From an uncultured Dokdonia sp. (lineage in GTDB: Bacteria; Bacteroidota; Bacteroidia; Flavobacteriales; Flavobacteriaceae), in the NCBI RefSeq assembly GCF_937910895.1, contig NZ_CALEMI010000052.1:62001-126000 (forward strand): a stretch of 64,000 nucleotides of DNA. Direction: 5' to 3'. A program made the translations under genes and the position numbers. The notes below the pieces were generated by a model. The model was not told the origin of the DNA. It did not search any database and saw only the letters and a program-made list of their open reading frames with translations. Positions 1-64,000 of this stretch are shown here, in pieces; position 1 is the stretch's first letter; the number at the start of each line of letters is the position of its first letter.

Positions 1-275
1 TGCTAAAAACTCCAAATAATGCAACTCCCCAAATACGTTTATACCAAGGAGTCTCTTATATAGAAGTAGCATCTTATGATGAAGCAATAGCGACTTTCAA
101 TGCCTTAATACAAAGTGATGCTATAGATTTTCATAAAGGATATTGGTATAAAGCTTTGGTATTTTTAAAACAAGGACAAAAAGAGAATTGCCAGAAGGTT
201 TTAGAGATTATAGTCGCAAATCCTACCTATTTCAAGCATCAGGAAGCCAAACGTTTATTGAAAAAACTAAATTAA
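1..275 (+). CDS. C-terminal part of a TPR-like protein (5' end outside window)
   Basis: An open frame enters from the left edge (codon phase begins at base 3) and stops with TAA at 273-275, giving about 90 residues. The visible part contains helical repeats of tetratricopeptide type (the stretches YDEAIATFNAL and YWYKALVFLKQGQ), ending in a Lys/Leu-rich helix. The partner and function cannot be told from this fragment. It is the only convincing plus-strand gene in the window, converges on the phosphopantetheinyl transferase across a terminator, and probably marks the outer border of the biosynthetic locus. Confidence 0.7.
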   Translation, partial: LKTPNNATPQIRLYQGVSYIEVASYDEAIATFNALIQSDAIDFHKGYWYKALVFLKQGQKENCQKVLEIIVANPTYFKHQEAKRLLKKLN

Positions 276-342
276 AATATTGTTTTTACAATACGTCGAT
301 TAATTAGATATATAATAGATGTCTGGTAAATCTCTTTTTTAT

Positions 343-356
343 GCTTTCGCGAAAGC
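343..356. repeat. Palindrome GCTTTCGCGAAAGC, copy 1 (intergenic)
   Basis: Perfect 14-base palindrome between the TPR-like gene and the terminator. It is the first of seven copies of the same core in the window. Confidence 0.85.
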
Positions 357-394
357 GTATATCTTACCATACAACAATAGTGAACATTTCTATA

Positions 395-450
395 AACAAA
401 AAAACTCACACCTACAAACTCCAAGTTTTGGAATTTGTAAATGTGAGTTT
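395..450 (-). terminator. Rho-independent terminator at the end of the minus-strand locus
   Basis: A long hairpin pairs AAACTCACA (402-410) with TGTGAGTTT (442-450), continued inward by TACAAA/TTTGTA and TCCAA/TTGGA. Read on the minus strand it is followed by a run of seven T (404 down to 398). It lies just after the phosphopantetheinyl transferase stop codon and would insulate this gene from the convergent TPR-like gene. Confidence 0.75.
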
Positions 451-475
451 CTCATTATACACAATGTGCTACTGC

Positions 476-1204
476 TTAAAATACCACACGCATTTCTTGT
501 ACTTTTTTTAATTTATTTTTTGACGTTATGGAGCAATATTTATTATCCATTTTAAAGCTTTTTGTATACCAAGTGTCATCTTCATACCTAGTGGACTCTT
601 GACGAATCTCTATTTCTCTAAGCGGAATAGACATTCCTTTACCCACTGCTTTAATGACAGATTCTTTTTTGGTCCAATACTTATAAAAAGTATCCAACCC
701 TTGATTTTCAATATCTTCTAGTTCATCATGCGTAAATACATCTTTAAATAGGTCGAACTCAATATCGTTAATCTCTTCAATATCTACACCTATTTCTTGT
801 TTGCTAAATACGCAGACAACGGTATTACCGCTATGAGAAATATTAAAGTTAAAGTTACTATCTACCATATATGGTTTCCCATAATTATCCTTAAGAATCT
901 TCTCAAACATAAAAGCATTATACCCAAATAGGTAGGACCCCATGTAGACCATAAGTTTGCCAAAGAGACAGTTATAGCGGTCATCCCATCTTCTGTATTT
1001 AAGGACTTCTTCTTTAAATTTTTGAGGTAAGAATTCTAAGTAGTACTTTAAAATATCCTGACCTATATTTCCATCTGCCGAATATTGAAATAAATAATAC
1101 TCATCTTCTCTCAAATCTATCTGGGGAATAGATTTAAAATCACTAAAAGCTACGTTGTATGTTGTGTTTTGTGTGATCATGATAAATACGTGTAAGAAAA
1201 CCAT
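476..1204 (-). CDS. 4'-phosphopantetheinyl transferase (Sfp superfamily)
   Basis: Transfers the phosphopantetheine arm of CoA to the conserved Ser of carrier-protein domains, here most likely the twelve or more PCPs of the adjacent NRPS proteins. The 242-residue length fits the two-lobed Sfp type. The family signatures are visible: GVDIE at 139-143 (Mg-binding Asp141 and Glu143) and WTKKES at 177-182 (Glu181), followed by KAVGKGM. The first ATG (1204) and a second at residue 9 (MITQNTTYN) are both possible starts; AGGA lies immediately before the first. It is the last gene of the minus-strand locus, separated from the small-gene patch by about 215 bases, so it may have its own promoter. Function is firm; the start is less so. 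Confidence 0.93.
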   Translation of the reverse strand: MVFLHVFIMITQNTTYNVAFSDFKSIPQIDLREDEYYLFQYSADGNIGQDILKYYLEFLPQKFKEEVLKYRRWDDRYNCLFGKLMVYMGSYLFGYNAFMFEKILKDNYGKPYMVDSNFNFNISHSGNTVVCVFSKQEIGVDIEEINDIEFDLFKDVFTHDELEDIENQGLDTFYKYWTKKESVIKAVGKGMSIPLREIEIRQESTRYEDDTWYTKSFKMDNKYCSITSKNKLKKVQEMRVVF

Positions 1205-1420
1205 TCCTGTAAGAATATGCCCTTATGGTGTGGTTTTGTATTAAACTTTTTCAAAATGTTATATTTCTTTTTCAATACTTACAAATAAAGGTATTGAAGA
1301 CTAATAGCACTGACTATTCTTAAGTATAGACTGCCAGCGTATTTATTTATTGCTATGAATTTACATAGCAACTCTATCGGTATTATTGGGTAATATTATA
1401 TGGGATAATATATGCTTATA

Positions 1421-1810
1421 CTATAATAAGTTTTTGATGTAGGCACCTTCTATTTCCATATACTGGATTAATGTTGTTATATCATAAATACAATTACTCA
1501 CCTCAAGTTTGGTAAGGATCTTTTCAAGTGTATTTCTAATTTTAATGCTTGCGTCTGTATGACCAAATTGCCCTTTGGACTTATGTACTGCTACATGAAC
1601 AAAAGCAAAATTCCAGAGTAATTGAGTAAACTTAAAAGAACTTGATTCATCTAGTAGTATGTTATTAATTCTTTTAAAGTTGCCCTCCTCATCTATTAAT
1701 ACTAAAAAATGGTTTCCTAGGATATTAATATGATCTTGTTTAATTTCTAAAATTTCTGGAATTACTTCTCTTACTATAATTTCTGGCGCATATTCTAAAT
1801 CAACATTCAT
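1421..1810 (-). CDS. Unknown protein, paralogue A (129 aa)
   Basis: I do not recognise the family. It is clearly paralogous to the protein at 3369-3788: both share the layout I-x-ILG-(x)4-L-LVDE-x-G, then INNI-LDE, then LLW, a helical middle and a C-terminal YIK-L. No signal peptide, membrane segment, Cys cluster or catalytic motif is apparent; it looks like a small soluble alpha/beta protein. The two copies flank the RiPP-like precursor peptides and the small membrane protein, so a role linked to that patch (immunity, regulation or leader recognition) is possible, but this is inference from position only. Confidence 0.7.
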   Translation of the reverse strand: MNVDLEYAPEIIVREVIPEILEIKQDHINILGNHFLVLIDEEGNFKRINNILLDESSSFKFTQLLWNFAFVHVAVHKSKGQFGHTDASIKIRNTLEKILTKLEVSNCIYDITTLIQYMEIEGAYIKNLL

Positions 1811-2020
1811 AGTGTTATGGTTTTATTATATTATTATTTCATAATAGGAAGATCGTTTTAGTGAAAATTTTTAAAAAAGATATTTAGATATTATAAGATA
1901 ATATCTAGGCGTATTGAAATAACTTCACTAAACGCATACCTTCTCTGTGTTTATCTTGATCGTATTCGCCATTGGTAAAATACTTTTACCAGATTTACGT
2001 AAAATTCTTATAAATGTTTT

Positions 2021-2173
2021 TTACGACGTGTATATTAATGCGCTTTTTAAAGGGCATAGTATTTCTTTAGAACCAGCTTCTAAGGTTAGTTTTCCTTGTT
2101 TGATGAGACTTAATTTACGTCCACAAATGCCTCCTGTTTGGGCACACTTACATTTTGATTTAGATTTTTCCAT
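2021..2173 (-). CDS. Small Cys-containing hypothetical protein (50 aa)
   Basis: A 50-residue frame from ATG at 2173 to TAA at 2021. The N-terminus is Lys-rich with a CKCAQTGGICGRK cluster (Cys8, Cys10, Cys17), plus a fourth Cys at position 40 in ILCPLKSALIY. The CxC..C spacing could form a small metal site or disulfides. No signal peptide is seen. The codon pattern and protein-like composition favour a real gene over chance, but I do not recognise a family. It sits between paralogue A and the precursor-peptide pair on the same strand. Confidence 0.5.
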   Translation of the reverse strand: MEKSKSKCKCAQTGGICGRKLSLIKQGKLTLEAGSKEILCPLKSALIYTS

Positions 2174-2471
2174 GTTGATTTGTTATTTAATAATTAAAAT
2201 GTTGTTTGTGTAATAATAAAAGGATCTCAGTACTTATTAAGTATCTGATTAACAGGGTTTTTTATTAAGAATAGAATACGTGTATGGTTCGCTTTCGCGA
2301 AAGCGTATTCGTGAAACACATTGTATATAATATGCAGGCTATTTCATTTATAAAAATATGTATAGAGTGGTTTCTTAACCAATGCAAGTTATTCGGTATA
2401 GTATCAAGATCCTTTATTTACATTAAGATTGATTGGATTAAAATAGGGTGTATTAGGTATCATTGACTAGC
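2174..2471. other. Intergenic gap with palindrome and a weak hairpin
   Basis: About 300 bases without a supportable gene. It contains palindrome copy 2 and a small hairpin TACTTA-T-TAAGTA near 2231-2243. Only very short frames (under 20 codons) are present on the minus strand, and I do not call them. Confidence 0.5.
2290..2305. repeat. Palindrome GCTTTCGCGAAAGC, copy 2 (intergenic)
   Basis: The 14-base core at 2291-2304 is extended by one base pair on each side to 16 bases. It lies in the otherwise empty gap between the Cys-rich small gene and the precursor peptides. Confidence 0.85.
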
Positions 2472-2588
2472 TTAAGATGTATGTGTTTGATAATTCGTTT
2501 GAGCTTGATCACTTTGTGTTGCAAAGTCCATCTGTTCCTCAATAATTTTGATCTTATTAAGCCTAGACATAGTGTGCTTTCTTAGCAT
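2472..2588 (-). CDS. Candidate RiPP precursor peptide, Cys-free (38 aa)
   Basis: The ATG at 2588 gives 38 residues. The region KLMLRKHTMSRLNKI resembles the Bacteroidota leader pattern L-x-L-K-K-x-T-I-x-x-L-N, and the C-terminal half is rich in Gln, Thr and Ser (QTNYQTHTS at the end) but has no Cys. Leader-like residues (IKT) continue upstream of this ATG, so a TTG start at 2657 (61 codons, overlapping the next peptide gene) is an alternative. It lies 62 bases downstream of the Cys-containing peptide gene. Without Cys it could not form lanthionines by itself. Moderate to low confidence. Confidence 0.35.
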   Translation of the reverse strand: MLRKHTMSRLNKIKIIEEQMDFATQSDQAQTNYQTHTS

Positions 2589-2650
2589 CAGTTTAATTGT
2601 TTTTATAAGGTATTTGTTACTATTGTTGTGTCTTGTAACTAGACACGCAT

Positions 2651-2806
2651 TTAACAATAGCTAGAGTGACAGCTTCTATCAAAACCTGTATAACTCATAT
2701 CGCTTTCTGCATCTAATGGCATATTTCCTGCTGTAATGGTAATACTGTGTAATCTTGTAATGGTTTGCTTTTTGAGTGACAGTGTTTTTAGTTTATTTGT
2801 TTTCAT
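2651..2806 (-). CDS. Candidate class I lanthipeptide-type RiPP precursor (51 aa)
   Basis: ATG at 2806, TAA at 2651. The N-terminus LKTLSLKKQTITRLHSI matches the leader pattern of Bacteroidota natural-product precursors (LKKLSLKKxTIxxLN). The C-terminus is short and rich in modifiable residues, with two Cys, several Ser and one Tyr (SCHSSYC at the very end), as expected of a core peptide. No lanthipeptide dehydratase, cyclase or exporter gene is in the window, so if real it is an orphan precursor here, or is modified by enzymes encoded elsewhere. A promoter-like sequence lies about 60 bases upstream. Confidence 0.55.
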   Translation of the reverse strand: MKTNKLKTLSLKKQTITRLHSITITAGNMPLDAESDMSYTGFDRSCHSSYC

Positions 2807-2867
2807 AATATGAATTTTTAAATGTGATTAAGAAATAATTTATATTGACATTTATTTACAGTGTAGG

Positions 2868-2896
2868 ATTATAAACACCTGCTATTTTTGTTTCAA
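2868..2896 (-). promoter_or_regulatory. Sigma70-like promoter candidate for the precursor peptides
   Basis: On the minus strand TTGAAA (2896-2891) and TATAAT (2873-2868) are separated by exactly 17 bases, about 60 bases before the ATG at 2806. This is the general bacterial consensus rather than the usual Bacteroidota TTTG/TAnnTTTG, so its use is uncertain. Confidence 0.3.
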
Positions 2897-2949
2897 GACT
2901 CTTTTTTAAACAGAAAGTTTGTTAAGTTTTTGATTAAAATATTTGTAGA

Positions 2950-3327
2950 TTACTTGGCTTCTTCTAAAGTCTTATTTATTGAAATTGAAGAAAATAAAGT
3001 TCCCAACTTATGCCCTGCTAAGAAAAGTATAGAAACATTTAAGGCATTAAAAAGAGGGAAAATAAAGTATAAAGAATATGCTGGCAATCCAAAGCTATTC
3101 AAAATAGACCCCGTATATAAAACACGAGATTCGTATATAAAAAATACAATTACATAGACTATAAATGTCAAGATAAAGCTCCTCCAAAAGAAACTTTTGC
3201 TTTTCATAAAAAAGGATGTTACTATTCCTACTAAAATGGTGCCTAGCACTAAAAAGGTATAATTAGGTATGATAAATTGTAACCCTATAATGATTATGTA
3301 TGGCAAATAATTAAATAGATATTTCAT
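2950..3327 (-). CDS. Small integral membrane protein (125 aa, about four TM segments)
   Basis: Very hydrophobic protein with about four predicted membrane spans (residues roughly 6-22, 24-41, 48-65 and 84-106) and a polar C-terminal tail (SINKTLEEAK). I do not recognise a family. Small four-helix membrane proteins next to peptide genes are sometimes immunity or transport accessories; here that is only suggested by its place between paralogue B and the candidate precursor peptides. The start at 3327 opens directly into the first hydrophobic segment, which is plausible. Confidence 0.6.
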   Translation of the reverse strand: MKYLFNYLPYIIIIGLQFIIPNYTFLVLGTILVGIVTSFFMKSKSFFWRSFILTFIVYVIVFFIYESRVLYTGSILNSFGLPAYSLYFIFPLFNALNVSILFLAGHKLGTLFSSISINKTLEEAK

Positions 3328-3368
3328 AAGTTAACAGTTAAAGAGATATAAATTATTAATTTTTTTTC

Positions 3369-3788
3369 TTAGCAAGCACTATTTACGATAGTATATGGGC
3401 TCATAAGTTCTTTGATATAATCCCTCTCATCTTCTATAAGCTTCACTACTGTTTTGATATCTTCATAAGTATCACTTTTCTCAAGATTATAAATCGATGT
3501 TATTAAAAGTTTTACTACTTTCTCCCTTAACTCCAATGTATCATGTTGAGAATTAAATTTTTGAAATTTCTTGTTTAAAAAATTAAGGCTCCAAAGTAAA
3601 TAGGTAAGCCTTGAAGATGTTTTTTCATCAAGTCTAATATTATTAATTTCTACAAGATCTCCCCTTTCATCTACCAATAATGGGAATCCAATTCCAAGTA
3701 TATGAATAAGGTTTTTTTCTATTTTTAATACCTCTGTAATATTATTATCTAAGATGTGATTTGATAAAAATTCTAAGTTACTATTCAT
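3369..3788 (-). CDS. Unknown protein, paralogue B (139 aa)
   Basis: Paralogue of the protein at 1421-1810, with the same order of segments (HILG, LLVDERGDL, INNIRLDE, LLWSLNFL, then two helices and YIKEL). It carries about ten extra residues at the C-terminus ending in Cys. The copies have diverged considerably, so the duplication is not recent. No known domain or targeting signal is recognised. It is followed by the membrane protein and precursor peptides on the same strand and preceded by the acylase, from which a small hairpin may separate it. Confidence 0.72.
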   Translation of the reverse strand: MNSNLEFLSNHILDNNITEVLKIEKNLIHILGIGFPLLVDERGDLVEINNIRLDEKTSSRLTYLLWSLNFLNKKFQKFNSQHDTLELREKVVKLLITSIYNLEKSDTYEDIKTVVKLIEDERDYIKELMSPYTIVNSAC

Positions 3789-3895
3789 GATTTCTACGTT
3801 TTTAGTTTATACTTTGATTTTCGCTCATTACTAATGTTGGATATTTATAGTACTGGATACTAGAAATTCTTTTTAGTATTGATTTTATGAAGTAC

Positions 3896-3911
3896 AGCTC
3901 TAATGAGAGCT
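3896..3911 (-). terminator. Weak stem-loop after the acylase gene
   Basis: AGCTCT-AATG-AGAGCT lies 8 bases past the acylase stop codon on the minus strand. The following sequence is only moderately T-rich, so it may be a weak terminator or an RNA-stabilising hairpin. Confidence 0.35.
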
Positions 3912-3918
3912 ACCTCCT

Positions 3919-6246
3919 TTATTTGAAGGATATTATATTCTCAATATTTTTTAATTGATTAGGATTTTTTTCAAATTGAGCTTCTTTATGCTCACCATCT
4001 CTCCATAATTGCAATTGATCTTTATAATGAATAGAGTTTACATGACCGCTTTGTCCTCCTGCAAGAACAGTGAATGCTTTTACTTGATCTTTTTTCATAT
4101 AATATACTGCTCGGTACACTGGATGAATACTTCCTGTATTTAGATTTATAGTATTTGAATTACCGCTTGCATCATTTATCTCTTCTCCGAGTCCTGGTAT
4201 AGAAAGTATATTGTCAATACTAAAATTTGATATCTCGCTATAGGTCGTACCTTCCCACTGATCCCCAAAATGTTTGGTTAATATCGAATCTGCTTTAGTC
4301 AAAATGACATTTACTTGTTCTTGTTTAGATATGTCTCCTGATAACTGATATTGATCATCTTTAAGATATTTTACATAATATTTAAATGATGGAACAAGTT
4401 TTACTTTAAGTTGATTCCGTGCAAATTTTTGAGATTCAATTGTGGTCATGATTCTTACAGATTCATATACTAAAGCCTCTTTACTATTAGAAGTCATTGT
4501 ACCATCCCATTGATTTAGAATATCAACAATCTTGGTGTTTTCTTGATTGATTTTATACTTTTCTAATAGACTTTTAAAATCATTGAATGAAAGATCTACT
4601 TGATCAGATTGCATTTTTTGAATTTCTTCTAGCTTCCAATCATCATTATTTTCTAATAGGTTATAAATTCTCTCTACTCTATAATCATCTTTTAATCCAT
4701 GATGACCAAAGTAAGCGTCATTTTGTATAGGCTGTTGATTTGCGGAGAGTAAGAACTTTTTATCGGGGTTATACGTTTTCCATAGTGTATCTATAGATTT
4801 TATCTGAGTATATGGTAATGATCCATCTAGTAAACCTCCTCTATAATTTTGCCCTCTATCTGGCAACTTTCCTGCGCAAACAATTCCTATATTATCTTCT
4901 ACATCACTGTATATAAAATTTTGAGGCGGGTATCCATAGTCTTTTAAAGCATTTGTGAAATTATCCCAATTTTGACTCTTCATCATTTTATACATCGATT
5001 CAATGGAGTAGCTCTTATTGGAAGCATACCAATGTTGTGCATAATATTGATCTCCTTCTTTAATTACTTTACCATGCACTGTGTTATTTTGAATCATTGT
5101 ATAATCATCATAGCCTTTTATTTTGATGGTATATTCCTTTTTTACAAATGGCACCCATTCTCCTTCATAATAATATGAGTTATCATCTTTTACTTTTAAA
5201 TGGTACCTATCTATAAGATCCCACTCACCATTAGTAATACCCCAAGAAATAGCATCATTATGCCCACTTATTATTACAGGTACCCCAGGTATAGAAAATC
5301 CATAAACATTTAAAGATCCATATATCAAGTGAGCTTCATAAAATGCCTCTGGAAGTGATAGTAATAAATGAGGATCATTAGCTAGCATTGTAGCCTGATT
5401 ATTTGTTTTTGTTTTACTAAGCGCCCAATTATTGCTTCCTACACCTTTATGAAATTGATTAGGATTCGAAAACTCGTTTATATTATTTTGTACTACAACC
5501 GTTTCTTCATATTGTGCCATAGCTGTATCTTGAACTATAGTGTGAGTAGAAGGTAAAATTGTTTTTAACCCTTCTGGTTGCATTGGGAAAAAGTATTTTT
5601 TCTCTTTTTCAGGTAGTGATGTAACCATCTCTTGATGCATCACATGCTGATCAAAATAGGTAAGGGTATAACTCATATACCAAGTCACTAATAATGAGTA
5701 TTGAGGTTTCCACATTTGAGGTTGTGATCCTATAGCCTTATAAAGCGGGTCTGTACTTTTATGATTAGTTAGATATTCATTAACTCCATCTGTATATGCC
5801 AATAAGTATTCATAAAACTCGGGAGATTTTTCTTTATAGGTTTCTAGTAATTCTTCTGACTTACGCTCAAACTCATAAGGTTTCCAAAAACTATCAGAAT
5901 CTAAGGTCTTATCTGACAATATCTCAGACATACGCCCTTGTACTGTTCTGGTTATTAATTCCATTTGGAAGTACCTATCTTTTGCATGCATAAAGCCTAA
6001 TCCAAAAGCAGCATCGTTTTGATTATTACTATAAATGTGAGGAATTCCTAGATCATCTATATACATATTAGGTTTATAATCACTCTCATAATTATTGATT
6101 CCATTTTCTTCTATTGGAACAGATAATAATCCCGTTTTATAAGAAAGTAACTCTCCTACAGAATTAAATGGTTTGAGTTTATAATTTGTAGCATATATCC
6201 ATACAATGCATAACACTAAAATAAGTGCTGTTTTTACTAGTTTCAT
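3919..6246 (-). CDS. Penicillin-acylase-family Ntn hydrolase (PvdQ-like role proposed)
   Basis: Periplasmic amide hydrolases of this family mature autocatalytically, freeing an N-terminal Ser nucleophile. The internal junction G|SNNWALS is visible, with Ser271 when counted from the start chosen here; an alpha-chain-like part precedes it (IPHIYS, ALGFMHAKDRYFQM type motifs). I chose the ATG at 6246, giving 775 residues, because it opens directly into a signal peptide or anchor (MKLVKTALILVL); an in-frame start 21 codons upstream would bury it. PvdQ removes the acyl chain from the pyoverdine precursor after export. Here the gene lies directly downstream of a cyclic-peptide-type exporter, so removal of an N-terminal acyl group or prodrug residue from the NRPS product is a reasonable inference. 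True penicillin substrates are not implied. Confidence 0.88.
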   Translation of the reverse strand: MKLVKTALILVLCIVWIYATNYKLKPFNSVGELLSYKTGLLSVPIEENGINNYESDYKPNMYIDDLGIPHIYSNNQNDAAFGLGFMHAKDRYFQMELITRTVQGRMSEILSDKTLDSDSFWKPYEFERKSEELLETYKEKSPEFYEYLLAYTDGVNEYLTNHKSTDPLYKAIGSQPQMWKPQYSLLVTWYMSYTLTYFDQHVMHQEMVTSLPEKEKKYFFPMQPEGLKTILPSTHTIVQDTAMAQYEETVVVQNNINEFSNPNQFHKGVGSNNWALSKTKTNNQATMLANDPHLLLSLPEAFYEAHLIYGSLNVYGFSIPGVPVIISGHNDAISWGITNGEWDLIDRYHLKVKDDNSYYYEGEWVPFVKKEYTIKIKGYDDYTMIQNNTVHGKVIKEGDQYYAQHWYASNKSYSIESMYKMMKSQNWDNFTNALKDYGYPPQNFIYSDVEDNIGIVCAGKLPDRGQNYRGGLLDGSLPYTQIKSIDTLWKTYNPDKKFLLSANQQPIQNDAYFGHHGLKDDYRVERIYNLLENNDDWKLEEIQKMQSDQVDLSFNDFKSLLEKYKINQENTKIVDILNQWDGTMTSNSKEALVYESVRIMTTIESQKFARNQLKVKLVPSFKYYVKYLKDDQYQLSGDISKQEQVNVILTKADSILTKHFGDQWEGTTYSEISNFSIDNILSIPGLGEEINDASGNSNTINLNTGSIHPVYRAVYYMKKDQVKAFTVLAGGQSGHVNSIHYKDQLQLWRDGEHKEAQFEKNPNQLKNIENIISFK

Positions 6247-6374
6247 GAGTATATAATTAAGAATTAATAAAAAGCCTGTTTTATAACGATTATAAAATAT
6301 AACCGTCATAAACTTGATAAAATCTTTATCAATTTCTGGCTCTTAAAATTTTAAAAAAAGTTTGTTGGCATGAA

Positions 6375-8048
6375 TTAACTAAGAGACATAGAGCTAAACA
6401 TTGGTTCCAATTCTTGTTTTTGGAATTCTACAAGTGTGCCATATTCCATTTTCAATAAACGATCAGCTTGATCATAGTACTTATCATCGTGGGTTATTGC
6501 AATTACCGTTTTATCATGTTCTCTTACAATCTCCGGGATAATTTCTGTGTAGAATTTATGTCTGAAATAAGGATCTTGATCTGCCGCCCATTCGTCTAAA
6601 ACCAATATCGGTCTATCTTCGATCAATGAACTAATTAGTGCCAGACGTTTTCTTTGTCCTGTAGATAAATCAATACTAGAAAATTTACCGTCTTTTAATG
6701 TTACCTTTTCTTCCAGCTCAAATAACCTAAGGAAATAATTTACTTTTTCTACATCAACATTTTTGATTCCGTAAAACTCATCAAAAAGATAAAAGTCACT
6801 AAAAACAGGAGAAAATAACTCTTTAATACTATCTATATTTTCCTCAGCAACTACATGACCATCTATATATGCATCTCCTTTATCTAAATCATAGAGTCTT
6901 AACACTGTATTTATAAATGTCGTTTTTCCGGCTCCGTTACCTCCGTGAATGAAGATTACATCATTTCTATTTATAGTTAAGTCTATAGGACCTACAGAAA
7001 ATTTATCTTCACCGTAAGAAAAAGAATAATCCTTTAATCCAAATACATTAAAATCATAGAACTTACCTTTTTCTTTGTCTTCTATACCATCATTATATTC
7101 CATTTGTTGAAGATCCCTTTTTAACTTGTTCATTTTACCTAATGAAACCTTTGCCTGATTCATTGAAGGCATAAGTGTCATCACACTCACAATAGGCCCC
7201 AATAAGTATAACAATATGAGAACAAAGCTTATTGTTATATCAATTGGAAGGTCTAATAAACTACCTGAATAAATAAGAACAAATGTGATCAAACCGTAAA
7301 AAAGAATTTGGCTTACCAACTCACTATTTACATAGTGAACAAATGCTTTTGTGTATGTTTTTTCTCCTTTATCAACAATCGTAACAAGTTTCTCATTATA
7401 AATACCAAAACCCTTATCTAGATTTACATTAATTTCTTTTGACCCTTCCATAATACTATTAAAAGTTTTCATAAAATCACCTTCTAACTCTCTAGCTTCT
7501 TTTAGTAGTTTGTCGCTTTTACGTGATCTAAGGAGATATATACCAACTCCTACAGCAATAATTCCTATACTTAACCCAAACAGGCTTAATGACAAATATG
7601 CCATATACACAAAACTGGCTATAATTAATATAATAGATGAGAAAAATGTAATCACAGATAATGATGCATTTGTGATACTATGTACATCTGAAGTCAATGT
7701 TGCATAAATCTGATCTTTAGACTCCTGTAGACTTCTATAAGGTGCCTTAATTACTAGCTTCATAACATCTTTTCTCATGTTACAGAAGATTCTTTGTGAC
7801 AGGCTAATAACACCTTCAGAAAGCCATCTTCTTGTCACAAAAAAGACTGCTATAGCAGCTATAAACATATATAAATAATTGTCATCTTGTGGGATTTCTG
7901 GGTTTATAGACATACTGATAACCTTGTTTATTACAGTAATAAAAGCAAAGCCAGACATTCCAGATATAATTGCTAATATCGAATACCCTATAATTGATTT
8001 TATAGGAATCATTTTCGATTTACTCATTTCTATTAAGTCATTTTTCAT
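6375..8048 (-). CDS. Cyclic-peptide-export type ABC transporter (membrane and ATPase fused)
   Basis: Single-chain half-transporter with six N-terminal membrane spans and a C-terminal ATPase, like the SyrD/PvdE family that moves non-ribosomal peptides out of the cytoplasm. Counted from the ATG chosen here (8048, 557 residues): Walker A GGNGAGKTT at 369-377, signature LSTGQRK at 461-467, Walker B ILVLDE at 481-486, and the switch His520 in AITHDD. A longer frame starts at 8108, but that ATG lies inside palindrome copy 3 and adds a basic, low-complexity leader, so I prefer the inner start. It sits between the type II thioesterase and the acylase, giving an export-then-trim arrangement. Confidence 0.9.
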   Translation of the reverse strand: MKNDLIEMSKSKMIPIKSIIGYSILAIISGMSGFAFITVINKVISMSINPEIPQDDNYLYMFIAAIAVFFVTRRWLSEGVISLSQRIFCNMRKDVMKLVIKAPYRSLQESKDQIYATLTSDVHSITNASLSVITFFSSIILIIASFVYMAYLSLSLFGLSIGIIAVGVGIYLLRSRKSDKLLKEARELEGDFMKTFNSIMEGSKEINVNLDKGFGIYNEKLVTIVDKGEKTYTKAFVHYVNSELVSQILFYGLITFVLIYSGSLLDLPIDITISFVLILLYLLGPIVSVMTLMPSMNQAKVSLGKMNKLKRDLQQMEYNDGIEDKEKGKFYDFNVFGLKDYSFSYGEDKFSVGPIDLTINRNDVIFIHGGNGAGKTTFINTVLRLYDLDKGDAYIDGHVVAEENIDSIKELFSPVFSDFYLFDEFYGIKNVDVEKVNYFLRLFELEEKVTLKDGKFSSIDLSTGQRKRLALISSLIEDRPILVLDEWAADQDPYFRHKFYTEIIPEIVREHDKTVIAITHDDKYYDQADRLLKMEYGTLVEFQKQELEPMFSSMSLS

Positions 8049-8092
8049 TTGTAAATAATTTATGTGGTTATATAATAATTTTATTTTTTTTC

Positions 8093-8106
8093 GCTTTCGC
8101 GAAAGC
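8093..8106. repeat. Palindrome GCTTTCGCGAAAGC, copy 3 (upstream of ABC gene)
   Basis: Perfect 14-base palindrome about 45 bases upstream of the chosen ABC transporter start, in the 5' leader region. Confidence 0.85.
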
Positions 8107-8317
8107 ATTATTAGTCTACACTACAAGTAAATGCAGCATGGATTATTGTTATTTTACCTTGATTAACAGAAGATTACGGCTGTAATACTATCTTTTATTA
8201 CTCATATCAAATAGCCGTTATACAGCTGTATATTAAATAGCTAGTTGCTTTGAGATACTAATTGGGAGGGGTACCAATTTATTAATGATTGTGTAGTGAT
8301 CGTTTTTGTATGAGCAA

Positions 8318-9049
8318 TTATAAAATACTAGGTTGTAAATATTCTTCATAGCAATTTTTTATAATCTCAGAAAGCTCTTTACATTGTTTATGTATAAAGA
8401 AATGATTACCCTCAAGTATTTTATATTTAAAGTTTGATAGTGTAAATCGCTTCCAGTTTTCAATTTGAGCACTTGTTTTTTCTTCAGTACCCATTATAGC
8501 ATATATAGGCACTTGCAATTGTATACCTTCTTCTGAGTATTCATCTTTTTCTAGCACTTCAAAATCTGCTCTCATGATAGGCATAAAGAAAGAGTACAAT
8601 TCTTCATTCAGGAGAACTTCTTCAGGCACACCTCCTAACTCTCGAAGCTCTTCTTTGAACTCTTCATCGTTCATTAGGTAACGTTTCTTTTTTTGTTTTT
8701 CTGGATCCTCATCGTCATAAGTGACTCCAGGACCTGCATTACCAGAAACAATTAGGGATAAAGGTTGATCACCTAATTTTTGCATTTTATGAGCTACAGA
8801 TAAACCTAGTGTAGCTCCCATACTATGACCAAAAATACAGTAAGGAGCATTATTTCTCATAAGAGTAATTTGCTTCACATAGTCTTGAATGGTTTCTTTT
8901 TTTGTTTTAAGAGCTAGTTCTTCAAAACGCTTACCTCTCCCAGGTAATTCTAAAGGTATTACTTGTATATCTTGAGAAAGATATTGTTTTAAAAAATCAA
9001 ATGAGTATATACTTCCGCCAGCAAAGTGTAATAAAAATAACTGTATCAT
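8318..9049 (-). CDS. Type II thioesterase (external editing thioesterase)
   Basis: Stand-alone alpha/beta hydrolase of 243 residues, the usual size for NRPS-associated thioesterases of the GrsT type. The oxyanion segment LLHFAGG lies at 7-13, the nucleophile elbow GHSMG at 74-78 (Ser76), and the catalytic His at 216 in GNHFF. The family clears misprimed or stalled acyl groups from PCP phosphopantetheine arms. Since no synthetase in the window has a built-in thioesterase, this is the only thioesterase seen; a role in chain release cannot be excluded, but editing is the default. It is followed by 80 bases and then the outer-membrane receptor gene on its upstream side. Confidence 0.92.
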   Translation of the reverse strand: MIQLFLLHFAGGSIYSFDFLKQYLSQDIQVIPLELPGRGKRFEELALKTKKETIQDYVKQITLMRNNAPYCIFGHSMGATLGLSVAHKMQKLGDQPLSLIVSGNAGPGVTYDDEDPEKQKKKRYLMNDEEFKEELRELGGVPEEVLLNEELYSFFMPIMRADFEVLEKDEYSEEGIQLQVPIYAIMGTEEKTSAQIENWKRFTLSNFKYKILEGNHFFIHKQCKELSEIIKNCYEEYLQPSIL

Positions 9050-9128
9050 TTTGTGATTTTAGTTTAATTAATAAATCTTTTTTTTAAGCTTTATTTTTAT
9101 ATCTAAAAACAATATTTACACATTGTCT

Positions 9129-11519
9129 TTAGTTCCCGCTTCTTCCTTTCTCTTCTTGATTACCCACAGGGCGTTCTCTTACATTGATTTTATTATTCCC
9201 AAAACTATAGGATAACGATAACCTTAAGAATCTACTACTATTATTTTCATTATACACTTGTGTTACACCGTTTACGTTTGATGTGAAATCTCTAAGAAAA
9301 GCTGAGTTAAAAACATCATTTACAAGTAAAGTTGCTTGTAAATCTTTATTAAGAAAGCTTTTACTCAAACCTATGTTTAGACCAGACATATATCCAAATT
9401 CATAAAGACCTCTTTCATAAGAAGAGCTATACATATAATCTACCTGTAGTTTTGTAGTATCTCCTAATGAGAATGTGTTATTTGTTGAAAAAAATAATTG
9501 AGCACTATTTATTGGGGTGGCATTAATATCACTTTCGAATTGAGTATCAGACCCAAGTAGGTATAGTAAATTGCGACTTTGCCACCAAGATGTCCATTTG
9601 TTGGTATAATTTGCTCCTAAACCAAAATAATATTCTTTAAAATAGTTTTGTTTTGTGATAATTTGAGTGTTATTATCTGTGTTTGCAGTAAATACAACTC
9701 CAAAACCATCGGTTGCTACATTTAGAAAAGCATTAATTCTTAACTTTCTTTTAAAAATGTAAGTAAAATCAAAATTATCACTAAAAGAAGGTTGTAAAAA
9801 GGGATTTCCTTCAGAAAAACTTGTACTGTTAATATATACTCTAAAAGGATTAAGGTCTACAAAACTTGGTCTGTTAATTCTTTTTCCATAATTAAAATTA
9901 AAACCATGATTATCACTTTTTTGATAGGAAAGGTAAACTGTAGGAAATAATTTTACATAATCATTTTCAGTCGTTTGATCTAATGTTCTTGAAAACCCTT
10001 CTGTCTGTGTACTTTCTAGTCTAAGACCAACTTGAGCGCTAAGCTTTTTATTAATATTTTTAGAGCCACTCACATAAATCGCTTGATTATTTTCTTCGTA
10101 TTCAAACGTATTAGATTGATTAGTGTCTAGAACGGGTGTTCCAGAAGTAGTATCAAAAAATTCTATATCACTTTCACTATTTATATAACTAATTTTACCT
10201 CCATAAGACAAATTCACAAACTCTAATGGATGCTCTATATCTACAATCGTACTAAAATTAGTTATATCTTGATCTGATGCGTTTATTGCAGATAGGTCTG
10301 TATCTATTAATTGAAAATCTGGAGTGAAGTTTTGCGCTAGAAAAGTGTTACTTGTTTTAGAATTAAAATCAAAATAGTCTACATCTACAGATATTTCTCT
10401 TCCTAAAGTATCTAATTTTGTAATTGCGTGAACATTGTATGAGTTACCTCTATTCTCCCTATCCTTAAATCCATCTGTTATTAAAAGAGATTCAACTTGA
10501 TTTGATGTATTATTAATAGCAATATTATTTACAAATGCTCCGTCAGGTGTACTATAATTTCCTGAATATTGTGCTCCAATTGTAGTATTATCACTAACAT
10601 CATAATCTAAAGTAACACGCCCCGTGACATTATCTCTCTTTTCTTTTTCATCTCCTTTTAATATCCAAGGACCCGTTGGAAAAAATATATCTAAATCTCC
10701 TTGGTTTCTTACATCTCCTGTTCTAGCACTAGCACTTAAAGAAAGTCTAAACTTATTTTTGTCATAAAAAAAGTTATTGCGTAGTGTATAAAAATTAAAA
10801 GTGTTTTGATCATAAACTAAAGAAGTCGTATTCTTCCAAGAATCTCGAACCCCTTTTTTAAGGTTTATATTTATTAACCCTCCATCACCAGCTGCGTCAT
10901 ATTTTGCAGGAGGGTTTGTGATGATCTCTATACTTTTAATATCACTAGCTGAAATAGAATTTAAATAGTTTGTTAAATCATCTCCCGATAGTTCAATGAT
11001 TCGTCCATTTATCATAATTCGTGAAGATCCTTTTCCTAATAAACTAATATTACCATTTTGAACAACCAGTCCTGGTGCTACATTAAGAACACTCATAGCA
11101 TCACCTCCTGTTGCAGAAATGTTATTTTCCACATTAAAGATTAATCTATCTGCCTTATATTCTATCATCTTTCTTTGTCCAGTAACGATTACTTCGTCAA
11201 GTCCCTCTGAAGCAGGACTTATAATAATACCTTCAACTTCCATATCAGACTGAACATCGATTTCCTTGGTCCATGTTTCATAGCCTAAAAAGCTTACAGT
11301 TAATTCATATTTTCCAGATGGAACAACCATAGAAAAAGCTCCTAATTCATCACTAATAGTACCTCCTTTTAATTCTTGAGAACTATCCCTAAGAATTACA
11401 TTTGCAAATGCAATACTAACTTCTGTATCTTTTTCTTTAATAACTCCTTGGAGTGTATTTTGAGAAAAACTAAAGAAGGGTAGTAGAGATACTATTATTA
11501 AAAAGCTTATTTTTTTCAT
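9129..11519 (-). CDS. TonB-type outer-membrane beta-barrel protein with CarboxypepD_reg-like N-domain
   Basis: 796 residues. A signal peptide (MKKISFLIIVSLLPFFSFSQ) is followed by a carboxypeptidase-regulatory-like beta-sandwich (about 21-105: LQGVIKEKDT, then SFLGYETW), a plug-like region (about 115-225: EVIVTGQRK, NPPAKYDAAG, GGLININLK) and a large beta-barrel (about 230-790). The barrel resembles the Bacteroidota outer-membrane beta-barrel family that lacks the usual TonB_dep_Rec C-terminus, so it is receptor-like but not a textbook siderophore receptor. Next to the exporter, acylase and thioesterase it is most likely the outer-membrane passage or uptake route for the NRPS product. The ligand cannot be read from the sequence. 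Confidence 0.87.
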   Translation of the reverse strand: MKKISFLIIVSLLPFFSFSQNTLQGVIKEKDTEVSIAFANVILRDSSQELKGGTISDELGAFSMVVPSGKYELTVSFLGYETWTKEIDVQSDMEVEGIIISPASEGLDEVIVTGQRKMIEYKADRLIFNVENNISATGGDAMSVLNVAPGLVVQNGNISLLGKGSSRIMINGRIIELSGDDLTNYLNSISASDIKSIEIITNPPAKYDAAGDGGLININLKKGVRDSWKNTTSLVYDQNTFNFYTLRNNFFYDKNKFRLSLSASARTGDVRNQGDLDIFFPTGPWILKGDEKEKRDNVTGRVTLDYDVSDNTTIGAQYSGNYSTPDGAFVNNIAINNTSNQVESLLITDGFKDRENRGNSYNVHAITKLDTLGREISVDVDYFDFNSKTSNTFLAQNFTPDFQLIDTDLSAINASDQDITNFSTIVDIEHPLEFVNLSYGGKISYINSESDIEFFDTTSGTPVLDTNQSNTFEYEENNQAIYVSGSKNINKKLSAQVGLRLESTQTEGFSRTLDQTTENDYVKLFPTVYLSYQKSDNHGFNFNYGKRINRPSFVDLNPFRVYINSTSFSEGNPFLQPSFSDNFDFTYIFKRKLRINAFLNVATDGFGVVFTANTDNNTQIITKQNYFKEYYFGLGANYTNKWTSWWQSRNLLYLLGSDTQFESDINATPINSAQLFFSTNNTFSLGDTTKLQVDYMYSSSYERGLYEFGYMSGLNIGLSKSFLNKDLQATLLVNDVFNSAFLRDFTSNVNGVTQVYNENNSSRFLRLSLSYSFGNNKINVRERPVGNQEEKGRSGN

Positions 11520-11577
11520 AATTTATATTTTATATTATTTTGAGTATTACTTTTTTCAAAACTGTAGATTACTCACA

Positions 11578-14500
11578 CTAATGCGATAATTTTCGAATCA
11601 TATTTGGTATAAAATCTTTTACATTGAATAAGCTCTTTTTATACTTATCATAGATTTTTTTATCACACATCAATTCAAGTTGAATTCCATTCTTCTTTAT
11701 GACACAACTTAGATCCAAATAAAGATCTCTTTTGAGCTTACAATCGACTATACTGAAATTCTGAAATTCGCCTTCTCTAAAAACACCTTCCATTTGTTTT
11801 ATATTTATAAATCCCTTCTTATAAGAGTCTATATCTATAGTTGTTTGTGTTAAAACATCTTTCCGAATAGTTTCATAAGGAATAGATTGGTGTTGACGTG
11901 CATTTAAATATTCTAATTGTACAGTACTGCATAAATCAGCACCTGTATTCTTAGCAAGTTTTATGGGTATAACATTATTAACAACTCCTAAAACACTTGA
12001 AGTATCAAAAACATCTGTAAAAGATTCTCTGCCGTTTACTAAAACTAATTGTATACTTGACTTGTTGTTAGAGCACTCTTGTAATAGAACTTGATGATAA
12101 GCCATGAATAAACCAGCTACAGGCACTCTCAGTTTTTTAGACAACCTTTCAATATCTTTGATTTCTGATGTGTCTATTAGCATTGTTTGTTTAATCCCTT
12201 TGTTTACATTATTCTTTTTACTTTTTTGAACATCTAATACTGGTATATCACCAAGGTAGTCCAACCAAAAATCACGAGATTTAATTCCTTGTGTAGATGT
12301 TAGATATTTTTGCTGCCAACTACTATAATGGAAATTAGAAACATGTTTTCTCCTTGTAGGCAAAACTCCTTTACTTATAAATTCTTCTAATGCGACATTG
12401 AATACGAGATCCGTGTGTAAATCTCCTAAGGCATGGCTTATTGTTACGACTAATATATCTTCTTTGATATTTTTTGAATCTTTAAGTACAAATAGCCGTA
12501 TCAATTCACCTTTGAAAAAATCATATTCTCTTTCTGATACTTTATTTATGTATTCTTTTACTAAAATAGTATTAGAAATATCAACATTCTTATAATCAAT
12601 ATGTAATGCCAATTTATCTAGTGCTAAATATTCTTGATATATTTCATCTCCTTCCTGTATAAATTGTAAATGAAGTTCTGGAAAACGAGCAAGAAAGCCT
12701 CTAAAGTGAAGATCTAACTCTTCTTTAGTACTAGAAGGAATCGTAAAGGGACCTAAAATTGCTTGAGAATCCTCATACCTCATCATGTACCTTTGGTTTT
12801 CAGATATTTGAATTCTATCTCCTACTTTCCAATTCTTACTTAAGAGAGCATCATATTCACAAAAATCTAGTTTCTTATTTGTAGTTAGCTCTCTTTCTGT
12901 ATTAGCAAGTAATACTGTTATTGCTTCTATATCTGTAGCAGTAAGCAAGTGCTCTGCTTTTATATCAAAGCCTATACTTTTTAACTCAAATAATAACTGG
13001 ATTAATTTTATAGAATCACCCCCTATATCATAAAAATTGTCTTTTAGACTCACCCGTTCTCTCTGGAGAACTTTTTTACATAAAGAGACTATTTCTTTTT
13101 CTAGGCTATTTCTTGGAGCGATAAACTCTATTCCATTATCTGTTTCTGTAATATCAATTTTAGACAATATTGTCTTATTTACTTTACCATTAGATGTGAG
13201 TGGAATTTCATCCAATTGAATAAAATAAGATGGAATCATATATGTCGGTAATCTTTTTAAGAGATACTCTCTAATAGAAGCAATATCTTGCTTTTCATCG
13301 GCTACTATATATGTAATAATTTTTGTTTCTCCAGTTTCAAACTCTTTTGCTAGAACGACCGATTCTTTGATATTTTTATAAGATTGTAATTGATATTCTA
13401 TTTCTCCTAGCTCTACTCGATTACCAAATATTTTCACCATATCATCTTTTCTACCAACATATTCTATATTACCATCGGTCCATCTTCTACCTATATCTCC
13501 TGTCTTATAAAGTTTCTCACCTTTAACAAATGGGCTCTCTACAAACTTATTTGTTATGTCTTCGCTTTCGTTAATATATCCTGCTGAAACACACTCACCA
13601 CTGATACATATCTCTCCTGTTACACCTACTGGAAGAATGTTTAAATAATTATCCAGTATATATACCTTTACATTTCCGATAGGTTTCCCAATCAAGATAT
13701 TGTCACTTGTAGTTACTATATTGCTAGAATACTTTATACTTTCTATTGAAGCTGCGATTTCCTTTTGTTCTTCAAGCATTATTTTTAAATCCTCAATAGT
13801 GGTATAAGGATTCATAAATACTGTTCTAAAAACAAGGTTTCTAATAATGTTTTCAGTTTTTTTGATTTGTGTATAAGAAACAAATGTGTTACCTCTCTTA
13901 AATTGTTCTTGTTGTATCTTACGATTTAGTTCATTTATAACTTCTAACTCATTATCTGTAAAGACCTCTTTATTTCTATAGTTTAAAGGTATATATCTAT
14001 ATAAAACAATGTTTAAATCTGGTTTATATAATAGCCTAAAAGATGGGTCTTCATTAATAAGTCTTGCGAATTCTTGAGCCGTATTGTAATTATATCTTAT
14101 TACTTGAGCAAAACCATTTTTTCCAAAAATTTTAAATGCTGCGTGTAAGAGTAAACACATAAAATTACGTGATCCTTCAACTGTATATTTCCCTAAATCA
14201 TAACTACCTTTTCTTGCTTGATAATGGGTATTATTCTCTGAAGATTCAACAAAAGAAGGGTCTTTAAATAGACAAATACTTAATCCTATTGGGATATATA
14301 ATTGTTTATGAGCACATACGGAAACAGAATTAGCTAATTGAATACCATCTAGTTTTTTAGCTATCTGATCATCCATCATAAAACTACCTCCAAAAGCAGC
14401 ATCTACATGATAATGTATGTTCTGTTCTTTTGCGATCTCTCCTATTGTTACTAAAGGGTCTATATTACCTGACTCTGTTGTTCCTGCAATTCCTACGATT

Positions 14501-17500
14501 CCTAAAACAAGTGTTTTATTATCTCTAAGAGTTTTTACTAAACTTGTTATTTCTTCTCTTATCGTTGCTACATCCTTATTTTCATAATCTAGCTCTACAA
14601 AAGATTTTGTGCCTAAGCCTAATAACTTTAGTGCTTTCCCAAAAGAATAGTGACACCATCTAGACCCCAATAAAACAACATCTTGATATCCATAAAAATC
14701 TAATGCTTTAATAAGCCCCTCTTTAGAGATACCATCAAATCCGTCTGTAGCTTTTAATAAATTATTAAGTGTGTAGTTAAGAGCCATAATATTGGACATG
14801 GTGCCTCCATTGGTAATTACTCCTAAAGCATCATCTGGTGCCTGAACATATTTTTTATAAAAAGCTTCTTCATTTTTATATATCAGATTATGGAAAATTC
14901 CTATTACTTGCTTTTCTACCAATGTAGAAATCATAGAGGTTTCAATTTTAACTTGATTTTGATTTAGTATGGTAACTAAAGAATTAAGCTCTCTAAATAT
15001 ATTAGGGATTAAACTTGTCATGTGTCCTACATAAGACGGAACCCCTACATTTACTACATTAGGCAATAGATCTGACTTTAAAAATTTAATATATTCTTCT
15101 ACATTTAATTGGGAGTTAAAGTCTACATTCTTAAAATGTTCTTGTTTTATAAGATTATCAAATGAATCTGAAATAATCTTATTTGAATTATCATGAGTAG
15201 TTATTAGTTGTTCAATTTCATTTTTCATAGAACAATCAAATAGATTGAACTTCTTAAATTTATTATATTCATTATAGGTGTCATAGTATGTAGCATCTGC
15301 TGTTACCTCGGTTGAACCATAAATATTTAACAGTCTCACATTACTACTACGCAAACTGTTATAAAATTTTTCAACATCGCTTTTCTTTAATGCTTCTCCA
15401 CTACTAATCCAAAGATTTAAATTTTGAAGTTTTTCTCTACATAATTCTGGATGCTTTATCAATTCTCTTAATAGAGAGGGAACAAGAACTATTCTAGACA
15501 CCTTATCTTTATGTAAGTTATCTGCAAATTTTTGAATAGAAAGGATTTCTTCTTTTTTATAAAAAACTAAAGGAATTCCTTTTAACAAGGGTCCATAAAA
15601 TTCCCAAATGTGATCTACAAATCCTATAGACGTTTTTGCACAACATACTTCATTGTCTTGAAATGGATAATTTTTCCACATCCAATGTAATCGATTATTA
15701 ACACTACTTGACTTTAATAAAACACCTTTAGGCATTCCTGTTGATCCAGAAGTATAAATAATAAACTCTATATCGCTTTTCTTTGATGGACTTATAATAT
15801 TAGACATAAACTCATATAAATTCATTTGAGTTAAAGTCTCTTGATTTATAGATCCTATACTTTTACTATCCTTTTCTATATATTGTATTCTTTCACGTGG
15901 AGTATTAGGATCAATAGGAATATAGATTGCTCCTACTTTTTTAATTGCTAATAACACAGCCATCAACTGATAGTCATGTGATAATGAGACAATTACTTTG
16001 TCATCACTTTTTATACCTAATACGTTAGATAAATAACTTGCATACTTATCTGAGAGATCATGTAGATTCTTATATGTCAATTCATTATCATTATTGATAA
16101 TAGCTATTGCATCTGGAGTTTTGTTTACCTGATCTTCAAATAGTTCAATTATTGATTTATTAGTTGGAAATGATACTTTGGTTTCGTTAAACGTAATTAA
16201 AAGTTCTTTTTCTTCAGAATCTGAAAGATAATTTAGATTTCTAATTTTTTCTTTAGGATCTTTTAAGATATCATTAAGGATACATTTGAAATGAATTAAG
16301 AATTGCTCTATCGTTTCTTTTACATATATATCTGTATTGAATGTGACTTCCACTGAGAGATATTCACCTATTTCTTCAAACGTAAAACAAAGATCATACT
16401 TGCTTACAGTTTCTTTATGATCTATAATTGCATTTAAATTTTCTATATTAATTCCCTTTCCACTTTCGATGGTTACTATATTTTGTAAAACAACCATGAC
16501 ATCAAAGATGGGATTTCGACTATTATCTCTTTTTAAATTGAGATCTTCCACAAGGCGGTCAAATGGATATTGTTGATGTTCATACGCTTTAAAAGTATTA
16601 TTCTTAATTTTATAAAATAATTCTTCAAAACTTTCTTCTTGTAATACTTCATTTCTTAATGCAATTGTATTCACATAAAAACCTATTTGATTTTCTAATT
16701 CTATATGATCCCTTCCTGCAGTAGGGCTTCCTATCACAAAGTCATTTTGAGATGTATATCTAGAAAATAAAGTATTGATTATTGCTAATAAACCGATAAA
16801 AAGACTTCCCTCTTTTTCTTGACAAAACTTCTTCAAATTACTTGTCAATTCTTTTGAAATAATAGTCTCCAAGCTCCACCCATTACTAGTATTTATTAGT
16901 GGGCGTTTCTTTTGAGAAGGTAAATCTAATAATGGTATTTCTGTTGAAAATTGATTTAACCAATATTCACTATGCTTTTTTGATACTTTGTCTGCTAATT
17001 GTTGTTGCTGCCAAGCTGCGTAATCTTTATATTGAATCCTTAAAGGAGCCAATTTTGGAATTGTGTTTGAACAATAGGCTTCATAATAATCTAATATATC
17101 ATTGGTTAAAACTTTCATTGACCAACCATCACTAATTATATGATGCATGTTATAATAAAACACAAAAGTATCTTCAGAAGCTTTCAAAATTGCTACTCTT
17201 AATAGGGGTCCATTTTCAAGATCAAAAGCGATCTTTGAATCTCTACTTATATACTCTTGTATTTTGAATTCTTTGTCAGAAACATCACTAAAATTCTCAT
17301 GACTAATTGAAAAATCAAATTCTTCTACTGGTAATATCATCTGTCTTACTTCACCATTTTTTTCTTCTTTAAAAACAGTACGTAAAATTTCATGTCTTTC
17401 AATAACACTATTAATTGCTTTCTCAAATTTTTGTATATCACAACCTCCTGTCAACACAGTTTGAGAGGGTATATTATACGCTATAGATTGATCTTCAAAT

Positions 17501-17760
17501 TGACTTAAAATCCATAAACGACGTTGCGCTGATGACAATGGATAATTTTTTTGTTTATCTATTGATTGTATATTTAAATAAGTAGTAGTATCAGACTTAT
17601 ATACTTTTACAAAATCAATAAGTGCGTCCTTATTTAATTTAATTTCTTCTATTAAAGAAGTATCTATAACACCTTTAGGAGCTTGAACATCTAATCTATC
17701 ATTGATGATATCCATTTTTACATCTAAAATTCTTAACTTATTTATTAACGTATCTATCAT
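11578..17760 (-). CDS. Terminal NRPS: TubC-C-A(beta-Ala, interrupted by PLP aspartate decarboxylase)-PCP-C
   Basis: 2060 residues. Domains in order: TubC-like N-terminal docking (1-52); condensation (about 72-510, HHIISDG at 206-212); adenylation N-part (about 535-835; A3 YTSGSTGMPKG at 669-679, A4 FVDHIWE at 714-720, A5 NIYGSTE at 812-818); an inserted PLP decarboxylase (about 838-1345); adenylation C-part (IGKPI at 1357, A6 GEICISG, A7 YKTGD at 1418, A8 GRKDDMVKI, A10 with Lys1526); PCP with GGDS (Ser1583); and a divergent terminal C domain (about 1640-2060, SHALGD at 1775-1780). The hand-read specificity code is V-D-W-V-I-S-I-A-D-K, matching the beta-Ala consensus VDxVISxADK. Loss of Asp235 agrees with a substrate lacking an alpha-amino group. 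No thioesterase follows. Last synthetase in transcriptional order, behind a hairpin. Confidence 0.95.
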   Translation of the reverse strand: MIDTLINKLRILDVKMDIINDRLDVQAPKGVIDTSLIEEIKLNKDALIDFVKVYKSDTTTYLNIQSIDKQKNYPLSSAQRRLWILSQFEDQSIAYNIPSQTVLTGGCDIQKFEKAINSVIERHEILRTVFKEEKNGEVRQMILPVEEFDFSISHENFSDVSDKEFKIQEYISRDSKIAFDLENGPLLRVAILKASEDTFVFYYNMHHIISDGWSMKVLTNDILDYYEAYCSNTIPKLAPLRIQYKDYAAWQQQQLADKVSKKHSEYWLNQFSTEIPLLDLPSQKKRPLINTSNGWSLETIISKELTSNLKKFCQEKEGSLFIGLLAIINTLFSRYTSQNDFVIGSPTAGRDHIELENQIGFYVNTIALRNEVLQEESFEELFYKIKNNTFKAYEHQQYPFDRLVEDLNLKRDNSRNPIFDVMVVLQNIVTIESGKGINIENLNAIIDHKETVSKYDLCFTFEEIGEYLSVEVTFNTDIYVKETIEQFLIHFKCILNDILKDPKEKIRNLNYLSDSEEKELLITFNETKVSFPTNKSIIELFEDQVNKTPDAIAIINNDNELTYKNLHDLSDKYASYLSNVLGIKSDDKVIVSLSHDYQLMAVLLAIKKVGAIYIPIDPNTPRERIQYIEKDSKSIGSINQETLTQMNLYEFMSNIISPSKKSDIEFIIYTSGSTGMPKGVLLKSSSVNNRLHWMWKNYPFQDNEVCCAKTSIGFVDHIWEFYGPLLKGIPLVFYKKEEILSIQKFADNLHKDKVSRIVLVPSLLRELIKHPELCREKLQNLNLWISSGEALKKSDVEKFYNSLRSSNVRLLNIYGSTEVTADATYYDTYNEYNKFKKFNLFDCSMKNEIEQLITTHDNSNKIISDSFDNLIKQEHFKNVDFNSQLNVEEYIKFLKSDLLPNVVNVGVPSYVGHMTSLIPNIFRELNSLVTILNQNQVKIETSMISTLVEKQVIGIFHNLIYKNEEAFYKKYVQAPDDALGVITNGGTMSNIMALNYTLNNLLKATDGFDGISKEGLIKALDFYGYQDVVLLGSRWCHYSFGKALKLLGLGTKSFVELDYENKDVATIREEITSLVKTLRDNKTLVLGIVGIAGTTESGNIDPLVTIGEIAKEQNIHYHVDAAFGGSFMMDDQIAKKLDGIQLANSVSVCAHKQLYIPIGLSICLFKDPSFVESSENNTHYQARKGSYDLGKYTVEGSRNFMCLLLHAAFKIFGKNGFAQVIRYNYNTAQEFARLINEDPSFRLLYKPDLNIVLYRYIPLNYRNKEVFTDNELEVINELNRKIQQEQFKRGNTFVSYTQIKKTENIIRNLVFRTVFMNPYTTIEDLKIMLEEQKEIAASIESIKYSSNIVTTSDNILIGKPIGNVKVYILDNYLNILPVGVTGEICISGECVSAGYINESEDITNKFVESPFVKGEKLYKTGDIGRRWTDGNIEYVGRKDDMVKIFGNRVELGEIEYQLQSYKNIKESVVLAKEFETGETKIITYIVADEKQDIASIREYLLKRLPTYMIPSYFIQLDEIPLTSNGKVNKTILSKIDITETDNGIEFIAPRNSLEKEIVSLCKKVLQRERVSLKDNFYDIGGDSIKLIQLLFELKSIGFDIKAEHLLTATDIEAITVLLANTERELTTNKKLDFCEYDALLSKNWKVGDRIQISENQRYMMRYEDSQAILGPFTIPSSTKEELDLHFRGFLARFPELHLQFIQEGDEIYQEYLALDKLALHIDYKNVDISNTILVKEYINKVSEREYDFFKGELIRLFVLKDSKNIKEDILVVTISHALGDLHTDLVFNVALEEFISKGVLPTRRKHVSNFHYSSWQQKYLTSTQGIKSRDFWLDYLGDIPVLDVQKSKKNNVNKGIKQTMLIDTSEIKDIERLSKKLRVPVAGLFMAYHQVLLQECSNNKSSIQLVLVNGRESFTDVFDTSSVLGVVNNVIPIKLAKNTGADLCSTVQLEYLNARQHQSIPYETIRKDVLTQTTIDIDSYKKGFINIKQMEGVFREGEFQNFSIVDCKLKRDLYLDLSCVIKKNGIQLELMCDKKIYDKYKKSLFNVKDFIPNMIRKLSH
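13711..15249 (-). other. PanP-type PLP-dependent aspartate decarboxylase domain inserted in the A domain
   Basis: About 510 residues (838-1345 of the NRPS) form a complete group II PLP decarboxylase in the same reading frame. Landmarks: VGHMTSLIP (911-919), NQNQVKIETS (933-942), TNGGTMSN (983-990), HYSFGKA (1037-1043), GIAGTTESGNIDPL (1090-1103), HVDAAFGG with cofactor Asp1120, and SVSVCAHKQLY with Schiff-base Lys1152. The C-terminal RGNTFVSYTQI and NPYTTIEDL segments are also present, so the fold looks whole. From memory these blocks match PanP, the PLP-dependent aspartate 1-decarboxylase of Vibrio and relatives (Asp -> beta-Ala + CO2), better than glutamate or aromatic decarboxylases. The substrate assignment is inference, strengthened by the beta-Ala code of the host A domain. 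Confidence 0.9.
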
Positions 17761-17827
17761 AATACAAACTGTTATGTTAAATTAATTTTAATATTTTTCT
17801 TGGAATTCTTGTATTACACAAGAAAAT

Positions 17828-17861
17828 ACACACATCATTCTAAAAATAGGATGATGTGTGT
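17828..17861 (-). terminator. Stem-loop between the two last NRPS genes
   Basis: ACACACATCAT (17828-17838) pairs with ATGATGTGTGT (17851-17861), with four more pairs inside around an A-rich loop. On the minus strand it follows the upstream NRPS stop (17891) and is followed by TATTTTCTT. It looks like a terminator or attenuator, so the terminal NRPS gene may be expressed at a lower level or from its own promoter. Confidence 0.6.
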
Positions 17862-17890
17862 GTTGTAGGGATTAAAAAGTTAAATCACTT

Positions 17891-20800
17891 TTAGAAAGAA
17901 AATGTTTCTACATCTTCTTCTTTGACCTCTAACTGATCATTTATCCATGTAGAATTTTCTATTTGAATCTTTACACCTTCGATAGTAGCATTATGATATA
18001 ATGCTGCAACATCAATAGTACAGTTGAATTCTTTTCGAATTCTCGAAGTAATCTGAATAGCTTTTAAGCTATTTCCTCCCATCTCAAAAAAGGAGTCTTT
18101 GATTCCTACTTTATCTTTCTTCAAGACCTCGCTCCAAATCAAAGCTAGCTTCTCTTCTATTTCATTACTTGGAGCCACATATTCTACTCCTGACATAGGC
18201 TGAAATTCATCTAAGCTAATAAGCGCTTTCTTATCAATTTTGCCATTAGGAGTTAATGGCATTTTATCCATTTGAATATAGACTTCTGGTAGCATATAGA
18301 GAGGCAACTTATTTGACAGGTAATCTCGTAATTCAGAAATCACTTCTTTCTTATCTGACACATAGTATATAATTAGTTGTTTGTCAGCGTCTGCATTTTC
18401 AGAGACCAGAGCAACTGCTTCTGTAATCTCTTCTTTTTCCAGTAATTGATTTTCAACTTCACCTAACTCAATTCTATGCCCTCTAATTTTAACTTGATCA
18501 TCTTTTCTTCCATGAAATTCTAAATTACCATCTGGCAACCATTTTCCTAGATCTCCCGTTTTATACAAACGCTCATTTTCATGAAATGGATTAACTATAA
18601 ACTTCTCAGAGGTTAACTCTGGTCTATTTAAATAACCTTTAGCAAGACCTTGTCCTCCTATACAAATTTCTCCTATTACACCTGTTGGTAACATATGATT
18701 TATTGTGTCAAGGATATAAACTTGTGCATTAGGTATAGGTATTCCTATAGGTACTATCCTATCTTTTAGCATATCTGCATTAGAAATACAATATGTAGAA
18801 CCACAGATGCTTACTTCTGTGGGACCGTAAGCATTGTAATAAAATCCTGAGCCTAATGCTAAATATTCTTTTACACTATCATATATTGGAGCTTCTCCTG
18901 CGGTAATCATAGTTGTTATACTTGCAAGTTTACTAATATCCATTAATTTAAGATATGCAGGAGGTAGTGTAGCTATATCTATATCATTATCTTGGATATA
19001 TGTTTCTAATAATCGTGGATTATTACGCATTTCTTCACTAACAATATAAAGACTTGACCCTGACAATAATGTTATAAAGCTCTCCCAAATAGAAGCATCA
19101 AAAGAAAAAGATGCGAATTGTAAATTTCTCCTTTTGCTCCTTAAATCAAAAGCATCTATTTGAGATAGGATTGTATTAAGGATACTCTTATTAGCTACCA
19201 TAACACCTTTAGGGTTTCCTGTAGATCCAGATGTATATATTACATATGCTAAATCACTAGAACTCCTCTCTATATGTAGTTTGTTTTTAGAATAATTATC
19301 CTTCTCAGATATAAATTTGGAAACGATATGATCATCAACACATAATTTACATTGACTATCGTTTTCTATAAATTCAATTCTAGATGCTGGATACTTTGGA
19401 TCAATTGGCACGTATGCACCTCCAGATTTTAAAATCCCTAGAATAGTTACTAAAGTCCACTCATTTCTTTCGACCTTTACTCCTACCAGATCATTCTTTT
19501 TTATATCGTAATCTTTTACTAAATATTGAGCAAAACGATTTGACAATTCATTCAGTTGTTCATACGTCAATTCTTTATCAAGATATACAATTGCAGTAGC
19601 ATCTGGAGTAATGTTGACTTGCTTTTCAAATACATCTATCAAAGTGTCATAATTTGAATAGGCTATATCAGTAGCGTTAAAATCATGAAGGAGTATTTGT
19701 TTTTCTTCTTTAGAAATAATATTTGAAGCCTTAATTATAGCGTCACTGTCATATATATAAGCATGTAAGAAATTATCATAATATGTTATCAAATCTTCTA
19801 CTTTTATTCCAGACTTAAGCATTCTATTTTGAGTAAATGTAATAGAGATATCGTCTCTTGTAACACTTAATGTAAGATCAAGAAATGTATTTGTTCTTTC
19901 AAAATCGTCAAAGGAAAAATCTTCGGCTTCAGTGGTAGATTCTTGTAGTTGAAAATCTTCATTATCATATAATTCATTAAGTATATGAAAATCTACATAA
20001 TTAAATAGTACATCAAAAAATGGATTTTTTTGAGATTTTTCTCCTGCTAGATCTGCAATACTATTTAGAGAGAATCTATCTTTTCCTTTTAATTCATTAA
20101 GATCTGATTCAATAGATTTTACATACTCTAACCAAGACCCTTTCATAGAAGATTTCATATCATATCTAAAAGGGACAGAGTTTAGAAAACATCCTAATAA
20201 CTTGTCTCCATCTTCTATCATAGGACGACGATGCGCTACCATTCCAAGTGTTATATCTTTTTCAAAAGAAAGCATACTAAGAATGTATAGATAACCACTA
20301 AAGAATAATGACTTAGGTGTTATCCCATCTTCTTTACATTTTTCTAAAATAGCTTTTGAAAAATCTTTGCTATATGCTTTTGATCTTTGAATGTCTATAT
20401 ACTCTTCTGTAAAAATTTCTAATCGTTTATGTCCCGCTACTTTATTTTTCCAGTATAAAATATTTTCCTCGTTTTGTAATTCTACAAGGTCTGACACTAC
20501 ACTATCTCTCATACTACATTTCAATTCAGATAATTTAATTTCTGAATTAGTTTCTAGTGCAGTATAAATTTCAAAGAGCTCAACTCGCATACTTTTCTCA
20601 CTCCAACCATCTAATAAAGCATGATGGAATTGAAGTGCATAAATGATCTCCGTTTCATTAATCTGAAAGATGTTTATTCTCCATAAAGGGGCAATAGTAA
20701 CATCAAAAGTGTTTTCTTCTCTTTCGTATTGTAAGAATTTCTGAACATGTGCCTCTTTATCTTCTTTACGCTGAGAACTTATATCTTCAAACCCAATATG

Positions 20801-23800
20801 GACAGATACTTCTTTATGTATTATTTGTACTTGCTCATCGTAGTCATATAGGTGATATGATGTTCTTAGTGTCTCGTGTTTATGTACTAATAACTTCATA
20901 GCTTCCGTAAGACGTTCTACATCTATTAGCCCTATTTGAAATAACCATTGGTCATGAAATACGCCATACTCTTTGTTTTCTCTCGCTAGTTGCCCTGTGA
21001 GAATCATACCCATTTGTACATCACTCATAGGATACACATTTGCTATGTTACTAGCCGATGGGTGACTATTAAGTACTGATGCTTCTAATTGATCTATAGC
21101 TGTTTCTATTTTCGCTTTAAGCTCTTTACTAAAAGAAGAATTATTTTCTTGAGTAGCTATAAATGATGATATTCCTTCTATAGTAGGGTTCTCATAAAAA
21201 GTTGCTATTGGAAACTCTAGGTTAAATAGTTTATTAATATCACTTATAAAACGAATCATTTTTATAGAATCACCTCCTAATTGAAAGTAATCGCTTTTAA
21301 TACCTACTTGATCAACTTCAAAATGTTCTTTCCATAATGTTGCTAAATCCTCTTCTATCTCATTGCGAGGAGCTATATACTCAACGCCACTAGAAACTTC
21401 GAGCCCTTCTACTGAAGGTAGCATCTTTTTATTCACTTTTCCGTTTACTGTTAATGGTATTTTCTCTAACTCTACAAAATGATTAGGAATCATATAGGCA
21501 GGTAATCTGTCTAATAAAAATCTGCGTAATTCTGTGATTGTGTTTTGTGACTCTTCAAATACAATATAGGCAGCCAGTTCTTTTTCTCCATTTGCCTTAG
21601 AAACTGCAATGACGGAAACATCATTAATATCATTTTTTGTAAGGAGTTGCTGCTCTATCTCTCCTAGTTCTATACGATATCCTCTAATTTTAACTTGATT
21701 ATCTTCTCTTCCCAAATACTCCATATTTCCATCTGGTAACCAACGGCCGATATCTCCTGTTTTATAAATCAATTCATTAGAATTAAAGGGATGTGTTATA
21801 AACCTTTCTGCCGTTAATTCTGGACGATTAAGATATCCTTTTGCTAACCCTGCTCCTCCTATACAAATCTCTCCAACAACTCCATTAGGAACTAATTTAT
21901 TTGATGAATTGATAATATATATTTCTGTATTTAGAATTGGACGACCAATAGATATATTTTCTTCTTTAAAAGGAACTTCATAAATCATACAACCTACTGT
22001 TGCTTCTGTAGGACCATACTCATTATAAATTTTTATTGAAGGATTGATATTTCTTAAGATGTCTACATGATGTTGTAATAAAGCATCTCCTCCTACAATA
22101 GCCACTTCAAGTTGATTTGTATCTATTGTTAATTCTTTTAATACACTAATATGTGCAGGTGTTAATTTAATACAGGATATTCCAGTTTCTATATATGTTT
22201 TTAAGGTCTTTGAGATTTCTCCTTGACTAAAAATGTGTAATGTACTTCCGCTTATTAAAGGAATAAATAAACTGGTCACTGTTAAGTCAAATGACAGTGA
22301 TGTATATAATCCAAAGTTATTATTAGACAATTGATTTTCGTCTAGGTATGTATTTTTCCCCCAAGTCAAATAATTCATCAGAGAGCCGTGAGTTATCATA
22401 ACTCCTTTAGGCTTACCTGTTGATCCAGATGTATAAATAACATAAGCTAAGTCTTTTCGCGAAAGCGAAACATCAACTATGGCATCTATATATTGATCTG
22501 ATTCAAACTCAATATCAATGGAAAATAAAGTCCCTTCATACTCAGAGAAATCAAACATATAGTTTGTCTCTGTGATGACCATTTTGACTTTAGAGTCATT
22601 AAGAATATTTTCTTCTCTAGAAGAAGTGTATTCTGGATCTATAGGAACATAAGTGGCTCCTAATTTAAGGACCCCCAAAATAGAAATTACTGCCCACTCA
22701 CTTCTATCTAATTTAATACCAATCAAATCACCTGATACAATACTATACTCATCTTTCAAACAATGAGCCAGCTTATTAGACAAAGAATTTAGCTCTCTAT
22801 ACGTCAGTTCTTTTTCTTCAAATATTATTGCAGTTGCATTTGGTGTTTTTTCTACTTGTGTATAAAATATATCAAGGAAAGTTTCATCTTTATCTATGGT
22901 AGTTTGTGGTGCAATATTATTAAACTCTTGTAAAATACTCTCTATTTCTAAAGATGTAAGGTATTCTAAATCGTCTATTTTACTTGATTTCAAGATCGAA
23001 TCTAATATGGTATCAAAATGTCCTTTAATCATCTCTACAATTGTGTTAGACAATACTTCAGAATTATACTCACAGGTTACGTGAATGTTATGATTAGAAA
23101 TATGATTTACAGAAACGGTCAACGCATAATTATTTTGCTGCTTCATCTGTATATTATCGATTCCTAGGTCTGAGTCAACAGACTTTATAGATTCTAAAGG
23201 GTAATTTTCAAAGACGAGTAAACTATCAAATAAGTCTCTACCTACTGCACTTTGTTTTTGAATATCGGCAAGGGAAGAATGTCCATACTCCTCTCGTGAG
23301 GCAGTATATGCTTTCTGAAGCTGTGTTAACCAAGATATGATATCTTTATTTCCGTCTAAGGTTGTGCACAAAGGTATTGTGTTGATATACAGCCCTACTC
23401 TTGTTTCTACTTCCTTTAATTCTGTTGGTCTTCCTGATATAACGGTTCCAAAAGCAACTGTCTCGTTATTTGTGTATTGCGACAATAAATAAGACCATAT
23501 ACCTTGTACAATAGTATTAATTGTTAAGTGATTATCTTTTGCAAATTTTTCTAGCTTAAGAACATAATCTTTCCCTTTTGACAATACCATATTTGTATTA
23601 CCAAAAGTGGTATTATGCTTTTCACTTACATCTAGAAACGGCAGAAGAGTTGGTGACTCTAGATTACTTAAATGGTTTTTCCAATATGAAAGTGTTTCAA
23701 AACGGTCTTTCTTTGAAAGATATGTGATATAATCTTTGTAGTCATCTTTTTGATTTGTGGTTACTGGAATCTCATCATGTACCAAAGACTGGTAATTGGT

Positions 23801-26800
23801 AATAAACTCTCCAAAAATAATAGGTGACGACCATCCGTCTGATAATATATGATGGTTTGTAAAAATCAGCTTTGTATTTTCTTCTGATTGTCTTACTAGT
23901 GTTAATCTAAATAATGGTGCTTCTTCCATATTAAATGGTGTATTTGCATCCTTATCTATGTAGGTCTTAATCTCTTCTGCTACATCTTCTTGTCCTCTAT
24001 AATCGATTACCGTTAATGGAAGATCAATATCTGTATATACACATTGTACAGGAACTCCCATCGTTTCTGGATAAAAGGAAGTTCTAAGAATACTATGCTT
24101 TTTTATAACAAGATTCCAAGCTGCTTTAAAATGATCCAGATTAAACGCTCCTTTCATATCAAAACTTAGCTGCAATATGTATGCATTTGCATCATTTCCA
24201 TATAAACTATGAAAAAGTAATCCTTCTTGTAATGGACTTAGCTTATAGATATCTTCTATTGGATAGGTATGTGGTAATTCTTTAAATGTTTTTAATTCCT
24301 GATAATTTACCAGCCCGTTTAATCCATAATCATTTGGAGTATATACCTGATTGATGGTACTTGTACAAAGTGAGATAACTGCTTCTAATGCATTTTTATA
24401 CCCTGTAGCAATTGTACTAATGGTATCTGAATGAAAACGATTTGCATCATAACTCCAGCTAAGACTTAATACGCCATCTACTATAATACAGTTGATTGTT
24501 ATTTTGCTTCCTGTATGATTAGCTTCTCCTATTTCTTTGCCTTTATTTTCTGGCGAAAAACTAAACACCCCATCTTCTCCTTGTTCCTGACCTACTTGAC
24601 CTAAATAATTAAAGATAATCTGCTCTGTATCTATAGATAATTCCTCACGGATATTCTCATCTGTAGATAAGTAACGTAATACTCCATACCCAATTCCTTT
24701 AGTAGGGATTGCTCTTAAATTTTCTTTTGTTTCTACAATTGTAGCCTCTAAGTCGTTCTCAAAATTCTTTAAAGCGACTGGATACAAAGAAGTAAACCAT
24801 CCTACAGTTTCTGTAATATCTACATCATTAAATAGCTCTTCTCTACCGTGACCTTCTAGCCCTATGACGATCTCATTATTGCCAGACCAACTAGATAAAC
24901 TTGTCGTTAATGCAGCTAGTAATAAATCATTGATCTCTGTGCCGTACGCTTGATGCGACTCTTGTAATAAAAGTTGTGTTTGTTCTTTTGACAAACTCAC
25001 TGTATAATGCTTATTTTCTGCATGCGTAGTGATTCCATCATACGGAGTATCTTGCGGAATTACGGTAGCTTTTGATGCTACAGACTTCCAGTATGATTTT
25101 TCAGATACTAATCGCTCGCTTGATGCATACGTTTGTAAGCTTTGTTGCCATTGTCTGTAAGACGTTGTCTTCTCTTCTACAGGAAGTTCTTTTCCTTCAA
25201 GTAGTAAAGACAAATACGATGAAAAGTCTTTTAAAATAATACGCCAAGACACGCCATCAATAGCGAGGTGATGTACTGTTATAAATAATCTATTAGATGT
25301 TTCTTCTGAAGGTGTTTTTATACACACAAACTTAGAAACAATACCTTCCTCAATAGATAAACTTGATTGATATGACGTGCAAATGTTTGTTATTTCCTCA
25401 GAAAAAGACGTAACATCTCCTACAGTTACTATTTCTACTTCAGGAATAGATAAATTATACATTCCTGTATAGGTATCCTCCTTTAATTCATATTGTAATC
25501 TTAGTGCATCATGCTTTTTGTATACTTGATCAATAGCCTGTTCAATAACATCAGTCGCTACTTCTTTTGAAATATTTAATAATACAGACTGATTATAATG
25601 GTTATAGGCTACATATTCTTTTTCAAAAAAGTTATGATGGATTGGTAATAATCCCATGGCTCCTTCTAGTATACCTTGTTCACTAATGATAGCTACTTCT
25701 TTACCTATTGATTGTGATAATCCATCAATAGTTTGGTACTCAAAAACATCTTTTACTTTAAAAGATATTCCTTCTTTTTTTGCTCTACTTATTAATTGGA
25801 TAGCGACTATAGAATCTCCTCCTAATGAGAAGAAGTTATCATAAACTCCAACCTCATCTACTCGTAAAAGTTCTTGCCATAACTGTACTAGTTTTTGCTC
25901 TGTCTCTGTTCTTGGAGCTACATATACACTGGTCTTTATATCACTATTTACTGGATCTGGCAGTGCCTTTCTGTCTACCTTTCCATTAATACTTAAAGGA
26001 ATCTGATCTAATGAAACATAAATAGAAGGCACCATATATTCTGGTAATTTAGCCTGTAAATATTTCTGAACCTCTACTTTATCAAGCGTTCCCTCTGTAA
26101 CAACATAAGCTACTAGGCGTTTGGTCTCTCCATCTTTTCTGGCTAGTACAACGGCTTGTTTTACTTGAGAAACTTCTTCTATACAGTTTTCTATTTCTCC
26201 TAATTCTATTCTGTATCCTCTTATTTTTACCTGATGATCTTTTCTGCCTAGGTATTCTATATTTCCATCTGGTAACCATCGTACCAAATCTCCTGTTTTA
26301 TATAGGTTTCCGCTTTCGCGAAAGCGGTCTCTTATAAACTTTTCTGCAGTTAATACTGGCTTATTAAGGTATCCTTGAGATACTTGTACCCCACCAATTA
26401 ATAACTCCCCTACAACGCCAACAGGTTGTAAATTATTAGAAGGGTTTACAACATACAGTTGTGTGTTTGCTACTGGTTTTCCAATAGTTACTCCTTCTTC
26501 ATCTGTATTTACAGAAGTTAAATCTATGGTCGTTACATCTATGGCAGCTTCTGTAGGACCATATAAATTATGGATATGTGTGGTTGTTAATACATTTTTA
26601 AATTTTGAAACAACCGCTGGAGATAATGCTTCTCCACTACATACAACATGCATAAGGCTTTCCAATTTCTCTACTGCTAACGACTCTAAGAAAACCGTAA
26701 GCATAGAGGGAACAAAATGAATAATTGTCACCTTATTCTGAGCAATCACTTCTTGTAAATACTCTGGATCTGAGTGCCCTTCTGGTCTTGCCATGATTAA

Positions 26801-29020
26801 GCTACATCCAGCTAATAATGGCATCGTAAGTTCCCAAACAGACACATCAAATACATAAGGTGTTTTTTGTAAAATCACCGATGATGATGTAATCGCTAGC
26901 TCGTCTTTCATCCAAAGCAATCTATTCAACAATCCTGAATGCGCATTTAGCACCCCTTTTGGATTCCCTGTTGTTCCTGAGGTATAAATACAATAAGCAG
27001 TATGTTGAGGTGTTACTTTATATACTGGTGTCTCTGTAGCATATACATCATAGGGAAATGTATCTATATTGATCACTGTACAAGAGTCAAATAAAGATAT
27101 ATGTGCATCTCCACTAATCACGTATTTTGCTGCGGTATCTTCTAAAATGTATTCGATGCGTTTTTGAGGATATTTTGTATCAACAGGTACATAAGCGTTT
27201 CCTGATTTTAATATTCCTAGAATACTAATAACCATCTCAAAAGAACGGTCAATACAGATAGGAATTAATGTATTCTCTACTCCTTCTGAGGCTAAATAGT
27301 TTGCTAATTGATTTGATTTTTTATCTAATTCTCCAAAGGTTACTGTATCATTTTCATATACTAAAGCTACTTTATCTGAATCATTTGCTACTTGTGATGC
27401 AAATAGATCTAGTACAGTCATATCATTAGGATATGGAGTAACTGTATTATTGAAATTTTCTACTATTAATTTATTTTCTTCTGATGAGATAAATACCAAA
27501 TCATCTATACTCTGATTTGATAATGTCAAAGCTTCTTCTAGCAGTTTCTTGAAGTGCTTCATAAACCCTTCAATCACTACTTTGTCATAAACATCTGTAT
27601 TATAAATGACATCAAAAACCATAAAACCATCTACTTCCCTAAAATTAAATTCTAGATCAAACTTGCTTAAGAATATTCCTTTATCTGTTACATCTTCTTG
27701 ATATGAGTGCACATCTCCTCCTGTATTTTTATCTTTCATATTATGCATCACTAGCATAATATCAAATACTGTACTTCTACTTACGTTTCTTTTAAGTTCT
27801 AAGTCCTGAACAAGTTGATTAAAAGGATAGTTTTGGTATTCAAAACCTTTTAAAGTAGCCTCTTTTACACTTTCAAATAAGCTCTCAAAAGTATCTGTAG
27901 TTGTTACCTGGTTTCTTAATGCCAACGTATTTACATAAAACCCTATTTGATTTTCTAAATCTGGATGATCTCTTCCTGCAACAGGAGTTCCTATGATGAG
28001 ATCTTCTTGTTGTGTATATCTATATAGCAATGCATTTATAGTCGCTACAAGTCCCATAAAGAGACTTCCTTTTCTTTCTTGACAAAACGTGTTGAGTTTT
28101 GTTATGGTTTCTTCTGATATACTTGTTGTAAGTCGCTTTCCATTATTTGTTTTAAGAGCAGGTCTCTTTTTATAAGTAGGTAAATCTACTACTGGCAAAT
28201 TACCTGATAATTGATTTGTCCAGTATTCTTTTCCTTTACTAAATGAAGATTCTTCAGATTGGTCGAGTTGCCAAGCAGCATAATCTTTGTATTGAATTCT
28301 TAGTTCTGAAAATGGAATTTCTTCTCCATCATTAATTGCCTGATAAGCTGTTAAGATATCTTTAGAAAGTACTCCAAGTGACCACCCATCACTTATAATG
28401 TGGTGCATATTATAATAGAAAACAGCACGATCATCTGCCAGTTGCAATACAGCAACTCTTAATAAAGGTCCATTTTCTAAATCAAATGAAGTGAAAGTAT
28501 CTTTTTGAATATAGCTAGCCACTGTATCTTCCTGACTAGTCGCTTCAAGGTTTCTTAGATCTTGGTAATCGATGGTAAAATTTACTTCTGAAGCCTCTAA
28601 TATCCACTGACGTATTTCTCCTAATTCATTCTCTCTAAATACCGTTCTTAGAATTTCATGACGTGCTATCGTTACTTGAATAGCTTCCTGAAGAATTTCT
28701 AAATCATAAGAGCCATTGAGTGCTACTTGAAATGGCATATTATAGGCGATAGATCCTTCTTCTACTTGATCTAGTACCCATAAGCGCTTCTGAGCTGATG
28801 ATACTGGATATGAATCTTCTTCTACAACTTTTTCAATTCGTTGATAGCTTTGATTTGTATCACTTCCCTTTAAATAATTTAGTAATGCTTCCTTATTGTT
28901 TTTGATTTCCTCAACGACATCTTTGGATAAGCTATCGCCATTAAATTTAATCTTAAGGTTATCATTCTCAATATGGATATGGATATTTTTGTCTGCTAAT
29001 TTCTTTAATAACTTATACAT
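17891..29020 (-). CDS. Trimodular NRPS: TubC-C-A(Ser)-PCP-E-C-A(Asn)-PCP-C-A(Phe)-PCP
   Basis: 3709 residues. TubC docking 1-50; C1 about 70-510 (HHIISDG near 207); A1 535-1030, code DVWHVSLIDK (Ser); PCP1 Ser near 1066; epimerisation 1115-1560 (HHLAIDG, EGHGREE, NYLGQ), so D-Ser is predicted; C2 1580-2015 (HHILSDG, D-C-L position); A2 2040-2535, code DLTKIGEVGK (Asn); PCP2 near 2582; C3 2640-3090 (HHALLDG); A3 3120-3610, code DAWTIAAICK, identical to the GrsA Phe code; PCP3 with GGNSL near 3650. No thioesterase. The C-terminal tail is acidic then hydrophobic (EEDVETFSF), a likely docking peptide for the TubC domain of the next protein. It starts 12 bases after the preceding NRPS gene. Palindromes 4 and 5 lie in frame inside it. 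Confidence 0.95.
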   Translation of the reverse strand: MYKLLKKLADKNIHIHIENDNLKIKFNGDSLSKDVVEEIKNNKEALLNYLKGSDTNQSYQRIEKVVEEDSYPVSSAQKRLWVLDQVEEGSIAYNMPFQVALNGSYDLEILQEAIQVTIARHEILRTVFRENELGEIRQWILEASEVNFTIDYQDLRNLEATSQEDTVASYIQKDTFTSFDLENGPLLRVAVLQLADDRAVFYYNMHHIISDGWSLGVLSKDILTAYQAINDGEEIPFSELRIQYKDYAAWQLDQSEESSFSKGKEYWTNQLSGNLPVVDLPTYKKRPALKTNNGKRLTTSISEETITKLNTFCQERKGSLFMGLVATINALLYRYTQQEDLIIGTPVAGRDHPDLENQIGFYVNTLALRNQVTTTDTFESLFESVKEATLKGFEYQNYPFNQLVQDLELKRNVSRSTVFDIMLVMHNMKDKNTGGDVHSYQEDVTDKGIFLSKFDLEFNFREVDGFMVFDVIYNTDVYDKVVIEGFMKHFKKLLEEALTLSNQSIDDLVFISSEENKLIVENFNNTVTPYPNDMTVLDLFASQVANDSDKVALVYENDTVTFGELDKKSNQLANYLASEGVENTLIPICIDRSFEMVISILGILKSGNAYVPVDTKYPQKRIEYILEDTAAKYVISGDAHISLFDSCTVINIDTFPYDVYATETPVYKVTPQHTAYCIYTSGTTGNPKGVLNAHSGLLNRLLWMKDELAITSSSVILQKTPYVFDVSVWELTMPLLAGCSLIMARPEGHSDPEYLQEVIAQNKVTIIHFVPSMLTVFLESLAVEKLESLMHVVCSGEALSPAVVSKFKNVLTTTHIHNLYGPTEAAIDVTTIDLTSVNTDEEGVTIGKPVANTQLYVVNPSNNLQPVGVVGELLIGGVQVSQGYLNKPVLTAEKFIRDRFRESGNLYKTGDLVRWLPDGNIEYLGRKDHQVKIRGYRIELGEIENCIEEVSQVKQAVVLARKDGETKRLVAYVVTEGTLDKVEVQKYLQAKLPEYMVPSIYVSLDQIPLSINGKVDRKALPDPVNSDIKTSVYVAPRTETEQKLVQLWQELLRVDEVGVYDNFFSLGGDSIVAIQLISRAKKEGISFKVKDVFEYQTIDGLSQSIGKEVAIISEQGILEGAMGLLPIHHNFFEKEYVAYNHYNQSVLLNISKEVATDVIEQAIDQVYKKHDALRLQYELKEDTYTGMYNLSIPEVEIVTVGDVTSFSEEITNICTSYQSSLSIEEGIVSKFVCIKTPSEETSNRLFITVHHLAIDGVSWRIILKDFSSYLSLLLEGKELPVEEKTTSYRQWQQSLQTYASSERLVSEKSYWKSVASKATVIPQDTPYDGITTHAENKHYTVSLSKEQTQLLLQESHQAYGTEINDLLLAALTTSLSSWSGNNEIVIGLEGHGREELFNDVDITETVGWFTSLYPVALKNFENDLEATIVETKENLRAIPTKGIGYGVLRYLSTDENIREELSIDTEQIIFNYLGQVGQEQGEDGVFSFSPENKGKEIGEANHTGSKITINCIIVDGVLSLSWSYDANRFHSDTISTIATGYKNALEAVISLCTSTINQVYTPNDYGLNGLVNYQELKTFKELPHTYPIEDIYKLSPLQEGLLFHSLYGNDANAYILQLSFDMKGAFNLDHFKAAWNLVIKKHSILRTSFYPETMGVPVQCVYTDIDLPLTVIDYRGQEDVAEEIKTYIDKDANTPFNMEEAPLFRLTLVRQSEENTKLIFTNHHILSDGWSSPIIFGEFITNYQSLVHDEIPVTTNQKDDYKDYITYLSKKDRFETLSYWKNHLSNLESPTLLPFLDVSEKHNTTFGNTNMVLSKGKDYVLKLEKFAKDNHLTINTIVQGIWSYLLSQYTNNETVAFGTVISGRPTELKEVETRVGLYINTIPLCTTLDGNKDIISWLTQLQKAYTASREEYGHSSLADIQKQSAVGRDLFDSLLVFENYPLESIKSVDSDLGIDNIQMKQQNNYALTVSVNHISNHNIHVTCEYNSEVLSNTIVEMIKGHFDTILDSILKSSKIDDLEYLTSLEIESILQEFNNIAPQTTIDKDETFLDIFYTQVEKTPNATAIIFEEKELTYRELNSLSNKLAHCLKDEYSIVSGDLIGIKLDRSEWAVISILGVLKLGATYVPIDPEYTSSREENILNDSKVKMVITETNYMFDFSEYEGTLFSIDIEFESDQYIDAIVDVSLSRKDLAYVIYTSGSTGKPKGVMITHGSLMNYLTWGKNTYLDENQLSNNNFGLYTSLSFDLTVTSLFIPLISGSTLHIFSQGEISKTLKTYIETGISCIKLTPAHISVLKELTIDTNQLEVAIVGGDALLQHHVDILRNINPSIKIYNEYGPTEATVGCMIYEVPFKEENISIGRPILNTEIYIINSSNKLVPNGVVGEICIGGAGLAKGYLNRPELTAERFITHPFNSNELIYKTGDIGRWLPDGNMEYLGREDNQVKIRGYRIELGEIEQQLLTKNDINDVSVIAVSKANGEKELAAYIVFEESQNTITELRRFLLDRLPAYMIPNHFVELEKIPLTVNGKVNKKMLPSVEGLEVSSGVEYIAPRNEIEEDLATLWKEHFEVDQVGIKSDYFQLGGDSIKMIRFISDINKLFNLEFPIATFYENPTIEGISSFIATQENNSSFSKELKAKIETAIDQLEASVLNSHPSASNIANVYPMSDVQMGMILTGQLARENKEYGVFHDQWLFQIGLIDVERLTEAMKLLVHKHETLRTSYHLYDYDEQVQIIHKEVSVHIGFEDISSQRKEDKEAHVQKFLQYEREENTFDVTIAPLWRINIFQINETEIIYALQFHHALLDGWSEKSMRVELFEIYTALETNSEIKLSELKCSMRDSVVSDLVELQNEENILYWKNKVAGHKRLEIFTEEYIDIQRSKAYSKDFSKAILEKCKEDGITPKSLFFSGYLYILSMLSFEKDITLGMVAHRRPMIEDGDKLLGCFLNSVPFRYDMKSSMKGSWLEYVKSIESDLNELKGKDRFSLNSIADLAGEKSQKNPFFDVLFNYVDFHILNELYDNEDFQLQESTTEAEDFSFDDFERTNTFLDLTLSVTRDDISITFTQNRMLKSGIKVEDLITYYDNFLHAYIYDSDAIIKASNIISKEEKQILLHDFNATDIAYSNYDTLIDVFEKQVNITPDATAIVYLDKELTYEQLNELSNRFAQYLVKDYDIKKNDLVGVKVERNEWTLVTILGILKSGGAYVPIDPKYPASRIEFIENDSQCKLCVDDHIVSKFISEKDNYSKNKLHIERSSSDLAYVIYTSGSTGNPKGVMVANKSILNTILSQIDAFDLRSKRRNLQFASFSFDASIWESFITLLSGSSLYIVSEEMRNNPRLLETYIQDNDIDIATLPPAYLKLMDISKLASITTMITAGEAPIYDSVKEYLALGSGFYYNAYGPTEVSICGSTYCISNADMLKDRIVPIGIPIPNAQVYILDTINHMLPTGVIGEICIGGQGLAKGYLNRPELTSEKFIVNPFHENERLYKTGDLGKWLPDGNLEFHGRKDDQVKIRGHRIELGEVENQLLEKEEITEAVALVSENADADKQLIIYYVSDKKEVISELRDYLSNKLPLYMLPEVYIQMDKMPLTPNGKIDKKALISLDEFQPMSGVEYVAPSNEIEEKLALIWSEVLKKDKVGIKDSFFEMGGNSLKAIQITSRIRKEFNCTIDVAALYHNATIEGVKIQIENSTWINDQLEVKEEDVETFSF
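22452..22467. repeat. Palindrome core TTTCGCGAAA, copy 4 (imperfect, in coding DNA)
   Basis: The 10-base core at 22455-22464 is intact; the outer arm has one changed base. It is read in frame as LSRK within the Asn-activating A domain. Confidence 0.7.
26310..26327. repeat. Palindrome GCTTTCGCGAAAGC, copy 5 (18-base form, in coding DNA)
   Basis: Extended perfect 18-base palindrome CCGCTTTCGCGAAAGCGG, translated in frame as RFRES just before the A7 motif YKTGD of the Ser A domain. The same element sits at the same protein position at 43407-43424. Confidence 0.9.
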
Positions 29021-29032
29021 GATTATATATAA

Positions 29033-32000
29033 TTAAATTACTATTTCACTATCAAATTCTTGATTTGAACCTACTTTTTTAAGGTCTCTAACATCAACGA
29101 CCCTGTTGATCTCTTGGGCTATATCTTTTATTGTGGCTGATTTAAAAAAATCTCTGAGCTGGAGCTTTACGTCAAATATTTTATAAATATGATTTATTAC
29201 TGTTACAGCTTTTAAACTATTACCACCTATCACAAAGAAGTTATCTAGTGTTCCAATAGTGTCTACATTTATGATATCTTCCCAAATTTCTACTAACTTT
29301 TCTTCTACCTCATTTTCAGGTGCTAGATATTCTACTCCACTAGAAAGGTTGACACCTGTTTCTAGTAATGTTTTCTTATCTACCTTACCATTTACCGTTA
29401 ATGGAATACTTTTTAATTGCACATAATAACTTGGCAACATATACACTGGTAGCGTTTTTAATAGATGCTCTTGTAATGAGGTAGCACTTTGGGGTACTTC
29501 AGAGACAACATAGGCTATGAGCTCTTTGGTTTTATTTTCTTCGGATGTCGCAATTACGACAACATCAGTTACACCTTCTTTTTCTCTTAGGTGTTGTTCA
29601 ATAGCCCCTAATTCTATTCTATAGCCTCGTATTTTTACTTGATCATCTTTTCTGCCTATGTATTCGATATTTCCATCAGGAAGCCATCTAGCTAAGTCTC
29701 CTGTCTTATAGACTCTACAGTTACATTCAGGGAAATCTTCTATAAATTTTTCTCTTGTTAATTCATCTCTATTAAAATAGCCTAAGGACACTCCTGATCC
29801 TCCAATGACAATCTCTCCTACTTCACCTATTTGACATAAATTATCTTTCGCATTTTTAATAAAGATCATTGTATTGGCGATTGGTTTTCCAATCACGATT
29901 TTCTCTTCATTAAAGACTTCTTTTACAATACACCCTACTGTTGTTTCTGTAGGACCGTATTCATTAAATATTCTAACATTAGGGTTAATGTTTCGAACAA
30001 TATCAACTTGGTTTTTAAGAAGCTGTTCACCTCCACAAATAATAGTATTTACATGGGTAGATTTAATATCTAAATCCTTGAGTAAGGACAAATGTGCTGG
30101 TGTTAACTTTAATGTATCAATAGAAGGGTCATTAAAACTTTCTTCCAATAATTCACTAATATCTTTCTCTTCATTTTTAATATTTAAGACTTTTCCCCTT
30201 GTTAAACTTGTATATAAAGAAGTTACTGTAAGATCAAAAGAAATGGATGTAAGCAATGCCCAATTACCACTTTCACTATCATTAAAATAATAGTCATTTG
30301 CACATTGAATATAATGAACTAAGTTACCGTGTGTCACTAGACATCCTTTTGGATTTCCTGTAGAACCTGATGTGTATATACAATAGGCAACTTCTTGTGA
30401 AGTCACATCTGATATGTAGGTCTTGCATTCATTATCATATATAGTTTTATCTGAAGGGTTAATAACTCTTAAAGAGTTTGTGCTTTCAGACGCTATCCCT
30501 TCTACATCACTGATTAATAGTTTGCTCTTACAATCTTGTAAAATAAATTTGACCCTATCCTCTGGATACGTTTGATCTATTGGGATGTAATAGGCGCCAG
30601 TTTTTAAGATCCCTAACATACTGATTACATACCAATCCGAACGTTGTAATAGAATACATACTGGATCTCCTTTCTCAACAGTATACTTTTCAGATAAATA
30701 CGTAGCAAATTGATCTGAAAGTCTGTTTAACTCTCCATAAGTGATTTCTTTTCCATCGTATATAAGAGCTGTATTCTCAGGATTACTGACAACTTGATTT
30801 TCAAATAATTCAAGTATGGATTCCTTATTTGAGTATACTTTTTTTGTGGCGTTTGCAGATGTAATAATCGTATTCTCTACCTCGCTTAATTGTGCTTTTG
30901 TAGCTGTATCTAAATTAAAATTTGTTACATATTTTTTAAGCTGACTCTCTAATACATCAATCTCTTTTTCAGTATATCTTCCTGAGTCGTAGTACATATC
31001 TACAACAATACTATCACCATAATCAACACAACTTACTTTTAGAAAAAAAACATCTCCAATAGTGTGAAAATCACTGGCGATAAAACCAGAATAGTTTTGG
31101 CTTTGTTTTGTATAATTTTTAATATCTACATACTCAAAATTATAATTAAGTGTTTTCTTATTATTTGATTCTGAACTCTTCCTGTCCAAAGAAAAATAGT
31201 CTGCCCAATTTTCTACTTGTTTTATCTGCTTTCTTACTTCTTTAATTCCAGATATGATATCCAAATCTTGTGGTACAGCAAGCTTAATAGGTAATGTTTT
31301 AGTAATTAACCCTAGTGTAGCATTAAGCTCCTCATAAGCTCTTTTGGGTTGTGCATATCCTATGGTTATTTGATCTTCTGTAAATACAGATAAAAAAGAA
31401 GCATATTTATATAGTAATGTATCCTCTAATTTGACATTATTATTTTTACAGCTATTTTTAAAGCTTACATACTCATCCCCTTTTAAGAAACCAATTTGCC
31501 TCCTTTCTGGAGTAAATTTTTGACTCAGAGTTTCATTTACAAAAGGGTCTATTTTCTGACCAATTTGTGGTTTATATGCTTCCCAAAAAACAACCGCTTC
31601 TGCTTCTGGGTTTTCTATTAACTCATTTTGCCAAGCTGCGTAATTAACATACGCTATACTTTCATCTTCTTCTGATGTAACTCCAGCTACTTCTAAATTT
31701 GTATGAATAGCTTTTGATAATTCTTGACAGAATAAAGAAATACTAAAAACATCTGACCAAAGAGCATATAACCTTACATACACCTCTTTCACGTAAGTGT
31801 TCTGCTTTATAACACAGAATCTAACGGGTACATCTTCAGAAGGATTATAAGATCTCTCTAATTGTTTTGATAAAGAACTTTGAAAATCTGAACTCGTATT
31901 ATCAATCTCCGTATAATCTATTACTTCTTTTTCAGAAGCGAATTGTACAGGAAAAATATAGTTTTTAGGAGTATGAGTTTTAAATCTCAATACTTCATGT

Positions 32001-32176
32001 TTTTGAACTATTGACAGCAAGGCACTTTGTAGTTGATCACACGGGATTTGTGTATTAAATGTCAGCGTTACTTGACTATAAAAAACGTTGGGATTATTCC
32101 CACTTACTTTCCATAGGTTTTTCTGATTTTCGGAAAGTTCATATCCATCAATATTTTTGGAAGTATTTGAATTCAT
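29033..32176 (-). CDS. NRPS module with degenerate C domain: C*-A(Asn)-PCP
   Basis: 1047 residues without a TubC docking domain. The N-terminal about 440 residues have the condensation-domain length and fold cues (YAAWQNELI, then IGYAQPKR), but the HHxxxDG motif is replaced by ALWSDVF, so it should not catalyse condensation. The A domain (about 455-950; YTSGSTGNPKG near 604) has code DLTKIGEVGK, read as Asn. A10 has NGKVDK and the PCP has GGNSL (near 984). The tail ends DSEIVI, a likely docking strand for the TubC domain of the next protein. The preceding NRPS (33580-37539) ends in an intact C domain, so the working C is probably supplied in trans and the C* serves as an interface. A 414-base gap precedes the gene. 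Confidence 0.92.
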   Translation of the reverse strand: MNSNTSKNIDGYELSENQKNLWKVSGNNPNVFYSQVTLTFNTQIPCDQLQSALLSIVQKHEVLRFKTHTPKNYIFPVQFASEKEVIDYTEIDNTSSDFQSSLSKQLERSYNPSEDVPVRFCVIKQNTYVKEVYVRLYALWSDVFSISLFCQELSKAIHTNLEVAGVTSEEDESIAYVNYAAWQNELIENPEAEAVVFWEAYKPQIGQKIDPFVNETLSQKFTPERRQIGFLKGDEYVSFKNSCKNNNVKLEDTLLYKYASFLSVFTEDQITIGYAQPKRAYEELNATLGLITKTLPIKLAVPQDLDIISGIKEVRKQIKQVENWADYFSLDRKSSESNNKKTLNYNFEYVDIKNYTKQSQNYSGFIASDFHTIGDVFFLKVSCVDYGDSIVVDMYYDSGRYTEKEIDVLESQLKKYVTNFNLDTATKAQLSEVENTIITSANATKKVYSNKESILELFENQVVSNPENTALIYDGKEITYGELNRLSDQFATYLSEKYTVEKGDPVCILLQRSDWYVISMLGILKTGAYYIPIDQTYPEDRVKFILQDCKSKLLISDVEGIASESTNSLRVINPSDKTIYDNECKTYISDVTSQEVAYCIYTSGSTGNPKGCLVTHGNLVHYIQCANDYYFNDSESGNWALLTSISFDLTVTSLYTSLTRGKVLNIKNEEKDISELLEESFNDPSIDTLKLTPAHLSLLKDLDIKSTHVNTIICGGEQLLKNQVDIVRNINPNVRIFNEYGPTETTVGCIVKEVFNEEKIVIGKPIANTMIFIKNAKDNLCQIGEVGEIVIGGSGVSLGYFNRDELTREKFIEDFPECNCRVYKTGDLARWLPDGNIEYIGRKDDQVKIRGYRIELGAIEQHLREKEGVTDVVVIATSEENKTKELIAYVVSEVPQSATSLQEHLLKTLPVYMLPSYYVQLKSIPLTVNGKVDKKTLLETGVNLSSGVEYLAPENEVEEKLVEIWEDIINVDTIGTLDNFFVIGGNSLKAVTVINHIYKIFDVKLQLRDFFKSATIKDIAQEINRVVDVRDLKKVGSNQEFDSEIVI

Positions 32177-32590
32177 AATACTATGTTATTTAATTGGTTC
32201 CTTTTCTAATACCTTGTATTAGAAAATTATATAAAATGTAAAGGGAGAGACCTACATATTTACTTATATGTAAGAGGTGCTATTTCCTTGAGTTTGAAAC
32301 AGAACTCATTAAGATCTGTATAAAAATCTGACAGACTACTTACTAATAGCATCAATACGTTGATTCATGTCATTAGTTTTGTCAAGATATCATCTTGTAA
32401 AACATAATAATCGCATCCAGTTATACTTTCCTTTGGGAAAGATCCTTATCCTGCGGAAGATGGGATTATCATTGTAGATAATCTAGTTGAGTGTGTAATT
32501 TTGTAATACAAAGTCAAGGAAGCACCTTATATAACTTGTTGCTTTTCTTATTTCACAATATCAAAATTGTAAGTAAACTCATTCTATTTT
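32177..32590. other. 414-base intergenic region with stem-loops
   Basis: The longest non-coding stretch inside the synthetase run. It holds a perfect 11-pair stem-loop (32202-32226, loop CTT) and a smaller one, CTTTCC-TTTG-GGAAAG (32426-32441). Its length suggests a leader with an internal promoter for the following NRPS genes. I see no open frame or recognised riboswitch. Confidence 0.5.
32202..32226. repeat. Perfect inverted repeat in the leader of the C*-A-PCP gene
   Basis: TTTTCTAATAC and GTATTAGAAAA are separated by CTT, about 26 bases upstream of the start at 32176. The arms end in A rather than T on the 3' side, so it is not a standard terminator; an operator or leader hairpin is possible. 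Confidence 0.5.
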
Positions 32591-33583
32591 CTAAGATATA
32601 GAAACTATAATTTTACGTTCTCCTTGATAGGAGTTTCTACCGTGAGATGCTAGCATATTATCTAAAAATAGCACATCTCCTTTTTCCCAAGGAAACATTA
32701 TGGTCGCTTTTTTATATGCGTTTTTTAGTTCTTCAATTTCTTCTTTAGAAATTTCTGTTCCATCTCCAAAAAAAGTATTATTTGGAAGTTCTTCATCGGA
32801 TGTTACAGAATCTAAAATATCATTATTAAGCATATACTTATTAAAAAATAATCCGTGATTAAACCATGCTAACTCTTTAGTAATTGGATGCTCCCATATT
32901 GCTTTTTTAGTCCAAGTTAGAACCAACTGATCATCACTAACCCAATTAAAGTTCATTCCATTTTGGAGACATTCTTCTTCTACCATTTTCTTATCAGATG
33001 TCTGAAATACTTCTTGCCAATTGAGTCCTAGAACTCCACTTAGGTTTCTTCGGTACTGTATTCCTTTATTCAAGAATTTATTTCTTAGGGTTTCACTTAG
33101 GTTTTGTAAGATCAGTCTATTATCTGCTATTGGTGTTTCTCCTCTTAAAGTTGCCGGTATTATACAACAAAAAACAATTCTTGAAGGATGATTAGGTGCA
33201 TAAGAACTCTCACTATGCATATTGATTATTTGATCTTCAGGATAAGTTGTAGAGACATATACATTGTTTGACAATTCAAAACGTGGAGATGATCTAAAGG
33301 AATAATCTAGTAGGTCATTTGGAAACTTATTCATTAAAGTTTCAAACTTATCTACTGTATCAATTCCGAAACCTCTACATAATATCCCTCCATACTTTCT
33401 TAAATTATCTTCAAATTGAATTCTATTGTCAATTACCCAGCTATTTATGTCAAAACCAGCATGAACAGGCTTCATAACCATGGGTAATTTAATAGGGTTT
33501 TCAAAAAAGGAAACTTTGATCCCTTCATCGTCTGTTATCTTCTTAGTTGTCATTGTCTTAAGAAGGCTTAATCTATTTTTCAT
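32591..33583 (-). CDS. TauD/SyrP-like Fe(II)/2-oxoglutarate oxygenase (amino-acid hydroxylase)
   Basis: 330 residues. The iron triad is visible as His123 and Glu125 in MHSESSY and His314 in ASHGRNSY, with Arg323 (GERK) placed to bind 2-oxoglutarate. The block GETPIADNR (148-156) is typical of the SyrP-like group, which hydroxylates amino acids tethered to PCPs at the beta carbon. The start overlaps the stop of the upstream NRPS by four bases, so the two are translationally coupled. Candidate substrates are the Asn, or the Dab-like residue, loaded by the neighbouring modules; the sequence does not decide. A different TauD reaction, such as desaturation, is possible. Confidence 0.85.
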   Translation of the reverse strand: MKNRLSLLKTMTTKKITDDEGIKVSFFENPIKLPMVMKPVHAGFDINSWVIDNRIQFEDNLRKYGGILCRGFGIDTVDKFETLMNKFPNDLLDYSFRSSPRFELSNNVYVSTTYPEDQIINMHSESSYAPNHPSRIVFCCIIPATLRGETPIADNRLILQNLSETLRNKFLNKGIQYRRNLSGVLGLNWQEVFQTSDKKMVEEECLQNGMNFNWVSDDQLVLTWTKKAIWEHPITKELAWFNHGLFFNKYMLNNDILDSVTSDEELPNNTFFGDGTEISKEEIEELKNAYKKATIMFPWEKGDVLFLDNMLASHGRNSYQGERKIIVSIS

Positions 33584-36500
33584 ACCATGTTTGTTTTAAT
33601 AGTTTTTAGCTTATGAAGATTTTTCTTCTTGAAATTTTGAATTTTCTCCACTTGATAGTTCACATCCTTTATTTTTGCTTCTTGATGTATTAAAAGCTTT
33701 TCAAGAAGGTGTTTAAAATCACGCATTAACTTTTCGATGATAGATCGGTCATATAAATCGCTATCATAATTGATATCAAAATAGATATTCTTGCCTCTTT
33801 CCATAAAATTAACAAGTAAATCTAGTTTTGATTTCATCTCACCCATATCAAGTATTTCATCTACCTCCTTTACTTCTGTCTCTGAAACATTATTTATGAT
33901 ATTATGAAATGATAACATCACATCATAAATAGGGTTTCTTCCCAGATGTCTATTAGCGTTTACATCTTCTACAAGCTTATCAAAAGGATACGTTTGGTGA
34001 TTGTAGCTTTGGAGTGTTGTGTCTTTAATTGCTCTAAACGTTTTCACGAAAGTATCCTCAGGATCTATCTGATTTCTCAACGCCAACGTATTCATATAGA
34101 AGCCTATTTGATTTTTTAAATCTGAGTGACCTCTTCCAGCGATGGGAGTTCCTATAACAAAATCCTTTTGCCTTGTATATTTATAGAATAAAATGTTCCA
34201 TATAGTAAGCACTCCCATAAATAAGCTTCCTCCATGTTCATTACAGAAAGATTTCAGTTTTTGAGTGTCTTTTAGGGATACATAAGTTCCTAATGTATAT
34301 CCGTTATAGTTCTTAGTACTAGATCGTTCCTTTTGACCTGGTATACTTAATAAAGGTAGTACGCCTGAGAATGTATTTAACCAATATTCTTTATGCTCTT
34401 GATATTCCTGTTTGGTTGTTTGCTCATTCTCCCAATACGCATAATCCTTATATTGAATTTTTAATTCAGGAAGTTTTGGCAATGTGTTATTTTGGAATGC
34501 CTCATAATACGTTAAAACATCTTTTATTAATACTTCTGTAGACCATCCGTCTCCTATAATATGATGTATATTGTAATACAGTACTTGCTTATCATCAGAT
34601 AGGTTGAGAAGGGCTATACGTAATAGAGGTCCTTTTTCTAAATCAAATGCTATCTGCATATCACGATCTACATACTCTTGCACCTTCTGGTTTTGATTCT
34701 CCTCGTTACTATAGTCTTGATAATCAAACGTGAAATCAAACTCATCCTTAGAAAGTACCCACTGTCTTAAATTACCTTTGTTGTCTAACTTGAAAACAGT
34801 TCTAAGAATCTCATGCCTTTCAACGGTCGCTAGAATTGCTTTTTTGAGGACTTCTAGATCTTGGTTTCCATTAAGTTCTATTTGAGAAGGCATATTATAT
34901 GCACTAGAAGCTCCTTCTAATTGACTAATAATCCATAAGCGCTTTTGGCCATGAGATACAGGGTAACTTTCTGCTTCTTCTATTTTTTGGATTTCTGTAA
35001 AAATATTTACTTCAGAAGTTTCAATTAAAATTGCGTGTGATCTCAAAGTAGTATTTCTGAAGAAATCTTGAAACTCAATCTTCACGTTGAACATTGTATG
35101 ATATTCATTTTTCAAACGCATGAGTTTTAAACTGTGCCCTCCTAAATCAAAGAAATTATCAAGAGCACTTACCTCATCAACTTGTAGGATTGTTTTCCAA
35201 ATAGCAACTATTTTTTCTTCTATTTCATTTTCTGGAGCTACATACTGTTTGTCTTGTGTTCTATATTGGTCAGGATCTGGAAGTGACTTTTTATCTATTT
35301 TTCCATTCTTTGTTAGCGGAAATATATCCATTTGTACAAAGACCGATGGTAACATATATTTTGGCAGTTTATTTAGTATTGTACTTTCTAATACTGACTT
35401 TTCAATTTCTTGATCTGCGATATAGTAAAGTGTTATTCTTTGTTTATCAGTATCGGCTATTGCTTTTGTATTTTTCACTTCTGGCAGTGCAGATATGACA
35501 TTTTCTATAGCGTCTAACTCTATCCTATGTCCGAGAATTTTGACTTGATTATCATTTCTACCTATAAACTCTAGAGTACCATTAGGCAAGAACTTTCCTA
35601 AATCACCAGTTTTATAAATTCTCTTTTTTGAAGTAATTCCTTTTGTAGGTCCTTTAAGAAAGGATTTTTCTGTTTTTTCTTTGTCATTTAGATATCCTCT
35701 CCCAACGCAAGGACTAGCTAGTAATATTTCTCCTTGAACTCCTACAGGAACTTTTCTCATATTTTCATTTACTATATGAACTTCAAAGTTTTGAATAGGG
35801 TACCTCATGACTGGAACAGAATAATTTTCAGGAACTTCTGTCATAATAAAATGAGATATGTCATCAGAGGCTTCTGTGGCTCCATAGGTATTAACAATAG
35901 GAATACTTGGATATAATGACAGCCATCTATTTACCATGGACTTTGTAAGCGTTTCTGCATTTAAAATAATCGACTCTAAGTTTAAGCTATCTATTTCCTT
36001 TTTGTCTTCTATATGTAATAATAGCTCAAGTAAATATGAAGGTACTAACTCTAATACAGTTATTTGATCTGTGGCAATACTAGTAAAAAAGCTTTTTACA
36101 TCTGCAATAGTTTCTGTATCATAAATAATACATTTACCACCTGTTACTAATGAAGAAAATAATTGCCAAACAGAAATATCAAACGTATGCGGGGCATTTT
36201 GAGCAACAATACTATCACTATCTATAGATAGCTCTTTTATTTTTGCCCCAATATGATTGATCATCCCTAAATGCTCTATCATTACTCCTTTTGGTTTTCC
36301 TGTAGATCCACTTGTGTAAATTACATAAGCAAGATCATTGTCATCAATTGTTTTTTCAAGAGGAGTATCTAGTTGTTTTTCTACATCATTCTGAATTTTA
36401 GTAAGATCAATAATTGGCACATTTACATCTAATCTAGAAAGTTGTTCTAGTACTGAAGCATCATCCGTTATAATTGCTTTTAAGTTTGCATTTTCAATGA

Positions 36501-37539
36501 TCTGTAGTACATTATCATCTGGCAAACTTGTTCCAATTGGCACATACGCACTTCCTGCTTTCCAAGTCCCTAAAATTGATTTTACCATATTGATAGATCG
36601 TGATAACATCACTCCAAAAAGATTATCTTTTTGAGCTTGATAGTTTTTTACGATATATCTAGAGAACTGGTTGGATTGTTTATATAAGTTTTCATACGTA
36701 ATTTGTTGACCTTGACTTTGAACGGCTATCGCTTTCTTATTATTCTTACATTGAGCATCAATTAAATCAACAATATTCTTATCTAAAGAGAAGTATGATG
36801 CTGGTTTATTAATTTCTTCTATAATGCTTTTTTCTTCTTCAGAACGATATTCTAGTTCTAAGATAGGTGCATACGTTTTTTCTAGAACCTCATCTATTAC
36901 TATCTTGAAGTTTTCACTAAATAATTTTAAAAGTTTTGTATCATATAATTCTCCTTTAAAATTTATTTCTAAATAAGGTTTTGCTTCTTTCAATTCAAAC
37001 CTGAACATTGTTTTTATTAAATCTCCAAATTCTTCATTTTCTGTTTGTCCTATAACAATCCCAAACTGTGTTGCTTTATCTAGAATTCCTTTTTCTATAA
37101 GATTAAGTCTCGCTTCGTCAAATGTTATTGTGTATTGGATGGCTTCTAAAAGTGATTCTTTTAATAAAGAAAACAACTCTTTAAAGTTATTTTCTAGCTT
37201 TATTTCTGGTTTAACAAAAAATGCTTCTTCTATCTCTCTAGTATGACTGAACTGGTTAACTGGCGATAAGAATAAAAAGTTCTCTTCATAATGAGATAAT
37301 AGAATACTTAATGTGCTTACATAAAAATTATAAATTAACACATCAGATCCATTACATAGATTATTAATTTTCTGTACTATTTCTGGGTTTAAATATGTTA
37401 TTTCAATAGTATTGGTGTTTGCATTTTTTTGATTTGTTCCTCCAAAAAATGAAGCTTCGTCAGCATCTACAATCTCTTGAAGATGCTTATTCCAAAACTC
37501 TTCTGTTTTTGCTTTTTGTATTATTATATTTTTATTCAT
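33580..37539 (-). CDS. NRPS: partial C lobe-A(Dab-like)-PCP-C
   Basis: 1319 residues. Residues 1-245 resemble only the C-terminal lobe of a condensation domain (it begins EEFWNKHL and has no HHxxxDG). The A domain (about 260-760; YTSGSTGKPKG near 411) has code D-I-W-E-I-N-T-D-D-K, with three acidic positions (278, 330, 331). It resembles the diaminobutyrate code DIWELTADDK as I remember it. PCP has GGHSL near 801; an intact C domain follows (HHIIGDG near 996, then YPFDKLVED) and ends the protein. The gene overlaps the aminotransferase stop (ATGA) and the oxygenase start by four bases each, making a tight three-gene unit. The C domain must work with the A-PCP of the next protein. Confidence 0.93.
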   Translation of the reverse strand: MNKNIIIQKAKTEEFWNKHLQEIVDADEASFFGGTNQKNANTNTIEITYLNPEIVQKINNLCNGSDVLIYNFYVSTLSILLSHYEENFLFLSPVNQFSHTREIEEAFFVKPEIKLENNFKELFSLLKESLLEAIQYTITFDEARLNLIEKGILDKATQFGIVIGQTENEEFGDLIKTMFRFELKEAKPYLEINFKGELYDTKLLKLFSENFKIVIDEVLEKTYAPILELEYRSEEEKSIIEEINKPASYFSLDKNIVDLIDAQCKNNKKAIAVQSQGQQITYENLYKQSNQFSRYIVKNYQAQKDNLFGVMLSRSINMVKSILGTWKAGSAYVPIGTSLPDDNVLQIIENANLKAIITDDASVLEQLSRLDVNVPIIDLTKIQNDVEKQLDTPLEKTIDDNDLAYVIYTSGSTGKPKGVMIEHLGMINHIGAKIKELSIDSDSIVAQNAPHTFDISVWQLFSSLVTGGKCIIYDTETIADVKSFFTSIATDQITVLELVPSYLLELLLHIEDKKEIDSLNLESIILNAETLTKSMVNRWLSLYPSIPIVNTYGATEASDDISHFIMTEVPENYSVPVMRYPIQNFEVHIVNENMRKVPVGVQGEILLASPCVGRGYLNDKEKTEKSFLKGPTKGITSKKRIYKTGDLGKFLPNGTLEFIGRNDNQVKILGHRIELDAIENVISALPEVKNTKAIADTDKQRITLYYIADQEIEKSVLESTILNKLPKYMLPSVFVQMDIFPLTKNGKIDKKSLPDPDQYRTQDKQYVAPENEIEEKIVAIWKTILQVDEVSALDNFFDLGGHSLKLMRLKNEYHTMFNVKIEFQDFFRNTTLRSHAILIETSEVNIFTEIQKIEEAESYPVSHGQKRLWIISQLEGASSAYNMPSQIELNGNQDLEVLKKAILATVERHEILRTVFKLDNKGNLRQWVLSKDEFDFTFDYQDYSNEENQNQKVQEYVDRDMQIAFDLEKGPLLRIALLNLSDDKQVLYYNIHHIIGDGWSTEVLIKDVLTYYEAFQNNTLPKLPELKIQYKDYAYWENEQTTKQEYQEHKEYWLNTFSGVLPLLSIPGQKERSSTKNYNGYTLGTYVSLKDTQKLKSFCNEHGGSLFMGVLTIWNILFYKYTRQKDFVIGTPIAGRGHSDLKNQIGFYMNTLALRNQIDPEDTFVKTFRAIKDTTLQSYNHQTYPFDKLVEDVNANRHLGRNPIYDVMLSFHNIINNVSETEVKEVDEILDMGEMKSKLDLLVNFMERGKNIYFDINYDSDLYDRSIIEKLMRDFKHLLEKLLIHQEAKIKDVNYQVEKIQNFKKKNLHKLKTIKTNMV

Positions 37540-38900
37540 CGTAGTACAGTCTCTTTTTTTAATTCTATAGTTACTTCTTCAATACATTCTTTTATTGCAT
37601 GTACGATCTCATCTAATTGTTCTTCATTAATAGTTAATGGAGGGGTAATTAGGATATGGTCTCCTGCTACTCCATCTACAGAGCCTTTGCCAGGATATAG
37701 TACAACTCCTTTTTGAATTGATTTTTCTCCAATTTTTTTAGAAATCCCTAATTCTGGTGGGAATGGAGACTTGGTTACTTTGTCTTGAACGAGTTCTATA
37801 CCGCATTGTAATCCTACTCCTCTAATGTCTCCAACCATATCATACTGACGTAGTACTTCTAATTTTTTAAGAAATAATGCGCCCATATCTTTTGATCTTC
37901 TTACAAGTTGCTCTTTCTCAATAATGTCTAACACTACTGTTCCTACAGCTGCTCCTACTGGGTTACAGGAGAATGTATGTCCTCCAAGGAATGCTGTTTT
38001 TGAATCTTCTAGTGGCTGTATTACTTTTTCTGAAGCAATAACAGCAGATAATGGATAGTATCCTCCACTAATTCCTTTTCCTGCGGCTATAATATCTGGG
38101 GTTACCCCGTAATTGTTAATCCCAAAGTTTTCTCCTGTTCTTCCGAAGCCAGAAAGAATTTCGTCTGAGATAAATAAAATTCCATATTTCTGACAGATTT
38201 CGTACATCCCTCTAAAATAATTTTTAGGAGGTGGCACGGCTCCCATTGCTGCTGCAATTACAGGTTCTGCAATAAAAGCAGCTACTGTTTCTGGACCCGT
38301 TTCTAGAATTGTTGCTTCAAATTCTTGAAGTAAACTTTGAACATATTCTTGCTCTGAGAATTGTGACGGTCTTCTATAATTATATGCGGGAGATATGTGT
38401 GGGAAGTTGTTTAGCCACTTGGTGTATAATTGCCTTCTAGCTTTCATCCCTCCGATATCTAACATAAAAACAGAATTTCCATGGTAAGTATTCCAACGAG
38501 ATATGATTTTATATCTGCTATTCTCTCCTCGTACTTGATGATATTGTAGTGCTAGTTTTACTGCATTTTCTACAGCTTCTGTCCCACTCATCACTGTCCA
38601 AGATTTTACAAATCCTTTAGGAGCAAAGTCTACTAATCTTTGTAAGTAATTCTCTACGATATCTGAGTTAAAAGCATGTGTTGGTAATACTGCTATTTTT
38701 GAAACCTGCTGACATATTACATCTGCAATTTCTTGTCTCCCATGTCCCAAATTAGACACAGCTGAGGAACCAGAAGATCCATCTAAGTATCTTCTTCCTT
38801 GTTCATCATAGAGGTAGACTCCTTTTCCATATTGAATTTTAGCGTATTGCTTATTCATATCTGGGCAAACTGCCATTGAGTGTATTAGTGGTTTGATCAT
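37536..38900 (-). CDS. Class III PLP aminotransferase (possible diaminobutyrate-forming)
   Basis: 454 residues, standard length for the class. Seen: GTEAVE (106-111, phosphate site), Asp246 in FISDE (pyridine nitrogen), and Lys275 in AAGKGISGG (Schiff base). The family moves an amino group between a terminal amine or aldehyde and an alpha-keto acid. Coupled by a four-base overlap to the NRPS whose A domain has a diaminobutyrate-like code, it may convert aspartate 4-semialdehyde to L-2,4-diaminobutyrate for that module. This is inference: the same class includes beta-alanine:pyruvate and ornithine enzymes, and the sequence alone does not settle the substrate. A Flavo-1-like RNA element lies just upstream. 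Confidence 0.88.
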   Translation of the reverse strand: MIKPLIHSMAVCPDMNKQYAKIQYGKGVYLYDEQGRRYLDGSSGSSAVSNLGHGRQEIADVICQQVSKIAVLPTHAFNSDIVENYLQRLVDFAPKGFVKSWTVMSGTEAVENAVKLALQYHQVRGENSRYKIISRWNTYHGNSVFMLDIGGMKARRQLYTKWLNNFPHISPAYNYRRPSQFSEQEYVQSLLQEFEATILETGPETVAAFIAEPVIAAAMGAVPPPKNYFRGMYEICQKYGILFISDEILSGFGRTGENFGINNYGVTPDIIAAGKGISGGYYPLSAVIASEKVIQPLEDSKTAFLGGHTFSCNPVGAAVGTVVLDIIEKEQLVRRSKDMGALFLKKLEVLRQYDMVGDIRGVGLQCGIELVQDKVTKSPFPPELGISKKIGEKSIQKGVVLYPGKGSVDGVAGDHILITPPLTINEEQLDEIVHAIKECIEEVTIELKKETVLR

Positions 38901-38994
38901 GGTGAACTTTTTTTAGTTATAAAATGTATTAATACTGTAATTACTCCTGAATTTTGTGTAGCTTTTTTGTCAAAAACAGAATTGATGTTTCCTT

Positions 38995-39094
38995 TGCGTT
39001 AGGGATAGAAGTGGTATCCTTTTTTATGTTATCGCCTTGAGTGAATACTCACGATAACATAAAAAAGATATAACGGATAGCCCGCCCGAACGCC
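38995..39094 (-). ncRNA. Flavo-1-like structured RNA element (candidate)
   Basis: Read on the minus strand from 39094: GGCGTTCGGGCGGGCTATCC, a 15-pair hairpin (arms 39020-39034 and 39052-39066), then GGATACC, TCTATCCC and TAACGC. The outer ends pair (AACGC 39089-39093 with GCGTT 38996-39000), closing a multi-stem structure. These conserved-looking blocks recall the Flavo-1 RNA motif of Flavobacteria as I remember it. It lies between the NRPS stop at 39113 and the aminotransferase start at 38900. Confidence 0.45.
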
Positions 39095-39112
39095 AAAAAA
39101 AAATAATTGCTT

Positions 39113-42100
39113 TTAGAAATTTTCTTCTAACGAGAATGCTAGTTTGTCTTGAAGTGTTTGTTGTACTTCTTCATTAGCATCAAGACTTAAGTTTTTTAAG
39201 GATTTTAACTCAAAGTTGTCAGAATAATCAACAAGTTGCTCAGATATTACTTCTAATCTGTTTAGAAAAAGTGCCATCTGTATCTCATCAAATAATGAGG
39301 TATTGTATGTGACTATACAATCTATAGTTGATCCATCATCTACAAACTCTAAGGACATATCATAAGGGTTTATAGTACTTGATGTTTTTGATAACATACC
39401 ATCTTCCTTATAATAGTCTACTAGAATATTAAAGAGCCCTGAATAGTTTGCCGTTGTATTAAGCCCTAATTGATTCATCAATACTGATAATGGATATGTT
39501 GCATTATCTTTTACATCATTATAATGATTTCTTAAAGCTTCATACAGATCATCTAATGTAGATTCTTCATTGATATTTGTTACTACAGGCAACTGATGTA
39601 CGTATTGCTTTTCTTGTGTTGTATCCTCCACTGCAAAGGATGACCCAACCATAATGTTATTAGTATTAAGATATTTATGAATCATCATGTTGACAAGAAA
39701 TAAGCAAGTAGTTTCCATACTTCCTTTTTGATATGCTGATATTTTTTCAAATCCATTTTTGAGTTTTTCTCCTAGCTTAACTTGTATCGCATTTGCCACA
39801 TAAGTATGGCTACTTGTTCTCTTTTTCTGGAAAGGAAATTGTACAGGAAGCACTTCGTTTTTGAAAATGTTTTCCCAAAATTGTATTTGTTTATCCGCTT
39901 TTGGTAATCGATCTCTATATGCTACTTTTAAAGGTGACACATTTGTTTTACTCTGTATATGTGTATTATGATACCCGAGTACTTCTTGTACTAAAACTTC
40001 TTTAAAGACTTTATTGTTATTACTGTCTATACTCTCTTGATATCCTACAGTAGCACAAGCGTTTAATGGTTTATTTGTGTTATAAATAAATTGATTAAAC
40101 ATTGCTTTAAAATGTTCCAAAAGGGCATTCATAAAGGTGGTCTCTAATTTACATTCGTCATATCTAAATACAATATTGATACTCGTTGCGCCAGGTACGA
40201 TAAGTAAATTAAAATCATAATTTGTTTGTTCAAAGACTTCTTGTCCTTCTAAAGACAGGTTCCAATCTGAACTTGCGTTGGATTGTAAATCTGACTCTAT
40301 CGCTTCTTGTATCGGATAGTTTTCAAACACAACAATATGATTCATTAAATCCATACCTAATGAACTTTGAGCTTGCACATCTGATAGATTAAGATAATGA
40401 TGTGGTTTGCTAGTGATCGAGGTTGTATGCAGATTTTTTAATACCTCTAGAGGTGTATCTGTTTGTTGGTATTGTACTCTAACTGGAATTGTATTTATAA
40501 ATAATCCTACCATTAATTCTACACCTGATAATTCTCCAGGTCTTCCAGAGACAACACTACCAAACATGACATCGTTAGTATTATTATACTGTCCGAGTAA
40601 GCATCCCCAAACTCCTTGAATAAATGTATTTTGAGTGATGGATTGTTTGTTACATAAATCCATAAAGTCTTTATGTGCTTCTCCTCCTATAGTCAAGATC
40701 TTATCTACATGGTTTGTTGTAATAATATTACCTTGTGATGTATTTAGAAAAGGAATATCAACCGCTTTGTTATATGACGACAAATATTCTTTCCAGTATG
40801 ATAAAGATGTTTTGATATCTACTTTATCTAACCATTTAATATAATTAGAATATAATAAAGGTTTAGGAAGTGTAAGTGTTTCATTATTGTGTAATGATCG
40901 TAAAATTTGATCAAAATCATTAAGTAAAATACTGATACACCATCCATCCATCAATATATGATGAAAGCTCCATACAAACTCATAACTGTCATTTCCTAAA
41001 TCTAATATGATAAGTCGTACTTGTGATTGTCCATTAGGGTCAAATCCTTGTATTCTATCTTGATCTTTGATAGCTTGAACTTCTTTTGATCCTGTTTCTT
41101 GTGTTATAGCGTGGTATGTAAAATCTTCTTTTACATCTTTGTATACGATTTGTAATGGCTCTATACCATAATCACTTGTAAATCTTGTGCGTAGTACTGG
41201 ATATCTTTGAACTAATTTTCTGAATGCAGATTTTACATGCGCTATAGTTAAACGCTGTCCTCCTAGCTTATATGAAAGTTGCTCAAAATACAGTGTAGAC
41301 GCTTTACTAGACACCCAATGGTAATAAATACCTTGCTGTAATGGTGATAGTTTATACACATCTTCTATAGGTGCTACTGTACTAATCTCTCTCAATTGAT
41401 CTATAGCCAATCCTTTATACGTAAGATCAGACGGTGTTAGTGTATTCTCTTTTGCCGCTTTTAAGTTCTTAACTAGTTCCTTTAAGTTATTTTCATACGA
41501 TTGTAATAGCTTGTTTATGGTATCTTCTTGATATTGAGAACTAGCATATTTAACAGCTATTCTAAGTACTCCCGACACTATAATTCCTGATACTTGAATA
41601 GGTGTTGTTGACGGTTCATTAGCATCCATCTCCTCTCCAATGTACTCACCACTATATTCGAAAATCTCTTCTTCTCCTTCTTCTGTATCTAGCTCTTCTC
41701 CAAAAATTCCTAAGTAGTTAAATAATATAGTTGTTGTTATTTTTGATAACTCTTCTGAAGACAGATATTTAAAAATTCCATATCCTATTCCTTTATTTGG
41801 CACTTTACGTAAAGACTCTTTTACTTTGACTAAATTCTCTTCTTTATTTTGATCCTTAGACACTTCTAAAAGAAATGGATACATGGTCGTAAACCAGCCA
41901 ACCGTTCGGCTTAGATCTACATTCTCATTTAACTCTTCTCTTCCATGCCCTTCTAGACAAAGCATACTTTTTTCTATTCCAAATGTTTCTTGTATTGCTA
42001 AACCTAAACCAGTTAACAAAACATCATTCATTTCTGTATTGTATGCTTTATGAGCAACAGTTCTTAATTGTGCTGTAGTTTCTTGATCTAATGCAAACAC

Positions 42101-45100
42101 AACATCTTTATCTAATTTTAGATGTTTTGTATCTGACTCTTTATCTACTGGAAAGCTAGGTAATGTTTCTAAACCAATATTTTTCCAGTAAGCTAACTCT
42201 TCTAATTGTGTTGCTTCATTTGCATATTGATATTGAGTTGATGACCAATTCTGGAAGGAATCTGTTTTTAATGGCAACTGTACTTTTTGATTTGAAATAG
42301 CACCTTTATAAAGTGTCATTAAATCTTCTAAAAGAATACGCCAAGAAACGCCGTCTATCACTAAGTGATGTATTATTAATGCTAATCGATCTCCATCTGA
42401 TAAGCGAAAATGTCCTACTTTAAATAATGGTCCTTGTGATATATCAATACTAGATTGTAATACATCACTTATTTCTGCCATTACTTTTAGTTCATCTTCT
42501 TCTGATGTAAGGTCATAAAATGATATTTCAAAGTGTGTTCCTGAAATTCCTTCATTAGTCTGTACCCATCCGTCTGAAGATTTTTTATACCTCATCCTTA
42601 AAGCATCATGATGAACTACAAGTGCTTGAATACTATCCGCTAGTTTTTCTTCATCTATTGGCATTACACTTTTAAGTGCCACTCCTTGATTAAAATGATT
42701 TGTATTAGCGACTTCTGAATCTTTAAAGAAGTAATGTTGTATTGGAGTTAATCCAACGTCTCCTGAAACTATAGATTGATCTTTTTGAACTACGTTTTCT
42801 TCCATATACTTTGCTAGCTCCTCTAGTACAGGAGTTTGCAAAATATGTTCTACGCGTAATCGGTATCCTTCTTGTTTAAGGCGTGAAACGACTTGTATAG
42901 AATTTATAGAGTCTCCTCCTAAACTATAAAAATTATCTCTAATACTAACATTTTGCCCTTTTAATACTTTTTCTAGTACAGCGACCAGCACTTTTTCTTC
43001 ATTAGTTTTTGGAGCGATATATTCTTCTCTCAAGATATCATCTTCCCCAACATTAGGCAATTTATTTTTATCTACTTTTCCGTTGGCATTTAATGGAAAA
43101 GCATCCATAACAACATAATAACTAGGCACCATATAGGCTGGCAATTGCACTTTCAAAGCTTCTTGTAGTCCTTTTTTATCTAGTGTAGATGAAGGTATAA
43201 TATAGGCGACTATTGATTTTTCTTGTGATTGCTGTACCGTTGTCACAACAACAGATTCTACATCTGAGTTTGCTATAATAGCTTGTTCTATTTCACCTAA
43301 TTCTATCCTAAAGCCACGTATCTTTACTTGATCGTCTACTCTACCCATAAAATCTAAAGATCCATCTGCTCTCCACTTACCTAAATCTCCTGTTTTATAT
43401 AGGTTTCCGCTTTCGCGAAAGCGGTCTCTAACAAACTTTTCTTGTGTCAACTCCTGACGATTTAAATAGCCTCTTGAAACTCCATCTCCCCCTAAGCAAA
43501 TCTCTCCTACCACTCCCATTGGAGTTAGTTTTCCATTAGGATCTAGTATATGTACTGTACTGTTACTGATAGGGTATCCAATAGGTAATTCTCCAGAAAC
43601 TTCACCTACCTCATACGTTAATGAAAAGGTTGTGTTTTCTGTAGGGCCATAGCAATGGATAATCTTTAATTCTGGATAATGCTCGCGTAACTTTTTAATA
43701 TGAAGTAGAGAAGATCTATCTCCTCCAAATAATATAGTTGACAACCCATTAAATACTGAAATATTAGTATCTATTAATTGATTTAGCCACCCTGTAGTAA
43801 ACCACATCACATCAATATTCCTATTTTTAATCTCATTAGATAATAGCTCTACATCTAGTAATATGCTTTTAGAACACATTACTATTTGAGATCCATTTAA
43901 TAATGTACCCCAATATTCAAATGTAGTAGCATCAAAAGAAACTGCTCCGGTACTTAATAATGTATTTGACTCAGTAAAATGAAAGTATGAACTCGATTTT
44001 ACCAAACGTATCACATTTCTGTGTTCTACCATTACTCCCTTTGGCTTACCGGTAGATCCAGAAGTATACATCACATACGCTAGACTATTTGCCTGAGTAC
44101 TTAAAACGGGTAACTCAAATGGAATTTGAGGTTGTTTCTTATCTTCAAATGAATTAATAAATAACTCATCTATTGTTAACTTACAATTACAGTCTGCTTC
44201 TATATCATCAATACGAATTTGTGGATAATTAGGGTCAATAGGCACATAAATACCTCCTGATTTTAAGATCCCAAGTATCGAAACAAGAATCCAGTCACTT
44301 CGTTCTAATTTAACACCAACAAAATCTTCATTTTTCACATTATGATCTAGTATTAGAAAGTTTGCAAATGTATCTGAAATACTATCTAACTCACTATAAT
44401 TTAGTTTTTTATCTTCAAAAACAACAGCAATTTTATCTGGTGTTTTTGATACTTGTTCCTTAAATAAGGTAACTAGTGTTTCGTCTCTAGGATATGCTAC
44501 TTCTGTTGCATTAAAATCATAAAGAAGTTTTTGTTTTTCAGAAGGTAAAAGACAATCTATATCTCCTATTTTCTCATTAGGTGATTGCACTAAATTACTA
44601 GTCAATTGTTTATAATGATTTATTAAATTTTCAATCATTTCTTCTTCATACAAGCTTGTATTATATATAACATCAAAAAGTAGGTGATTACCTATTTCTT
44701 GAAAGTTTAATGTAATATCAAACTTACTGACTGTATTTCCTAGATCTAGGATTGTATTCTCATCTTCTTCTGTAACTACAATACTTGTGATTTTGTCTCC
44801 TACATTTTGTAATGCAAGCATCACGTCAAAAATAGCATTGGCTCCTTTTTCTCTTTTTATATCTAAATCTTCTACTACACAATCAAAAGGATATGATTGA
44901 TGCGAGAATGCTGTCATCGTATTTTGTTTTACTTCATTATAAAATGTTGTAAAACTCTCTTCTGTGTTGATCTGATTTCTTAATGCGACTGTATTTACAT
45001 AAAATCCTATTTGGTTTTCTAAATCTGCGTGATCTCTTCCAGCGACAGGGCTTCCAATAATAATATCTTTACTTGTTGTATATTTATTAAATAATACATT

Positions 45101-48100
45101 CCAAGTTGCCAGTAAGCCCATAAAAAGACTCCCACCTTGATCTTGACTCAAGTTCTTTAATCCTGAAGTAGTTTCTTGAGAGAGATATGTTCTCAAGCCT
45201 TTTCCTTCATAGGAATTTACAGAGGGTCTTGCTCCTTTTTTAGGCAATTCTAAAATTGGTAAGTCTCCTTTTAAGCTTTCTGTCCAAAACGTTTTATGAT
45301 CTTGATATTCTTTTGTCTCTATTTGAGATAATTGCCAGGTAGCATAGTCTTTATATTGGATTCTTAGTTCTGGTAATTCTGGCGCTAGTCCTTCCATATA
45401 GGCTTTATAACACGTAAGAACATCTCTTGACAATACATTCATTGACCATCCATCACTTATAATATGATGGGTGTTATAATAAAAAACATATTGATCATCT
45501 GATAGTTGTAATAAACTAGCTCTTAATAATGGTCCGTTTGCTAAATCAAATGCTGTATTTGCATCAGACGCTATGTATGCTTTTGCCATAGCTTCAGGAT
45601 TTTCTTCTGATTTAAAATCTTGATAATCGATCGCAAACCCTAGTGTCTCTTTTGATAAAACACGCTGTCTGACTTCTCCTGAATCTTCTTCTCTAAATAC
45701 AGTTCTTAAAATTTCATGACGTTCTATAACCGTATCTATTGCTTTTGCAAATCGAGTTATATTATACGCTCCTTGTAATACGGTAGAAAACGGAATATTA
45801 TAAGCAATAGATCCTTTTTCAACTTGACTTAAAATCCACAAACGCTTTTGAGCATTAGAAATAGGATAACTGTCTTGCTCATCTATTTTTTGAATTTGGA
45901 TAAATTGTGTTTTTGCTGCTGTTTGTATATATGAAGCTTGATTTGCTACTGTTGGGTTTTCAAAAATATCTTTTAATTTAATGTCGACATTAAATACTTT
46001 TTGATATTCGTTTATAAGCGATATTGCTTTAAGACTTTGACCTCCAAGTAGGAAAAATTCATCATGAATACTGATGGTATCAAGATTGAGTATTTTTTTC
46101 CATATTGCTACGATTCCTTCCTCTGTTTCGTTTGTAGGTGCTTCAAATGTATTTTGATCTGAAACCATACCTCCAGATAAAGCAAATAATTGTTTTTTAT
46201 TTATTTTTCCATTAACTGTCAACGGAATTTCATCTATTTCTACATAGAGACTTGGTAGCATATACTCAGGGAGCGTTCTTAATAAAAAGGCTCGTAATTC
46301 TGAAACTTTTTGCTCTTTTTCGGAAACTACATAAGCAATCAATTCTTTATCTCCAGAAGGAGATTCTTTTGCTAATACAACAGCTTCTCTAATATCTTCT
46401 TTAGATTCTAATTGATATTCTATTTCTCCTAACTCTATTCTATGACCTCTAATCTTTACTTGATCATCTTCTCTTCCTACAAATTCAATAGTTCCTTCAG
46501 GCAACCATTTTCCAAAATCTCCAGTTTTATATAAGCGTTCTCCTTCTACAAACGGATTTGGAATAAATTTTTCTGCCGTTAATTCTTCTCTATTTAAATA
46601 TCCAATAGCAAGCCCTTTTCCACCAATACATATTTCTCCTACAACACCTTTAGGTTGGAGGTTATTACACGGATCTAAAACGTATAACTGAGCATTAGCA
46701 ATGGGACCTCCTATTGGAATCGTAGTAGATGTCAATTGTGTTTCTTTAGTCATTTCATACGTAGTGCCACAGATACTTACTTCTGTAGGTCCATACGCAT
46801 TGATAAAAATACCTCCCTGATCTATAAAAGACATTACTTTATCATATACTGCCGCCTCACCAGCAGTTACTAAAACCTTCATGTCCTTAAGGCTTTCTAT
46901 ATTGATGAGCTTAAGGTATGATGGTGGTAATGTTGCTACATCAATCTTATTATCTACAATATAGCTTTCTAATTGTTTAGGATCGCTCTTCTTATCATCA
47001 CTTACCACATAGAGTGTTGTACCTGATAAAAGCGTAATAAATATTTCTGAAACAGAGGCATCAAAAGAGAATGAAGCAAATTGTAAACTTCTCTTACACT
47101 CTCTCATATGAAACGCTTCTATCTGAGCCAGAATAGTATTTGTAATAGATTTTTGTGGTATTAATACTCCTTTTGGATTTCCTGTTGAACCCGATGTGTA
47201 AATCACATACGCTAAAGTTGACGGAGCTACATTATTTTCTAGATTAGGATTATATTCTGAAGCGTCAAACTCTACATCTATTGCAAATAATGTCTCTTCA
47301 TAGTAATCCATATCAAACATGTAGTTTGTACTTGTAAGAAGGAGTTTTATATCTGAATCATTTATAATGTACTCTTTTCTACTCTCAGGATATTCAGGAT
47401 CAATAGGCACATAAGCACCTCCTGATTTAAGAATACCTAATATAGAAAGTATAAATAGCTCGCTTCTATCTAAATGAATTCCTACAAGATCTCCTTCTTG
47501 AACATTATATTCTGTAATTAAACAGTTCGCTAATTGACTAGACATGGTATCTAGCTCACTATATGTCAATTCTTTATTCTCATACACAAGAGCTATTGTA
47601 TCTGGTGTATTGTTTACTTGCTCTTTAAAAAGGGATAATAGGGTTGTGTTTTCAGAATACTCAAGCGTATTTGCATTAAAATCATTAAGAAGTTCTTGTT
47701 TCTCTTCTGTACGTAAATAATCTATCGTACTTATCGCCTTTTCAGGATTCATTAACATACTTGACAGCAATTGCTTAAAGTGACTCATCACGTTAGCAAG
47801 TGTTTCTGCATCATATACATCACTATTATAATTGATCCCAAAAGAGAGTACCTCTCCTATTTGACGAAAATGAAATTCAACATCATTTTTACTTACTCCT
47901 GCCGTTACTGGCGATACATTATCCATATCTTCCAGAGATGGTAATTGTACTCCTTCCCCATCAATAGGGTCATGAAGAGTGAGTGATATGTCAAAAATAG
48001 GAGTTCTACTCATGTCATACGGCACTCCTAAATCTTCTACAAGACGATCAAAAGGATATAGTTTATGATCAAATCCTTTAATCACTGTTGCATTCACATT

Positions 48101-49252
48101 TTTATATAACGAAACAAAACTATCTTCTAGATTCACCTCATTCCTAAATGCTAAACTATTAACATAAAAACCTATTTGATCTTGTAAGTCCAAGTGATCT
48201 CTTCCTACCATAGGTGATCCAATAATGATATCTCCTTTTGATGTATATCGATAAAAAAGTGTATTAAGAATCGTCAAGATCCCTGTAAAAAGACTCCCTC
48301 CTTGACCTTTTACAAAAGCATTTAACCCATTTGTTAACTTTGGAGACACAAAAGTCTGGATTGTCTCTCCTCTATTACCCTTAAATTTAGGTCGTGACTT
48401 TTGTCCTGGTAGATCTATTACAGGTAACTCTCCTGAAAGTTTATCTAACCAATATGATTTATGGGTATCAAACAGCTCTCCTTCAAGCTGATCAAGTTCC
48501 CACGCCGCATAATCTTTATATTGTATTCTTAAATCCGATACATTAGGTTCTGTTTCTGAAATATATGCATCATAGTAAGCCATAACATCTTTAGCTAATA
48601 CATTCATTGACCATCCATCACTGATAATATGATGCATGTTATAATAGAATACATATTGCTCATCTGACAACTTATGAATACTAGCACGTATCAATGGGCC
48701 ATCAGCTAAATCAAAAATCTTGTAAGAATCTTCTACAACATATTTCTTAGAAGTTTCAGTAGGATTCGAAATTGTGCTAAAATCTTTGTAATCTATAGAA
48801 AATCCTAACGATTCTCTATCTAAAACCCATTGAGATACCTCTCCATTTGTATCTTCTTTAAATACAGTTCTTAGTATCTCATGGCGATCAATAGTAGCTT
48901 CTATAGAACGAATAAAACAAGGGATATCATAGTTTCCGTCTAATACAATTGATACTGGTAGGTTATAAGCAATAGAAGACTCTTCCATCTGACTTACAAC
49001 CCATAGTCTTCTTTGAGAATTAGATAATGGATAATTCTTAGCTAAGGGAACGTTTGGAATCTCGGATACAACTATTTTGTTATTAATAGTTTTTAAGTAT
49101 TCAATAATTCCTTCTTTATTTGATTTAATAAGAAGTATTTGATCCTTAGAAAGTTTATTATCATAAGATATAACTTCTATATCGTCTCCGTTTAGAACAA
49201 GTTTTATTTGTTGCTGTCTGAGTGTCTTGAGTATGTCTTTTGCTGTTTTCAT
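39113..49252 (-). CDS. NRPS: TubC-C-A(Tyr)-PCP-C-A(Val)-PCP-E-C-partial C lobe
   Basis: 3379 residues. TubC docking 1-55; C1 (HHIISDG near 210); A1 code DASTVAAICK (Tyr-like); PCP1 with GGQSL near 1070; C2 (HHIISDG near 1266); A2 code DAFWLGCTFK (Val-like); PCP2 GGDS near 2111; E domain (HHLVIDG near 2297, EGHGREE, NYLGIFG), so D-Val is predicted; C3 of the D-C-L position (HHILMDG near 2766). The last about 270 residues repeat only the C-terminal lobe of a condensation domain (QFWENIFKNEVLP onward) and have no catalytic His. The next protein starts with a similar lone lobe, so the junction is unusual. No TubC-type tail is obvious (ends SLEENF). Palindrome 6 lies in frame in A2. Confidence 0.95.
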   Translation of the reverse strand: MKTAKDILKTLRQQQIKLVLNGDDIEVISYDNKLSKDQILLIKSNKEGIIEYLKTINNKIVVSEIPNVPLAKNYPLSNSQRRLWVVSQMEESSIAYNLPVSIVLDGNYDIPCFIRSIEATIDRHEILRTVFKEDTNGEVSQWVLDRESLGFSIDYKDFSTISNPTETSKKYVVEDSYKIFDLADGPLIRASIHKLSDEQYVFYYNMHHIISDGWSMNVLAKDVMAYYDAYISETEPNVSDLRIQYKDYAAWELDQLEGELFDTHKSYWLDKLSGELPVIDLPGQKSRPKFKGNRGETIQTFVSPKLTNGLNAFVKGQGGSLFTGILTILNTLFYRYTSKGDIIIGSPMVGRDHLDLQDQIGFYVNSLAFRNEVNLEDSFVSLYKNVNATVIKGFDHKLYPFDRLVEDLGVPYDMSRTPIFDISLTLHDPIDGEGVQLPSLEDMDNVSPVTAGVSKNDVEFHFRQIGEVLSFGINYNSDVYDAETLANVMSHFKQLLSSMLMNPEKAISTIDYLRTEEKQELLNDFNANTLEYSENTTLLSLFKEQVNNTPDTIALVYENKELTYSELDTMSSQLANCLITEYNVQEGDLVGIHLDRSELFILSILGILKSGGAYVPIDPEYPESRKEYIINDSDIKLLLTSTNYMFDMDYYEETLFAIDVEFDASEYNPNLENNVAPSTLAYVIYTSGSTGNPKGVLIPQKSITNTILAQIEAFHMRECKRSLQFASFSFDASVSEIFITLLSGTTLYVVSDDKKSDPKQLESYIVDNKIDVATLPPSYLKLINIESLKDMKVLVTAGEAAVYDKVMSFIDQGGIFINAYGPTEVSICGTTYEMTKETQLTSTTIPIGGPIANAQLYVLDPCNNLQPKGVVGEICIGGKGLAIGYLNREELTAEKFIPNPFVEGERLYKTGDFGKWLPEGTIEFVGREDDQVKIRGHRIELGEIEYQLESKEDIREAVVLAKESPSGDKELIAYVVSEKEQKVSELRAFLLRTLPEYMLPSLYVEIDEIPLTVNGKINKKQLFALSGGMVSDQNTFEAPTNETEEGIVAIWKKILNLDTISIHDEFFLLGGQSLKAISLINEYQKVFNVDIKLKDIFENPTVANQASYIQTAAKTQFIQIQKIDEQDSYPISNAQKRLWILSQVEKGSIAYNIPFSTVLQGAYNITRFAKAIDTVIERHEILRTVFREEDSGEVRQRVLSKETLGFAIDYQDFKSEENPEAMAKAYIASDANTAFDLANGPLLRASLLQLSDDQYVFYYNTHHIISDGWSMNVLSRDVLTCYKAYMEGLAPELPELRIQYKDYATWQLSQIETKEYQDHKTFWTESLKGDLPILELPKKGARPSVNSYEGKGLRTYLSQETTSGLKNLSQDQGGSLFMGLLATWNVLFNKYTTSKDIIIGSPVAGRDHADLENQIGFYVNTVALRNQINTEESFTTFYNEVKQNTMTAFSHQSYPFDCVVEDLDIKREKGANAIFDVMLALQNVGDKITSIVVTEEDENTILDLGNTVSKFDITLNFQEIGNHLLFDVIYNTSLYEEEMIENLINHYKQLTSNLVQSPNEKIGDIDCLLPSEKQKLLYDFNATEVAYPRDETLVTLFKEQVSKTPDKIAVVFEDKKLNYSELDSISDTFANFLILDHNVKNEDFVGVKLERSDWILVSILGILKSGGIYVPIDPNYPQIRIDDIEADCNCKLTIDELFINSFEDKKQPQIPFELPVLSTQANSLAYVMYTSGSTGKPKGVMVEHRNVIRLVKSSSYFHFTESNTLLSTGAVSFDATTFEYWGTLLNGSQIVMCSKSILLDVELLSNEIKNRNIDVMWFTTGWLNQLIDTNISVFNGLSTILFGGDRSSLLHIKKLREHYPELKIIHCYGPTENTTFSLTYEVGEVSGELPIGYPISNSTVHILDPNGKLTPMGVVGEICLGGDGVSRGYLNRQELTQEKFVRDRFRESGNLYKTGDLGKWRADGSLDFMGRVDDQVKIRGFRIELGEIEQAIIANSDVESVVVTTVQQSQEKSIVAYIIPSSTLDKKGLQEALKVQLPAYMVPSYYVVMDAFPLNANGKVDKNKLPNVGEDDILREEYIAPKTNEEKVLVAVLEKVLKGQNVSIRDNFYSLGGDSINSIQVVSRLKQEGYRLRVEHILQTPVLEELAKYMEENVVQKDQSIVSGDVGLTPIQHYFFKDSEVANTNHFNQGVALKSVMPIDEEKLADSIQALVVHHDALRMRYKKSSDGWVQTNEGISGTHFEISFYDLTSEEDELKVMAEISDVLQSSIDISQGPLFKVGHFRLSDGDRLALIIHHLVIDGVSWRILLEDLMTLYKGAISNQKVQLPLKTDSFQNWSSTQYQYANEATQLEELAYWKNIGLETLPSFPVDKESDTKHLKLDKDVVFALDQETTAQLRTVAHKAYNTEMNDVLLTGLGLAIQETFGIEKSMLCLEGHGREELNENVDLSRTVGWFTTMYPFLLEVSKDQNKEENLVKVKESLRKVPNKGIGYGIFKYLSSEELSKITTTILFNYLGIFGEELDTEEGEEEIFEYSGEYIGEEMDANEPSTTPIQVSGIIVSGVLRIAVKYASSQYQEDTINKLLQSYENNLKELVKNLKAAKENTLTPSDLTYKGLAIDQLREISTVAPIEDVYKLSPLQQGIYYHWVSSKASTLYFEQLSYKLGGQRLTIAHVKSAFRKLVQRYPVLRTRFTSDYGIEPLQIVYKDVKEDFTYHAITQETGSKEVQAIKDQDRIQGFDPNGQSQVRLIILDLGNDSYEFVWSFHHILMDGWCISILLNDFDQILRSLHNNETLTLPKPLLYSNYIKWLDKVDIKTSLSYWKEYLSSYNKAVDIPFLNTSQGNIITTNHVDKILTIGGEAHKDFMDLCNKQSITQNTFIQGVWGCLLGQYNNTNDVMFGSVVSGRPGELSGVELMVGLFINTIPVRVQYQQTDTPLEVLKNLHTTSITSKPHHYLNLSDVQAQSSLGMDLMNHIVVFENYPIQEAIESDLQSNASSDWNLSLEGQEVFEQTNYDFNLLIVPGATSINIVFRYDECKLETTFMNALLEHFKAMFNQFIYNTNKPLNACATVGYQESIDSNNNKVFKEVLVQEVLGYHNTHIQSKTNVSPLKVAYRDRLPKADKQIQFWENIFKNEVLPVQFPFQKKRTSSHTYVANAIQVKLGEKLKNGFEKISAYQKGSMETTCLFLVNMMIHKYLNTNNIMVGSSFAVEDTTQEKQYVHQLPVVTNINEESTLDDLYEALRNHYNDVKDNATYPLSVLMNQLGLNTTANYSGLFNILVDYYKEDGMLSKTSSTINPYDMSLEFVDDGSTIDCIVTYNTSLFDEIQMALFLNRLEVISEQLVDYSDNFELKSLKNLSLDANEEVQQTLQDKLAFSLEENF
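43407..43424. repeat. Palindrome GCTTTCGCGAAAGC, copy 6 (18-base form, in coding DNA)
   Basis: Same 18-base form as copy 5, again translated as RFRES before the A7 motif, here in the Val A domain. The flanking DNA is identical to that around copy 5 over 47 bases (43383-43429 versus 26286-26332). Confidence 0.9.
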
Positions 49253-49306
49253 TACTGGTATATGCTTTAAACTTATTTCATAGGATTATTAAACAAGTCT
49301 TAGTTT

Positions 49307-50911
49307 TTAATATTCAATCGTTTTCTCTCCGAATAATCGTTCTGCATCTATTCCTCTTTTTATACACTCTTCCACCAATTTGTTGGACTCAATAATAGGC
49401 TTTGACTCATCTGTATATTTTAAAGAACTTATAAATACCAACCATGGTTCTAATCCCATAGCATATACGAATACATTTTTAGGACTAAATATATCGACCA
49501 GTCTCTCTCCTTGTTTAAAATCACTCCCTGCCAATCTGCGTGACTGATCCATCTCTCGCGGCAACTTATCATACATTAATGGACCGTATAACCAACTTAA
49601 GGGAGCTCCTTCGCATTCCATTCCTAAAAAAAGTACATCTATATTACCTACAATAGCTTGAATTCTTTCATACACTTTAGGTTCTACGTTACAAGAATCC
49701 GCTGCAAATAATACTTTTAATTTATTATGTAACTCTACGTGAAAACATAATTTTGATCTGATATCAATATCCGAATGCTCTCCTATAAAAGGTAGACCCG
49801 TAATCACACATCTGTCTAACTCTATCGTTTCCATGTCATCCAATTCTATGACATTATTAAAGCCTATTGCATTAAACATTAGTTTAAGGTTAGGGTCCTG
49901 TAAATTTCCTTTTCCTGAAGAAGGAACAACTATGTTTTTAATGCTATGTCTTAATTGTAATAGTGTCTCTAGAAGTACGTGATCTTGGTGATTATGTGTA
50001 ATTAATACATAATCTATCTCTTCTGGTAAATCGTTAATCGTGTATCTGTTTACATCTGTTTCATAACCATCGTAACTAATAACTGGATCTACTAAAATTG
50101 AGATCTCACTTGTTTCTACCAATACACAAGCATGACCAAAATATCGAGTTCTGATGCCGTCTCCTGTGTACTTTTCATATTTTGCCGGTGCTTCTTTTGT
50201 AAAAAATTCCTTAAAAAGCTCTTCCTGTTCTGGGCTAACTCCTAAGTCCTTCATGATTTCTTTGTAATCACCAGGAACTCTTTTCATTCTAAATAACTTA
50301 TCAATCAAATTATTTTTAAAATCAAGATCTAAGTGAATTAAATTAGCATCATTCAATCTTGGTGTACTTAGTACAAATGATCGTGCATCATCTGAGCCTA
50401 CTAGTTGTAATGATATAGATTGAGTTGACTCATCATAAAATTCACTCTTATACAACAATGATTCAAAAAACCTGAAATTTGGTTTATTATTAAGATCATA
50501 GTATAACTCAACCATACCTTGCAAAACTTCTGGCACTTCCTTGTATAAAGGATCTAAAGAATATCCTATTGCATTTTTTTGCAACATAGTATTCAAATCA
50601 TGTATTGCATTATACAATTCTAACATATTCTCTCTCTTAGAAAGTGTGTTTTCAAACAATTCCTTTATCTCTTCTACTCTTCCTCCTTCATAATCTATAA
50701 AAGGTCCTCCTATCATTTCTGGTCTTTTAACTGCAGCAGCATGTGTCTTAGGATTTTTAATATAGGATTGCATGATCTTAAGGTGTCGCTCTTTTATATT
50801 CATTGCTGCTGTAGCAGGAGACACTAAATGTGACCAAGCATACCATCTATCAATTAAAGCTTCTATTGCTACATTTAGTTTTAGATAATAGTTTGCGTTC
50901 TCGTCTTTCAT
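49307..50911 (-). CDS. CmlA-type di-iron beta-hydroxylase (metallo-beta-lactamase fold)
   Basis: 534 residues, almost the length of CmlA, the chloramphenicol enzyme that beta-hydroxylates an aromatic amino acid held on a PCP. The N-terminal about 245 residues form a separate helical domain. The C-terminal part has the metallo-beta-lactamase motif THNHQDH (His306, His308, Asp310, His311). The later ligand is Glu378 in GEHSD, where hydrolases have His; Asp405 (AADSC) follows. The Glu replacement is the CmlA hallmark. The gene sits between the Ser-Gly and Tyr-Val synthetases, so the Tyr loaded by the next protein is the first candidate for beta-hydroxylation. FrsH of the FR900359 pathway is another member of this group. 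Substrate is inference; family is well supported. Confidence 0.9.
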   Translation of the reverse strand: MKDENANYYLKLNVAIEALIDRWYAWSHLVSPATAAMNIKERHLKIMQSYIKNPKTHAAAVKRPEMIGGPFIDYEGGRVEEIKELFENTLSKRENMLELYNAIHDLNTMLQKNAIGYSLDPLYKEVPEVLQGMVELYYDLNNKPNFRFFESLLYKSEFYDESTQSISLQLVGSDDARSFVLSTPRLNDANLIHLDLDFKNNLIDKLFRMKRVPGDYKEIMKDLGVSPEQEELFKEFFTKEAPAKYEKYTGDGIRTRYFGHACVLVETSEISILVDPVISYDGYETDVNRYTINDLPEEIDYVLITHNHQDHVLLETLLQLRHSIKNIVVPSSGKGNLQDPNLKLMFNAIGFNNVIELDDMETIELDRCVITGLPFIGEHSDIDIRSKLCFHVELHNKLKVLFAADSCNVEPKVYERIQAIVGNIDVLFLGMECEGAPLSWLYGPLMYDKLPREMDQSRRLAGSDFKQGERLVDIFSPKNVFVYAMGLEPWLVFISSLKYTDESKPIIESNKLVEECIKRGIDAERLFGEKTIEY

Positions 50912-51106
50912 TGGAAAATTATTTTAAAGTGATTATACGTTATTTTAAAAATTAGGAAGCACTAAGACTTTACACAAGCCTGAAATAAATTACTGACTGT
51001 GAGCTGTTTTAAAAATTAATTAATGCTGTTATTGTTAAAGCTGAATTCTATTCAGTGTAGAAGAATTGTTTTTATGTGAACTATTTATTTAAATAAAAAT
51101 GAACCG

Positions 51107-54100
51107 CTAGATTAAAATTCTATCTGCTACGTCTTCCTCAACAATACTCGTATCTTGCCAAGATTGATTTTCTATTTCTGTAGCTAGCTCTGCGATATTA
51201 GGTTCTAAGAAAAGCTTAGTGATTTCTACTTTGATATCAAGCTTTCGCTGAATTTCTGAAGCTATCTTTACTGCTAATAGACTATGTCCTCCTAGATCAA
51301 AAAAGTTATCTAGTATCCCTATTTTTTCTTTTTGGAGTACTTTTTCCCAAATTGCTACCAATTGTTCTTGTAGTTCATCCGTAGGTGCTACATACGCAAC
51401 TTTTGTTGATAATTTTCCTTCATCCAACTTATTTAAAGCCTTCCTATCTACTTTACCATTAGGTGTTATTGGAAACTCATCTAGTGTAACAAAGTAGGAT
51501 GGAATCATATATGCTGGTAGTATTCCCTTTAAAAAACTTCTCAATTCAGATGATTCTAAGTTTTTATCAGATATCAAATATGCTACTAACAGTTTTTCAG
51601 ATGTATTTACTTCTTTGGCTAATATAACGGCTACCTGTATATCTGGATGTCTTAATAAAGCATTTTCTACTTCACCAAGTTCTATTCTATATCCTAAAAT
51701 CTTTACTTGGTCATCCTTTCTTCCTAAAAATGCAAAACTGCCATTAGGTAACCATCTCCCTAAATCACCTGTTTTATAAAGTATACTCTTCTTGACAAAT
51801 GGGTTCTCTATAAATCTTTCTTGTGTAAGTTCCTCTTTATTAAGATATCCTTGAGTCACTCCAACACCTCCTATACATATTTCTCCAATAACTCCTTTGG
51901 GTTGCAAAGCATGGTTTGGATTAAGTATATGCATCTGCACTTGATCCATAGGTACACCTATATCTAAATTATCGTTTTCTTTTAAAATTTGCCTAGAGGA
52001 CCATATTGTTGTTTCTGTAGGACCATAGACATTGATACTCTGAAAATGTTCTTTTTTCAAATTGTTATATGTATGATTATCTAATGCTTCTCCTCCAATT
52101 AACATGACTTTTAAACTACTTGGAAAAGAAATTTTAGTATCATATAATTGAATAAGTCTTGATGGAGTTAATTGTACAATATCTATTTGTTGTTCTTTTA
52201 ACTTTTCCATAATCCTGAACGGATCATTGATGTCCTGATCTGAGAAAAGATGTACTTCTTTTCCCATACATAATCCTCCTAAAACTTCAAGAATAGAAAT
52301 ATCAAACGTAAAGCTTGCAGTAGCTGCTATACTCTTATAAGACGTTAGATGTAACTTGGTATCTAAGTTTGGAATAAATGCCACCAAATTTCTATTTGAT
52401 ACCATCACACCTTTAGGATCTCCTGTAGTTCCAGATGTATATATAACATATAATAAATCATCTGCTTGAATATTTTGATCTACTAACTCTTGAGAATATT
52501 TCGATTTTTTATTTAAAAAATCTTGAATGATTCTTTCATCTAAGCATATCTTATACTGACTATCATTTTTTATGTACAACTTTCTTTCTTCTGGATAGTT
52601 CTTATCAATAGGTACATAGATAGCGCCTAGTTTAATAATTGCTAGTATGCTAATAATAGACCACTCATTACGTGCTAGCATCATACCTATTAAATCTCCC
52701 TTAGATATTCCATACGATGTTTGTATAAATAGTGCTAGTTGGTTACTTATTACGTCTAATTCCTTGTACGTATATGTACTTTTTTCTACGACTAGTGCAA
52801 TCTCATCAGAGGAGTGTTTAACTTGTTGCTTAAATAAATCTATTATTGTTTTTTCAGAGTCTTTTGTTTTCTCTTGATTATATATTTCTAATAATTCTTT
52901 CTTTTCTTCTGATGAAAGAATATCATTATTACTCATCTCTTTTTCAGGATTATGTAAATAACAATGAAGCATTCTATCAAAATATCCATGTAATTGTCCT
53001 AGAGAAATATCAGATGTTAGCTTTCGCGAAAGCTTATAATCAAAATTTAACGCTCCACCAGTAGCACTCAATGTTAAATCTAGCATGGTGTTAGTAGACT
53101 CGTAAGATTGATTTTTAAGAAATTTAAATTCTTCATCATTTTTTTCTTTAACATCTGCGCCAAAATCATCATAGATATGAAAATCTATAAAGTTAAAAAG
53201 CACATCAAAAAATGGATTCTTTTCATCTGTTCTCTCCTGTAAGATTTTTGAAATTTCAAATAGAGGCATTCTATCTTTACCTTTTAATTGGATTTGTTGT
53301 CTTTCTATCCCTTTGAAATATTCTAGCCAAGTTGCTTTCTTATAATTCTCAAAATTTATTCTAACTGGTAGTGTATTAAGAAAGCACCCTAATATTTTAT
53401 CTCCATCTTCAACTACGGGTCTATTGTTAGATACTAATCCAACTACAACATCTTCTTCGTAGGTAAGCATTTTTAAAGCATACAAATATGATCCAAATAG
53501 CACTGTTTTTAAAGAAATATTATCTTGACTAGCACGCTCTTTAATCATATTTAAAAAAGTGACGTCATATCTTTTCATGAAATGATCTGTTGCTCTAGTA
53601 TTAGAAAAAACATCTAAACGTTTATAATCAGACAATTCATCTTTCCAAAATTGTATGCTAGAGGTTCTTCTCTTTTCTATAATTTCTTGAACAACTGCTT
53701 CTTTATAACTGTATGCAAGAGCTGGTATGCTATACTTCTCATTATCAATGAGTTTATTGTAAATATCAAAAAGTTCTATATTAAAAGAAGCAACACTCCA
53801 TCCATCTAGTATGGCGTGATGAAATTGAAATACAAAAACGCTTTGCGTAGATTCAATATCTATAATCGTTGCTCTCCATAATGGTGCTACTGTTAGATCA
53901 AATGGCTTTTTACGTTCATTCTGTACAAAGTCAGTAATATGCGCTTCCTGTTCTAATGCTGTCTTAAGAGAAATGTCTTGATATTCTATTTCTACAAGAG
54001 ACTTTTTATAAATGATCTGTACTTGATCTTCATAATTTTCTATATCAAATCTGGTTCTTAGTATACTATGCTTTTCTACCATTAATTGTAATGCCTTTTC

Positions 54101-57100
54101 AAAAGACATTCTATCTAATTTTGGTATTTGATAGACAAATTGATCGTGATATACAGCACTCCCAGGATTAATTATAGAAGAAAAGACCATCCCTTTTTGA
54201 ATATCACTCATTGGATAGACATCTGCAATAGCATCTGAATCTTTTATAGAATTAAAAACCTCTTCTTTAAGGGTTTTAAATTCTTCTTGAACCTGATTGT
54301 ATAACTCTTTTTCTTGATTACTATCTTTCTCATTTATCAATTGTTGCGATAATTCAGATATATTTTGATATTTATATAATAAATCAACTCCTAGACGAAC
54401 ATTAAAGTGTTTATTGATCTTACTTATAAGTCTAATAGCTACGATAGAGTCTCCTCCTAATTGAAAGAAACTATCTTCAATACCTATCTTCTCATATCCT
54501 AATACATCAATCCATAAATCTACTAACGTTTCTTCAATTTGATTTCTAGGAGCCACGTATTGTTGAGATGAGATCTCATTTAAAGTTGGTTCTGGAAGTG
54601 CTTTTCTGTTTAACTTTCCATTAGCTGTAACAGGAATTTCAGATAGTTCAACAATTAATGAAGGAACCATATACGATGGTAAATTGTCTTTCAGATATTT
54701 ATTTACTATATCAGTACGATAACCTTCTTTAGGAACTACGTATGCTATTAAACGTTGATTGCCTAATTGATCTTTTTTTACAACAACAATACTTTGTTGA
54801 ACAACTTTAGATTGTTGCAAACTATTTTCTATTTCACCAATCTCTATTCTATTTCCTCTAATTTTTATTTGGTTATCTACTCGACCTATAAATTCTATAC
54901 TCCCATCTGGCAACCATCTAGCGAGATCTCCTGTTCTATAGATTCGTTCTCCTTTTACAAATGGGCTTTCTAAAAACTTTGCTTTTGTAAGTTCTGGTTT
55001 ATTTAAATATCCTTGGGCTACTTGTATCCCTTCTATAATAAGTTCTCCTATTACTCCTATGGGTTGTAATTTTAAATCTTCATTGGTAATATAGATGGAG
55101 GTATTGGCGACTGGATATCCAATAGACACAGAAGTGTTTACTCTTTTACTATCAGAAAGATTAATCGCAGTTACATCTATAGCAGCTTCTGTTGGTCCAT
55201 AATAATTATGGATCTCTGTCGTCAAGAATAATTCTTTAAAATCTGTAACAACCTGTTCTGGCAATGCTTCTCCACTACACACTAAATGTCTAAGAGAGTT
55301 ACAACTATCTATAGATACTTGCATTAAAAAAGCACCTAACATAGATGGAACAAAATGAATAATACTAATTGTATGTTCTTCTATAATTTCTTCTAGATAT
55401 AGAGGATCCTTATGACCTTCTGGCTTTGCAAAAACCAGTGTAGCTCCTGTAATTAAAGGCATTATCAGCTCCCAAACAGAAACATCAAAAGTATATGGAG
55501 TCTTTTGTAGAAGTCTATCTTTATTTGTAATTCCTAAATCGTCTCTCATCCATAATAAACGATTAAATAATCCTGCATGATTATTTAAAACTCCTTTTGG
55601 ATTTCCTGTAGATCCAGATGTATATATAACATAAGCAATATCTTCTGGCAATACTTCTGGTGCCGAAAACTCTTCCTGTATAGATGATAAATTATCTATA
55701 CATATACGTATTGTATCTTCATCAATACACGTAGCATACCCGCTATCATTTTGAATATATTCAAGCCTTTGTTGTGGATAATCTGGGTCTATTGGAATAT
55801 AGGTTGCTCCTAATTTCAATATTGCTAATATTGTTATTTGCATCCACTCACTACGGTGTAATTTTACAGCGACTAGATCTTGCTTTTGTATTGAAAATTC
55901 ATTTTTAAGATAAACAGCCATCTTATTAGATAGACTCTCTAACTCATTAAATGTTATTTCTTCATCATCAAAAATAACAGCTATAGCATCTCCATTATTT
56001 TCTAATTGCTCTTTATAAAGGTCTAATATTGTTTTATTTTTAGGATACTCTTTTTGCGTATTATTAAACGTATGTAATAATGCCTTTTCTTCTTTTAATA
56101 ATATATCTATTTCACCTATTGCTGAATTTGCATTACTTAGAAGTTTCTCAAGTAGGTTTGTATAATGAGATAAGAGCTTTCTAATTTTATCTTCTTCATA
56201 TACATCTGTATTATAAATCACGCTAAATGAAAGGTCATTATCAGAATTCTGAAAACTAATTTCTAAATCTAATTTTGACTTACAAATTCCGCTATCAATA
56301 ATGGATACTTCTTCTCTCTCTTCTTGATTTGCTACTGACGATTCTGTATTTGTTTCTTGAAAGTTTAATAAGATATCAAAAAGCTTATTTCTACTAGCAT
56401 CATTCTCTAATTCTAACTTCTTTATTAATTTATCAAAAGGATACTCTTGATGTGTATATGCCTCAAGTGTTGTCTCTCTTATAGTATTCAAAAAATCAAC
56501 AAAGCTTTGATTTGGGTCTATTTGATTTCTAAACAAAATAGTGTTTACGTAAAATCCTATTTGATCTTCTAGACTGGCTTGACTTCTACCTGCAACTGGA
56601 GAGCCTATAATAATGTCTTTATGAGATGTGTATTTATGAAATAAGATGTTCCAACTTGCCAAAATACCCATGAAGAGACTTGCTCCTTGTTCTGTACATT
56701 GTTTTTTAAATTGACGTACTATTTTAGTAGGTAAATGAACTTTTAATGAGCTTCCATTATGGGTCATTATACTTGGTCTTACCTTATTTGTTGGTAAGTC
56801 AATAATACTAGGCTCATCGTTAAACTTTTTAGCCCAATATTCTTCTTGAGCTAATTGTTTTTCATTATCAGACTGATCTTTCTGCCAGCAAGCATAATCC
56901 TTATATTGAATTTTTAACGCAGGGATCTCAATTTCTATATTTTGTGTATATGCTTCATAATATGTCAAGATATCTTTAGCTAAAACCTTTAAAGACCAAC
57001 CATCACTAATGATGTGGTGCATATTGACATATAATACATATTTTGTATCTGACACTTTCAACAGACTTACTCTTAATAATGGTCCATTTTCTAAATCAAA

Positions 57101-57640
57101 CTGCTTGTAGGCATCTTTTTCAATATATGCTTCTATATAGTCAGGTGTATTATTATTAGTACTACAATCAATAAATTGCATCGTAAAATTTAATGCATCA
57201 CTTGATAATACACGCTGTCTTACTTCTCCTGAATCTGCAGTAATAAATACAGTGCGTAAGATCTCATGTCGATCTATTACAGCTAGGATTGCTTTTTCAA
57301 AACTCTCTACATCATACGTCCCATTTAACTCTGTTTGAAAAGGCATATTATATGCTACAGAACTTTCTGGAAATTGACTAAGAATCCATAATCGCTCTTG
57401 AGAAGAAGAAAGAGGGTAATCCTCCTGTTTGGGAGTATTAGGTATTTCAAGGTCATTTTTTTGAGATAAAAAACTTTGGAAATACACAACAATCTCTTTC
57501 TTATATTGTCGTATTAAATTAATATCATTCTCTTCTATATCAAGATCATCTACTTGTGATATTTCTAAGTTTTCCCCTGAACAACTTAGAAGAATTCCTT
57601 TTAATCTTAAGTCTTTTATTATATTTTGAATTTTATCCAT
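51107..57640 (-). CDS. Bimodular NRPS: TubC-C-A(Ser)-PCP-C-A(Gly)-PCP
   Basis: I chose the ATG at 57640 (2177 residues) because the TubC-like docking domain begins there (MDKIQNIIKDLR); the longer frame needs a TTG start. C1 has HHIISDG; A1 code DVWHVSYIDK (Ser; core near residue 678); PCP1 GGDS near 1062. C2 (HHAILDG near 1277) opens with YPMSDIQKGM and resembles D-C-L or modified-residue C domains, although no E domain precedes it. A2 code is DILQLGVIWK (Gly; core near 1740); PCP2 GGHSL near 2117. The tail ends EEDVADRILI, a probable docking strand for the TubC domain of the next protein. Palindrome 7 lies in frame (LSRKL) near the end of C2. Confidence 0.94.
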   Translation of the reverse strand: MDKIQNIIKDLRLKGILLSCSGENLEISQVDDLDIEENDINLIRQYKKEIVVYFQSFLSQKNDLEIPNTPKQEDYPLSSSQERLWILSQFPESSVAYNMPFQTELNGTYDVESFEKAILAVIDRHEILRTVFITADSGEVRQRVLSSDALNFTMQFIDCSTNNNTPDYIEAYIEKDAYKQFDLENGPLLRVSLLKVSDTKYVLYVNMHHIISDGWSLKVLAKDILTYYEAYTQNIEIEIPALKIQYKDYACWQKDQSDNEKQLAQEEYWAKKFNDEPSIIDLPTNKVRPSIMTHNGSSLKVHLPTKIVRQFKKQCTEQGASLFMGILASWNILFHKYTSHKDIIIGSPVAGRSQASLEDQIGFYVNTILFRNQIDPNQSFVDFLNTIRETTLEAYTHQEYPFDKLIKKLELENDASRNKLFDILLNFQETNTESSVANQEEREEVSIIDSGICKSKLDLEISFQNSDNDLSFSVIYNTDVYEEDKIRKLLSHYTNLLEKLLSNANSAIGEIDILLKEEKALLHTFNNTQKEYPKNKTILDLYKEQLENNGDAIAVIFDDEEITFNELESLSNKMAVYLKNEFSIQKQDLVAVKLHRSEWMQITILAILKLGATYIPIDPDYPQQRLEYIQNDSGYATCIDEDTIRICIDNLSSIQEEFSAPEVLPEDIAYVIYTSGSTGNPKGVLNNHAGLFNRLLWMRDDLGITNKDRLLQKTPYTFDVSVWELIMPLITGATLVFAKPEGHKDPLYLEEIIEEHTISIIHFVPSMLGAFLMQVSIDSCNSLRHLVCSGEALPEQVVTDFKELFLTTEIHNYYGPTEAAIDVTAINLSDSKRVNTSVSIGYPVANTSIYITNEDLKLQPIGVIGELIIEGIQVAQGYLNKPELTKAKFLESPFVKGERIYRTGDLARWLPDGSIEFIGRVDNQIKIRGNRIEIGEIENSLQQSKVVQQSIVVVKKDQLGNQRLIAYVVPKEGYRTDIVNKYLKDNLPSYMVPSLIVELSEIPVTANGKLNRKALPEPTLNEISSQQYVAPRNQIEETLVDLWIDVLGYEKIGIEDSFFQLGGDSIVAIRLISKINKHFNVRLGVDLLYKYQNISELSQQLINEKDSNQEKELYNQVQEEFKTLKEEVFNSIKDSDAIADVYPMSDIQKGMVFSSIINPGSAVYHDQFVYQIPKLDRMSFEKALQLMVEKHSILRTRFDIENYEDQVQIIYKKSLVEIEYQDISLKTALEQEAHITDFVQNERKKPFDLTVAPLWRATIIDIESTQSVFVFQFHHAILDGWSVASFNIELFDIYNKLIDNEKYSIPALAYSYKEAVVQEIIEKRRTSSIQFWKDELSDYKRLDVFSNTRATDHFMKRYDVTFLNMIKERASQDNISLKTVLFGSYLYALKMLTYEEDVVVGLVSNNRPVVEDGDKILGCFLNTLPVRINFENYKKATWLEYFKGIERQQIQLKGKDRMPLFEISKILQERTDEKNPFFDVLFNFIDFHIYDDFGADVKEKNDEEFKFLKNQSYESTNTMLDLTLSATGGALNFDYKLSRKLTSDISLGQLHGYFDRMLHCYLHNPEKEMSNNDILSSEEKKELLEIYNQEKTKDSEKTIIDLFKQQVKHSSDEIALVVEKSTYTYKELDVISNQLALFIQTSYGISKGDLIGMMLARNEWSIISILAIIKLGAIYVPIDKNYPEERKLYIKNDSQYKICLDERIIQDFLNKKSKYSQELVDQNIQADDLLYVIYTSGTTGDPKGVMVSNRNLVAFIPNLDTKLHLTSYKSIAATASFTFDISILEVLGGLCMGKEVHLFSDQDINDPFRIMEKLKEQQIDIVQLTPSRLIQLYDTKISFPSSLKVMLIGGEALDNHTYNNLKKEHFQSINVYGPTETTIWSSRQILKENDNLDIGVPMDQVQMHILNPNHALQPKGVIGEICIGGVGVTQGYLNKEELTQERFIENPFVKKSILYKTGDLGRWLPNGSFAFLGRKDDQVKILGYRIELGEVENALLRHPDIQVAVILAKEVNTSEKLLVAYLISDKNLESSELRSFLKGILPAYMIPSYFVTLDEFPITPNGKVDRKALNKLDEGKLSTKVAYVAPTDELQEQLVAIWEKVLQKEKIGILDNFFDLGGHSLLAVKIASEIQRKLDIKVEITKLFLEPNIAELATEIENQSWQDTSIVEEDVADRILI
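53019..53034. repeat. Palindrome GCTTTCGCGAAAGC, copy 7 (16-base form, in coding DNA)
   Basis: Perfect 16-base palindrome AGCTTTCGCGAAAGCT translated as KLSRKL in the C-terminal lobe of the second C domain of the Ser-Gly synthetase. Confidence 0.85.
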
Positions 57641-57830
57641 GGTATCTTTTTTATTCTGAAGTGTAACGTATATTATTGGTGTGTCATTAGAATTAATCAA
57701 TACAGCTTTGTTTAGTAAAAGAAGTAAAACCCTTTTTCTAGCAAGCTAGACTGAACTATTAAAAGATCATTATTTTAATAATCTTATAAATCCATATTTC
57801 ATTCATACTTTCGTACCAACAAAACCATTT

Positions 57831-60800
57831 TTAAATAACTATCTTTTTTAAATCTTTCTTTTCTTGAGAAGTCCAAATACAGTTTTCAACACTAATAGCT
57901 AAGAATGTTATTGTTGGATTTACAAAAACCTGTTGGATATTAACTTGAGCATTAAACTCCTTTTTAATTTTAAAAATAAGATTCATTGCTTTTAGACTAT
58001 TACCTCCTAACTCAAAGAAATTATCAGTAATACCTACTTTTTTAATATCTAGAACCTCTTCCCACATTTCTACAAGTCGCTTTTCTATATAGGTTTTTGG
58101 TGCTACATATTCTTTTTTGACAAAATTTTCAGGTATTATTTCGGGAAGGGATTTCTTATCTATTTTCCCTGTTGGAGTTAATGGAAAGGTTTCAATAAAC
58201 TTATATACTCCTGGAACCATAAACTGAGGTAATTCAGATTTTAAAACCTTTCTAATTTCTGTCTTATCTATTTCTGTCCGTTTTCTTATGTATGCAGTTA
58301 GATATTGGCTTTCTTTAAATTCTTTAAGTAATACTACTGCTTCCGAAACGGCATCTATACTTTCTAGTTTACGTTCGATTTCAGAAAGCTCGATGCGTAA
58401 TCCATTTAATTTCACCTGAGTATCTTTTCTCCGTAAAAATTCAATTTCACCGTTGGGAAGTAATCTCCCAATATCTCCTGAGTAATACACTCTACCATCT
58501 GAAGTAATTGGATCTTCTTTAAATACCTTTTTTGTTTGCTCATCTTTGTTAAGATATCCTAAAGACAAATAATCGCTCTTATATACTATTTCACCCTCCT
58601 GATACACCCCTAATTCATTGTCGTTTTCGTCTAAAAGATATACCGTTGTATTTAGCACCGGCTTACCTAAAGGAATGTTATTACTGTTTAAAATAGAATC
58701 GTGAGACAAAAATTTCTGCAAAGTAATTGTTGATTCTGTAGGGCCATAATCATTTACAAATAATGCTCCTTTTTTGAAGTGCTTTTTAAAATACTCAAAG
58801 TCTAATGCATAACAAGCTTCCCCGCCCATATCTATGATACGAACATCTTCAAAAACAGTATCATCACTTACACCTTTTAGAAAATATCGATACACTGTTG
58901 GTACCATGTGAAGTATTGTTATCTTTTCTGACACTAACCAATTAGACAAATTCGCTAATGCATCGTATTCATGAAGGTTATAGATAGAAATTTTTGCTCC
59001 ATTTAGTAATGCTCCATAAATATCCTTTACAGACGCATCAAAACTATAGGTAGGTAATAAACTTATAATATCTTTTTCTGAGATATGAATGTTATTGGTA
59101 TATACCCTAATAAAATGTAAAACATTCCTGTGGTTCTGAATCACTCCTTTAGGCTTGCCAGTAGAACCTGAAGTATATAATATATATGCTTCTGCTAATG
59201 GTTCAATTTTAATATTCAAATTAGGAATATCATCAATCTCTTCTTCTGATGAGACTGTCATAATTTTCATATCTGGTAATGAAGAACATAGATCATTTGC
59301 CAATTGTTGAGTATCCGGAGTACATAAAATTAAATCCACATTAGAATCTTCTAACATATACTTTATTCTATTCAATGGGTAATTAGCATCTATAGGTACA
59401 TAGGTATTACCCGTTTTAAGAGTTGCTAACATTGTTAATACAGCAATATCTTTTTTATCTATTAACAAAGCAACCCTACGACAATCCTTAGTTACATTAT
59501 GTATAATTTCATTGGCTACTCTATTAGCATTGTTATTAAGAGCTCGATAGGTCACTGATGTGTTTCCCATACGAATTGCTACCGCTTCTGGTGTTTTACA
59601 AACTTGTTTCTCAAAACGACTTACAATGCTTTGAGATACTTCCTGATCTTCATAGAATTGAAAATCATTAGTCGGCACCGGATCTTTCACTTCATATAAA
59701 AACTTTTTGAATACGTTTATATTCTCTATGGATTGACTTGTATTATCAACCGCTTGATTTATAATTGATACATATTCTTCTATCCAATATTGAATACTCG
59801 CCTCGGTAAACAACCCCTTATCATATACACAATTTATACAATAACTATTAGCATAACTCTTAAAATAAAACTCTATTTCAAATTTAGGAGGAGTGTTAAA
59901 CTCTCCTTGAATCGAACTAAAATCCTTAATATCATTATCAGATTTTAAATCAAAATCTAACATGTTTAAAAATATTGGACTAATCGGAAAATTACTTTGA
60001 AGGCTTTGAAAGCCCAACTTTTCTAATAGGTGTTCAAAAGGATAATCTTGATTGACCAATCCATCCATCAATGTTTCGTGCGTAGTGTTTAAAAAATCTT
60101 TAAAAGACTTTTCTTTTTGTAACTGATTTCTAAGCATTAGCGTATTTAAGAAACAGCCTACTATATTCTTCAATTGATAGTGATTTCTATTTGCTACCGG
60201 AATCCCAACGGTAATATCATTCTCGGATGTTAACCTGTTTAAAAATATATTTACGGATGCAACAAATAATGAAAATATACTAACCTTATTTTCTCTCGCA
60301 ACAGCATCAATTTTATTTTTAAGCTCTTCACTTAAAAAAGTGGTGTGATAGCCAGAAACAGTGTTATTATTTTTACCAGTTCTATCGTAATCTGCTGGTA
60401 ATTGTAGGTATGGTACATTTCCTGATAGTTTAGTAGTCCAATAGTCTTCTTGTTTTCTTAAAGATTCATTCGTTATAATTTGATTTTGCCAATGTGCAAA
60501 TTCTTTATATTGAATATCTAATTTTGGAATTTCTGGTTCTTTTCCATCAATTTTTGAATTATAAATTGTCATTAAATCTCTAAAAATAATCCCCATAGAC
60601 CAGCCATCACTAATAATGTGATGTTGATTATATAATATATCATACCCGTTTTTGGTTTCGAGTAACGCTATTTTAAATAACGGGAACACTTCAAAATTAA
60701 ACTCCTTATCAAAAATATCCTCCCTTGCTTGCTCTATCTCATCTAACCTATATACTGGACATTGTACTGGAGTTGGTTTTAATACCTTTTGTTTTGGAAT

Positions 60801-63800
60801 ACCATCTTTTTCTAAAAAGATGGTTCTTAACATTTCATGTCGCGCTATCAATTCGTTAAGCGATTGCTGAAAAATTTTGATGTTAACTTCTGGAGTCCAC
60901 TCAACTCTATTATGAATATTGAATTCTATTGATCTCCCTTTTACTTTATAAAGCAACCAAAAACGAAGTTGCGTAGGAGATAAATCATAATAATCTTTAT
61001 CTTTTAGAGGTTCAATCTCCTTGAGTTTTAATTTTGTTGATTTAGCTATTAAACGTGCATGAGATTCTAAAGTTGTCTGTTCATAAACATCTTTTAAATT
61101 GAGCTTTACTTCAAAAACTTTCTTATACTCATTAATTAGTTTCGTTACTATTAAACTATGTCCTCCCAAAGAGAAAATATCATCTTTGATACTTATTTTA
61201 TCAACTCCAAAAACTTCCTTCCAGATTACGACCAGTTTTTCTTCTAACTTGTTAGTTGGTGAGACTAAAGCCTCTTGAATACAATCTTCTCTACCTATTT
61301 CTGGTAATAAACTGTTATCAATCTTACCATTTGATGTTAATGGAATTGAATCTAATCTTACATAATAATCAGGAACCATATAGTCTGGTAATTCCTGGGA
61401 AATAATCGATCGTAAATCTTGTTTATTTATTTCTTTGTGGGCTACTATATAGGCTACTAATATGGTATTATTAGCTATTATTTTTGCTACTACTACTACT
61501 TGTTCTATTTCTGACTGACATGAAATAACATGTTCGATCTCTCCTAACTCTATTCGATATCCACGAATCTTTACTTGATTATCTTTACGTCCTACAAACT
61601 CAATGTTACCATCAGGTGACCATCTCGCCAAATCTCCTGTCTTGTACATACGCTCATCTGTCTTAAATGGATGAGTAATAAACTTCTCCGCAGTCAATTC
61701 TGAACGATTTAGGTAACCTCTAGACAGACCTGAACCAGAAATACATAACTCTCCTTCAATTCTTATTGGCTGTAATGCTAAACCTTCTGACAAAATGTAA
61801 ATCTCTGTGTTAGCGATTGGTCTCCCAATAGGAATACTATTATCACTACGATCACTGAGATCAAAACTTGTGGCAACTACTGTATTTTCAGATGGTCCAT
61901 AATTATTATAGATTTTCAAAGCATGAGTCTCTTCTGATAATGTAAGAACTTCCCCGCCTGTTAATATCTTAGTATTTCTTAATTCCATCTTTTGTAGTGA
62001 CAGTTCTTCACAAATCTTAGTAGGTAAATACGCATGAGTGATCTCATTATCATTTAAAAACTTCGTAAGAAAATGAACGTCATATCTAATCTCTGAATCA
62101 GAAATTGGATATAATGCGCCTCCTGATACTAAATAAGGATAAATCTCCCATACAGAAGCATCAAATCCAATACCAGCATATAAACTCCCTCTACTAGAGG
62201 TATCTAATTCATAGTTGTCAATATGCCAAAAACATAAATTTAAAACACTCTTATGTTCAATCATCACTCCTTTTGGTTTTCCTGTAGAACCAGAGGTGTA
62301 AATTACATATGCTAAATTAGAAGGCATAATAGCTACTGCAGGTATAGATTGTAACAGACCTTTGGTATCTTGAAAATCTGTTAATAATTTGTCATTAATC
62401 GCAAGCACGCAGTCGCTATCATCTTCTATATATTTAATACGTTGTTTAGGGTAATTAGGATCTATTGGAACATAAGCACATCCTGTCTTTAACACAGCTA
62501 ATAAAGACACAACTAACAATTCACTACGATCCAATTTAACTGCAATTAAATCTTCTGTTTTAAGATCATAATTAGACAATAAGTAATGTGCTAATTGATT
62601 AGACATTATATCTAATTCTTTATAGGTAAGCGTTACCTCTCCAAATACAATAGCAACTGCATCTGGTGTTTTTTCAACTTGTGAGACAAATAAATCTACG
62701 ATGGTTGAATTTGGATAATCATTGCTTGTTGTATTAAAATCAATTAGTAATTGAGACTTTTCTGCTACAGTTAAATAATCAATTCTAGTTATTTTTTGAT
62801 CTGGGTTTTGGATAGCTTTCGTTAAAAAATTATCAAAATGTGTACATAAACGCTCTATAAAACTTAACTCATAAACATCTGTGTTATATTCTATATGGAG
62901 GTCTAACTGTCCTTTTACTTCTTTAAAACAAAAGCTAATATCAAACTTACTGAATGACTTATCTATATCCTCGTACGGAGATACTTCTACTCCATGTAAA
63001 GTCAAATCTTCCGATATTAATAACTCTTGCTGATTTTGAAACACAACGATTACGTCAAAAAGAGCCGATCTACTTATGTCTCTATTTAATTTTAATTCTT
63101 CTATTAACTTATCAAAAGGGTAGTCTTGATGAGAATATGCTTTTAGCAAGGTATCCTTCTGAATCGTTAATAGCTCTTCAAAACTAACGTCTTCTTCAAA
63201 TGCTGTTCTAATAGCAAGTGTGTTTAGATATAAACCTATTTGGTTTTCTAAATCACTATGTTCTCTACCAGCTACCGGTGTTCCTAAGATAATATCTCTT
63301 GTATTGGTATATCTTGAAAGCAATCCATTTATACTGGCCATCAAGACCATAAACAATGTCACTCCGTTTTGCTGAGCATATCCATTAAGCTGTGATGTAA
63401 ATTCTTTAGAAAATGAATAATCTATTCCTGAACCATTATACGTCTTTAGTTTTGGTCGCATCTTACTAGATGGTAATTCCAAAACTGGTAATTCCCCAGT
63501 AAATGTTTCTAACCAAAATGTTTTAGACTTTTCTAAAATTGCTAGTCTAGCATCGCTGTTTTGCCACTCTGAATAATCTTTGTATTGTATAGGTAATTCT
63601 GGCAACTCCATTTCCTGTCCTGTAGAGAATCCATTATATAGAATCATAAATTCTTTGTTCAACACCTCCATAGACCACCCATCTCCTATAATATGATGCA
63701 TATTAAACATCAAGATATATTTCTCATTAGTAACCTTTACAACTTCTCCAATAAATAATGGCCCTTTCTCTAGATCAAAAACATGTCCTTGAATAACATC

Positions 63801-64000
63801 AAAATAGTCGCCGAAAACTTTATCTGTTTCATTACTTAAATCTACAAATTGCAATACTCCCGTATATTCTTTTACAGGTACTATATACTGTCCTAATGCT
63901 CCTTGATTATCTTCTTTAAAGATGGTGCGTAAACTCTCATGTCTTTCTATTAATTTAGTATAAGCTAATGATAATGCATCAATATCTATCTCTCCTTTAT
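57831..64000 (-). CDS. NRPS (5' end outside window): ..C-A(Leu-like)-PCP-C-A(unassigned)-PCP
   Basis: The open frame runs off the right edge; the bases beyond 63854 continue a condensation domain (LIERHESLRTIF), so the start lies outside. C1 has HHIIGDG (about 63675-63700). A1 (core about 62275-62300) has code DAWYLGNVVK, one step from the Leu code DAWFLGNVVK. PCP1 GGHSL lies near 61170, and C2 HHIISDG near 60610. A2 (core about 59153-59180) has the unusual code D-A-K-H-D-G-D-I-T-K, which I cannot assign. PCP2 GGNSL lies near 58008. The protein ends KKDLKKIVI, a likely docking strand for the TubC domain of the next synthetase. Whether a starter (lipid-accepting) C domain exists upstream cannot be seen. 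Confidence 0.93.
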   Translation of the reverse strand, partial: KGEIDIDALSLAYTKLIERHESLRTIFKEDNQGALGQYIVPVKEYTGVLQFVDLSNETDKVFGDYFDVIQGHVFDLEKGPLFIGEVVKVTNEKYILMFNMHHIIGDGWSMEVLNKEFMILYNGFSTGQEMELPELPIQYKDYSEWQNSDARLAILEKSKTFWLETFTGELPVLELPSSKMRPKLKTYNGSGIDYSFSKEFTSQLNGYAQQNGVTLFMVLMASINGLLSRYTNTRDIILGTPVAGREHSDLENQIGLYLNTLAIRTAFEEDVSFEELLTIQKDTLLKAYSHQDYPFDKLIEELKLNRDISRSALFDVIVVFQNQQELLISEDLTLHGVEVSPYEDIDKSFSKFDISFCFKEVKGQLDLHIEYNTDVYELSFIERLCTHFDNFLTKAIQNPDQKITRIDYLTVAEKSQLLIDFNTTSNDYPNSTIVDLFVSQVEKTPDAVAIVFGEVTLTYKELDIMSNQLAHYLLSNYDLKTEDLIAVKLDRSELLVVSLLAVLKTGCAYVPIDPNYPKQRIKYIEDDSDCVLAINDKLLTDFQDTKGLLQSIPAVAIMPSNLAYVIYTSGSTGKPKGVMIEHKSVLNLCFWHIDNYELDTSSRGSLYAGIGFDASVWEIYPYLVSGGALYPISDSEIRYDVHFLTKFLNDNEITHAYLPTKICEELSLQKMELRNTKILTGGEVLTLSEETHALKIYNNYGPSENTVVATSFDLSDRSDNSIPIGRPIANTEIYILSEGLALQPIRIEGELCISGSGLSRGYLNRSELTAEKFITHPFKTDERMYKTGDLARWSPDGNIEFVGRKDNQVKIRGYRIELGEIEHVISCQSEIEQVVVVAKIIANNTILVAYIVAHKEINKQDLRSIISQELPDYMVPDYYVRLDSIPLTSNGKIDNSLLPEIGREDCIQEALVSPTNKLEEKLVVIWKEVFGVDKISIKDDIFSLGGHSLIVTKLINEYKKVFEVKLNLKDVYEQTTLESHARLIAKSTKLKLKEIEPLKDKDYYDLSPTQLRFWLLYKVKGRSIEFNIHNRVEWTPEVNIKIFQQSLNELIARHEMLRTIFLEKDGIPKQKVLKPTPVQCPVYRLDEIEQAREDIFDKEFNFEVFPLFKIALLETKNGYDILYNQHHIISDGWSMGIIFRDLMTIYNSKIDGKEPEIPKLDIQYKEFAHWQNQIITNESLRKQEDYWTTKLSGNVPYLQLPADYDRTGKNNNTVSGYHTTFLSEELKNKIDAVARENKVSIFSLFVASVNIFLNRLTSENDITVGIPVANRNHYQLKNIVGCFLNTLMLRNQLQKEKSFKDFLNTTHETLMDGLVNQDYPFEHLLEKLGFQSLQSNFPISPIFLNMLDFDLKSDNDIKDFSSIQGEFNTPPKFEIEFYFKSYANSYCINCVYDKGLFTEASIQYWIEEYVSIINQAVDNTSQSIENINVFKKFLYEVKDPVPTNDFQFYEDQEVSQSIVSRFEKQVCKTPEAVAIRMGNTSVTYRALNNNANRVANEIIHNVTKDCRRVALLIDKKDIAVLTMLATLKTGNTYVPIDANYPLNRIKYMLEDSNVDLILCTPDTQQLANDLCSSLPDMKIMTVSSEEEIDDIPNLNIKIEPLAEAYILYTSGSTGKPKGVIQNHRNVLHFIRVYTNNIHISEKDIISLLPTYSFDASVKDIYGALLNGAKISIYNLHEYDALANLSNWLVSEKITILHMVPTVYRYFLKGVSDDTVFEDVRIIDMGGEACYALDFEYFKKHFKKGALFVNDYGPTESTITLQKFLSHDSILNSNNIPLGKPVLNTTVYLLDENDNELGVYQEGEIVYKSDYLSLGYLNKDEQTKKVFKEDPITSDGRVYYSGDIGRLLPNGEIEFLRRKDTQVKLNGLRIELSEIERKLESIDAVSEAVVLLKEFKESQYLTAYIRKRTEIDKTEIRKVLKSELPQFMVPGVYKFIETFPLTPTGKIDKKSLPEIIPENFVKKEYVAPKTYIEKRLVEMWEEVLDIKKVGITDNFFELGGNSLKAMNLIFKIKKEFNAQVNIQQVFVNPTITFLAISVENCIWTSQEKKDLKKIVI

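Follow-up and report, generated by a model that had tools for sequence, protein, structure and literature searches.

The 64-kb window, meaning the whole stretch of DNA analysed here, carries an NRPS gene in which a PanP-like group II PLP decarboxylase splits an adenylation (A) domain between motifs A5 and A6. The sequences make it likely that the insert decarboxylates free aspartate and that the host A domain loads the resulting beta-alanine. An insert at the identical site was found in six other genomes: three belong to Kordia and the other three to another family of the same class.

A decarboxylase within an adenylation domain

The gene (11578-17760, reverse strand, as are all features below) encodes 2060 residues in a frame without an internal stop, and its layout, based on this frame and on Pfam matches, is TubC_N docking-C-A (N-terminal part)-PLP decarboxylase-A (C-terminal part)-PCP-C. 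The TubC_N match (Pfam, residues 2-50) is followed by a condensation domain (residues 69-521; 16198-17556), one of two Pfam Condensation stretches in the protein, in which the HHIISDG motif reads intact in the translation. The N-terminal core of the A domain (residues 541-828; 15277-16140) contains A3, A4 and A5, and the better of two Pfam AMP-binding stretches spans residues 541-827 and profile positions 1-331 of 384. The A5 motif, NIYGSTE (residues 812-818; 15307-15327), lies immediately ahead of the insert, while the C-terminal part of the A domain (residues 1357-1545; 13126-13692) resumes behind it with A6-A10 (motifs IGKPI, GEICISG, YKTGDIG and LTSNGKVNK, where GEICISG is A6, from residue 1382, and LTSNGKVNK is A10) and an AMP-binding_C match (Pfam, residues 1453-1526). 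The first-pass annotation was thus right that the A domain is intact on either side of the insert, in a single open frame with no frameshift. A PCP (Pfam PP-binding, residues 1556-1614; 12919-13095), the proposed carrier of beta-alanine, and a terminal condensation-like domain (second Pfam Condensation stretch; 11581-12843, start approximate), which has SHALGD in place of the usual HHxxxDG, complete the protein. The GC content is flat across the gene (0.25-0.32), and neither tandem repeats nor tRNAs were found within the window.

The insert joins its host at DATYYDT on one side and IGKPI on the other. As a result, A5 and A6 lie 570 residues apart, start to start, against 52-53 in the three uninterrupted relatives in which A6 was located. 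The earlier boundaries (residues 838-1345; 13711-15249) captured most of the insert, but its natural limits are slightly wider, residues 829-1356 (about 528 residues; 13693-15276). Pfam Pyridoxal_deC matches residues 928-1256 (profile positions 60-374 of 375), and the NCBIfam PanP model, TIGR03799, aligns over profile positions 54-522 of 522 at 449.6-453.9 bits, with E-values of 1e-134 to 6e-136, the next-best NCBIfam family reaching 112 bits. PanP is therefore by far the top match, as anticipated, but the score falls under the curated cut-off of 606.1 bits, and the same is true of four other inserts (438.4-458.9 bits). Since all five inserts scored (438-459 bits) fall below 606.1, their substrate could differ from Asp. 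Profiles and alignment nonetheless bear out the description of a complete PanP-type group II decarboxylase with Asp1120 and Lys1152. Asp1120 (HVDAAFGG; 14401-14403) is presumably the partner of the PLP ring nitrogen and Lys1152 (AHKQ; 14305-14307) presumably the Schiff-base lysine; we also count His1037, as the stacking histidine, and Tyr1180, as the loop tyrosine, among the landmarks of group II PLP decarboxylases. These four residues and Arg1198 are invariant, gaps ignored, in six inserts and 12 free homologues.

Recurrence and evolution of the insert

The layout common to the six other genomes makes misassembly very unlikely, and on this ground misassembly or a frameshift was dismissed as an explanation. 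A contig scan with two short peptides from the N-terminal part of the insert, which is not a census, matched Kordia periserrulae solely, and a search of viral contigs returned nothing relevant. Pairwise identity among the six inserts compared falls to 37%, and the divergence of the insert tracks that of the host A core (Spearman 0.91 for 15 non-independent pairs). A recent foreign insertion is contradicted by this joint divergence and by the flat GC content.

In the insert tree, from which G1759 is absent and in which 10 of the 22 rows have an unusual letter make-up, the six inserts are split from the 12 free homologues by one branch (support 85/94). The A-core tree, also built without G1759, which was found later, is more complicated: the interrupted label requires three changes, G1415 is placed elsewhere with weak support, and an uninterrupted A domain of G1451 is nested among the interrupted ones (94/95 inside a 99/96 clade). 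This sister domain, which has the V-D pocket described below and lies close to an interrupted one, provides a natural empty site. The fusion may have arisen once or more than once.

The host pocket and the supply of beta-alanine

The pocket of the host A domain reads V-D-W-V-I-S-I-A-D, with Val rather than Asp at position 235 and Asp at 236 (GrsA numbering), which at the sequence level is a beta-amino-acid pattern. We take VDWVISLADK to be the beta-alanine code, to be compared with VDWVISIAD in the host; a literature search on this code found no paper. The V-D pocket occurs in all seven interrupted A domains, the seventh, G1759, reading FVDH. In the counted set, V-D was present in six of six interrupted domains vs seven of 79 other A segments, an enrichment with a chance probability of 3.9e-6 if the sequences were independent, though they are related and the loci were picked for PanP. 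Six of the seven uninterrupted V-D segments lie near a free PanP-like gene and the remaining one near an interrupted domain.

Free-standing PanP-like counterparts occur in other phyla. Nine such genes were seen among NRPS/PKS genes: an uninterrupted V-D A domain lies near six of them, and at three the stretch fetched contained no V-D domain. A stop codon cuts the V-D A domain at a further one of these nine trans loci, in Mycetohabitans B49; these four loci weigh against the reading favoured below. Free homologues near V-D A domains pass the PanP cut-off (Nostoc, 606.2 bits; Mycetohabitans B49, 782.9 bits). Because pocket code and free PanP-like clusters both fit beta-alanine, the proposal that the A domain makes its own substrate appears to be the best reading of the sequences.

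The insert is not the sole cellular source of beta-alanine, a possibility ruled out by the retention of panD in all six genomes tested (G1759 lies outside this set); for the same reason the insert seems to serve the assembly line specifically. The uninterrupted V-D sister in G1451 and the presence of panD in the same cells show that supply in place is not strictly required.

Proposed mechanism and alternatives

We propose that (i), Lys1152 would bind PLP in the embedded domain, (ii), this domain would strip the alpha-carboxylate from free L-aspartate to yield beta-alanine and, (iii), the enclosing A domain would adenylate beta-alanine and then load the adjoining PCP. Fusion in place of a separate panP gene would provide local supply at a fixed stoichiometry; obligatory channelling is not claimed. 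In fold-type I PLP enzymes the active site lies between subunits. Because these enzymes are also homodimers or homotetramers, as stated in the available part of a 2013 survey (PMC3870968), two synthetase chains probably pair through the insert domain. We advance the complete picture only tentatively, namely a lineage of self-feeding A domains, an assembly line forced to be dimeric by its insert, and an insert at A5-A6 that acts before adenylation.

A different order of events, which we consider improbable, is that the A domain first activates Asp through its side-chain carboxylate and the PLP domain then decarboxylates aspartyl-S-PCP, in the manner of VinN/VinO. In the accessible portion of PMC11284099, VinN loads 3-MeAsp and not 3AIB, and VinO requires a thioester; Asp is recognised by FlvN as in VinN, and a decarboxylase inserted in an A domain sits close to the PCP. 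Pocket position 331, however, where VinN would carry an arginine for the second carboxylate, is D or N in 13 of 13 V-D domains, and the nine pocket positions read in these 13 domains hold no basic residue. In addition, PanP, the closest family, acts on free Asp, which also argues against loading first.

Still less probable is that the insert decarboxylates Glu, 2,4-diaminobutyrate (Dab) or cysteine sulfinate and that the module loads the product. The sub-threshold PanP scores would fit, solved relatives of the insert include Dab and Glu decarboxylases, and the corresponding domain of JamL (see below) is a Dab decarboxylase in the table and glutamate decarboxylase-like in the text of PMC3870968, in the part available. 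Yet in all five inserts scored the PanP model is more than 300 bits ahead of the Dab model, and V-D A domains also accompany the free homologues of Nostoc and Mycetohabitans B49 that pass the cut-off. Finally, although the activity of the insert is a prediction and fold-type I enzymes as homodimers or homotetramers (PMC3870968, in part) could offer a dimerisation or scaffold role, a catalytically idle insert is very improbable, the catalytic landmarks being invariant in six of six inserts at pairwise identities as low as 37%.

If the insert does feed its host, A domains can make their substrate, not just select it, and the engineering of modules with a built-in source of an unusual building block would have a candidate site in the A5-A6 loop. 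Seven cases, a pocket code, free counterparts and an empty-site sister make the question of function directly testable.

Comparison with known systems

Known A-domain inserts are methyltransferases, oxidases, monooxygenases and ketoreductases, as in TioS, TioN and KtzH, with reported sites at A8-A9 and A2-A3 in the sections available (PMC11355689, PMC8949500), and at A4-A5 for myxothiazol and melithiazol. Like these, the present insert is a second enzyme nested in one frame; unlike them, it lies at A5-A6, and if the A domain is self-feeding this loop would be an insertion point besides A2-A3, A4-A5 and A8-A9. Methyltransferase inserts, as described there, modify the residue after it is loaded; the present insert, in contrast, most likely does its work ahead of adenylation. 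With PanP (TIGR03799), its best family match, the insert has the catalytic residues in common, but it scores below the cut-off, is embedded and forms a separate branch. VinN/VinO of vicenistatin likewise combine beta-amino-acid adenylation with a PLP decarboxylase, but as separate proteins, decarboxylation taking place on the carrier VinL according to the partial source. DtxS4, an aspartate decarboxylase, supplies beta-alanine to the destruxin assembly line in trans (PMC6737921, in part), a similar supply from a separate protein, and the cluster-borne panP-like genes, whose supply of beta-alanine to NRPSs is inferred, also encode separate proteins. SolG of solanimycin was rejected as the carrier of a similar insert, being described as a serine module in the part of the source available.

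Jamaicamides contain beta-alanine. The first-pass annotation knew of no interrupted A domain with a carbon-carbon lyase, a claim to novelty that holds only in part: Milano et al. (2013) gave the layout C-A-PLP4(Pyridoxal_deC)-A-CP for JamL of Lyngbya majuscula, with the decarboxylase embedded in the adenylation domain and its precise function called not clarified, in the available part (PMC3870968). JamL (jamaicamide PKS/NRPS, UniProt Q6E7J8), compared by layout alone, thus has the C-A-Pyridoxal_deC-A-CP order seen here, but it is a cyanobacterial PKS-NRPS hybrid, unlike the present gene. The same paper suggests that an N-terminal domain was lost on embedding, whereas here about 75 residues precede the conserved GHM motif of the insert. 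Term searches of the main texts of two jamaicamide-related papers (PMC2799420, PMC8460268) returned nothing on the JamL insert. JamL is the one embedded-decarboxylase A domain in the 2013 survey, as far as its available part goes (PMC3870968), and seven further cases, all at one site, are added here: the present inserts are a new and better documented lineage of a kind already known from JamL.

Results

The decarboxylase insert lies in a frame of 2060 residues (11578-17760, minus strand) without internal stops, in which Pfam recognises a TubC_N docking domain (residues 2-50), a C domain (69-521), an AMP-binding stretch (541-827, profile positions 1-331 of 384), Pyridoxal_deC (928-1256), AMP-binding_C (1453-1526), a PCP (1556-1614) and a second Condensation stretch, the terminal C-like domain (window 11581-12843, minus strand). 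The host A domain stops past A5 (NIYGSTEVTADATYYDT, up to residue 828); it restarts at IGKPI (1357), and A6 and the later A motifs are present downstream. The first-pass annotation had placed a decarboxylase between A5 and A6 of one A domain, with no stop or frameshift across 13711-15249, and both points are borne out by the A motifs on either flank and by the single open frame; its boundaries (residues 838-1350) fall inside the insert, which is wider, since the A domain breaks after 828 and resumes at 1357. Counted from 15 residues past the A5 start to IGKPI, the loop spans 528-538 residues in six interrupted A domains versus 10-19 in 12 uninterrupted ones. The terminal C-like domain is followed by no PCP and carries SHALGD in place of the usual HHxxxDG; it may release or cyclise the chain.

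The best family for the insert is PanP (TIGR03799; 450-454 bits, E down to 6e-136), a decarboxylase family and not some other PLP family, followed by Dab decarboxylase at 112 bits. The curated cut-off of TIGR03799 is 606.1 bits; the window insert falls below it, as do four other inserts (438-459 bits) and the free Halomonas homologue (437 bits), and the free proteins of Nostoc (606.2 bits) and Mycetohabitans B49 (782.9 bits) pass it. Judged by its profile scores, the insert belongs with PanP, the match that had been expected, but at scores under 606.1 it is not filed as a PanP equivalog. Its solved relatives bear labels that include Dab, Glu, cysteine sulfinate and other group II decarboxylases. 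The landmarks already singled out, Asp1120 and Lys1152, are invariant across six inserts and 12 free homologues (gaps ignored), together with His1037, Tyr1180 and Arg1198, residues with expected catalytic roles. The window's genome encodes two further, distant decarboxylases (frames of 476 and 483 aa).

Aligned with other A domains, the host pocket reads V-D-W-V-I-S-I-A-D, to which the A10 lysine is added. In A domains for alpha-amino acids, position 235 (GrsA numbering) is Asp; the host has Val at 235 and Asp at 236 (V-D), the beta-amino-acid pattern, and we take beta-alanine to be the match for this code. Scanning of 28 loci gave, from 24 of them, 85 distinct segments that bear A3, and V-D or I-D occurs in 13: all six interrupted domains and seven of the other 79. 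The chance of six out of six would be 3.9e-6 if the segments were independent, a figure that is only a guide, given that the sequences share ancestry and that PanP determined the choice of loci. The interrupted domain of G1759, a genome from another family of the window's class, is outside this set and is also V-D (FVDH).

The insert was used as query in 1,978 genome look-ups, with many genomes repeated, the larger sets being samples and the top candidates per genome being scored (own genome 1, genus 18, family 397, order 395, phylum 395, Kordia 11, class 365, genus of G1415 60, family of G1451 336). Among the genomes searched, the insert lies within a long NRPS frame in seven: that of the window, three of the 11 Kordia (including K. 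periserrulae DSM 25731, phylum Bacteroidota), and G1451, G1415 and G1759, which belong to a single genus from a different family of the class. Other A domains with this insert, a search for which the first-pass annotation had proposed, exist in six further genomes, and the site is identical in all seven, between A5 and A6. Within the window's genus, at E up to 1e-40, the window's own genome is the only one of 18 with the insert. Identity to the window's insert is 55-57% in Kordia, 51% in G1451 and 41% in G1415 and G1759. The context varies: in the window's protein the interrupted module is followed by a last C domain, in K. periserrulae the interrupted domain is the second of the A domains in a protein of 3559 aa, and in G1415 it sits in a single-module protein. 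A family search at a looser threshold gave four homologues in shorter frames (479-539 aa, 30-33% identical), which served as outgroup.

G1451 also contains a second, uninterrupted V-D A domain (contig L056:4794-12707, minus strand; code VDCLSSIAD), whose gene is separated from the interrupted-domain gene by a 616-aa frame. Its loop is 19 residues long versus 536 in the interrupted domain; in other uninterrupted V-D domains the loop is 12-13 in five of six and 18 in Halomonas. In the A-core tree this domain has the window and Kordia domains as its sister group (94/95), and a 99/96 clade unites all of these with the interrupted G1451 domain.

Neighbourhoods were fetched for 13 plasmid-borne homologues of the 180 records with a match, and nine of these free genes lie among NRPS/PKS genes: Nostoc (locus unannotated, A domains recognised in its frames), Gloeocapsopsis, Chroococcidiopsis, four Mycetohabitans, Paenibacillus (a short, 413-aa frame) and Halomonas. 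At three cyanobacterial plasmid loci (L040, L047, L044) the PKS/NRPS cluster includes a panP-like gene that is free. A V-D A domain is present within the stretch read at six of the nine loci; Mycetohabitans B47 and B5 have V-D in none of four A segments each, and no A segments were found in the Chroococcidiopsis stretch. In M. rhizoxinica B49, one of those six, the PanP gene is whole and the V-D A domain is cut short by a stop codon 260 residues past A3; in M. endofungorum B5 the PanP homologue, which lies beside an NRPS gene, is annotated in pieces. Both strains seem to show this unit in decay. Of the other four loci, which include those of C. necator and Aeromonas, that of Cupriavidus basilensis shows no NRPS genes and that of Cupriavidus P-10 yielded no A domain on scanning.

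The cluster extends past the window (476-63998 and contig L028). Read in L028, the gene truncated at the right edge of the window encodes 2151 aa; upstream of it lies a further NRPS gene, encoding at least 3440 aa. Besides NRPS genes the cluster holds a CmlA-like diiron hydroxylase (49307-50911), a TauD-type dioxygenase (32591-33583), a class III aminotransferase (37536-38900), a free thioesterase, an ABC transporter, an outer-membrane beta-barrel protein and a PPTase. At its end, a penicillin-amidase family protein (3919-6309, minus strand) might remove an acyl group from the product or confer self-protection.

Discussion

We propose that the insert most likely supplies beta-alanine, made from free aspartate, to the A domain that encloses it. 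Going by family and pocket, the insert would decarboxylate free aspartate and the host A domain would adenylate the resulting beta-alanine; going by module order, this would be loaded on the PCP (1556-1614), and the terminal C-like domain would then act on the chain. An aspartate decarboxylase feeding an NRPS in trans is described for destruxin (DtxS4, PMC6737921). The main alternative, by analogy, is that aspartate would be loaded first and decarboxylated on the carrier, as described for VinN and VinO (PMC11284099); basic residues are absent at the pocket positions read, a point that tells against this route if VinN indeed relies on such a residue there. A role in CoA synthesis is improbable, because panD is present in all six genomes tested.

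Supply of beta-alanine by the insert need not be private. The uninterrupted V-D domain of G1451 lies near an interrupted one, so a single decarboxylase may feed both, an argument against delivery that is strictly private. This domain possibly lost its insert or possibly retains the ancestral empty site; its placement in the tree would imply either insert loss or more than one gain. Since V-D A domains lie near free PanP-like genes, such a pair looks like an unfused version of the insert and its host.

Reviews place A-domain interruptions at A8-A9 and A2-A3 (PMC11355689, PMC8949500), and in myxothiazol and melithiazol the monooxygenase inserts are described at A4-A5 (PMC10204066), a site also named in PMC8097286. 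Our literature search found neither an A5-A6 insert nor an activity for an embedded decarboxylase, which says little because Labby 2015 and Lundy 2020, the main catalogues, were outside its coverage, as was the jamaicamide paper. The earlier claim that carbon-carbon lyases had no precedent within A domains was mistaken, since JamL, from the jamaicamide cluster, is given the layout C-A-PLP4-A-CP by Milano et al. (2013; PMC3870968), with a domain embedded in the adenylation domain whose precise function they describe as not clarified. The insert shares this layout with JamL, known here by its published description, and clearly extends the JamL kind: to a second phylum, and with an insertion site that is mapped, a pocket code, counterparts in trans and a sister domain whose site is empty.
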